Assembly (NCBI RefSeq): GCF_001577525.1
Contig: NZ_CP013015.1
Span: 2,088,102-2,124,353, forward strand
Length of the DNA stretch: 36,252 nt
Reading direction: 5' to 3'
Origin: Candidatus Desulfofervidus auxilii
Lineage (GTDB): Bacteria; Desulfobacterota; Desulfofervidia; Desulfofervidales; Desulfofervidaceae
The stretch's first letter is position 1. Each line of letters begins with the position of its first letter. Of this stretch, positions 1 through 36,252 are shown piece by piece. The notes beneath the pieces were generated by a model, which did not search any database, had not been told where the DNA came from, and saw only the letters and a list, made by a program, of their open reading frames with translations. Position numbers and translations under genes: made by a program.

Positions 1-130
1 CTAACATGTAAACGTGTCAATGTGTAAACGTGTTAACGCGCATAAAGAAGGAAAAGAAGGAAAGGGAAACGGGAAACAGAAAATAGAAAATAGAAATTCC
101 CAATTCCCAGTTCCTAATTCCCAATTCTAA
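1..130. repeat. Degenerate short-repeat tract, left end
   Basis: This gene-free stretch is built from short degenerate units. Positions 1-45 hold variants of AACGTGTNAA, and about 48-125 hold purine-rich units such as GGAAAGGGAAACGGGAAAC followed by AATTCCCAATTCCCAG. The same unit types, in the opposite orientation, lie at about 35673-35870. It looks like the variable flank of a dispersed intergenic element and no coding sense is seen. Confidence 0.7.
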
Positions 131-252
131 CGTGCTAACGTTCCAATTTGACAGAAGGCGATTTTGCATTTTTCAATTTGCATTCTGCATTCTGCATTGA
201 GCCATTGCGCTTATCATTTAGATCTCCGTTAAAATTACTTTGACGAAGTCCT
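131..252 (-). repeat. Dispersed intergenic repeat, left copy (inverted relative to 35551-35672)
   Basis: By eye, this 122-bp core matches the reverse complement of 35551-35672 at about 117 of 122 positions with no gaps. It contains the directly repeated word GCATTCTGCATTCTGCATT. Both copies sit in intergenic DNA with the same AACGT-rich and GGGAATT-rich flanks, so they are two copies of one dispersed element about 35 kb apart. No transposase belongs to it. The small ORF readable through it is not supported as a gene. Confidence 0.85.
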
Positions 253-309
253 GGAGATTGACAGATTGTGGGTTTATGGTAAATACTTATACAGTATGGG
301 ACGCAAGGA

Positions 310-319
310 GTTGACACAG
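310..319 (+). repeat. GTTGACACAG iteron, copy 1
   Basis: GTTGACACAG lies 27 bp before tRNA-Arg. The same word occurs twice more at 695 and 707. Repeated short words beside tRNA genes and integrase or excisionase relics are typical of arm-type recombinase binding sites, but that role is inferred here. Confidence 0.4.
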
Positions 320-345
320 AAATAAGGATATGCATGATTTGCACG

Positions 346-422
<77 letters not shown>

Positions 423-431
423 TAAGAAATT

Positions 432-508
432 GGGCCGTTAGCTCAATTTGGTAGAGCACCGGACTCTTAATCCGTAGGTTGCAGGTTCGAGTCCTGCACG
501 GCCCACCA
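432..508 (+). tRNA. tRNA-Lys(CTT)
   Basis: This is a complete cloverleaf with acceptor arms GGGCCGT and ACGGCCC, anticodon loop CTCTTAA (anticodon CTT, reading AAG), T-arm GGTTCGAGTCC and an encoded CCA. The integrase-like relic begins immediately downstream, suggesting that this tRNA 3' end was an integration site. Confidence 0.95.
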
Positions 509-509
509 A

Positions 510-629
510 AATTTCCCTTTGAATCGGGCAGAGATTTTTGCCACATTTCATACATATTCTGTTTTTAATTGACTGATCAGTACGGCAGGATGGGCATTTA
601 AGTAGTATTGCCACCTTTTCCCCTTTCAA
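510..629 (-). pseudogene. Zinc-ribbon N-terminal relic, probably of a tyrosine integrase
   Basis: A minus-strand reading frame starts with ATG at 629 and encodes about 36 residues with a CPSC ... CMKCGKNL zinc ribbon, then runs straight into the tRNA-Lys gene, where the translation is tRNA artefact. Some phage-type integrases of anaerobic bacteria begin with such a CxxC...CxxCG ribbon and sit beside the tRNA they use as attachment site. The catalytic part is absent, so if this is an integrase it is a 5' remnant. An unrelated small zinc-ribbon peptide is the alternative. Confidence 0.35.
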
Positions 630-694
630 AATTTCTCTATCCAGTAGCTTTATTTATGCCAAAACCTAGAAAAAATCAAGTAAAATGAAATAGA

Positions 695-715
695 GTTGAC
701 ACAAAAGTTGACACA
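695..715 (+). repeat. Tandem GTTGACACA iterons, copies 2 and 3
   Basis: Two copies of GTTGACACA start at 695 and 707, 12 bp apart, between the minus-strand zinc-ribbon relic and the plus-strand excisionase-like gene. The divergent intergenic position fits arm-type sites or operators of an integration module. TTGACA also resembles a -35 box, so a promoter is possible. Confidence 0.45.
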
Positions 716-825
716 GGATTTCTAAAAAATGTTCCAAAAACTGGTTTTATTTACCCTTTTTTCTACTTTAATCTATCTTTGTCTAACCTTATCTAAAAAG
801 GAAACTTACAAGGAGGTGTGAGATA

Positions 826-1047
826 ATGGAACTTATCCCTGTTTGTAACAAACAGGCACTCATGCAGGCAGGATGCTTCTTTTCACCAAATACATTGAGA
901 AAATGGCACTCTAGAAATACCCATCCCGGTTTGGTTGTAAAAATCGGCGGAAGGCTGTTTTTGGACAAGAAAGTGCTGGGTAAGATTGTGGAAAGGGAAG
1001 TGGTAAAGCAGAGGAAGAGGGCACAGAGGCTTGAGCTTTTAAAGTAA
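826..1047 (+). CDS. Small excisionase-like or HTH DNA-binding protein
   Basis: This 73-residue protein has a strong ribosome binding site (AAGGAGGTG, about 7 bp before ATG). It has the shape of short excisionase/MerR-type HTH proteins. A helical N-terminal half includes SPNTLRKWHSRNTHPG, where a recognition helix is expected. It is followed by LVVKIGGRLFLDKK, resembling the conserved beta-hairpin wing ('..KIGGRvfid..'), and a basic C-terminal helix. Such proteins bind DNA at attachment sites or promoters of integrated elements. The nearby tRNA genes, iterons and zinc-ribbon relic support that reading. Family placement is by pattern only, and a plasmid or phage regulator is equally possible. 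Confidence 0.65.
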   Translation: MELIPVCNKQALMQAGCFFSPNTLRKWHSRNTHPGLVVKIGGRLFLDKKVLGKIVEREVVKQRKRAQRLELLK

Positions 1048-1457
1048 AATGGTACCTGGTTGTGGAGGTGCCTCTCCTTCCTATGAAGACCAAAAAAGAA
1101 AATACTAGATGCCAGGAATTTTAAAGAAGCTTTTAGATTACCATAAAAAAGAGTGGATTACACGAACCTTTAAAATAAAAAGGAGGTCAACAAGATTATC
1201 AGGGGTTTTTACGATGAGGAAGGCAAGATAGACAAAGAGAAACTGAGAGAAGTTGGGCTTGAGGTTGAACCCGTTAATTGGGGTAATTTGATGTGCCACA
1301 GTGTTATGGGGAAAGCAACCACGTTCACTTCTTGGTAACATATCCACCAAAAGAAAAAACAGGCATATTTTGTCGCAGAAAGTGCCATCAGCTATGTCGT
1401 CTGGCATACAAATTCCCTGATTTTTCCTTTTTTCTGTATTAGTATATTCATAGGCTA
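1048..1457. other. Gene-poor stretch with one RBS-preceded fragment
   Basis: No convincing ATG-started gene is seen. At 1181-1187 there is an ideal AGGAGGT ribosome site, and 7 bp later a frame of 47 codons (1195-1338) starts at ATT and ends with TAA. Its product would begin IIRGFYDEEGKIDKEKL. It is either a gene using the rare ATT start or the 3' part of a decayed gene. A minus-strand ORF across 1138-1506 is antisense to the next gene and lacks support. Confidence 0.4.
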
Positions 1458-1871
1458 ATGAGAGAAGAACTGACAACCACCTTCCCGTTTTTATACTTTC
1501 CTGCAATTGTTGCTGTCTTGATTGCTCTCCTCTGGTATGGTAGAAATCCGCTCATAGCATTCCATCTGGCGGCCTGTGGGTTGTTCCTGGCCTATCTGCT
1601 TGCTTATGTGAGCACGCCGTTGAAGGAAAAACTGCTTGAGCCTTTTAATTTCCTGAAAGAAAGCCGGAAAATCAAAAAGATGCTTAACAGTTCTATCTTT
1701 TCAGCCTGTTGTGGTCTGTTTTGTGCGGCTGGAGGGGTTGTATTTGAAGTATTAAGAACAGGTAAAGGACTTCAGGTTGTGGCGTTTGCGTTTCAGGTAG
1801 TGGTGGTATTATGTCTGGCCAATTCCTTCTGCAATCTGGGTATGGTGGTGTGGATGTGGCATAAAAAATAA
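1458..1871 (+). CDS. Small integral membrane protein, unknown function
   Basis: The 137-residue product has four hydrophobic spans, at about residues 10-26, 31-50, 80-100 and 105-130, separated by one charged stretch (about 52-75, KEKLLEPFNFLKESRKIKK). It is therefore an inner-membrane protein with a cytoplasmic-type loop. I do not recognise a family. The ribosome site is weak, so the start is uncertain. The stop codon abuts an istB fragment within 1 bp, so the natural 3' context was probably replaced by recombination. Confidence 0.55.
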   Translation: MREELTTTFPFLYFPAIVAVLIALLWYGRNPLIAFHLAACGLFLAYLLAYVSTPLKEKLLEPFNFLKESRKIKKMLNSSIFSACCGLFCAAGGVVFEVLRTGKGLQVVAFAFQVVVVLCLANSFCNLGMVVWMWHKK

Positions 1872-1872
1872 A

Positions 1873-2118
1873 GGTTATTTACCCTTAGATAAAAAGGCAG
1901 CCAACCATCTATTTCAGCTTATCAGTAAATGTTATGAACGCAAATCACTTATAGTGAGCTCAAACAAAGGATTTGAGCAATGGGGAGAGATATTTAGTGA
2001 TGGAATAATAGCTACAGCCATTTTAGACAGGCTATTGCACCATTCAGAGATATTTTTATTGCGAGGGGAGAGCTATCGGATGAAGGGAAAGATGGAAAAA
2101 GGAGGTGGGGAAAACTAA
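1873..2118 (+). pseudogene. IstB-like ATPase C-terminal fragment (IS21 family)
   Basis: An open frame of 81 codons begins GYLPLDKKAANHLFQL and contains SLIVSSNKGFEQWGE, ATAILDRLLHHSE and RGESYRMK. These are the sensor and C-terminal motifs of the IstB helper ATPase of IS21-family transposons. The Walker A and B part, about two thirds of a usual 250-residue IstB, is missing, and there is no start codon. It ends with TAA and is followed by IS21-like terminal sequence. It is a transposon relic truncated at the junction with the membrane-protein gene. Confidence 0.85.
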
Positions 2119-2141
2119 TGGCCAAAAAAATAGGCGGTAGC

Positions 2142-2165
2142 GCCATGGGGGCTAGCCCCCATGGC
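2142..2165. repeat. Perfect 24-bp palindrome
   Basis: The arm GCCATGGGGGCT is followed directly by its reverse complement AGCCCCCATGGC, with no loop. It lies 24 bp after the istB fragment and may be a hairpin at the end of the IS21-like element. There is no T-run, so it is not a standard intrinsic terminator. Confidence 0.8.
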
Positions 2166-2209
2166 TATTGACTCTAAAACGCAGATTAGGTAGCCTTGGG
2201 GGTGGGGAA

Positions 2210-2260
2210 TTCTAGTGTCCATTACCTGGGGAATTTTAAATGACCAATGACACTAAGCCA
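2210..2260. mobile_element. Probable IS21-like terminal region
   Basis: GTGTCCATTACCTGGGGAA and TAAATGACCAATGACAC follow the istB fragment. Repeated TGTCCATT/TGACCAATG words close to a terminus are usual for IS21-family ends. It is assigned by context and the matching left end is not present. Confidence 0.4.
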
Positions 2261-2589
2261 CTTTTTATCAGTATTTTACCTCTTTCTCCCACTTTTTGCG
2301 ACCCTTAATTAGACTTTTTACACAGCTTAACGTTCTGGGGATATGTGAAGTTTGCCGAAGGCAAATTTGGGGGCATCCCAATTTTTTTGACTACTTCCTC
2401 TGGCTCAAAATCAAGGTTTGTTGCTATCACTTTATATCTTTCCTTTAAATTAATTTCTTCTTCACCAAATAGCCTTGGCTGATAGGGTCTCCTTACCACA
2501 ATTAGCCTAAATGCCTGATTTGTCTTTTCCATGCAATGGACTGTCTCGGCAATATGTTTATTTTCGTATGGTCTCCATTCATCTTCTTT

Positions 2590-2609
2590 CCTGCCTGTCG
2601 GCAGACAGG
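2590..2609. repeat. 20-bp palindromic element, copy A (in transposase)
   Basis: CCTGCCTGTCGGCAGACAGG interrupts the transposase between the codons for SI and KEDEW. Removing exactly these 20 bp restores the family reading frame, so it is a true insertion that caused a frameshift. Confidence 0.85.
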
Positions 2610-2816
2610 TATAGACAAAATAGCTTCTTTAACCGTTTTATCTATATGGGCACCAATAGCATATTTTATCCCCTTTTGTTCACAATAATTAAGTATCTCT
2701 GCTTGATATGAGGCTGCATCTGCCCTTATATATCCTATCCTTTTGCCTTTAGGCATCTGCCTTTCACACTGCTTTATAAACTCCAGGTTTCTGGCTGCAG
2801 GAGCGACATTGCCCTC

Positions 2817-2836
2817 CCGCCTGCCGTCGGGCAGGG
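2817..2836. repeat. 20-bp palindromic element, copy B (in transposase)
   Basis: CCGCCTGCCGTCGGGCAGGG interrupts the transposase between YAEFR and EGNVAPAARN. Exact removal of 20 bp rejoins the frame. Confidence 0.85.
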
Positions 2837-3179
2837 ACGAAATTCCGCATAAATCACTAATCCATTTTCAGCTAAATGTCCTACTATGGGCATATATCCC
2901 TTAAACCCTTTATAGGTCATCTCTGCTTCCTTCTTTTGTCCTGAAATAGCCGTCGCATCTATATCAAGAGTATAATCTTTTATCTCTTTTTCCCTCTTTA
3001 ACTGGTTGTGTAAATAAAACCTATTGAACTGCTCTAAAGCTTTTAGCCCGTTTCCTTTGCCCATCCGTCTTAACCAGCTATAAAAGGCATCACTTGAGGG
3101 TATTTTCTCTATGCATAATAATTCCCTTAAACCTTCATCTACTTTAATCTCTCTTATATCCTCAAAGCCCTACCTCCTC

Positions 3180-3199
3180 CCTGCCTGTCGGCAGACAGG
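3180..3199. repeat. 20-bp palindromic element, copy C (in transposase)
   Basis: CCTGCCTGTCGGCAGACAGG is identical to the copy at 2590 and interrupts the transposase after LVLMLN. A one-base deletion nearby also damages the frame. Confidence 0.85.
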
Positions 3200-3347
3200 C
3201 ATTAAGCATGAGCACAAGGGGTAAAATAAAGTCTTTTGGTTTGTAACCTCTACCACTTTTTGGCAGAGGTAGATATTTATCTGTTCTTTGATTAAACCTT
3301 AATCCATGGAGAAATTCACCAAATAGTATTAAACCTGCTCTGGGAGT

Positions 3348-3367
3348 CCTGCCTGCCGTCAGGCAGG
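3348..3367. repeat. 20-bp palindromic element, copy D (in transposase)
   Basis: CCTGCCTGCCGTCAGGCAGG interrupts the transposase N-terminus between TTYEII and TPRAGLILF, causing a frameshift. Confidence 0.85.
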
Positions 3368-3450
3368 GATAATTTCGTAAGTAGTTTCTAAAACAAATGG
3401 CAAAACAGCTTGCTTTACTTTAGATCTTTTTTGTTTTATCATTGTTCTTA

Positions 3451-3533
3451 CCCCCGTAAGTGTGTTTTCACCTTTTAGGTGAAAGGTATTTTTTCAAAAT
3501 CGCTTTATTATAGCACACTTGCGGGGTTTCTTG
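3451..3533 (-). mobile_element. Terminal inverted repeat and promoter end of the IS1380-like element
   Basis: CACACTTGCGGGG at 3521-3533 is the outer end, and a matching inverted CCCCGTAAGTGTG lies at about 3453-3465, next to the transposase start. Between them are a second hairpin (TTCACC/GGTGAA) and, on the minus strand, GTGTGCTATAATAAAG, a good -10 box for the transposase. The element lies 28 bp beyond the stop of the DUF333-dockerin gene. A partner repeat beyond 2305 was not identified. Confidence 0.55.
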
Positions 3534-3561
3534 TAGGACAAACAAGGATTTTGGGTTTTAC

Positions 3562-4302
3562 TCACTCCGTCGCACACCTTGGCCTAGTACAAAGGAGAAC
3601 AAGCTTCCTAGCATCAAGCACTGTGATTACTCCATCGCCATCTAAATCACATGCCTCTCCACAGGCACTATCATTAATAGTTTTATTTCTATCTGCAAGC
3701 AATATATTTAAATCATCTCTATCCACATCACCATCGCCATCAAGATCACCTGTAATTGCAGGCTGTTCATCAGGGTCTTCTCCTTCTTTACAATCTGGGT
3801 CAATGATTCCATCTTTTACTTTATCACAATAACCATCCCATCCCCCAGAAGGACAATCCTCTGGGCAGTTTGCGTAATTTTCAGGAAGACCACATGTTCC
3901 ATCTCCGCATGCAGTTTCTGCAAAGTTCAACCCCATCAGTTCAGTAACCTCTACTTCTGTGCCATCTTCCAATACACAAACAGCACATTCATCTAAATAA
4001 ACACTTGCGCACTTTTTAGCATCTTTTATCGTCTTCATTTCATATCCTTGTCTTACACAATAACTATACTCTTGAGCAACCTTCCCTTTTAGGAAATCCC
4101 ATGCATCAACAGGATTATTCGGAAGCTTGCATGCTCCTCTTATTCCTTTTTCTTCATAGAATGTTATATATTCATAACCAAGCGCCTCACAATAAACTGC
4201 TGCAGGATTCTTCAGTGCAAAGGCAAAATCATTTCCCTTGAATATATATATGATAGCAAATAAAAATATCCAAAACCTCATTATTAAAATTTGCCTATTC
4301 AC
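3562..4302 (-). CDS. Secreted DUF333-like protein with C-terminal dockerin
   Basis: This 246-residue exported protein has an N-terminal hydrophobic signal (about residues 8-30). Next come two DUF333-like, cysteine-rich segments (NPAAVYCEALGYEY at about 33; a second half to about 130). Then comes a CGDGTCGLPENYANCPEDC motif. A C-terminal type I dockerin-like pair of calcium loops follows, GDLDGDGDVDRDDLNILL and CDLDGDGVITVLDARKL. The last residues, LLCTRPRCATE, are shared with two other proteins here. The start is 18 bp after the papain-type protease gene, with GGAGGG just upstream, so the two form one transcript under the second riboswitch. It is probably held outside the cell by a cohesin. 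The ligand of the DUF333 part is unknown. Confidence 0.85.
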   Translation of the reverse strand: MNRQILIMRFWIFLFAIIYIFKGNDFAFALKNPAAVYCEALGYEYITFYEEKGIRGACKLPNNPVDAWDFLKGKVAQEYSYCVRQGYEMKTIKDAKKCASVYLDECAVCVLEDGTEVEVTELMGLNFAETACGDGTCGLPENYANCPEDCPSGGWDGYCDKVKDGIIDPDCKEGEDPDEQPAITGDLDGDGDVDRDDLNILLADRNKTINDSACGEACDLDGDGVITVLDARKLVLLCTRPRCATE

Positions 4303-4320
4303 TTTTCCCTCCTTAATTGT

Positions 4321-7300
4321 CTAACGCCTATGTATGCCAAATGGATACCACTTGTCTGCCCAGTTAGTCCATTCATGATCATAGGGTATCAATCCATAGC
4401 CATGATCTACCCAGCCAATACCCCAGCTATTCTTGATTATCCAAGAATTTTCATTATCATTCCAGCCTACAATGACTATGCAGTGCCACTCAGGCCAGTC
4501 CCAAGGCGCCCAGCTTGGGCCTCCACATGAAACAATTGGACCATTGCAGACCAGCTCCCTCTTTAACGCTTCAACATTACCTGAGATTGTAGTATGCCCA
4601 TCTATCTGCCATGCCCTTTCTCTCCAATCATCACATCTATCCCAGCACCAAGATATGTCCCATGACCGGTATGGAAAACATGCCTCATCCGGCACCCCCT
4701 CGTCTCTTATGAAATCAAACGCAGCCCATGGAAAGCCGCCCGCACAAGTACCCCACCAAAAGCAAGGAGAAACAAGAGTCTGCTCTGAAAGGTCCAATAT
4801 ATGGACTACATCGCTTTCAATATTATATTTTGCCTCAACAGATCCAATGACTGCAAATGCCCAACAAGAGCCACAACTTTCCTGGTCCTTGACAGGGGTC
4901 ATCCAGTTTGTGCCCCTATAGTTTCTCCAATCAAAACGAGCAGGCAATGTCTCAGCATCACAGAAATCACAGGCATCACCTATGCCATCTTCATCTGTAT
5001 CAGCTTGATCACATAAGGCCATCTCAGGAAGGTCTATAATTCCATCTTCATTTATATCCCTACATGTCACCGAAATGTCAAAAAATGAAGTATCTCCATT
5101 CTTTACATTTGGGCAATTGTCACACAGGTCTCCTACCCTATCACCATCTGAATCTACCTGTCTTGGATTAACAAGATCAGGACAAACATCACAGGCATCA
5201 CCTACACCATCTCCATCTCTGTCTGCCTGTTCACATAGAGCAATTTCTCTATCACTCAAAAATCCATCTCCATTGGGATCACAGGTTATGACAGATGAAG
5301 AATTTGTATTTTTTATTCTAGGGCAGTTATCACAATCTGAACCAAGCCCATCACCATCTGGATCTTCGCTGTAAGCAGCAGGGTTGGGGTCAATGTTATC
5401 CTCACAATGGTCATTATCAGTATCTGTATCAGCTGGATTGGTACCTCTTCTATATTCATCTATATCAAGTAATCCATCACCATCAAAGTCCGTTGTCTCA
5501 TCTGCGGTAGTAAGGCCTCCAAAATTATCTCTTTCCCATTTGTCACATATACCATCATTGTCTTCATCAAATGTACGCACTAGCCAAACATGACTGCCCC
5601 AAACAGTTGTCTTTGGTTTATGCCCCATCTGTCCATATCTCATAGAGATGTACCAGGCATGATTCGTGTATCTGGCATGGGTAGTAGATGTCCAGAAATC
5701 TATACGTGTCCAGTCAGCATTGGTAAATGGATGTCGTTGTGGCAGGGCTGGATTATATTGTGAAGCATCTATCAGACTGAATAACTCCTTACGATTTGGG
5801 AGACGCCAGTCATCATAGGGAGCAGCGCTTTCATCATAGTCCACACAATCATAATTGGTTGGATTAGTATTAAAATCAGCTACTATATCAAGGGCCTCTT
5901 CCCATCGTCTAGCGCCAAAGCAGTCTGCATCCTTAAGCCACATAAGTCCTGTTAAATTATCCATCACTGTGCCGTCTCCTTTGTCAGTGAACCTATGCAA
6001 CGGCCAGTAAACCCCTCTTTTTAAGCCACCATCATCTTTTCCCTCATCAATTGTTGTATTAGGGTCATCACCATAATATGATGCCTTTTGGCCTGTCTTC
6101 CAAAGGTTTGCGGGATAAGCAGGATCAGGATAGTGCCCCTGCCCAGCCCGCACAGGCCAGACATAACGGTAGCCAGACTTGCGAGGGCCTTCGGCTACTG
6201 TAAAAACTCTTCCATCATCCATCCACACAGGCCAAGCATATAGCCAATTATTAGCATCTGTAGTAGAAGACCAGTAAGTGGGATAATCATCAGGAGCGAT
6301 AAATACAGATCGCACGTTTACAAATCCCTGACTCTCCAGCCATTCCCCCTGATCACCTACTTCTGTATTTATGAGGCTTTCAAGCTCAACGATATTAGGC
6401 ACTCTCCAGTCTGTATAACTTGCTGTATAAGAGGCACAGGCTGAAATATTATAGGTCCCATTGTTTATTCCCCCTACAAATTCAAAGGTAGATTCCCAGG
6501 TCATCCTGCCATTATATTCTTCATTGAGCCCTATTGTACCTGCACAATTTGCATCTTTAAGCCACATAAGTCCTGTAAGATTGTCTGTAATGGTGCCATC
6601 TCCATTGTCTATAAACCTAGGTGATGGCCAGGCAACCCCCTTTCTCATACTTCCATCATCTCCAGGGTAATAACTTGTAATTTGTCCTGTCTGTGGCAGT
6701 TTTATAAGACTTTTTTGGGCAACAATATTACACCCTGAGCCTTCATGTGCATCAGTGTCTAGGGGTGTTACAGAGGTTATTCCTGGGGATATACTGGTTT
6801 CTGTTACTATCGCTGAGGTATCTATTTGTACACGGCCAGGGTGAGTAACATCCCACACTCTCCCAATATGTCCAAATATAGCTGGACAATAAGGGGTATT
6901 TCCGCTTGCATCAAGTTTTAATACCCACAGATCCTTACTTCCCATGCCAAGGGATTCAGTGGAACCTACTGTGATATAACCGCCATCTGAGGTCTGCTTG
7001 ATAGAAGAGAGGGTATCACGGGTTCTATCCATCCACCACTCAGGATTTCCATAAGTATTTCCCCAAAGGATATTACCAGATTCATCAAGCTTTAGTATCC
7101 ATGAATAACCTGCTATAGTACCTACCATAATGTAACCCCTGTCTGAAGTCAGCTGAATATCAGTGACAAAAGCAGCTCCTCCATATCCCTTCATCCACTG
7201 GATATCACCAAGAGAGTTAAGCTTTAATGTCCAGACAAAGCCACGGCCAAAAGGCGAACCAGCCACAATAAAACCACCATCTGCGGCCTGATCAACATGG

Positions 7301-8088
7301 GGGCTTAAATCAATAACTTCATTATAATCATAAAGTCCATAAGCCTTCTGCCATATAACATCTCCATCTCTATTAAGCCTCAATAGCCAAAAGTCACCAT
7401 TGCGTGATTGAGTATAGCCTGCTACAATATAGCCATCGTCCTTTCTTCCATCTCCATCATCATCAATCTGCTGGATAGAGTTTAAAATATCGCCTGGGGG
7501 ATTATTACTATCAAAAGCCTTCTGCCATTCAATATTGCCATCATTATCAAGCTTTAGTATCCAAAAATCGCCATCATCACTTGCACCCAAGGACCATGTG
7601 GTACCAGCCAAGATATAACCGTCTGCAGAAGAATCATTCATGGTTTGATGGATAATTACCTCACCACCATCTCTTCCAGCACCACCATATGTTTTTTGCC
7701 ACTGAACATTACCACCTGCATCAAGCTTTAATACCCAAAAATCACCTTTGCCAGCTCCAAAGGAATTAGTTGTGCCTGCCACAATAAAACCACCATCTGT
7801 GGTCTGCTCAATGGAAGAGGGATAATCCGATTCAGCACCACCATAGGTTTTTTGCCACTGAACATTACCACCTGCATCAAGTTTCAATACCCAAAAATCA
7901 CTATTGCCAGCTCCAAAGGAATTAGTTGTGCCTGCCACAATAAAGCCACCATCTGTGGTCTGCTGAACAGAACAAGCACTGTCAATGTCTTTACCGCCAA
8001 GAGTCTTTGCCCACTTTTGTGCAACAGAAATAATAGGCCACAACAAGATAAATATTATGAGAATTATAATCCATTTTAATTTAAACAT
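4321..8088 (-). CDS. Large secreted papain-family (C1A) cysteine protease with propeller, Lcl and TSP3 repeats
   Basis: This 1255-residue protein has a signal peptide (about 1-23) and eight or so blade-like repeats [16 protein letters not shown]...[17 protein letters not shown] (about 28-410). Two DUF1566/Lcl-type domains follow ([13 protein letters not shown] ... YWSSTT at about 480-650, again at about 690-850). Calcium-binding thrombospondin type 3 repeats (DNCP words, about 870-1040) come next, and a papain domain from about 1048 ends the protein. Catalytic residues are present: Gln in [13 protein letters not shown], Cys about 1075, His about 1202 ([10 protein letters not shown]) and Asn about 1220 (IKNSWG). 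No inhibitory propeptide is visible; the repeats may take that place. It has no dockerin, unlike its downstream partner. Ribosome site AGGAGG precedes ATG. A c-di-GMP riboswitch lies in the leader. Confidence 0.9.
7681..7992 (-). repeat. Near-identical 156-bp tandem duplication of one propeller-like repeat
   Basis: Segments 7681-7836 and 7837-7992 are almost identical and are exactly 52 codons long each. They encode [20 protein letters not shown] and [18 protein letters not shown] twice. The other repeats of the same domain are much more diverged, so this is a recent in-frame duplication. Confidence 0.8.
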
Positions 8089-8146
8089 CGTTATTCCTCC
8101 TCTGAAATTCTTCTCTTTTTATGTAGTAATTCTCCCATTTCAAGAT

Positions 8147-8191
8147 AAAAAAGCCGAATTGCCGCTTTATTGCTCCTTCGGCAACCCGGCT
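8147..8191 (-). terminator. Riboswitch-controlled intrinsic terminator 1
   Basis: On the minus strand AGCCGGGTTGCCG (8191-8179) pairs along all 13 positions, two of them G-U, with CGGCAATTCGGCT (8164-8152). The loop is 14 nt and a T-run follows. The 5' arm is the conserved 3' strand of the c-di-GMP aptamer, so aptamer and terminator are mutually exclusive. Confidence 0.85.
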
Positions 8192-8308
8192 GACTTTAAA
8201 ACAGCAAATAGTAATTAGTAATTAGCTATTTTACTAATTACCAGCCACCATCTACCGTTTTTAAGTTCCGTGGCTTTCCGTCTCTACCTCACGGTAGATT
8301 TGGCTTTT
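8177..8308 (-). promoter_or_regulatory. c-di-GMP-I (GEMM) riboswitch 1
   Basis: The minus-strand leader of the protease gene carries the GEMM-I core. P2 is CTACC-GTGA-GGTAG with a GNRA loop. GACGGAAAGCCACGG (8282-8268) matches the family consensus GACGCAAAGCCACGGG. A P3 stem (ACTTAAAA with TTTTAAAGT) and AGCCGGGTTGCCGAA close the aptamer. P1 (AGCCAA with TTGCCG) has one C-C mismatch, present also in the second copy. P3 carries an unusually long insert. Because ligand binding would sequester the 5' arm of the following terminator, c-di-GMP should turn expression on. The family is well established; ligand and direction here are inferred. Confidence 0.85.
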
Positions 8309-8365
8309 TCCAAAGCAAAATATGTACTTGTTAATCAGCTCATTTTAACCTCCTAAATTACTATT

Positions 8366-8917
8366 CTAAAATATTTCATCTAATTTTATTTTTATCCCTT
8401 TAAGGACTAAAGATTCTAAAATATCTGTTTTTTGATAAATTTTTACTGTCTCAAGACCACTTTCTTTTAAACTCATAACTTCAACTTCTTTCTTCTCAAG
8501 ATCTACTAACCAATACTCCTTTACTCCATATTTGCTATAAAGCTTTCTCTTTATGACCCTATCTTTATATTCAGAAGAAGGTGAGATGATTTCAACAATA
8601 AGGTCAGGGGCACCTTGAATATTTCTCTCTGTTATAATATTTAGTCTTTCTTTAGAGATAAACATAATATCTGGCTGAACTACATCTGTTTCTGAAAAAA
8701 CTACATCTAAAGGGGCATGATAGATTTTACCCAAACCATTTTTCTCTACAAATGTACTTATAGTTAACTCTAATCTCCAAGAAATATCCTGATGATATGG
8801 CACTGGCGATGGAACCATATGAACCTCCCCATCAATAATCTCATATCTCTTATCATTAGAAAAATGAAGATAATCTTCATATGTAAACTTTATTGACCTT
8901 TTTACTGCTGTATCCAT
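8366..8917 (-). CDS. Uma2-family (DUF820) putative endonuclease, copy 1
   Basis: The 183-residue protein has the Uma2 layout: YEDYLHFSNDKRYEIIDGE at about 14-32, then VFSETDVVQPDIMFIS, then PDLIVEIISPSSEYKDRVIKRKLYSKYG and the EYWLVD strand. The Asp, Glu and Lys of these segments form the PD-(D/E)XK-like site of this family, whose biological role is largely unknown. A near-identical copy lies at 13840-14394. Compared with it, residues about 38-70 are strongly diverged and one Asp (SSDEYKD) is missing. It lies immediately upstream of riboswitch 1, on the same strand. Start ATG follows GGGGG about 9 bp before it. Confidence 0.9.
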   Translation of the reverse strand: MDTAVKRSIKFTYEDYLHFSNDKRYEIIDGEVHMVPSPVPYHQDISWRLELTISTFVEKNGLGKIYHAPLDVVFSETDVVQPDIMFISKERLNIITERNIQGAPDLIVEIISPSSEYKDRVIKRKLYSKYGVKEYWLVDLEKKEVEVMSLKESGLETVKIYQKTDILESLVLKGIKIKLDEIF

Positions 8918-9035
8918 TTTGGCCCCCTTATAAATCTTGAAAGACTAAACATAAGTTATCATGAAATATTATCACTAGCAAGATACCACAAAATTCGTAT
9001 TCTTTTTGCGTTCGCACGTTCTAACGTTTACACGT

Positions 9036-12000
9036 CTACTCCGTCGCACACCTTGGCCTAGTGCAAAGTAAAACTAGCTTCCTAGCATCAAGCACAGTGA
9101 TTATCCCATCACCATCTAAATCACACTCTGGACACACACTTGCTGATTGATTGCGGTAGGTGAGGAGGACGTTTATATCATCTAAATCAATATCACCATC
9201 ACTATCTAGGTCGCCTACTAGAATACCATTGCCTGATAGATAACCAACAACAATAGGTTCATCTGGGTCATCTGATTCAATTGAAAATGTTGCATAAACA
9301 GGGTCAGTACCTGTGGGGGTAAAGGTCACATTTATAGTGCAGGTGGTATCTGGTGCAAGTGTACCTACACAGTTATTGGTCTGAGTGAACTCAGCAGCAC
9401 CACTTATTGAAATATTGCTAATATGAAGGTCTGCAGTTCCAGTATTTTTTACTATTATAGGCTGAGAAGAAGAGGCGCCAATTGTTACGTCAATAAAGAC
9501 AAGATTTCCTCCAAAGGTTATTTCTATATCAGGTTTTAAAATTATTCCATTGCCAGAAAGAGAAACATCTACTGAAGATTCATCAGAATCATTTGAAAGA
9601 ATAGTTAATGTGGCATCTTTGGGACCTTCTGATAAAGGGTTAAAAGTAACAGTAACTGTGCATAATTCATTAGGTCCAAGGGTAGTTGGGCAGTCATTTG
9701 TCATATCAAAATCTGTAGTATTAGAAATTGTTATATTATCAATGTCTAACGGACCATCTCCATTGTTTTTAATAGTTATGGTCTTAGAAGAAGAATTTTC
9801 AACAACTATATCTCCAAAATCAATAGACAAAGGCACTATATCTATTTCAGGTACAGGAAGTTGAGGTGGTTCAGTTGATACTTCCTCACCAATGCCTGAT
9901 AAAGAAATATTAATAGTTGACTCATCAGGGTCATCTGAAGTAATGAGAATAGTTGCATTTACAGAATCAGTAGATAATGGAGCAAATGATATTTCAACTT
10001 CACAACTTTCTTGAGGTGAAAGGATTGAAGGGCAATTATTTGATAAAGCAAAATATTGTGAACCTGATAGTTCAATTAAATCAATGTTTAAATCAACATT
10101 GCCTAAATTTTGAATAGTAAATGTTTTGCTTATTGAACTTCCGATAGTTACTGTTCCAAAATCATAGCTTAATGGAGATACTTCTATATCTGGTAATTGA
10201 TTTGATAGAAAAGAGACTCTTGATACAAAAATGTCCGGTGCAGCATTTGTATCCTCTGGTAATGGTATTAAATTTGTTGCATCCGATTCATAGGCAACAA
10301 AACGGCCATCTCCACTAATAACAGGCCTACTGCTTGGAGCATTAGCTTCACTCCCACAAGGACAAAGATTTACTCTGATGGTCTGTCCGGTTGTAAGGTC
10401 ATGAACAAATATATCTTTTATGTGATTAGTATCATCAGAGACTAAATTATCTGCCCAAGAATCAAATGTTATAAATTGGCCATTTGCACTAATAGAAGGA
10501 TTTGTTGAATCATTATTTCCTTCAACTCCTTCTGAAGAGATGCTTGCTCTTACAATTTTACCTGTTAATCTATCATAGACAAATATATCAGAAGCATCAT
10601 TTGTGTCATCAGAAACAAGATTATTTGCTTTAGATTCAAAAGCAATATATCTACCATCTCTGCTTATAGATGGATTTTTACTTGGAGCATTTGCCTCTTC
10701 TCCTGTAGGAGAAAGGTCTATTCTTTTAATTTGATTATTAGGACGTTCATATACATAGATGCCAATATTTTGATAACCGGATTCACATTCAAAAGCTATG
10801 TACATGCCGTCTTCACTGATAGAAGGATTATAACAATCTGCAACAGCCGGTATTGTACTGTCTCTTTTAGATACCATTTCTAAAGAACCATTTTCAATAT
10901 CATAAACAAAGACATCATCTTGTGTATTGGTATCATCAGGCGTTATTGCATAACCAAAATCAGCACCTGATGAAAAGACTACATATTTTTCATCAGGGCT
11001 AATTGAGAGTTTTCCACGTGGATATACCCTTGGACTGTTAATTATATGATATCTCTGTTTTGCTATTCTATCATACAAAATGATCGCACCTATACTTCTA
11101 TAAACAACATAATGCCCATTTGCGCTGATTGTTACTTCTTCACCATAATCTTCTACTCCATATTCATTTTTTATCACCTCTGTTTCATGAGTCACTCTAT
11201 CATGGACATAAACATGCGGTTCAAGGATGATATAGTTTCCTTCTAGGTCTTTACTCAAGTTGGAAATGAATGCGACATAATGCGCATCTGCACTAATAGA
11301 GGGATTTGATATAGAAGGCATCGGACTTTCGGGACAGGGAGGGAAATCTCGCTCAATACCTTCAAAAAATTGCTCACCAGAACTAAGCACACTTATCCTT
11401 TCTGTATAATAAATATCGCAAAAACCGTCTGATTCAGTAGACACAGTAATAGATGGTCCACTACTAACATTCCCAAATTTATCCATGGCTTCTAATTTAA
11501 ATGTATAAGTTGTTCCAGGTCTTAGACAACTTATATTGAGAGTTGTTTGTGGCCTTATAATGATAATTCCTCCTTCTTCTAAGAGACAAGGTGTTGAATT
11601 TTTGGGTGGGCCATAGATAATTTCGTCTTCAAGATAAACCCTATAATAAACATCTCCACATTCATCATTTGCTTCTGGCCAGCTTAAGACAATGCTTGTA
11701 GAAGTTATATCTGTTACAGTAAGCTCGCTCCCAAAAGGCCATTGGGGCCCATTTTTGTCCATATTTACAGAAAGTGAAGGCCCCCATGTCCACTGGTTGT
11801 CCTCATCTCCTGCGGCAACCATAAAATTATAAGAACTGCAATGGTCAAGATCAGTAACTTCATAAGACAAGACATCTCCTGAGACTTCTGCAATAATGTT
11901 TCCTCCTTGTGAAATACGATAACCAGTTACCCCCACATCATCTTCAGCAGGATCCCAAATAAGGGTTAAGCTTGTATCAGTAATATTTTCCGCCCTCAAG

Positions 12001-13589
12001 GAACTCCCCTCTGGCCATTCAGGAGGATTAGAGGGGGTTTCTATGGTTAAAGAAGGTCCATCAGAAGACATATTCCCTTCGTAATCAAAGGCTTCAACTT
12101 TGAATGTGTATTGTGTTTGTGAAGTTAGGTTTTCTACAGTATAATCACAATGGTATTCACCTGTCCAAAAGCGTTTGCAAACGCTTGCAGAAAGTTCACT
12201 CAAGAGTTCTGAATCTTTAAAAACCCGATAGCCTGCAACACCATAGTCATCAGATGCCTTTGGCCATCTCAACTTTACACTTGTTGAAGAAACATCAATT
12301 GCGGTCAAGGTACTCCCAGAAGGCCATGTTGGTGGTTGTTGGTCTAACTCACAGGCATCTCCTATACCATCCCAGTCTGTATCTAGCTGGTGAGGATTTG
12401 CCACATCAGGGCAGTTGTCTATATTATCAGGGATTCCATCATTGTCAGTATCAATTTGTTGGACTCCTTCACAGGCATCACCTACACCATCTCCATCAGA
12501 ATCTGTCTGGTCAGGATTTGAGACATAAGGGCAATTGTCCTCATTATCAGGGATTCCATCACTATCACTATCAGTAGTACTACTAGGGGCAGAAGGACAT
12601 TGATCGTTAGCAGTATTGTCAAATAGGTCAATCCAGTCAGGCGCTTTATAATACTGATGCCAGTCAGGGGTGGATTTTAATCGATAGTCTGAAGGCTCAC
12701 TAATGGGATTTATGGGATTTAACACATGGCCATCATTTGTCCTGTAAAATGTAATGCCATAACATTTTATTGCAGCCACATCCCCACAAGGACTAAATTC
12801 CCATGAACAACCTCCAGTTAATCCGCTAACAGTCCTTATGGGATTATTGCTAGAAAAAAGATTAACAAGATTCCACTCAACGGTGCCACTATCATCAGGG
12901 ATATAGGCATAAGCAAAGGTGGCATCAAAATAGATAGTTTTTCCTGTGTCAGGATCTTTATAGCCTATATCAGGGACAAAGCCCCATGCAACACCACCAA
13001 ATTTGTCACCCTCATAGCCGATTGGAGAGGCAAAGTTGATGTCTTTTTGGAATTTTAATATACCTGTTTTTGCATCAAAAATAGAAAGATCTACTGTATT
13101 GCCTGATAACACCCCATAAACAAGATAGTTTCCATGGGGACTAAAACAAACTACAACATCATCGCCTGGAGAGAAGTCCTTAGAAGTATTTAAGATTTCA
13201 TGTCCACTGCTGGTCTCATAGAGAATAAGGTGATGTTTGGAATCAAGTGTAGTAATGTAATGGTAGACAAACCTTTCTCCAGTTTTCCGATTAAATCCCC
13301 AGCCATCAGAGTTCTCTCTTGGAATGTAAAATATTGTTTCATAATTGAATTGATCTAAAATCTTTTTGATTTCTATACTATTTTTTGAAACTACTGCCTG
13401 ATATTTAATAGTGCCTGTATCAACAGGATTTTTACACTTTGAAAGACTCCTTTTGTAATCTCCAAAATGTGTGCAATTACAATCAATCCCCTCCCTAAGA
13501 TCTGCCAACGCAGTGGAAAACAGAATTGGGATAAAAATTAATAGAAATATGCAGAAAATAAGCCATTTTTTTAAAATTGCCTTTCCCAT
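9036..13589 (-). CDS. Very large secreted multidomain protein with C-terminal dockerin
   Basis: The chosen start is ATG 13589 (MGKAILKKW, with GGGGGG upstream). The in-frame ATG at 13652 lies inside the riboswitch terminator and would spoil the signal peptide. The 1517-residue product has a signal peptide (about 1-30), a blade-like N-terminal region (to about 320) and TSP3 calcium repeats with DNCP words (about 340-415). Three FN3 domains (about 420-730) follow. A TolB/PD40-like propeller (SISADGRYIAFES-type repeats, about 745-1100) comes next. Three ASH/choice-of-anchor-D beta-sandwich domains (DIEVSPLSYDFGTVTIG type, about 1105-1430) precede a dockerin pair (GDLDSDGDIDLDDINVLL, CDLDGDGIITVLDARKL). 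It ends LLCTRPRCATE. It looks like an adhesive or scaffold protein bound to a cohesin. Confidence 0.9.
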   Translation of the reverse strand: MGKAILKKWLIFCIFLLIFIPILFSTALADLREGIDCNCTHFGDYKRSLSKCKNPVDTGTIKYQAVVSKNSIEIKKILDQFNYETIFYIPRENSDGWGFNRKTGERFVYHYITTLDSKHHLILYETSSGHEILNTSKDFSPGDDVVVCFSPHGNYLVYGVLSGNTVDLSIFDAKTGILKFQKDINFASPIGYEGDKFGGVAWGFVPDIGYKDPDTGKTIYFDATFAYAYIPDDSGTVEWNLVNLFSSNNPIRTVSGLTGGCSWEFSPCGDVAAIKCYGITFYRTNDGHVLNPINPISEPSDYRLKSTPDWHQYYKAPDWIDLFDNTANDQCPSAPSSTTDSDSDGIPDNEDNCPYVSNPDQTDSDGDGVGDACEGVQQIDTDNDGIPDNIDNCPDVANPHQLDTDWDGIGDACELDQQPPTWPSGSTLTAIDVSSTSVKLRWPKASDDYGVAGYRVFKDSELLSELSASVCKRFWTGEYHCDYTVENLTSQTQYTFKVEAFDYEGNMSSDGPSLTIETPSNPPEWPEGSSLRAENITDTSLTLIWDPAEDDVGVTGYRISQGGNIIAEVSGDVLSYEVTDLDHCSSYNFMVAAGDEDNQWTWGPSLSVNMDKNGPQWPFGSELTVTDITSTSIVLSWPEANDECGDVYYRVYLEDEIIYGPPKNSTPCLLEEGGIIIIRPQTTLNISCLRPGTTYTFKLEAMDKFGNVSSGPSITVSTESDGFCDIYYTERISVLSSGEQFFEGIERDFPPCPESPMPSISNPSISADAHYVAFISNLSKDLEGNYIILEPHVYVHDRVTHETEVIKNEYGVEDYGEEVTISANGHYVVYRSIGAIILYDRIAKQRYHIINSPRVYPRGKLSISPDEKYVVFSSGADFGYAITPDDTNTQDDVFVYDIENGSLEMVSKRDSTIPAVADCYNPSISEDGMYIAFECESGYQNIGIYVYERPNNQIKRIDLSPTGEEANAPSKNPSISRDGRYIAFESKANNLVSDDTNDASDIFVYDRLTGKIVRASISSEGVEGNNDSTNPSISANGQFITFDSWADNLVSDDTNHIKDIFVHDLTTGQTIRVNLCPCGSEANAPSSRPVISGDGRFVAYESDATNLIPLPEDTNAAPDIFVSRVSFLSNQLPDIEVSPLSYDFGTVTIGSSISKTFTIQNLGNVDLNIDLIELSGSQYFALSNNCPSILSPQESCEVEISFAPLSTDSVNATILITSDDPDESTINISLSGIGEEVSTEPPQLPVPEIDIVPLSIDFGDIVVENSSSKTITIKNNGDGPLDIDNITISNTTDFDMTNDCPTTLGPNELCTVTVTFNPLSEGPKDATLTILSNDSDESSVDVSLSGNGIILKPDIEITFGGNLVFIDVTIGASSSQPIIVKNTGTADLHISNISISGAAEFTQTNNCVGTLAPDTTCTINVTFTPTGTDPVYATFSIESDDPDEPIVVGYLSGNGILVGDLDSDGDIDLDDINVLLTYRNQSASVCPECDLDGDGIITVLDARKLVLLCTRPRCATE

Positions 13590-13616
13590 AATTTCTACCC
13601 CCCCTCTTTTATTAAT

Positions 13617-13658
13617 AAAAAAACCAGATTGCCCTTTTTGCTTCTTCGGCAACCCGGC
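13617..13658 (-). terminator. Riboswitch-controlled intrinsic terminator 2
   Basis: On the minus strand CCGGGTTGCC (13658-13649) pairs with GGCAATCTGG (13633-13624) over 10 positions, two of them G-U, followed by seven T. As in copy 1, the 5' arm is part of the aptamer. Stem sequence differs from copy 1 but pairing is kept, which supports a selected structure. Confidence 0.85.
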
Positions 13659-13782
13659 TAACTTTAAAACAGTAAATAGTAATTAGTAATTAGTAATTAG
13701 CTATTTTACTAATCACAGCCACCATCTACCGTTTTTAAGTTCCGTGGCTTTCCGTCTCTACCTCACGGTAGATTTGGCTTTT
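13647..13782 (-). promoter_or_regulatory. c-di-GMP-I (GEMM) riboswitch 2
   Basis: The aptamer core is the same as at 8177-8308: CTACC-GTGA-GGTAG, GACGGAAAGCCACGG, and AGCCGGGTTGCCGAAG at the 3' end. It lies in the leader of the 1517-residue dockerin protein. The P3 insert has one extra AATTAGT unit compared with copy 1. It is predicted to favour expression when c-di-GMP is bound. Confidence 0.85.
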
Positions 13783-13839
13783 TCCAAAGCAAAATATGTA
13801 TTTGTTAATCAGCTCATTTTAACCTCCTAAATTACTATT

Positions 13840-14394
13840 CTAAAATATTTCATCTAATTTTATTTTTATCCCTTTAAGGACTAAAGATTCTAAAATATCT
13901 GTTTTTTTATAAATTTTTACTGTCTCAAGACCACTTTCTTTTAAACTCATAACTTCAACTTCTTTCTTCTCAAGATCTACTAACCAATACTCCTTTACTC
14001 CATATTTACTATAAAGCTTTCTCTTTATGACTCTGTCTTTATATTCATCAGAAGAAGGTGAGATAATTTCAACAATAAGGTCAGGTGCACCTTGAATATT
14101 TCTCTCTGTTATAATATTTAGTCTTTCTTTAGAGATAAACATAATATCTGGCTGAACTACATCTGTTTCTGAAAAAACTACATCTAAAGGGGCAAAATAA
14201 ACCTTACCTAAAGCATTCTCTTTAACAAACACCCTTAAAACAAATGCTAGATTAGCACAAACATCCTGATGAGCTTCTCCTGGCGATGGAACCATATAAA
14301 TCTCCCCATCAATAATCTCATATCTCTTATCATTAGAAAAATGAAGATAATCTTCATATGTGAACTTTATAGGTTTTTTCACCGCTGTATCCAT
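13840..14394 (-). CDS. Uma2-family (DUF820) putative endonuclease, copy 2
   Basis: The 184-residue protein is a close paralogue of the gene at 8366-8917 and nearly identical outside residues about 37-70, where this copy reads AHQDVCANLAFVLRVFVKEN. It keeps VVQPDIMFIS, GAPDLIVEIISPSSDEYKD and KLYSKYGVKEYWLVD, the expected nuclease-fold segments. It stands between a dockerin gene upstream and riboswitch 2 downstream. Uma2 genes are often scattered through genomes in multiple copies; a functional link to the dockerin genes is not shown. Confidence 0.9.
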   Translation of the reverse strand: MDTAVKKPIKFTYEDYLHFSNDKRYEIIDGEIYMVPSPGEAHQDVCANLAFVLRVFVKENALGKVYFAPLDVVFSETDVVQPDIMFISKERLNIITERNIQGAPDLIVEIISPSSDEYKDRVIKRKLYSKYGVKEYWLVDLEKKEVEVMSLKESGLETVKIYKKTDILESLVLKGIKIKLDEIF

Positions 14395-14513
14395 TTTGGC
14401 CCCCTTGTAGATCTTGGAAGACTAAACATAAGTTATCATGAAATATCATCACTAGCAAGATACCACAAAATTCGTATTCTTTTTACGTTCGCACGTTTAC
14501 ACGTTTTTAACGT

Positions 14514-17294
14514 CTACTCCGTCGCACACCTTGGTCTTGTACAAAGAAGCACAAGCTTTCTTGCATCAAGCACTGTGATTACTCCATCACCATCTATATC
14601 ACACTCTGGACATGCACTTGCTGGTTGATTGCGGTGGGTAAGGAGGATGTTTAAGTCGTTTTGGTCAATGTCACCATCATTGTCGAGGTCGCCCTGAATA
14701 GCTACTTTTCTAACACCCAATTGAAAGATAGAGAAATGGGTTACATCAATCATAATCAACATGTTCTCTTCATCAACTGTTTTTGGGCCTTCTACCAATT
14801 CCCAAGTTAAAGTACTTGTGTTAAAAGTATAAACATCTAATTCTTGCGGGTCACTTACACCTGCATTTTCTAAGTCCTCCTCTGTGTATGGGATCTTTAT
14901 AGTTACAGGTTTATTAAACACAAGGCCTTCTGGGCCAAAGTGCACTGGTGAACCAATGCCTACTATGTCTTCTGGAAATGGGGGGATTTCCTCTACAAGC
15001 TCGCTGATGGCAATAATCGTATTTTCTGATAGGGCATCTGCAGGGATTTCAACTTGGGCACCTAGAATCCCACTTGATGTATCTGTAACCAAGACAGTTC
15101 CACCATCAGAGCCAATTACCTGCTGTCCAACTATTTTCAGTGAATAGGGATAAGCAGCTAGGGTAAAATCTATGTCAGGTGTCTCATGCGGGGAATCCAC
15201 TTTTACATCTCTGCTTCCCATAACATACCCTGAGGCAATTGCCTGAACAACGTAATTACCTGATGGCAGGCCATTGATAGTATAACTTCCATCGGGCTTA
15301 GAGTTGGCTCCACTCCCTATTAAATGAGGATCTACAGGGAAGGCATAAAGGTTGGCACCTGCTATGGGAGTTTTCCCATCCTCCTCATAGACATGTCCAG
15401 ATATTGAACCAGGCCTTGCTAAATAGAAATCTATCCCAGAAGTTTCTTTATGAAATTCAACTTCAACCGGAGTAGCATAAGCCATATTATAAGCATCTTG
15501 GTACCATTCAGGAATATAACCATGGGTGTGAAATACATTTATATAATAAGTTCCTGGTTTCAAATTTATTTTATAGCTGCCATCATAAGAGGTAACAGGA
15601 GCAGGAGTAACTCCATCACCATTTGGTAAACATGCACCTAACTGCACTCCGCTTATAGGTTCTCCTGTCTCTTCATCAAATACATGGCCAGTTATGCAAC
15701 CTCCTTCATCAAGGGTAAAGTTGATATTGTTAGTGTCAACTCCTGCACTAACAGGGACATGGTCGGCTGTACTCCTGGTGTACTTAGAATTATAAAATTC
15801 ACCTGCATACCAGCCTGGAAGATCTTCACCAATCCTTACTGTATAACTAACCGGAGGAAGGCCTTCTATAGTATAACTTCCATCTTCATTAGACATAGCA
15901 CCTATACCTTCAAAACCTCCACTAGTCGGGTCAGCTATTATACTTACCTGAATGGGAGTAATGCCATCACTGGCATAGATATGCCCGGATATTGAACCGG
16001 CAAATTCCAAATTGATATCAATGTTTGGTGTATTGTTAGGTGGAGTAACTATTACACTTGTAGCATTATTCCAACCATAAACAGAATCATAATATCTCAA
16101 TTTGGCATATCCAGGGGCTTCTGCCCTGACCTTATATTGACCAAGGGATAGGCCGGTAATGACATAGCTTCCATCTGAGGCAGTAGTGGTACAAAAACCT
16201 TCATCAAAAAAGTATTTACTTGGGCGTACGAATACCTCTGCACCAGCTATTGGGGTTATCCCATTACTTTGATAGACATGTCCAGAGATTGAGCCCCCTT
16301 CAGTAAGGTCAAAGTCAATATTAGCAATATGTGAGCCTTCTGTGACATTGATGATCTTTGCCTCATGAGAAGGGGTTACATTATCGTAATATTCCCTAGC
16401 ATAACCAGAGGCACTGACTCTAACCTTATAGTCACCAGGGGGGAGAATGATATTATAACTGCCGTCAGATGAAGTTATTGCTTGACCCCAACCTGCCCCT
16501 TCACTGACACCTATTGCCTGAACCTTCGCTCCTCCAATAGGGGTCACCCTATCTATCTGATAGACATGTCCAGAGATTATTCCTATGGTCGCATGGCCAT
16601 ATGTCTTTCCACCAATACTGGCAAATGTAAGCTCTCTTACTCTTGTCTCTGTTTCGGTGCCTTCTTCTGGTTCGTATTCTGTCTCTGTAGAGATGCTCTT
16701 AACCTCTCCTACCCCTTCAGCTAACCAAAAGGTCCTTTCAATAGTCCCATAATCTCCTTCACTTTCTTGCCAAGAGATATTTTCAGTAAATTTTAAACAA
16801 TTGGTAAAAGTGCCTGCTGGAACAGTTATATCTTCCAAACCTACTAAAGTAAGTGTTCTACTACCACTGCCAGTTTCATCAAACTGGCCATTTTCATATT
16901 CACTATAAGAGACAGAAGCTGTAATCTGTTGACCTACCTCCATTTGGAGAGGAAATAAAAGTACTGGTGAATCAAAGACCATGTAGTCACCTTCATCATC
17001 TACCTCTCCCTCTTTATACCATTTTAGTCCCTCTCCATCCCAGGCCAAACATTCATAGTCCTCATTGGTTATTTTTCTCATAGTTTCTATGCCATTTATT
17101 GTTTCGGTACCGTTTATAATCGTTATTTCAGTATAATTTTCTCCATCTTCACTTCCTGAGTATACCCAGTAGTCACCCTGTTCCATAGGAAGATACTGGC
17201 TCATTTGATAGGGTGTTTGAGCATTTAGATTTCCTATGACTAGGAAAAATAAAAATAGAAAAGATAAACCTAAGGAAAAAACTTTCCTTTTCAT
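14514..17294 (-). CDS. Secreted protein with carboxypeptidase-regulatory repeats, ZU5-like domain and dockerin
   Basis: The 926-residue product has a signal peptide (about 1-26) and an N-terminal beta-rich domain (about 27-230, YLPMEQGDYWVYSGS ... VPAGTFTNCLKF). Five or six CarboxypepD_reg-like beta-sandwich repeats (SISGHVY...GITPIAGAEV...DGSYVITGLSLGQYKVRA, about 235-690) follow. A ZU5-like domain (IGSDGGTVLV ... VEIPADALSE, about 700-850) and a dockerin pair (GDLDNDGDIDQNDLNILL, CDIDGDGVITVLDARKL) come last. It ends LLCTRPRCATE. These repeats suggest a surface structural or adhesion protein. It follows the cohesin gene on the same strand, with a 208-bp leader containing a hairpin but no GEMM aptamer. 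GGAGG precedes ATG. Confidence 0.9.
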   Translation of the reverse strand: MKRKVFSLGLSFLFLFFLVIGNLNAQTPYQMSQYLPMEQGDYWVYSGSEDGENYTEITIINGTETINGIETMRKITNEDYECLAWDGEGLKWYKEGEVDDEGDYMVFDSPVLLFPLQMEVGQQITASVSYSEYENGQFDETGSGSRTLTLVGLEDITVPAGTFTNCLKFTENISWQESEGDYGTIERTFWLAEGVGEVKSISTETEYEPEEGTETETRVRELTFASIGGKTYGHATIGIISGHVYQIDRVTPIGGAKVQAIGVSEGAGWGQAITSSDGSYNIILPPGDYKVRVSASGYAREYYDNVTPSHEAKIINVTEGSHIANIDFDLTEGGSISGHVYQSNGITPIAGAEVFVRPSKYFFDEGFCTTTASDGSYVITGLSLGQYKVRAEAPGYAKLRYYDSVYGWNNATSVIVTPPNNTPNIDINLEFAGSISGHIYASDGITPIQVSIIADPTSGGFEGIGAMSNEDGSYTIEGLPPVSYTVRIGEDLPGWYAGEFYNSKYTRSTADHVPVSAGVDTNNINFTLDEGGCITGHVFDEETGEPISGVQLGACLPNGDGVTPAPVTSYDGSYKINLKPGTYYINVFHTHGYIPEWYQDAYNMAYATPVEVEFHKETSGIDFYLARPGSISGHVYEEDGKTPIAGANLYAFPVDPHLIGSGANSKPDGSYTINGLPSGNYVVQAIASGYVMGSRDVKVDSPHETPDIDFTLAAYPYSLKIVGQQVIGSDGGTVLVTDTSSGILGAQVEIPADALSENTIIAISELVEEIPPFPEDIVGIGSPVHFGPEGLVFNKPVTIKIPYTEEDLENAGVSDPQELDVYTFNTSTLTWELVEGPKTVDEENMLIMIDVTHFSIFQLGVRKVAIQGDLDNDGDIDQNDLNILLTHRNQPASACPECDIDGDGVITVLDARKLVLLCTRPRCATE

Positions 17295-17320
17295 AATTAA
17301 CCTCCAAAAACATTAATTCT

Positions 17321-17358
17321 AACAAAGGAAAGCCTTGAACAGCCTGACTTCCTTTGTT
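17321..17358 (-). promoter_or_regulatory. Stem-loop in the leader of the 926-residue dockerin gene
   Basis: AACAAAGGAA pairs with TTCCTTTGTT across an 18-nt loop, 27-64 bp upstream of the start codon. No U-run follows, so it is not a clear terminator. It may stabilise or regulate the mRNA after the cohesin gene. Confidence 0.45.
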
Positions 17359-17502
17359 TCCCCTTTATTTTTCTCTAAATCCTTTCCTAGGATGGGCTTT
17401 TATACTTTATTTTTCTTGAGTAAAAGCATATAAAATCCCAAAAAATATCATACCTATACATAACGTTTCTTTTTTTCACGCTTATTACTCCTTTTATCTA
17501 TT

Positions 17503-18120
17503 TTAACCCCTTTTCTTCCTCCTCAAAATCCCAATGCCACCTAAACCAAAGCCAAAAAGAATAAAAGTTGCAGGTACAGGGACAGGGGAAACACTACCAC
17601 TTTCTCGTTCAAAGTCTAAAGCATTTCCCAATTCATCAGATAGTCTGCTTGCAACAAATGGAGGATTTGGGTCAACTATCTCCAAAGGACTTGTGCCAAC
17701 ACTTAAAGTATCAAAGGTCAAGGTGGCTAGGACAAAGCTAGGTGCTTGTTGGTCTACTAAGTCAGCAGCTGGGTTCCAAGAGAGCTCAAAGATTTCCTCG
17801 ATGCCCGGAGCATAAGTAGACACATCGTAGTCATTTATTCCCCAAAACAGAACATCTAACTGATCACCTAAATCTGGATCTCCAAAAGAGACATCAGAAA
17901 GGGCTAAAATTGTTGGGTCATACTCTATAAACAAATCAAAACCAGCCAAAGAAGGAGAAGTTCCATCTCCCAAACCTGAAATCACCAAATCAACACTCAC
18001 TGGCTCGCCAACTGGCACAGTTTGAGAACCAGGCTCAAAGCCAATGGTAGCAGCAAAGGCACTAAGGCTAAAAAACACTACAAACCCTAAAACCACTGCG
18101 GAAAACAATACCTTTTTCAT
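17503..18120 (-). CDS. Cohesin-domain protein with PEP-CTERM anchor
   Basis: The 205-residue exported protein has a signal peptide (about 1-23). One cohesin-like beta-sandwich follows (IGFEPGSQTVPVGEPVSVDL ... LAGFDLFIEYDPTILAL ... LATLTFDTLSVGTSPLEI, about 25-150). A C-terminal exosortase-sorting signal ends it: VPVPAT, a hydrophobic helix FILFGFGLGGIGIL and RRKKRG. The motif is a VPVPAT variant of the usual VPEPA. PEP-CTERM proteins are cut and released or anchored by an exosortase, not encoded in this window. Being first in a run with three dockerin genes, it is the natural receptor for them. AGGAGG precedes ATG. A single cohesin makes it a surface receptor, not a multi-site scaffoldin. 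Confidence 0.9.
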   Translation of the reverse strand: MKKVLFSAVVLGFVVFFSLSAFAATIGFEPGSQTVPVGEPVSVDLVISGLGDGTSPSLAGFDLFIEYDPTILALSDVSFGDPDLGDQLDVLFWGINDYDVSTYAPGIEEIFELSWNPAADLVDQQAPSFVLATLTFDTLSVGTSPLEIVDPNPPFVASRLSDELGNALDFERESGSVSPVPVPATFILFGFGLGGIGILRRKKRG

Positions 18121-18804
18121 CTTTGACCTCCTAGGTTAATAATTGGAAAATCCTTTCATATTTTTGGAAAACTTTTTCCACTTTGTAAAATTGACTAACA
18201 TCTTAAATACCAACTTATATAGCCATATATACTACCTCAATATCCGTGTCAAGATGGAAAACCCTTGATAATACTGGATTTTTGTTTTTAGATTCGGACC
18301 CATTTTTGTAAAGTTTACTGACACCAAAATTGGCTCTCAGGCTAAAAATGGCATCTAGCAAGGATTTTAGCTGTAAAGTATTGTGACACCTAAATTGTAA
18401 AGTTTTCTGACATTAGAAAGCATTTATCTTTATGCCATATTTTTTAATCAATTCATAAACACTGGCTCAGGTCAGGTCCCAAATTTCCTGTAAAAAGGGT
18501 AGCCGAACATAATTAATAATACCACCTTCAATTCTTGTGTATTTTGAAACCTTTCCCTGATACCCAATTCTTCTCTTAATTTATCTAGACAATTAAGCTC
18601 TGTCTTGGTGAAATGACCCTACGCCTTTTTTGACTTCGTAGGGGATAATTCTGGTGTTCTTTCTTAATTTTTTCTTATTTCCTTATTAAAAATACCCTTC
18701 TCCAAAATCAATCACGGATTTTGGGAGAACTTTTTCTTTGACAAAATGATGAAAATGATGTGTCTTTAGTTATTTTTCATGTAAAATAGGAGGAATAGAT
18801 AGTT
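18121..18804. other. Intergenic region with insertion-sequence debris
   Basis: This 684-bp divergent region separates the cohesin gene (minus) from the PPC-domain gene (plus). The part next to the cohesin gene is AT-rich leader, with TATATA words on the minus strand at about 18215-18232 that may be its promoter. Three direct copies of TGTAAAGTNTNNTGACA start at 18307, 18372 and 18396 and resemble IS terminal repeats. About 18472-18622, minus strand, can be read as a damaged fragment (HFTKTELNCLDKLREELGI) that looks like a gene remnant of unknown type. A hairpin TCTCCAAAATC/GATTTTGGGAGA lies near 18692-18724. Confidence 0.55.
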
Positions 18805-20013
18805 GTGGATATTGTCGCAAAGGGTAAAATAATAACAAAAAGGCTAATATCATTTTGGATAATAGTAGGATGTCTATGTTTGTTTATTCAGTATGTACAT
18901 ACTCAAGCAGCAGAAACCCTCCACAGTGGAACTCCAGTCCATACCTCCTTGCCTTCTCGTACCTATAGGAACTACTGTATTGATGTTCCTTTTACGGCGA
19001 TCCGCCTTACTGTGACCATTACTAATGGAACTGGGGATCTGGATCTTTACTTGAAATACGGCAGCCCCCTCTCAGGAGGAACCATCGGTGAACTAGCTGC
19101 TGAGGCTGATATTAAATCAGATGGTCCCACTGCATTAGAATCCATTGAGATTACCCCCAGCACCGTCCCTGCTTTGCAGGAAGGCAAATGGTATGTAGTC
19201 CCTTTGAACCTGAACAACACTGCGACCGATTTTACTCTCACCGCCACTGTAGAAGTCGGTACGAAGCACCAACTGGATATGACAATTAGTCCAAAGGTAG
19301 CTACTCCGGGGGCTAGTCTTAGTTGGACACTTGAGATAACCTCAGGTTCTATTAGCGGCAATGTGGATCTTTATGCTGCAGTTAGCCAACCTCAAGGTCC
19401 CTTAATTTTTCTTGGCCCCCAAGGATTTACCGAACAAGTAGTTCCATACCAAAGGGGTATTTCTATTGAGGAAAAAAACAATTACCCTTTATTAGACATG
19501 ATTCTTCCTAGTTGGCTTGTTCAAGGGGAATACACATTTTATGCAGTCCTAGTATCAACCCTTAGGAGTCCATTTGATACTAATAACTGGGTAAGTAATC
19601 TAGCTATTTCAAAGTTTTATTTTTCATTACTTTCCCCTGCCCAGCAGGCATTTGTTAGTGAAATGGGATACCCGCAACAATTTATGAAGACCTTCAGTGA
19701 TGATAATGGTAAGAAGCGGGTTGATGAGGTATGGACCTATGTCCGACAGGGACTGAGCGAATCTTTTGTTAACGGGGTGTTTGTTAGCGAAACCGAGTTG
19801 GCAAGTAATTTTCCTGACTTCCCATCAAGTCGTTACCACCCAGAGAATTACAACTTTGATATAACCCTGCAGGATGTCCTTGCCCGGCATGGCCAGCCCC
19901 TTAATATTCAGCAAGAGGTAATAGATGATATGACAGTTCAATACTATATCTATGATGGTATAACCTTTGGTTTTGTTAACAAAAAGCTAGTGTCGGTTAT
20001 GGTCCTTAAGTAG
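18805..20013 (+). CDS. Secreted protein with pre-peptidase C-terminal (PPC) domain
   Basis: The gene starts at GTG, with TAGGAGGAA about 10 bp upstream. The 402-residue product has a signal peptide or N-terminal anchor (about 12-35). Residues about 38-150 form a PPC-type beta-sandwich with DLDLYLKYG and W-YV-PLN words, the domain usually found behind secreted peptidases. The rest (about 155-402) is beta-rich and unrecognised, ending in VDEVWTYVRQG and ITFGFVNKKLVSVMVLK. No protease catalytic motif is seen. It is 24 bp before the cysteine-rich gene, so the pair is likely an operon. Function is unknown, but it is a surface or periplasmic protein. Confidence 0.75.
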   Translation: MDIVAKGKIITKRLISFWIIVGCLCLFIQYVHTQAAETLHSGTPVHTSLPSRTYRNYCIDVPFTAIRLTVTITNGTGDLDLYLKYGSPLSGGTIGELAAEADIKSDGPTALESIEITPSTVPALQEGKWYVVPLNLNNTATDFTLTATVEVGTKHQLDMTISPKVATPGASLSWTLEITSGSISGNVDLYAAVSQPQGPLIFLGPQGFTEQVVPYQRGISIEEKNNYPLLDMILPSWLVQGEYTFYAVLVSTLRSPFDTNNWVSNLAISKFYFSLLSPAQQAFVSEMGYPQQFMKTFSDDNGKKRVDEVWTYVRQGLSESFVNGVFVSETELASNFPDFPSSRYHPENYNFDITLQDVLARHGQPLNIQQEVIDDMTVQYYIYDGITFGFVNKKLVSVMVLK

Positions 20014-20037
20014 CTTGGTACAAAGAGGTGAAGTCAA

Positions 20038-20967
20038 ATGAAAGCATTTGGAGTGCCAAAAGTATGTGGCTTAACCAAACATATAGCAAATACACAGGGA
20101 GTAGTAGAATTATGGGTAGCAGCCACAATTGCATTGCTAGCTTTGGGGTACGGTATATATACTTCTAATTTAATACCAAATATCGGCGCATGGGCAGATC
20201 ATTGCAAGGCTTGTAGTGAAGCAAATCCTGAAAAGTGTGATCTAACAGCCCTTCAAAGATGTTTACAAAGCACCGTGGATACCGCTGGTCCTGCGCCCAT
20301 TCCAACAGATTCAAGTGCCTCGGGTGTTGCCGAATGGGTGGGCTATAACCTTATTTTAAACTACGTAAAAAATAACATAGACACACCAACTCCCCCATCT
20401 GAGAGTAGAGGCAACCCCAGCCAGACAGGGGCGTGCAGCATCAACGTAGATAATAAAAACCCAAAACCCAATGATTATGTAACCATTACAATTATAATCC
20501 CTAGACCTTTTCGCCATAGGGTTGGTAGAACACATGCCGAAGCAGCAGGTGTATCCCTTTATCTGACGGGAGGACCTGCCGTTTATACCTGTCCATGGAA
20601 GGTGCCTCCGGGGCCTAGCGGGGTTCTTACTATTAGTTTTACAGCCATTGCCAAAGACGGCAGCTGTCTCTGTACAGCAGTCGAAACCGTGACTAGAAAA
20701 GATAGTTCTTGCGCTCCTCCTGAGTGTTGCTCCGAAAGACCCATTGCATGCGGTGATATGTGCATTCCTTCGGGATATGACTACTGCGATGGCCAGGGTG
20801 CATGCCCTCCTGGTGAGAAGTGCTGTGCTAATGGCTGTATTCCTGTTGATGGTGTATGTTGTGAGACAGGGGGGTGGTGCAATGCAGGGTGGACATGCTG
20901 TCATGATGGCGGCTGTTGCCCACCTGGAACATACTGCTGTGGACCAACAAAGTGCTGCCCTCTTTAA
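20038..20967 (+). CDS. Membrane-anchored protein with cysteine-knot-like C-terminus
   Basis: The 309-residue product has one transmembrane helix near the N-terminus (about 22-42, VVELWVAATIALLALGYGIY). Then come four spaced Cys residues (CKACSEANPEKCDLTALQRC), a linker, a beta-sandwich-like segment (about 130-215, NPKPNDYVTITIIIPRP) and an extremely Cys-rich tail from about 222 (CAPPECC ... GEKCCANGC ... GWTCCHDGGCCPPGTYCC). The repeated CC spacing recalls granulin-type stacked hairpins. That would need oxidative folding outside the cytoplasm. Ribosome site AGAGGTG precedes ATG. No function can be assigned. Confidence 0.75.
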   Translation: MKAFGVPKVCGLTKHIANTQGVVELWVAATIALLALGYGIYTSNLIPNIGAWADHCKACSEANPEKCDLTALQRCLQSTVDTAGPAPIPTDSSASGVAEWVGYNLILNYVKNNIDTPTPPSESRGNPSQTGACSINVDNKNPKPNDYVTITIIIPRPFRHRVGRTHAEAAGVSLYLTGGPAVYTCPWKVPPGPSGVLTISFTAIAKDGSCLCTAVETVTRKDSSCAPPECCSERPIACGDMCIPSGYDYCDGQGACPPGEKCCANGCIPVDGVCCETGGWCNAGWTCCHDGGCCPPGTYCCGPTKCCPL

Positions 20968-20984
20968 TCAACGTCAATTTGGGG

Positions 20985-21026
20985 TCTGGTCTTCACATTT
21001 GATGTTTATGAAAAAGGGGTCAGATC
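20985..21026 (+). repeat. GGGGTC[A/T]G[G/A]TCTT repeat pair
   Basis: GGGGTCTGGTCTTCA (20985) and GGGGTCAGATCTTGA (21016) are direct copies. The inverse AAGACCTGACCCC lies at 21336-21348, and a partial CAGGTCAGGTCCC at about 18468. Such GGGGTCAGGTCTTGA words often border transposon relics. Here they bracket the PPC/Cys-rich gene pair. Confidence 0.5.
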
Positions 21027-21031
21027 TTGAC

Positions 21032-21159
21032 AGGTTGTTGAAAAACTTGATTTTTAACTAATTTTTGAAAAAGTGCTCTTTAAAAATCCTTAAATATCAA
21101 CAACTTTTGAAGGTGAAAGATGGCACTTTTATCCACTCAAGGGGATTTTTCAACAGCCT
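21032..21159. mobile_element. MITE-like element, 128 bp
   Basis: The terminal inverted repeats are AGGTTGTTGAAAAACTTGA at the left and, as reverse complement of the right end, AGGCTGTTGAAAAATCCCCTTGA. Inner inverted words AAAGTGC and GCACTTT add a second stem. There is no coding capacity. A solitary copy of the right terminal repeat lies at 21633-21646. This fits a non-autonomous transposon. Confidence 0.6.
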
Positions 21160-21599
21160 CTTGAATTGTGAATTTCGCTCTTGTTTCTTTATTTCATAAG
21201 TCGTAAAGCGTAAGGAGTAAAGTGTTAAAAAACCACATCTCACGCCTTACACTTCACACTTTACGCATATGAACCAAACCAACCATAAACCAGATGAACG
21301 AGGTAAACCAAACTAATGAAAAAATTCAAAAATCAAGACCTGACCCCTCAAACTGGCAACCAAAGACCCCAACTAGATTTCTAGGTTGGTAAAGTTAACC
21401 TTGAGGTATCATCGCGGTTGGAATTTTCTCTAAAAATCAATTGCGGATTAAGAATTTACTTAACTTCTACTTAACAAAAGGCTATCCAGGGGTGGCAAAT
21501 CTCTGTAAATATGCCATCAAATGGTTTAGGTTTATTATATATCTTTCAAAAACAATCCTGTTTTCTTTAGGCAGGCCTGCGGATAATATTTTGCTCTTG
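21160..21599. other. Gene-free stretch with degenerate repeats
   Basis: Positions 21202-21225 (CGTAAAGCGTAAGGAGTAAA) and 21243-21266 (CGCCTTACACTTCACACTTT) form degenerate, roughly inverted tandem repeats. Positions 21267-21350 hold AACCAAACCAACC-like words ending in CAAGACCTGACCCC. A partial palindromic element AGGCAGGCCTGCGG lies at about 21570. No gene is seen. Confidence 0.5.
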
Positions 21600-22001
21600 T
21601 TAGCTCATGAACAGGTCTGAGAAAAAAATGATTTTTTCAACAGCCTGATATTGTTTGAAAAAATTTGCACCTAAACGACCAAGGTCATCATTAGCAACAA
21701 GAATTGCTCCCTTTAATCCAAGCTTTTTCTTAGCAAATTCGGCTAATACTTTACATTCGTCTAATTTTAAATAAGCCGTAACTGCCTTTGCAGTCTGATT
21801 TGCATTATCTTCGCAAATCATCTTAATAGTATTTTTTCTTCTTTGATCGCAAAACTTATTCCCTAATTGCTCATTTAGGTTTTCATCTACTTCAGATATA
21901 GAGCAATTTCTATACCAAATTGTAAAATTACTCTTATATTGCATAATATAATGCAAACAGTCAAGTATTTTAATAAAATGAATGTAATTTCTTGCCGTCA
22001 A
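21600..22001 (-). CDS. Doubtful hypothetical protein
   Basis: An open frame of 133 residues starts at TTG with no clear ribosome site. The middle part (about 55-115, CEDNANQTAKAVTAYLKL ... AKKKLGLKGAILVANDDLGR) looks like real protein. The last 15 residues are encoded by a solitary MITE terminal repeat, so the natural 3' end has probably been replaced. I do not recognise a family. It is possibly a truncated gene. Confidence 0.35.
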   Translation of the reverse strand: MTARNYIHFIKILDCLHYIMQYKSNFTIWYRNCSISEVDENLNEQLGNKFCDQRRKNTIKMICEDNANQTAKAVTAYLKLDECKVLAEFAKKKLGLKGAILVANDDLGRLGANFFKQYQAVEKIIFFSDLFMS

Positions 22002-22063
22002 TTTTAAATTCTTATGTGCTAAATTTGCACAACAAATTATTAATTCTTTACATAATTAAATTA

Positions 22064-22085
22064 TTATGGTATTGTATTGCCATAA
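22064..22085. promoter_or_regulatory. Inverted repeat upstream of the DUF4143 ATPase
   Basis: TTATGG and CCATAA are separated by 10 bp (TATTGTATTG), 28 bp before the ATG at 22113, with TTTTATGGCA as a further half-site at about 22093. The layout fits a dimeric repressor operator, but this is unproven. Confidence 0.4.
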
Positions 22086-22112
22086 TTTTACATTTTATGG
22101 CATTTGATTGAC

Positions 22113-23525
22113 ATGGAATTATCCAGATTAAGATTTCAAAATAGATACTGGGACAACCCAGAGTTATTAAAGGAAGATATTCATCTCAAACAGCTTTTTA
22201 GTGCTCCTGTTGTTTTAAAGCATCCTGTAGAGGAAATGTTAAAAATTGATCAAGATAGAGTATATATTATAAGAGGACCCAGACAGGTAGGCAAAACTAC
22301 CCTACTTAAAAAGTTAATGCAAGCTTTAATAGGAAATCATGTTGCCCCTGGACGCATATTCTATTTTGCTTTTGATATAGGGAATATAAAGGATGACAAT
22401 GAGGTAGCAGAATTGATTCATACTTATATAAATTTTGCCCGCAGCGATTTTAAACAAAAACGACTTTGGCTCTTTTTGGATGAAGTAACTTATACCCCTA
22501 ACTGGGCAATAGGAATAAAACGGGCATATGATAGTGGTCTTCTTCAAAATGCGACTTTAATTCTCACTGGTTCATCCGCCTTGGATCTAAAGAAAGGGGG
22601 TGAAAGACTCCCTGGCAGACGGGGGATATGTGCTCATGAAAATGATTTAAGTATGTTGCCTCTTAATTTTAGGGCATATGTAAAAAATATTTTCGGTTTA
22701 AATGACTTACCATCTATTTCAGAGATAGATACAAAAACTCTATACAATGCTTGTTTTAAAGCATCTTACTATGAAGAGGAAATTAAAAATGCATTTGAAG
22801 AATATTTGCTTTGTGGAGGTTTTCCTTTAAGCATCTTATGTTTTAAAGAAAAAGGTAAGATAGAACCTTCTATTTACTATACTTATCTGCAGGCATTTAT
22901 TGGTGATTTAACAAAGGCAGGAAAAAGGGAATCCTATGTGAGGGAGATTTTATCCATTATATTTCAAAAACGCCATGAGCCCTTAGATTGGCTCTTAATC
23001 TCAAAGGAAAGTGGTATTGGTTCTCACCATACTATAAAAGAATATGTAGAAACACTTGAGGCATTTTTTTTATTGAAGGTAATTTATGCGGTAAAACATT
23101 TGGGTGGCAATGAATTTTCGTTCAGAAAAAGGAAAAAGCTGTATATTTCTGATCCCTTTGTTTATTCACTTTTTCTGGCATGGGTAAAGGGGGAAGTAGA
23201 ACCATATAGAGAAGCAATAAGGCTGGTGGAAGATACACTGTATAAAAGTAAGCTCACAGAAAACGTCGTGGGTATTCACTTAAGTCAAGTTTTTCCAAAA
23301 CTTGGCTACTGGCGGAACCGAAGTGAAATTGACTTTATTGGACTGGGAAAGAGCCCGCTACGTCAATATTTTGAAGTAAAATACCAGGAGAGAATTACTT
23401 CAAGAGATAAAAAACAGTTAAAAAAGACTAGAGGTGGTATAATTATTTCAAAAAGGACACTTGCTTATGATGAAAAAAATGCTATCGCTATTGTACCTGC
23501 ACATCTTTTTTTGAGTGTGTTATAA
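22113..23525 (+). CDS. AAA+ ATPase, AAA_14/DUF4143 family
   Basis: The ATG at 22113 is chosen over TTG 22104; neither has a ribosome site, so leaderless translation is possible. The product of about 470 residues has Walker A GPRQVGKTTLLKK (about 55-67), Walker B LWLFLDEVTY (about 110-120), sensor-type LILTGSSALDLKKGGERLPGRRG (about 150-172) and a C-terminal DUF4143-like half. That half ends in NRSEIDFIGLG ... QYFEVKYQ, a PD-(D/E)XK-like core. These STAND-like ATPases are common in accessory DNA of bacteria and archaea. Their substrate is unknown and some are linked to DNA or toxin functions. It appears complete. Confidence 0.9.
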   Translation: MELSRLRFQNRYWDNPELLKEDIHLKQLFSAPVVLKHPVEEMLKIDQDRVYIIRGPRQVGKTTLLKKLMQALIGNHVAPGRIFYFAFDIGNIKDDNEVAELIHTYINFARSDFKQKRLWLFLDEVTYTPNWAIGIKRAYDSGLLQNATLILTGSSALDLKKGGERLPGRRGICAHENDLSMLPLNFRAYVKNIFGLNDLPSISEIDTKTLYNACFKASYYEEEIKNAFEEYLLCGGFPLSILCFKEKGKIEPSIYYTYLQAFIGDLTKAGKRESYVREILSIIFQKRHEPLDWLLISKESGIGSHHTIKEYVETLEAFFLLKVIYAVKHLGGNEFSFRKRKKLYISDPFVYSLFLAWVKGEVEPYREAIRLVEDTLYKSKLTENVVGIHLSQVFPKLGYWRNRSEIDFIGLGKSPLRQYFEVKYQERITSRDKKQLKKTRGGIIISKRTLAYDEKNAIAIVPAHLFLSVL

Positions 23526-23935
23526 AATGCCACAAAATGGGTGATGTCTTATAATTCCTGTAAAAAAAGTGGCCTAGGTTATAATAGATGAATTTGACAA
23601 AAAAGAGGCCACTCATGAAAGGAATACCAGTAAGTCAAACTGTGGGATGTCCCCTCTAATTTAAAATTCTTTCCTACTTGTAAATCAATGGGTTAGAGCC
23701 TCTAGCTATTACAAAAAATCTGGCTTTTTAATAGAAAAAGCGGCATAAATGTTTAATTTAAGTCAAGGAGAAAATATTTATACTTAGGGAAAAATCTGCA
23801 AAACGATATGGCATTCCATCTAATGGCAGCAGGGCATTTTTACACCTGAATTGGAAATTTACCAGACACCTTTTCTTTTACACGCCTCTTATTGCTGGTT
23901 CTCATTTTACCCACACGTTAATGATTATAAGAAAG
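23526..23935. other. Gene-free stretch with IS-like inverted repeat
   Basis: GTGGCCT (23569-23575) and AGGCCAC (23606-23612) form an inverted pair. Just after it ATG at 23615 opens a 14-codon frame, MKGIPVSQTVGCPL, possibly the start of a lost transposase. The rest, to the uppP stop, shows no gene, only short decayed frames. Confidence 0.4.
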
Positions 23936-24703
23936 CTACACTAGCCAAAAGAAGATAAGCCCAATAAGCCAACAATAATAAGCAAAATAGATAAGCTTGT
24001 TTTGAGTATGGGTCAGAATTTTTAAAAGCCAACGAATGGCCCAAAGACCAGCCAGGAATGAGCTCAGAAAACCTATGGTATAAGGTATAAAAAGACCAGA
24101 AGGTAGAGTAGATATGTCTTTTAATTCCAACAGACCAGCACCAAATATAGCTGGAATAGCAATTAAAAAAGAAAAACGTCCTGCCATTTCACCCGTTAGT
24201 CCTAAATAAACTCCAGTAGAAATGGTTGTGCCTGAGCGTGAAATGCCTGGTAAAACTGCTAAGGCTTGAGCCAGACCAATACTTACAGCTTCACGCCAGC
24301 CTACCTGCGTGCGATTATTATTTTTAATCTTTGCGGCAAAGAAAAGAAATGTTCCTGTAAAGAGCAGCATCAAACAAGCCAGACGGGGCGAATGGAAAGC
24401 AGCTTCTATAAATGGCTTCAAAGGTAGAGCCACAGCGGTCGTTACTAAAGTGGCTACAATAATGGGTATAGCTATGTGGGGATTAAGGAGCATATTTTTT
24501 AAGTCTTTACGAAAATAAAGGCAAAGGGCCAATGAGGTGCCTAGATGAAGGGTAATATCAAGGGTTAAAGGTGACTGAGATATTTGAGGACAGAAATATT
24601 GGGCAATAACCAAATGTCCTGAACTACTTACCGGCAAAAACTCCGTTAATCCCTGCAAAATACCTAAAAAAATGGCTTGGAAAATAAGTTTAACCTGGGT
24701 CAT
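23936..24703 (-). CDS. uppP: Undecaprenyl-diphosphatase UppP/BacA
   Basis: The 255-residue polytopic membrane protein recycles undecaprenyl diphosphate to the monophosphate carrier for peptidoglycan and other envelope polymers. It carries both active-site signatures: GLTEFLPVSSSGHL (about 18-31) and PGISRSGTTISTG (about 150-162), with the catalytic Glu, Ser and Arg in place. Seven or eight hydrophobic spans are visible. Length is normal for the family (250-290). It stands alone, with no neighbour of related function. The ribosome site before ATG is weak. Confidence 0.97.
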   Translation of the reverse strand: MTQVKLIFQAIFLGILQGLTEFLPVSSSGHLVIAQYFCPQISQSPLTLDITLHLGTSLALCLYFRKDLKNMLLNPHIAIPIIVATLVTTAVALPLKPFIEAAFHSPRLACLMLLFTGTFLFFAAKIKNNNRTQVGWREAVSIGLAQALAVLPGISRSGTTISTGVYLGLTGEMAGRFSFLIAIPAIFGAGLLELKDISTLPSGLFIPYTIGFLSSFLAGLWAIRWLLKILTHTQNKLIYFAYYCWLIGLIFFWLV

Positions 24704-24779
24704 GATGGGATTTTTAACCTTGGGAACTTAAAAGTCAAGGTTTTCTTTTCCTTTTGCCTTTTTAAGGAAAGAGAAAATT

Positions 24780-25493
24780 TTATTTTTGGTTATTGAAATC
24801 TAACTCCATAATAGAAACTAACGTTTCCAAATCTGACACCTCTAAATCAGGTTTGCCTCTTGCAGGTAGTGTTGCGCCACTTCCTGTTTTGTCCTTTCTT
24901 CTATTAACCCAAACAGTGGATAGACCTATTTTCTTTGCTGGAATTATGTCGTGATAAATACTCTGAGCAATATGCAAAATCTTTTCAGGTGAAACACCAA
25001 TCCTGTCAATGGCAAATTTAAAATTATGTAAAGAAGGTTTATAATTTTTTGCTTGCTCTGCGGTTATGACCCAATCAAATTTAACTTTTAAATGCTTTGC
25101 AGAAAAGGCAAAAAGGTCATTATCTATATTAGAAATTATGGCAAGTCTGTACTTTTTCTTCAATATTTGTAATGCTTTAACAGTGTCAGGGAAAGGTAGC
25201 CAGTTTCTCAGTGACTCAACCAGGCAATCTAATTCAGAAGCAGAGGGCACAAATCCAAGTTGATTACCAAATTGTAGCATTACTTTTCTAAGTACCTCTC
25301 TATACTCAACATACTTACCTTTTTCTATTTTTGCTTCTATCTCAGCATAAAGCTCAAGAATTTGTTCGTCATCTAAGATTATATTGTGGTTTGAAAGAAC
25401 GGGCCTTATGGCTGCTATGATGCCGGTTTCCCAATCAATAAGGGTACCATAGCAGTCAAAACTTAAAACTTCGTATTTATTAAAATTAAGCAT
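24780..25493 (-). CDS. HAD-superfamily hydrolase, haloacid dehalogenase-like
   Basis: The 237-residue cytoplasmic protein has HAD motif I DCYGTLIDWE (about 14-23; Asp nucleophile, with Tyr at the usual third position of type II haloacid dehalogenases). It also has motif II IISNID (about 121), motif III Lys in NYKPSLHNF (about 150) and motif IV HDIIPAKKIGL (about 185). The all-helical cap lies between about 25 and 95. Type II dehalogenases often have S-F-D-x-Y-G-T as here, but substrate cannot be told from sequence and a phosphatase is just as likely. Complete length. Confidence 0.88.
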   Translation of the reverse strand: MLNFNKYEVLSFDCYGTLIDWETGIIAAIRPVLSNHNIILDDEQILELYAEIEAKIEKGKYVEYREVLRKVMLQFGNQLGFVPSASELDCLVESLRNWLPFPDTVKALQILKKKYRLAIISNIDNDLFAFSAKHLKVKFDWVITAEQAKNYKPSLHNFKFAIDRIGVSPEKILHIAQSIYHDIIPAKKIGLSTVWVNRRKDKTGSGATLPARGKPDLEVSDLETLVSIMELDFNNQK

Positions 25494-25536
25494 ATTGCTT
25501 CCGCGTAACTTTACAAAGCCAATTCGTTCAAATTTT

Positions 25537-25911
25537 TCAAGGAATGCTACCTAGCAATTCTGTATCATCATGGGAGTAAGGGGGTGAACAGCAGCACAAT
25601 AACCTCAATGGGATTTTACCAGTGTTCTGAATTTGATGTGGTTTTCCAGGAAGAATACAGATAGTGTCACCAGCCCTAACTTCAAATCTTTCATGCCCAA
25701 TGACCATAATTCCATTACCTTCAAGAATGTGATATATTTCTTCAGATTGATGATGTTTGTGTAGCAAGGTTGTAAATCCAACTGGGATAATTGCTTCTGC
25801 CAAACTTTGCTTAGCATTTCCATGTACATTTGGATGCATTAGTTCACGAATTAGCGAACCATCTTTGGTGGTATAAGGTTTAATCTTATGGTATTCGGTC
25901 TTTATTATCAT
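25537..25911 (-). CDS. Single-domain cupin protein
   Basis: The 124-residue protein has cupin motif 1 HKHHQSEEIYHILEGNG (about 52-68; His, His and Glu metal ligands) and motif 2 GDTICILPGKPHQIQN (about 81-96; fourth His ligand). It is a small metal-binding beta-barrel, possibly a sugar or polyol isomerase or a sensor. The frame ends in a CC-rich tail (LLCCCSPPYSHDD). It lies 43 bp downstream of the HAD gene start, on the same strand, so the two are likely co-transcribed with the cupin first. A perfect palindrome is placed just before its start. Confidence 0.88.
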   Translation of the reverse strand: MIIKTEYHKIKPYTTKDGSLIRELMHPNVHGNAKQSLAEAIIPVGFTTLLHKHHQSEEIYHILEGNGIMVIGHERFEVRAGDTICILPGKPHQIQNTGKIPLRLLCCCSPPYSHDDTELLGSIP

Positions 25912-25925
25912 TTTTGAATATTAAA

Positions 25926-25943
25926 CCTAAAACTAGTTTTAGG
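25926..25943. promoter_or_regulatory. Perfect 18-bp palindrome upstream of the cupin gene
   Basis: CCTAAAACTAGTTTTAGG is its own reverse complement and ends 14 bp before the cupin start codon, where a repressor would block transcription or the ribosome site. No regulator gene is adjacent. Operator function is inferred. Confidence 0.6.
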
Positions 25944-26104
25944 ATACAAAATCCTTCCTGCACGAAAAGGGATGATAACTTTTTTGTTTTCTTTTGTCTA
26001 TATTCTATGACTACCCTAGGAACATGGCATCTTTCTTGACAACGCATATCCACCTATAGTAGAAAAGGAAATAATGAATAATGTAGAATAATAAAATAAA
26101 GTTA

Positions 26105-26138
26105 TGATATAATAAAATATTATCACTGAGGAGGACAC
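26105..26138 (+). promoter_or_regulatory. Promoter/operator and ribosome site of a toxin-antitoxin pair
   Basis: TATGATATAAT gives overlapping -10 boxes, followed by the inverted words ATAATA/TATTAT (about 26110-26124) and GAGGAGG 6 bp before ATG. An inverted repeat over the -10 is typical for autoregulated antitoxins. Confidence 0.5.
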
Positions 26139-26349
26139 ATGAGTCTGGCAGAAAAGATAATAGAAAAGGTTAAATCATTACCTGATGATAAGCAATCAGA
26201 AATATTAGATTTCATAGATTCTCTTTCAAAAAAAGTAAAGGAAGAAGAAAAAAAAAGAGTGGAATAAGTTTTCTCTTGAATCGGCCATGAGAGGATTAGA
26301 AACAGAAGAGTCTCTATATACATTAGAAGATATTAAGGAAAAATACTGA
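26139..26349 (+). pseudogene. DUF2281-like antitoxin with a frameshift at an A9 run
   Basis: The frame MSLAEKIIEKVKSLPDDKQ runs to a run of nine A at about 26248-26256 and then stops. Removing one A restores WNKFSLESAMRGLETEESLY and LEDIKEKY, then TGA at 26347. That C-terminus (SAMRGLE...) is characteristic of this antitoxin-like family. The full 69-residue protein would end exactly one base before the toxin start. Either a real mutation, slippage at poly-A, or an assembly error explains it. Confidence 0.7.
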
Positions 26350-26674
26350 ATGGTAAAAGAAGGGCATGTTGTACTATTTCGTTTTCCGCAAACAGACCTA
26401 AAGGAGGGAAAACTTCGGCCAGCGCTTGTTATAAAAAAACTACCAGGGGAATATGGTTCCTTCCAAGAGTTATCAGTTTAATAAAGAATTGGATGAAATA
26501 ATTACACTAGAAGATAAGGACTTTCAAGAGTCAGGACTTAAAACAGAAAGTGTAATCCGGGTAAGTAGGCTTGCTGTTGTAGAAAAGGACATACTAATTG
26601 GGAGAATAGGTAAAATATCTTCAGAGAGGTTAAAAAGGATTAAAGACAAATTAGGAAAATGGATAATGGAATGA
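26350..26674 (+). pseudogene. PemK/MazF-like toxin, internally deleted
   Basis: The ATG immediately follows the antitoxin stop. The first 36 codons read MVKEGHVVLFRFPQTDLKEG and LRPALVIKK, the usual MazF/PemK N-terminus. The frame then shifts, and the C-terminal part (SYQFNKELDEIITLEDKDFQ ... VIRVSRLAVVEKDILIGRIG) continues from about 26462 in another frame. About 8-10 residues of the SH3-like core are absent at the join, so a deletion caused the shift. The endoribonuclease is presumably inactive. Confidence 0.75.
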
Positions 26675-26835
26675 TAGCAAGCCACTACAGTGGACGGCGT
26701 AAACACCGCCCCTGAGTTTGGTCATTAGAGAAATAATAAGAAGAGACTCCTGCAAAAAGCCTTTCTAAATGTGAAGCGCCATTTTCCTTGTTGGTTTTAA
26801 TGACGTTTGAGGTCTATATCATTACCCAAATATAA

Positions 26836-26939
26836 GTTTTGCCGGTTGCCTGAGGACCAACAAACACGGTTAGGTCGCCAAAGGGTGATTTCGGCCTTTC
26901 TTATGCGGGCGAAGTTTTTTAATGATTAGATTTTTCATG
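26836..26939 (-). pseudogene. 5' fragment of an AAA_21-type ATPase gene
   Basis: On the minus strand this is clearly related to the start of the gene at 27963: ATGAAAAATCTAATCATTAA, then words for the Walker A region (GTTGGTCCTCAGGCAACCGG). A frameshift stops it after about 20 residues and nothing follows. It is a duplicated 5' remnant that, with 27696-27963, flanks vapBC. Confidence 0.65.
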
Positions 26940-26953
26940 AAGTATCTCCCAAC

Positions 26954-27391
26954 TTATTTCTTTTCTTTCAACAAGCGCACCCATGATATAACTTTTTGCA
27001 CAGTTCTTACTAAACGCTTATCAGTAGTCCAGAATTCAGCCCCCAGGCGTTCAGCCAAAGCCAAATAATGAGCATCATAAGTCGTAGGCAAAGAAAAACT
27101 TTTAGCCAATTTCAAAGCATACCGATGCAAATCGGCATCACCGTAAAGGGTAATATCCAGTTTTAAAGCCACATCCAACAACTCGGAAGCCTCTTCTGGT
27201 AGAAGCTCCCCATGAACAACGTAGCGATGCAGAGCATTAGTTATTTCGTAGTATAATAATGAAGGAGCAACTACCGGACGCCCAGCCTCATGCCATTCTA
27301 TCCACAGGCGGATAGCAGAGGATTGAGAATCAACGCTTTCAAGAAGTCTTATGACGAAACTTGCATCAACGCAGACCGGAGAGTTGAGCAT
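26954..27391 (-). CDS. vapC: VapC-type PIN-domain toxin
   Basis: The start at ATG 27391 (MLNSPVCVDASFVIRLLE, with GAGGAAAG upstream) is preferred to GTG 27403. The 145-residue PIN ribonuclease has the conserved acidic residues: Asp in VCVDAS (about 9), Glu in YEITNALHR (about 49), Asp in TTYDAHYLALAERLG (about 104) and Asp in WTTDKRLV (about 123). VapC toxins cleave tRNA or rRNA and are held inactive by their antitoxin. The start overlaps the antitoxin gene end by 26 bp, showing translational coupling. It appears intact, unlike the other toxin genes nearby. Confidence 0.9.
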   Translation of the reverse strand: MLNSPVCVDASFVIRLLESVDSQSSAIRLWIEWHEAGRPVVAPSLLYYEITNALHRYVVHGELLPEEASELLDVALKLDITLYGDADLHRYALKLAKSFSLPTTYDAHYLALAERLGAEFWTTDKRLVRTVQKVISWVRLLKEKK

Positions 27392-27677
27392 TTCTTTCCT
27401 CACGCAACTCGTGAATAACCTTCTCGGGAGGAGTAAGGGGTTTGCCTTTTCTGCGGGATCTTATACGAGATCCCAAACGTAAAACCTGTTCAACTATTTC
27501 CTGCCATGTCTCTTTGCTTTGGATAGCTTTAAGGCGTTCATATTCTTCAACAGAGAGGAGCACTACATAAGGTTTTCCGCCTCGTTCCACAAGAACAGGC
27601 TCCCGCTCTTCTACCACCCGTCGGATCAACTCCCCAAACCGGATCCGGGCTTCCGTGGCACTTACCACACGTTTCAC
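27366..27677 (-). CDS. vapB: Phd/YefM-family antitoxin (VapB role)
   Basis: The gene starts at GTG 27677 with GAGGAGG upstream. The 103-residue protein has the Phd/YefM N-terminal DNA-binding fold: VVSATEARIRFGELIRRVVE and PVLVERGGKPYVVLLSVEEYERL. A charged C-terminal extension (RSRRKGKPLTPPEKVIHEL) should wrap the toxin. It is expected to bind VapC and repress the operon. The 3' end overlaps vapC. Confidence 0.9.
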   Translation of the reverse strand: MKRVVSATEARIRFGELIRRVVEEREPVLVERGGKPYVVLLSVEEYERLKAIQSKETWQEIVEQVLRLGSRIRSRRKGKPLTPPEKVIHELREERNAQLSGLR

Positions 27678-27695
27678 AATCTCTTCCTCCTCAAA

Positions 27696-27963
27696 CTAAT
27701 TAATCAATTGCTTAATTAAATTTTTAACTATTTTACTTTCGGAAGTCAATATTCCAAGCAGAAAGATCCGCGCCGGACGTGCCCTATCAAACCCGTGTTT
27801 TTTGAGGTTGCTCATTATGGCCGGTCTATCTTCAACCAATTTCATGAGTTCCAGGACAAGGGTTTTGCCGGTTGCTTGAGGGCCAACAAACACGGTAAGA
27901 TCGCCAAAAGCGATTTCAGCCCTTCTAATACGGGTAAAGTTTTCAATGATGAGGTTTTTCATG
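27696..27963 (-). pseudogene. Truncated AAA_21-type ATPase
   Basis: The start at ATG 27963 follows AAGGAGG. The N-terminus, MKNLIIENFTRIRRAEIAFG, and Walker A in VFVGPQATGKT (about residue 32) match AAA_21/SMC-like ATPases linked to OLD-type or abortive-infection systems. The frame continues only to 88 residues and ends in an unrelated SESKIVKNLIKQLIN. A functional protein would need 350 or more residues with Walker B. It was cut off at the vapBC junction. Confidence 0.7.
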
Positions 27964-28021
27964 AATCCTCCTTTTAAACCGAATAACTTTTTACGCCTTA
28001 AGTACAAATATTCCCTCACAC

Positions 28022-28234
28022 TCAAAATTTAGTCTCTTCCCGTACTAAGAAACCGATAGCAGAACTTCTTTCTATTAAAAAATCCAAAATTACTATAATT
28101 TTTTCCTTTAATATAACATTTTCCCTTATCTTCTCTCTATTGGAAACCCAATACTTTCCTACAATACCTTTTCCTTTATCGTCCATATCATCTCTGCCTG
28201 TCCCTGCCCGCAGGCAGGCGTTTTGTCTCAGCAT
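28022..28234 (-). pseudogene. Short ORF fragment containing a palindromic element
   Basis: Seventy codons are open. Residues about 6-12 are encoded by the palindromic element at 28197-28218 and the following region (GKGIVGKYWVSNREKIREN) looks protein-like, but there is no ribosome site. It is probably a piece of a larger decayed gene. Confidence 0.3.
28197..28218. repeat. Palindromic element, copy E (variant)
   Basis: CCTGTCCCTGCCCGCAGGCAGG is a 22-bp variant of the 20-bp palindrome found in the IS1380 transposase. It lies in DNA without a clear gene. Confidence 0.7.
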
Positions 28235-28425
28235 CTTCCTTGTTCAGTAAGAGTGGTTTTACAAAGACCATGCTTGAATTAGCTAAGAGAGAAAAGGTAT
28301 ATTTATTCCACCAAGATAAACTTATCTTCTAGTAGTTAGAAAAAAAGAAGTGTTTTTAAAGAGCTTTATGTGATAAATTTGCACATTATTTTTACCTTTA
28401 ATAGCAGAAAATTAAAAAATAGGGC

Positions 28426-28644
28426 TTACGCTACTTTTGCCTTTAATTTTTCTAATATAATATAGGGCTCCTTTTTATCTAAAGATAAATGCTTAGAGGC
28501 ATTTAAAATTTCTATGCCAATCACTTCTTCGTTTGCTCCTAAGTCTATGGCAACATCCTCTGTGAGTCTAATAGTTGTTACTTCTTTTGCAGACTTAAAT
28601 TCAATATAAGCTGCATCTACTGAAGAATCATAAGTTATTTTCAT
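28426..28644 (-). CDS. DUF2283-family small protein
   Basis: The start at ATG 28644 (MKITYDSSVDAAYIEF) is chosen; the longer frame upstream lies over the neighbouring gene. The 72-residue product has the DUF2283 signature DAAYIEF...V..T..L.EDVAIDLGANEEVIGIEIL...K. Members often follow a DUF4258 gene, as here, 10 bp apart, and behave like the antitoxin partner. It appears intact. Confidence 0.85.
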   Translation of the reverse strand: MKITYDSSVDAAYIEFKSAKEVTTIRLTEDVAIDLGANEEVIGIEILNASKHLSLDKKEPYIILEKLKAKVA

Positions 28645-28654
28645 AATAATCTCA

Positions 28655-28910
28655 TTAGAAATAAAAAGTATAAACAGTGACAACAATGGATTTATCAATC
28701 TCTTCAGCAACAATAGGTATTACTTGCTTTATTTTATAAAATTTTCCTTTCCAATAATTGTGGAAATCAAAGTTTTTTGCGAAACCCAATCTGATTTTGT
28801 TTTACAGAAACTATTTCTCCCATTCTTATAGCTAATTCAACCTCCTCCTTTGTAGCTCCTCTCACTTCCATCCTTAATAAAGCATGCTTAGAAAACTCAA
28901 TTTTTTTCAT
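28655..28910 (-). pseudogene. DUF4258-family protein, single frameshift at an A6 run
   Basis: The ATG at 28910 opens MKKIEFSKHALLRMEVRGAT and stops after 47 codons. Dropping one A from the run in CGCAAAAAAC continues the frame into FDFHNYWKGKFYKIKQVIPI, VTVYTFYF, then TAA at 28655. The whole is about 84 residues, normal for DUF4258 (RelE/BrnT-like toxin fold). It is upstream of DUF2283 in one operon. It is either a recent inactivation or a homopolymer error. Confidence 0.75.
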
Positions 28911-29033
28911 GCATATAAGAAATCCTTCTCAACTACTTTTTAGCAATCATAATAAAGGGCTTTCCTCTTTATAAAAAACATTTTATTAATGCTTATACAG
29001 TTTTTATTCCTTCTGTCAATCTTTAAAAACATT

Positions 29034-29053
29034 CCTGTCTGCCGGCAGGCGGG
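29034..29053. repeat. 20-bp palindromic element, copy F
   Basis: CCTGTCTGCCGGCAGGCGGG is intergenic, 79 bp before moaA. Confidence 0.8.
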
Positions 29054-29095
29054 TGGGTTTTCTTTTAAAGTTACTACAGTTTTTGGACAAATTTC

Positions 29096-29124
29096 TTGAC
29101 TTTATTATTTTGATAATGTTATTT
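29096..29124 (+). promoter_or_regulatory. Putative promoter of the moaA cluster
   Basis: TTGACT (29096-29101) and TTATTT (29119-29124) are 17 bp apart. The -10 box ends 7 bp before the moaA ATG, and there is no ribosome site, so a nearly leaderless message is suggested. Confidence 0.4.
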
Positions 29125-29131
29125 AGCATTT

Positions 29132-30109
29132 ATGTCTCTACAGGATGCCTATAATAGAAAAATTACCTATCTTAGAATATCAGTGACTGACCGTTGCAAC
29201 TTGCGATGTCGCTATTGTGTCCCTAGACAAGCTCTGAAAAGATTACCCCATAATGAGATATTGACTTATGAGGAAATTGTCCGCTTAGTAAAAATCGCAG
29301 CTCAAATAGGATTTAAAAAAATACGGTTAACAGGCGGTGAACCACTAGTTAGAAGAAATATTGTTTATTTAATAGAACAAATTAATAATATTTCAACTAT
29401 CCAAAAACTCTGTCTTACCACTAATGGCACCCTTTTGAGAGAATTCGCTTCGGATTTATACAGAGCTGGTTTGAGACACATCAATATCAGTTTGGATACT
29501 CTAAGTCCCCAAAAATATGCCTATATTACGGGAGTGGATGCCTTTTCTCAAACTTGGGCTGGAATAAAAAAGGCTATTGAGGTGGGTTTTCATCCCATAA
29601 AGATTAATGTAGTATTAATAAAAGGGTTTAATGATAATGAAATAATAGATTTAGCCAATCTAAGCTTTGATTATCCTTTATATATTCGTTTTATTGAATA
29701 TATGCCTTTGATGTCTACAGGTATCAATTTTGAACAATCGTTTATTTCTACTGATGAAGTAAAAGAAAGACTAAAAAAAATAGGCAAACTAGAAAAAGTC
29801 CCTTCTAGTGCGCTTGATGGTCCAGCCCAAAGGTATAAATTCAGGGGCAGTTTGGGTGAAGTTGGATTTATTAGTGCCTTGAGTCACCATTTTTGTCCTA
29901 ATTGTAATCGTTTAAGACTTACCTCAGATGGACAATTACGTCCTTGTTTGTTCTCTGATCAAGAATGGGATTTAAAAACACCCTTACGGCAAGGGGCTTC
30001 TAATACTACCTTAAAAGCCATTATTGAAGATGCCATTACCCACAAGCCAAAAAGTCATGGGTATGTTAAGTTTGTAATCCATCGTCCTATGCTTAAAATC
30101 GGTGGGTAG
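29132..30109 (+). CDS. moaA: GTP 3',8-cyclase MoaA
   Basis: The 325-residue radical-SAM enzyme makes the first step of molybdenum (or tungsten) cofactor synthesis from GTP. It has the SAM cluster motif CNLRCRYC (about 22-29) and the GGEP segment RLTGGEPLVRR. The second 4Fe-4S motif is CPNCNRLRLTSDGQLRPCLF (about 256-275). The C-terminal Gly-Gly (LKIGG) needed by the enzyme is present. No other moa gene is nearby. It leads a same-strand run of housekeeping genes (30143-35102). Confidence 0.97.
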   Translation: MSLQDAYNRKITYLRISVTDRCNLRCRYCVPRQALKRLPHNEILTYEEIVRLVKIAAQIGFKKIRLTGGEPLVRRNIVYLIEQINNISTIQKLCLTTNGTLLREFASDLYRAGLRHINISLDTLSPQKYAYITGVDAFSQTWAGIKKAIEVGFHPIKINVVLIKGFNDNEIIDLANLSFDYPLYIRFIEYMPLMSTGINFEQSFISTDEVKERLKKIGKLEKVPSSALDGPAQRYKFRGSLGEVGFISALSHHFCPNCNRLRLTSDGQLRPCLFSDQEWDLKTPLRQGASNTTLKAIIEDAITHKPKSHGYVKFVIHRPMLKIGG

Positions 30110-30142
30110 GAAGAGACTGTTGTGGTTTTTATTTACTAAGAC

Positions 30143-31081
30143 ATGAAGGGTTTGATTGGATTTGATATAGGAGGAACAAACCTTAGATGTGGTTTAATAA
30201 GTGAAGAAGGAAAAATTATTGCCTTTTATACACAACCTACTGGGGCTCAAAGGGGAGTAGAGAAGCTTATCCAGGAGATTATTTCTCAAGTGAAACGAAT
30301 AGAGAAAGAACATTCTGAGATCCCCATTGCTGGTATAGGCATTGGAATAGCAGGGATTTTAAAACCTATTCAGGGTATAGTATGTTTCTCCCCCAATCTT
30401 CCTGGTTGGCGGCAAATACCTTTGCTGAAGATGTTAAGACAATCTATTCCCTATCCTATATTTATAGAAAACGATGCCAACCTTATTGCCTTGGGTGAAG
30501 CTTGGCAAGGAGCAGGAAGAGGAGAAAAAAATTTTTTCCTCCTTACTTTGGGAACAGGTATAGGTGGAGGCATTATTTACCAAGGTCACTTATGGAGCGG
30601 AGAGACTAGTGCTGCTGAAATAGGACATATTAAAATAGATCCTTATGGAGAAAGATGCTTATGTGGACGTAGAGGTTGTCTTGAGACATTTGCTTCAGCC
30701 TCTTGGTTAGTAAGACGAGCTTATAAGCATATGCACTTAGGTATGCCTTCTATTTTAGCCAAGTATCCTAAGATTACCGCTAAGGATGTCTTTACAGCCG
30801 CCCAAAGAGGTGATATTTTAGCCTGTTATTTATTCCAGTTAGCCGGTTGGGCCCTGGGTATTGGGATTGCCACTTTGTGTAACACTTTAGGATTTAAGAC
30901 GGTGATTATTGGTGGAGGAATGAGTAATGCTTGGGAAGAGTTTATTGGTTCTTTAAAAGGCACTTTAACAAAAGAATTATTGGCTATAGATTATAGTGAA
31001 GTAAAAATAATAAAGTCTTCCTTGGGGGATATGGCAGGTATTTATGGAGCGTGTTATTTAGTGAAACAAAATTTAGATTAA
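30143..31081 (+). CDS. ROK-family sugar kinase, probably glucokinase
   Basis: The 312-residue cytoplasmic kinase phosphorylates a hexose with ATP. N-terminal phosphate loop FDIGGTNLRCG (about 7-17), ENDAN in the sugar site (about 110), TLGTGIGGGI, and the ROK zinc motif HIKIDPYGERCLCGRRGCLE (about 163-182; His and three Cys) are all present. The EXGH motif reads EIGH. Glucose specificity is likely but not proven. The stop codon overlaps an AT-rich hairpin at about 31075-31096. Confidence 0.92.
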   Translation: MKGLIGFDIGGTNLRCGLISEEGKIIAFYTQPTGAQRGVEKLIQEIISQVKRIEKEHSEIPIAGIGIGIAGILKPIQGIVCFSPNLPGWRQIPLLKMLRQSIPYPIFIENDANLIALGEAWQGAGRGEKNFFLLTLGTGIGGGIIYQGHLWSGETSAAEIGHIKIDPYGERCLCGRRGCLETFASASWLVRRAYKHMHLGMPSILAKYPKITAKDVFTAAQRGDILACYLFQLAGWALGIGIATLCNTLGFKTVIIGGGMSNAWEEFIGSLKGTLTKELLAIDYSEVKIIKSSLGDMAGIYGACYLVKQNLD

Positions 31082-31132
31082 AATTTTTTAATCTTTGGTC
31101 GTATTTTCAAGATAAACACAAAGGAGCTTGTC

Positions 31133-31753
31133 TTGGATGAGATCGAGCGTAAGAAATCAAAACTGAGGGAATGGGCAGAATCTATTGTTATAGCCCTTAT
31201 CCTGGCTCTAATAATAAGGTCTTTTATTATCCAGGCCTTTAAGATTCCTTCTGGTTCTATGGTTCCTACTTTACTAATTGGTGACCACCTCCTAGTTTGC
31301 AAGTTTAGTTACGGGATAAAAATACCAATAATTAATAAAACAGTGGTTAAATTCAGGGACCCCAAACGGGAGGATGTGATTGTTTTTATCTATCCTGTTG
31401 ACCCCAAAAAAGATTTCATCAAGCGGGTAATCGGTTTACCAGGAGATAAAATAGAGATTAAAGATAAAAAAGTATATATAAATGGTGAGCTTTACCCTGA
31501 CCCTCATGCTTATCATTCTGACTCTAGGATATTTCCAGCAGATGTTCTACCTAGAGACAACTTTGGGCCAGTAGTGGTGCCTAAAAATAAATACTTTGTG
31601 ATGGGGGACAATAGAGACTCTAGCTATGATAGCCGTTTTTGGGGCTTTGTAGACAGAGAAGATATTTTGGGCAAGGCACTTATTATCTATTGGTCATGGG
31701 AAAGACCATTCTACCATATTAGATGGAACAGAATAGGAAAGATTATTCACTGA
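31133..31753 (+). CDS. lepB: Signal peptidase I
   Basis: The gene starts at TTG 31133, with AAGGAG 6 bp upstream. The 206-residue protein has a single N-terminal membrane helix (about 17-35) and a periplasmic catalytic domain. Catalytic Ser is in IPSGSMVPTL (about 40) and Lys in DFIKRVIGLPGD (about 90). The family box GDNRDSSYDSRFWG (about 162-175) is present. It removes signal peptides from exported proteins, which would include the many secreted proteins in this window. Length is that of short bacterial SPases. Confidence 0.96.
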   Translation: MDEIERKKSKLREWAESIVIALILALIIRSFIIQAFKIPSGSMVPTLLIGDHLLVCKFSYGIKIPIINKTVVKFRDPKREDVIVFIYPVDPKKDFIKRVIGLPGDKIEIKDKKVYINGELYPDPHAYHSDSRIFPADVLPRDNFGPVVVPKNKYFVMGDNRDSSYDSRFWGFVDREDILGKALIIYWSWERPFYHIRWNRIGKIIH

Positions 31754-31774
31754 AAGGACATGGTGTTTTCTGTT

Positions 31775-31818
31775 TACAAAAACTGTATTTTGTAAGTTTG
31801 ACCCCAATTCCCAATATT
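31775..31818 (+). repeat. Fragment of the dispersed repeat
   Basis: ACTGTATTTTGTAAGTTTGA and CCAATTCCCAATATTTCTCT resemble words at 35875-35895 and in the left and right end repeats. It lies between lepB and folE2. Confidence 0.5.
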
Positions 31819-31857
31819 TCTCTTTGACACTAATTGATTTATGTTGTAAAAAGGCCA

Positions 31858-32637
31858 ATGTCAATTATGATTGATGTTCAAAGTTTACCTGATTATCGTC
31901 AAATAGAAGTGGATAAGGTGGGAATAAAAGACATCCGTTATCCTATTACTGTTTTAGACCGGGAAAACGGAACTCAAAAAACAGTAGCTTATATCAATAT
32001 GTATGTTGGTCTCCCCCACCGATTCAAAGGCACACACATGAGCCGATTTGTGGAAATTTTGAATGAATATCAAGGTGAGCTCATAAGTTTCAAAAGCATG
32101 AAAGAAATCTTACATAAGATGAAGGAACGATTAAATGCGGTTTCTGCCCATTTAGAAATAGAATTTCCTTATTTTATGGAAAAAAAGGCTCCTGTTTCTA
32201 AAACCAAGGGACTTATGGAATATCTCTGCACTTTTATAGGTAATTTGCGGGACAAAATTGAGCTGGAGTTAAAAGTTAGAGTGCCTATTTGCACATTATG
32301 TCCTTGCTCCAAAGAAATCAGTGAATTTGGAGCTCACAATCAAAGAGGTATTGTTAATTTAAGATTGCGATTTAGAAAATTCATCTGGTTAGAAGATATT
32401 ATCAAATTAGTTGAACAAGCAGGTTCTTCTGAAGTTTACTCGCTTTTAAAGCGAGTGGATGAAAAATATGTTACTGAAAAGGCCTATCAAAATCCAAAGT
32501 TTGTAGAAGATGTGGTGCGGGAGATTGCTAAAAAACTTCTGTCAGATGATAATATTACTTGGTTTGCAGTAGAGGCAGAAAATTTTGAATCCATCCACAA
32601 CCATAGCGCCTATGCTTATATTGAAAGAAAAAAATAG
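31858..32637 (+). CDS. folE2: GTP cyclohydrolase IB (FolE2)
   Basis: The start ATG 31858 (MSIMIDVQSLPDYRQIEV) follows AAAAGG; an in-frame TTG at 31834 is an alternative. The 259-residue enzyme opens GTP to dihydroneopterin triphosphate, first step of folate (and queuosine) synthesis, using various divalent metals instead of strict zinc. Diagnostic words are VGLPHRFKGTHMSRFVE and the active-site CTLCPCSKEISEFGAHNQR. The next gene begins directly after its stop codon. Confidence 0.96.
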   Translation: MSIMIDVQSLPDYRQIEVDKVGIKDIRYPITVLDRENGTQKTVAYINMYVGLPHRFKGTHMSRFVEILNEYQGELISFKSMKEILHKMKERLNAVSAHLEIEFPYFMEKKAPVSKTKGLMEYLCTFIGNLRDKIELELKVRVPICTLCPCSKEISEFGAHNQRGIVNLRLRFRKFIWLEDIIKLVEQAGSSEVYSLLKRVDEKYVTEKAYQNPKFVEDVVREIAKKLLSDDNITWFAVEAENFESIHNHSAYAYIERKK

Positions 32638-35102
<2,465 letters not shown>

Positions 35103-35123
35103 TAGGCAGGGCAGAAAAAACTG

Positions 35124-35465
35124 TTATTTTGCTTCTCCTACCGTGATTAAATCTTTTATTTTTTCAAATTTCTTCTCCCCTATGCCCTTAACTTGCATAA
35201 TATCCTCAACTTTTTGAAAAGGCCCATGCTCATGGCGATAGTTTATAATTTCTTGGGCAATGCTAGAACCAATGCCAGGTAGATTTTGGAATTGTTCCAC
35301 TGTAGCCGTATTAATATTGATTTTTTGTTCAGCAATTACCTTGCTTGCTTTTTCCCCTACTTCTGTGAGGTTCATACCATGCCTTTGTTCAGCTAGAATT
35401 AATATCGGAAATAAGATAAATCCTAAAACAAGAATCATGATAAAAATCTGCTTTGTTTTCCTCAT
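35124..35465 (-). CDS. ComEA-like helix-hairpin-helix protein
   Basis: Start ATG 35465 follows GGAGGACAGA, so the longer frame to 35486 is not used. The 113-residue exported protein has an N-terminal hydrophobic signal or anchor (about 4-24) and a C-terminal double HhH DNA-binding domain: KININTATVEQFQNLPGIGS and VEDIMQVKGIGEKKFEKIK. Such proteins bind incoming DNA at the outer face during natural transformation; no other competence gene is near. It converges on guaB with 21 bp between stop codons. Confidence 0.9.
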   Translation of the reverse strand: MRKTKQIFIMILVLGFILFPILILAEQRHGMNLTEVGEKASKVIAEQKININTATVEQFQNLPGIGSSIAQEIINYRHEHGPFQKVEDIMQVKGIGEKKFEKIKDLITVGEAK

Positions 35466-35550
35466 TCTGTCCTCCTTACTTCCCACCCTGCCTGAATGTT
35501 ACCCATAACATTTAACAAAATATCTGGCAAGGACAATTTATTTCACACCT

Positions 35551-35672
35551 AGGACTTCGTCAAAGTAATTTCAACGGAGATCCAAATGTTAAGCGCAATG
35601 GCTCAATGCAGAATGCAGAATGCAAATTGAAAGATGCAAAATCGCCTTCTGTTAAATTGGAACGTTAGCACG
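35551..35672 (+). repeat. Dispersed intergenic repeat, right copy
   Basis: This is the partner of 131-252 in inverted orientation, with about five differences in 122 bp by eye. It lies downstream of comEA's promoter side. The two copies could recombine and invert the intervening 35 kb. Confidence 0.85.
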
Positions 35673-35900
35673 TTAGCACGTTAGAACGTTGGCACGTTGG
35701 AATTGGGAAATGGGAATTGGGAATTTCTATTTTCTGTTTCCCGTTTCCCTTTCCTTCTTTATGCACGTTTACAAAGTTGCAAGTTAGAAAGTTTGCAAGT
35801 TAACACGTTGGAACTGGGAAATGGGAATTGGAAATTGGGAACTGGGAATTTCTGTTTTCCGTTTTCTATTTTCTTAACTGTATTTTGTAGGTTTGAACTT
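35673..35900. repeat. Degenerate short-repeat tract, right end
   Basis: Positions 35673-35700 contain ACGTTAGAACGTTGGCACGT units. Positions 35700-35745 and 35815-35870 contain GGAATTGGGAA units with CTATTTTCTGTTTCCCGTTT. The same units flank the left copy in reverse. No gene is present between comEA and the IS110 fragment. Confidence 0.75.
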
Positions 35901-35937
35901 TCCATTTAAAAAGTCAAGTAAAAAATGGAAATATTTT

Positions 35938-36252
35938 TTAAGCAGCCTTCTCCATTTCCTCCTTTAAGATATAGTCTCGATCTTCTTTTAACATCTTAAA
36001 AATAACTTTTATCAATTGTCTAGCAAGGCAGCGCAAGGCATGGTTATGCTCTTTCCCTTCAGTCCGTTTTTTAGCATAGTAAGTAGCGGATTCTGAAACA
36101 TACCGAATTGTGCAGCCCGCAATTTCAATCATAGTTGCTTTACATATCTTATTAGCCTTATATACAACTCTTGTCCTTTTGTGTTTACCAGACTCATCAT
36201 CTATACAGGCTACACCACAATAGATCGCAAGTTGCCTCTCGTTTTTAAATCT
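35938..36252 (-). pseudogene. IS110-family transposase, C-terminal part, runs off the window edge
   Basis: The minus strand is open from the window edge to TAA at 35938. The 104 residues read RFKNERQLAIYCGVAC, then DDESGKHKRTRVVYKANK, IRYVSESATYYAKKR, EGKEHNHALRCLARQLIKVI. This is the C-terminal domain (Transposase_20 type) of the IS110/IS116/IS902 family. Internal frame is intact here. The N-terminal DEDD catalytic domain would lie beyond 36252. Whether the element is whole cannot be seen. Confidence 0.88.

Follow-up and report, generated by a model that had tools for sequence, protein, structure and literature searches.

What does the leader that precedes the gene of a 1517-residue dockerin protein do in HotSeep-1, the thermophilic sulfate-reducing bacterial partner of ANME-1, which grows in clumps with methane-eating archaea? 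This leader lies in a stretch of 36,252 nucleotides analysed here as a whole (the window) and taken from the single contig of 2,540,211 bp that makes up the genome of Candidatus Desulfofervidus auxilii, or HotSeep1 (GCA_001577525.1, PMC10553843). A sequence-only reading had proposed a second c-di-GMP-I riboswitch at this place. Indeed, cmscan run over the whole window, with the RF01051 gathering score of 35 bits as reference, returned an aptamer well above this score, followed by an intrinsic terminator and by the expected open reading frame (Table 1), whose ATG at 13589 begins a signal-like N-terminus about 27 nt downstream of the switch. The segment singled out by that reading ends at 13617, exactly where the U-run of the terminator ends. 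We consider it highly probable that the leader is a c-di-GMP-I transcriptional ON switch, carried by a triplicated cassette, which turns on sets of dockerin surface proteins as c-di-GMP rises.

Table 1. Features of the switched cluster, with coordinates in the window unless marked as genome.
Feature	Coordinates	Strand	Remarks
246-aa DUF333 and dockerin protein	3562..4302	minus	second gene behind switch B, 18-nt gap
1255-aa secreted protein	4321..8088	minus	two Lcl_C, TSP3, papain-type protease domain; first gene behind switch B
Intrinsic terminator, copy B	8147..8190	minus	12-bp stem, U6
c-di-GMP-I aptamer, copy B	8177..8314	minus	RF01051 66.1 bits
Uma2-family gene, cassette B, 183 aa	8366..8917	minus	PF05685, 7.7e-36
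1517-aa secreted protein	9036..13589	minus	TSP3, fn3, PD40, three choice-of-anchor-D/ASH Ig-like domains, C-terminal dockerin
Intrinsic terminator, copy A	13617..13658	minus	5' arm 13658-13648; 3' arm 13633-13623; U7 13623-13617
c-di-GMP-I aptamer, copy A, long P3 arm	13645..13788	minus	RF01051 68.3 bits, E 1.7e-11
Weak sigma-70-like site TTTAGA-17-TAAAAT	13816..13844	minus	9/12 matches; between Uma2 and aptamer A
Uma2-family gene, cassette A, 184 aa	13840..14394	minus	PF05685, 8.3e-38; upstream of switch A
926-aa CarboxypepD_reg repeat protein	14514..17294	minus	C-terminal dockerin; upstream of cassette A; no own switch
205-aa PEP-CTERM cohesin	17503..18120	minus	first gene of cluster; PEP-CTERM 7.5e-5; Cohesin 19.3 bits
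Cassette copy A	13.6k
Cassette copy B	8.2k
Cassette copy C	genome 2,428.9k (at 2,428,900)

The Rfam model search found four c-di-GMP-I aptamers in the genome, three of which sit in a repeated cassette that runs from the 3' end of a dockerin gene through a Uma2 gene to the aptamer and the terminator. Copies A and B of this cassette belong to the window and copy C, with the third switch, lies beyond it. The three aptamers share a GNRA tetraloop on P2 (a GUGA loop in each), and the P3 arm is much more stable than its shuffles (z=-7.7 in copy A, z=-8.6 in copy B). The P3 arm of copy A (window 13671-13712) contains tandem CTAATTA-type heptads, whose number varies between copies, so that the P3 arms are of unequal length. 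Using the Uma2-plus-leader DNA as a query against the genome, we recovered three full copies, with identities of 100, 91 and 87%, as well as copy D, which does not have the leader. When aligned, cassettes A, B and C have in common the coding 3' end of the dockerin gene, a spacer, Uma2, about 50 nt, the aptamer and the terminator; homology ends after the U-run, beyond which unrelated sequence and a different secreted-protein gene or operon are found in each. Copy D is nearly identical to copy C until the Uma2 stop, diverges thereafter and has no aptamer. A shared cassette followed by unrelated downstream DNA indicates that the switch was copied together with Uma2 and thereby joined to different genes. 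The N-terminal third of Uma2 (window 14190-14394 and 8720-8917) differs by 22-25% between copies and the remainder by only 2-5%; from the sequence, this N-terminus reads as mosaic or diversified. The fourth aptamer (L001, genome 1646390-1646479, minus strand) is placed ahead of a 712-aa beta-helix protein. Its leader has no U-run and its ribosome-binding site falls within a strong hairpin, so this switch is probably translational and may act at the ribosome-binding site.

The genes behind the three cassette switches differ, and the three units are connected by their dockerins. In unit B, the dockerin is carried by the 246-aa protein and the adjacent 1255-aa gene has none, and switch C precedes a 2648-aa transglutaminase/PKD protein with a C-terminal dockerin. 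A profile of the dockerin tail found five intact members in the genome, three of which follow a switch either immediately or in second position, together with one fragment of 26 aa. This 26-codon remnant (genome 2433889-2433957), located upstream of the second cohesin gene, points to recombination between the 3' ends of dockerin genes. The first gene of both clusters encodes a PEP-CTERM cohesin (205 and 204 aa, 77% identical) and the next one a dockerin protein; neither these two upstream dockerin genes nor the cohesin genes have a switch. Taken alone, the 1517-aa protein gave no Pfam dockerin match; its tail shares 78% identity with the dockerin of the 246-aa protein, itself above the Pfam cut-off, and has the two calcium-binding repeats and the predicted fold of type I dockerins (PF00404). 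Four aligned dockerin tails have in common ...ITVLDARK.VL.CTRPRCATE. The 205-aa cohesin reaches 19.3 bits against PF00963, below the cut-off of 24.1. As a sequence search of the PDB with the dockerin and cohesin profiles returned nothing, predicted folds were compared instead: dockerins came first among the PDB fold matches of the dockerin model (pLDDT 76; 2y3n_B, probability 1.00, E 0.026), and cohesins accounted for nearly all of the 41 leading PDB hits of the 205-aa protein, modelled with a pLDDT of only 56 (best E 1.5e-4). A third cohesin-like match (30.6 bits, genome 593564-593692) is situated outside both clusters.

On these modelled folds, the common dockerin C-termini and the PEP-CTERM cohesin that heads the cluster, we consider it well founded that the switched proteins belong to one assembly, in which dockerins would bind cohesins. 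The sequence-only reading had likewise assigned the second switch to a different gene of the same putative assembly, and this holds. Its further statement that two structural components share one input was too narrow, since there are three switched units, one of which starts with a papain-family protease; the shared type of switch stands, and common control by the ligand would follow from it. A single signal, c-di-GMP, would thus probably activate several candidate adhesins together.

The gene order of the window also suggests, tentatively, that switches A and B are consecutive gates in one long operon, in which the genes behind B would need read-through twice and expression would follow a steeper graded order. 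The order is cohesin, 926 aa, Uma2, switch A, 1517 aa, Uma2, switch B, 1255 aa and 246 aa, with all seven genes on one strand; a search of both intergenic gaps ahead of the Uma2 genes gave no terminator-like site, and a TTGACA...TATATA-like site can be read before the cohesin gene. The sigma-70-like site of Table 1, found as well in copy B (8370-8342) and in copy C, bears on both sides of this reading: such promoter-like sites inside the cassettes score no better than shuffles, but the site is suitably spaced before the aptamer, is kept in all three copies, and has lost its -10 part in copy D, which has no aptamer. Each copy also contains AGGAGGTTAAAATGAGCTGA (window 13802-13828 and 8328-8354, minus strand; likewise in copy C), where a good Shine-Dalgarno sequence precedes a Met-Ser-stop mini-ORF before the aptamer. 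It was weighed as a leader peptide and we make no such claim, because it overlaps the promoter-like TAAAAT hexamer and because the copies are recent. Consecutive gates are compatible with the c-di-GMP-I ON switch proposed above and would refine it. A broader and rather unlikely extension is that the Uma2-riboswitch cassette spread in this one genome as a portable ON gate tying successive dockerin proteins to c-di-GMP, with the two gates of the window in series in one operon, so that the array of proteins presented to the archaeal partner would be assembled in a fixed order as c-di-GMP rises.

The direction of the ON switch is predicted from a strand that aptamer and terminator share. The conserved aptamer 3' strand, GCCGGGUUGCC, doubles as the 5' arm of the terminator in copies A, B and C. 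The terminator of copy A (-18.0 kcal/mol) is more stable than its dinucleotide shuffles (z=-3.5; none of 200 equally stable), as is that of copy B (-21.2 kcal/mol, z=-4.7). The ligand-free minimum free energy structure of the three full leaders is the terminator state, and a transcript truncated ahead of the terminator 3' arm adopts the aptamer fold with P1, both at 37 and at 60 °C. Because one strand serves both structures, the bound aptamer and the terminator are mutually exclusive and an ON switch is predicted. The same exclusion characterizes the transcriptional ON platform of the pilM GEMM-I switch from Geobacter metallireducens, whose terminator incorporates the 3' strand of the aptamer (T + A + H, PMC9262584). 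Without ligand, the GCCGGGUUGCC strand would quit the aptamer and pair with the downstream strand, forming the terminator ahead of the 1517-aa dockerin gene; with c-di-GMP bound, this strand, including the ligand-pairing cytosine, would be kept in the aptamer and transcription would go on. We infer this direction from the strand logic and from folding-energy models, which by their nature cannot prove it. That the leader binds c-di-GMP and acts as an OFF switch, or mainly on translation, is in our opinion very unlikely: both ON and OFF switches are known in class I (PMC6366702) and L001, without a U-run, seems to work at the ribosome-binding site in the same genome, but the strand shared by aptamer and terminator in copies A, B and C makes their coexistence impossible. 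We therefore retain the transcriptional ON switch, by which rising c-di-GMP would activate three groups of surface proteins whose dockerins would bind cohesins anchored through PEP-CTERM.

The contacts specific for c-di-GMP are G20, A47 and C92 in Vc2 numbering. In the window copies, the equivalents of G20 and A47 of the Vc2 aptamer are G and A, and the ligand-pairing C, read from the model alignment of copy A, lies in the conserved UUGCC strand. The genome encodes three intact GGDEF proteins with the canonical Asp and one with a degenerate motif; a search for EAL phosphodiesterases gave none in the genome. That the aptamer would sense another cyclic dinucleotide (3',3'-cGAMP) or would be a c-di-GMP-I-GGC variant seems slightly less probable still than an OFF switch. 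Fold variants recognizing cGAMP do occur in related bacteria such as Geobacter (PMC9262584, PMC8835794), and the GGC model (RF03167) also matches L001 and L002 above its cut-off; however, the RF01051 bit score is higher at these loci, and the intact GGDEF proteins carry Asp and not the Ser of Hypr enzymes, which argues for c-di-GMP rather than cGAMP. Moreover, the GGC variant is defined by a G replacing A47, with the consensus GACGCGAA, and the window copies have A at this position, which places them outside this class; they are likewise outside the cGAMP riboswitches (GEMM-Ib), position 20 being G and not A.

With the predicted c-di-GMP-responsive ON switch thus retained, its copies can be compared for traces of selection. 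No c-di-GMP-I aptamer was found in four members of the same family and a relative from the same order gave one weak match, so the three copies of this genome and relatives from the phylum were compared instead. Switch A had been described from the sequence alone as a diverged duplicate: the copies do derive from the same source, and divergence is confined to regions outside the aptamer core (P3 arm and 3' side of the terminator), with 0% difference among copies in the 47 nt of the aptamer 5' part and in the terminator 5' arm. Between copies, the spacer before the aptamer differs by 2-6%, the terminator loop by 15-67% and the terminator 3' arm by 27-54%. In this 3' arm, 6 of the 11 positions vary among the three copies and all 11 pairs are kept in every copy, the changes being only C to U or the reverse opposite G, or A to G or the reverse opposite U. 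When six changes, this number being held fixed, were placed at random, all pairs were kept with p ~0.0015 for a transition share of 0.68 (240/353 in the cassette) and p 0.004 for a share of 0.8. The earlier argument that changed terminator sequence with retained pairing reflects selection is supported by these values and needs rewording, since the aptamer leaves the 5' arm no freedom to change, so that changes in the 3' arm are one-sided and wobble-compatible, not classic compensatory pairs. The sole two-sided change affects one outer terminator pair, which reads G-C in B and A-U in C and is mismatched (G.G) in A. Since the copies are recent, identity of the aptamer alone is weak evidence of selection. 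That only the aptamer is real, as a passenger of a recent duplication of the Uma2 cassette whose leader no longer switches, fits the recent copies and their 2-6% spacer divergence but is the least probable alternative of all, as every terminator pair is kept in the strongly diverged 3' arm.

The aptamer and terminator layout of this ON switch is repeated in eight other Desulfobacterota leaders (L020, two in L030, L079, L080, L081, L093 and L104) and is therefore an ordinary platform for the phylum, in which c-di-GMP-I aptamers were found in 169 of 395 genomes. An exact-pattern scan of the genome contigs with the aptamer core gave no match outside its own genome. In an independent case, the Desulfobacula sp. 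MAG that contains L104 (NZ_JAQYWD010000032.1), three elements stand in a row: a 1005-aa protein whose dockerin tail is of the same kind, a PEP-CTERM cohesin with 39% identity to that of the window, and an aptamer; this aptamer (6850-6933) lies 20 nt beyond the cohesin and has the same type of terminator, and the frame behind it is open for 64 codons only. No switch was found beside other dockerin/cohesin pairs in the stretches examined from five further genomes (G238, G006, G080, G269 and G289). Given how widespread the aptamers are, and as the examined surroundings of most other dockerin/cohesin pairs in the phylum yielded none, the association is occasional and does not constitute a rule. 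Pfam gave no confirmation for a dockerin-like ORF that follows a switch in G036 (L016). In G080 (C35, 54984-59956), four c-di-GMP-I aptamers about 1.6 kb apart lie ahead of seemingly tandem paralogous secreted proteins.

Several known systems share parts of this arrangement. Like the pilM switch, the leaders described here combine a transcriptional ON logic, exclusive aptamer and terminator and sequestration of the ligand-pairing C in the terminator; unlike pilM, which senses cGAMP and controls pilus genes, they have the c-di-GMP-type G20, dockerin targets and a far longer P3 arm (PMC9262584). The Bc2 switch of Bacillus thuringiensis cap is also a class I ON switch that acts by read-through on a surface adhesion protein and on aggregation, but it controls a single gene for an unrelated adhesin, with neither a cohesin/dockerin system nor a duplicated cassette (PMC4933901). 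Clostridioides difficile likewise has several riboswitches in its genome, which coordinate a secreted protease with surface adhesins; its adhesins are turned on by class II switches and its protease is turned off by class I, whereas the three class I copies described here are all predicted to be ON (PMC6366702). In HotSeep-1 itself, cohesin/dockerin proteins have been named candidate partner adhesins on the basis of expression data, in a study of cohesin/dockerin adhesins of syntrophic sulfate reducers that concerns the same organism and the same protein class and does not mention c-di-GMP or riboswitches (PMC10553843). Our literature search, which covered papers outside subscription journals, found none linking Desulfofervidus with c-di-GMP or a c-di-GMP riboswitch with dockerins. 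Both the riboswitch class and the platform are thus ordinary, and what is new is the target set, the spread within one genome and the biological setting.

How consortia of sulfate reducers and ANME are regulated and built is an open question, for which no control of cohesin/dockerin proteins has been proposed in the literature searched. The cassettes of Candidatus Desulfofervidus auxilii provide a natural example of a riboswitch copied ahead of new genes, with a fixed aptamer and a terminator arm that drifts within the limits of pairing. They also offer a testable link, namely that c-di-GMP would turn on most of the dockerin set in this ANME-1 partner, and the switched dockerin proteins may plausibly serve aggregation or the consortium with ANME-1.
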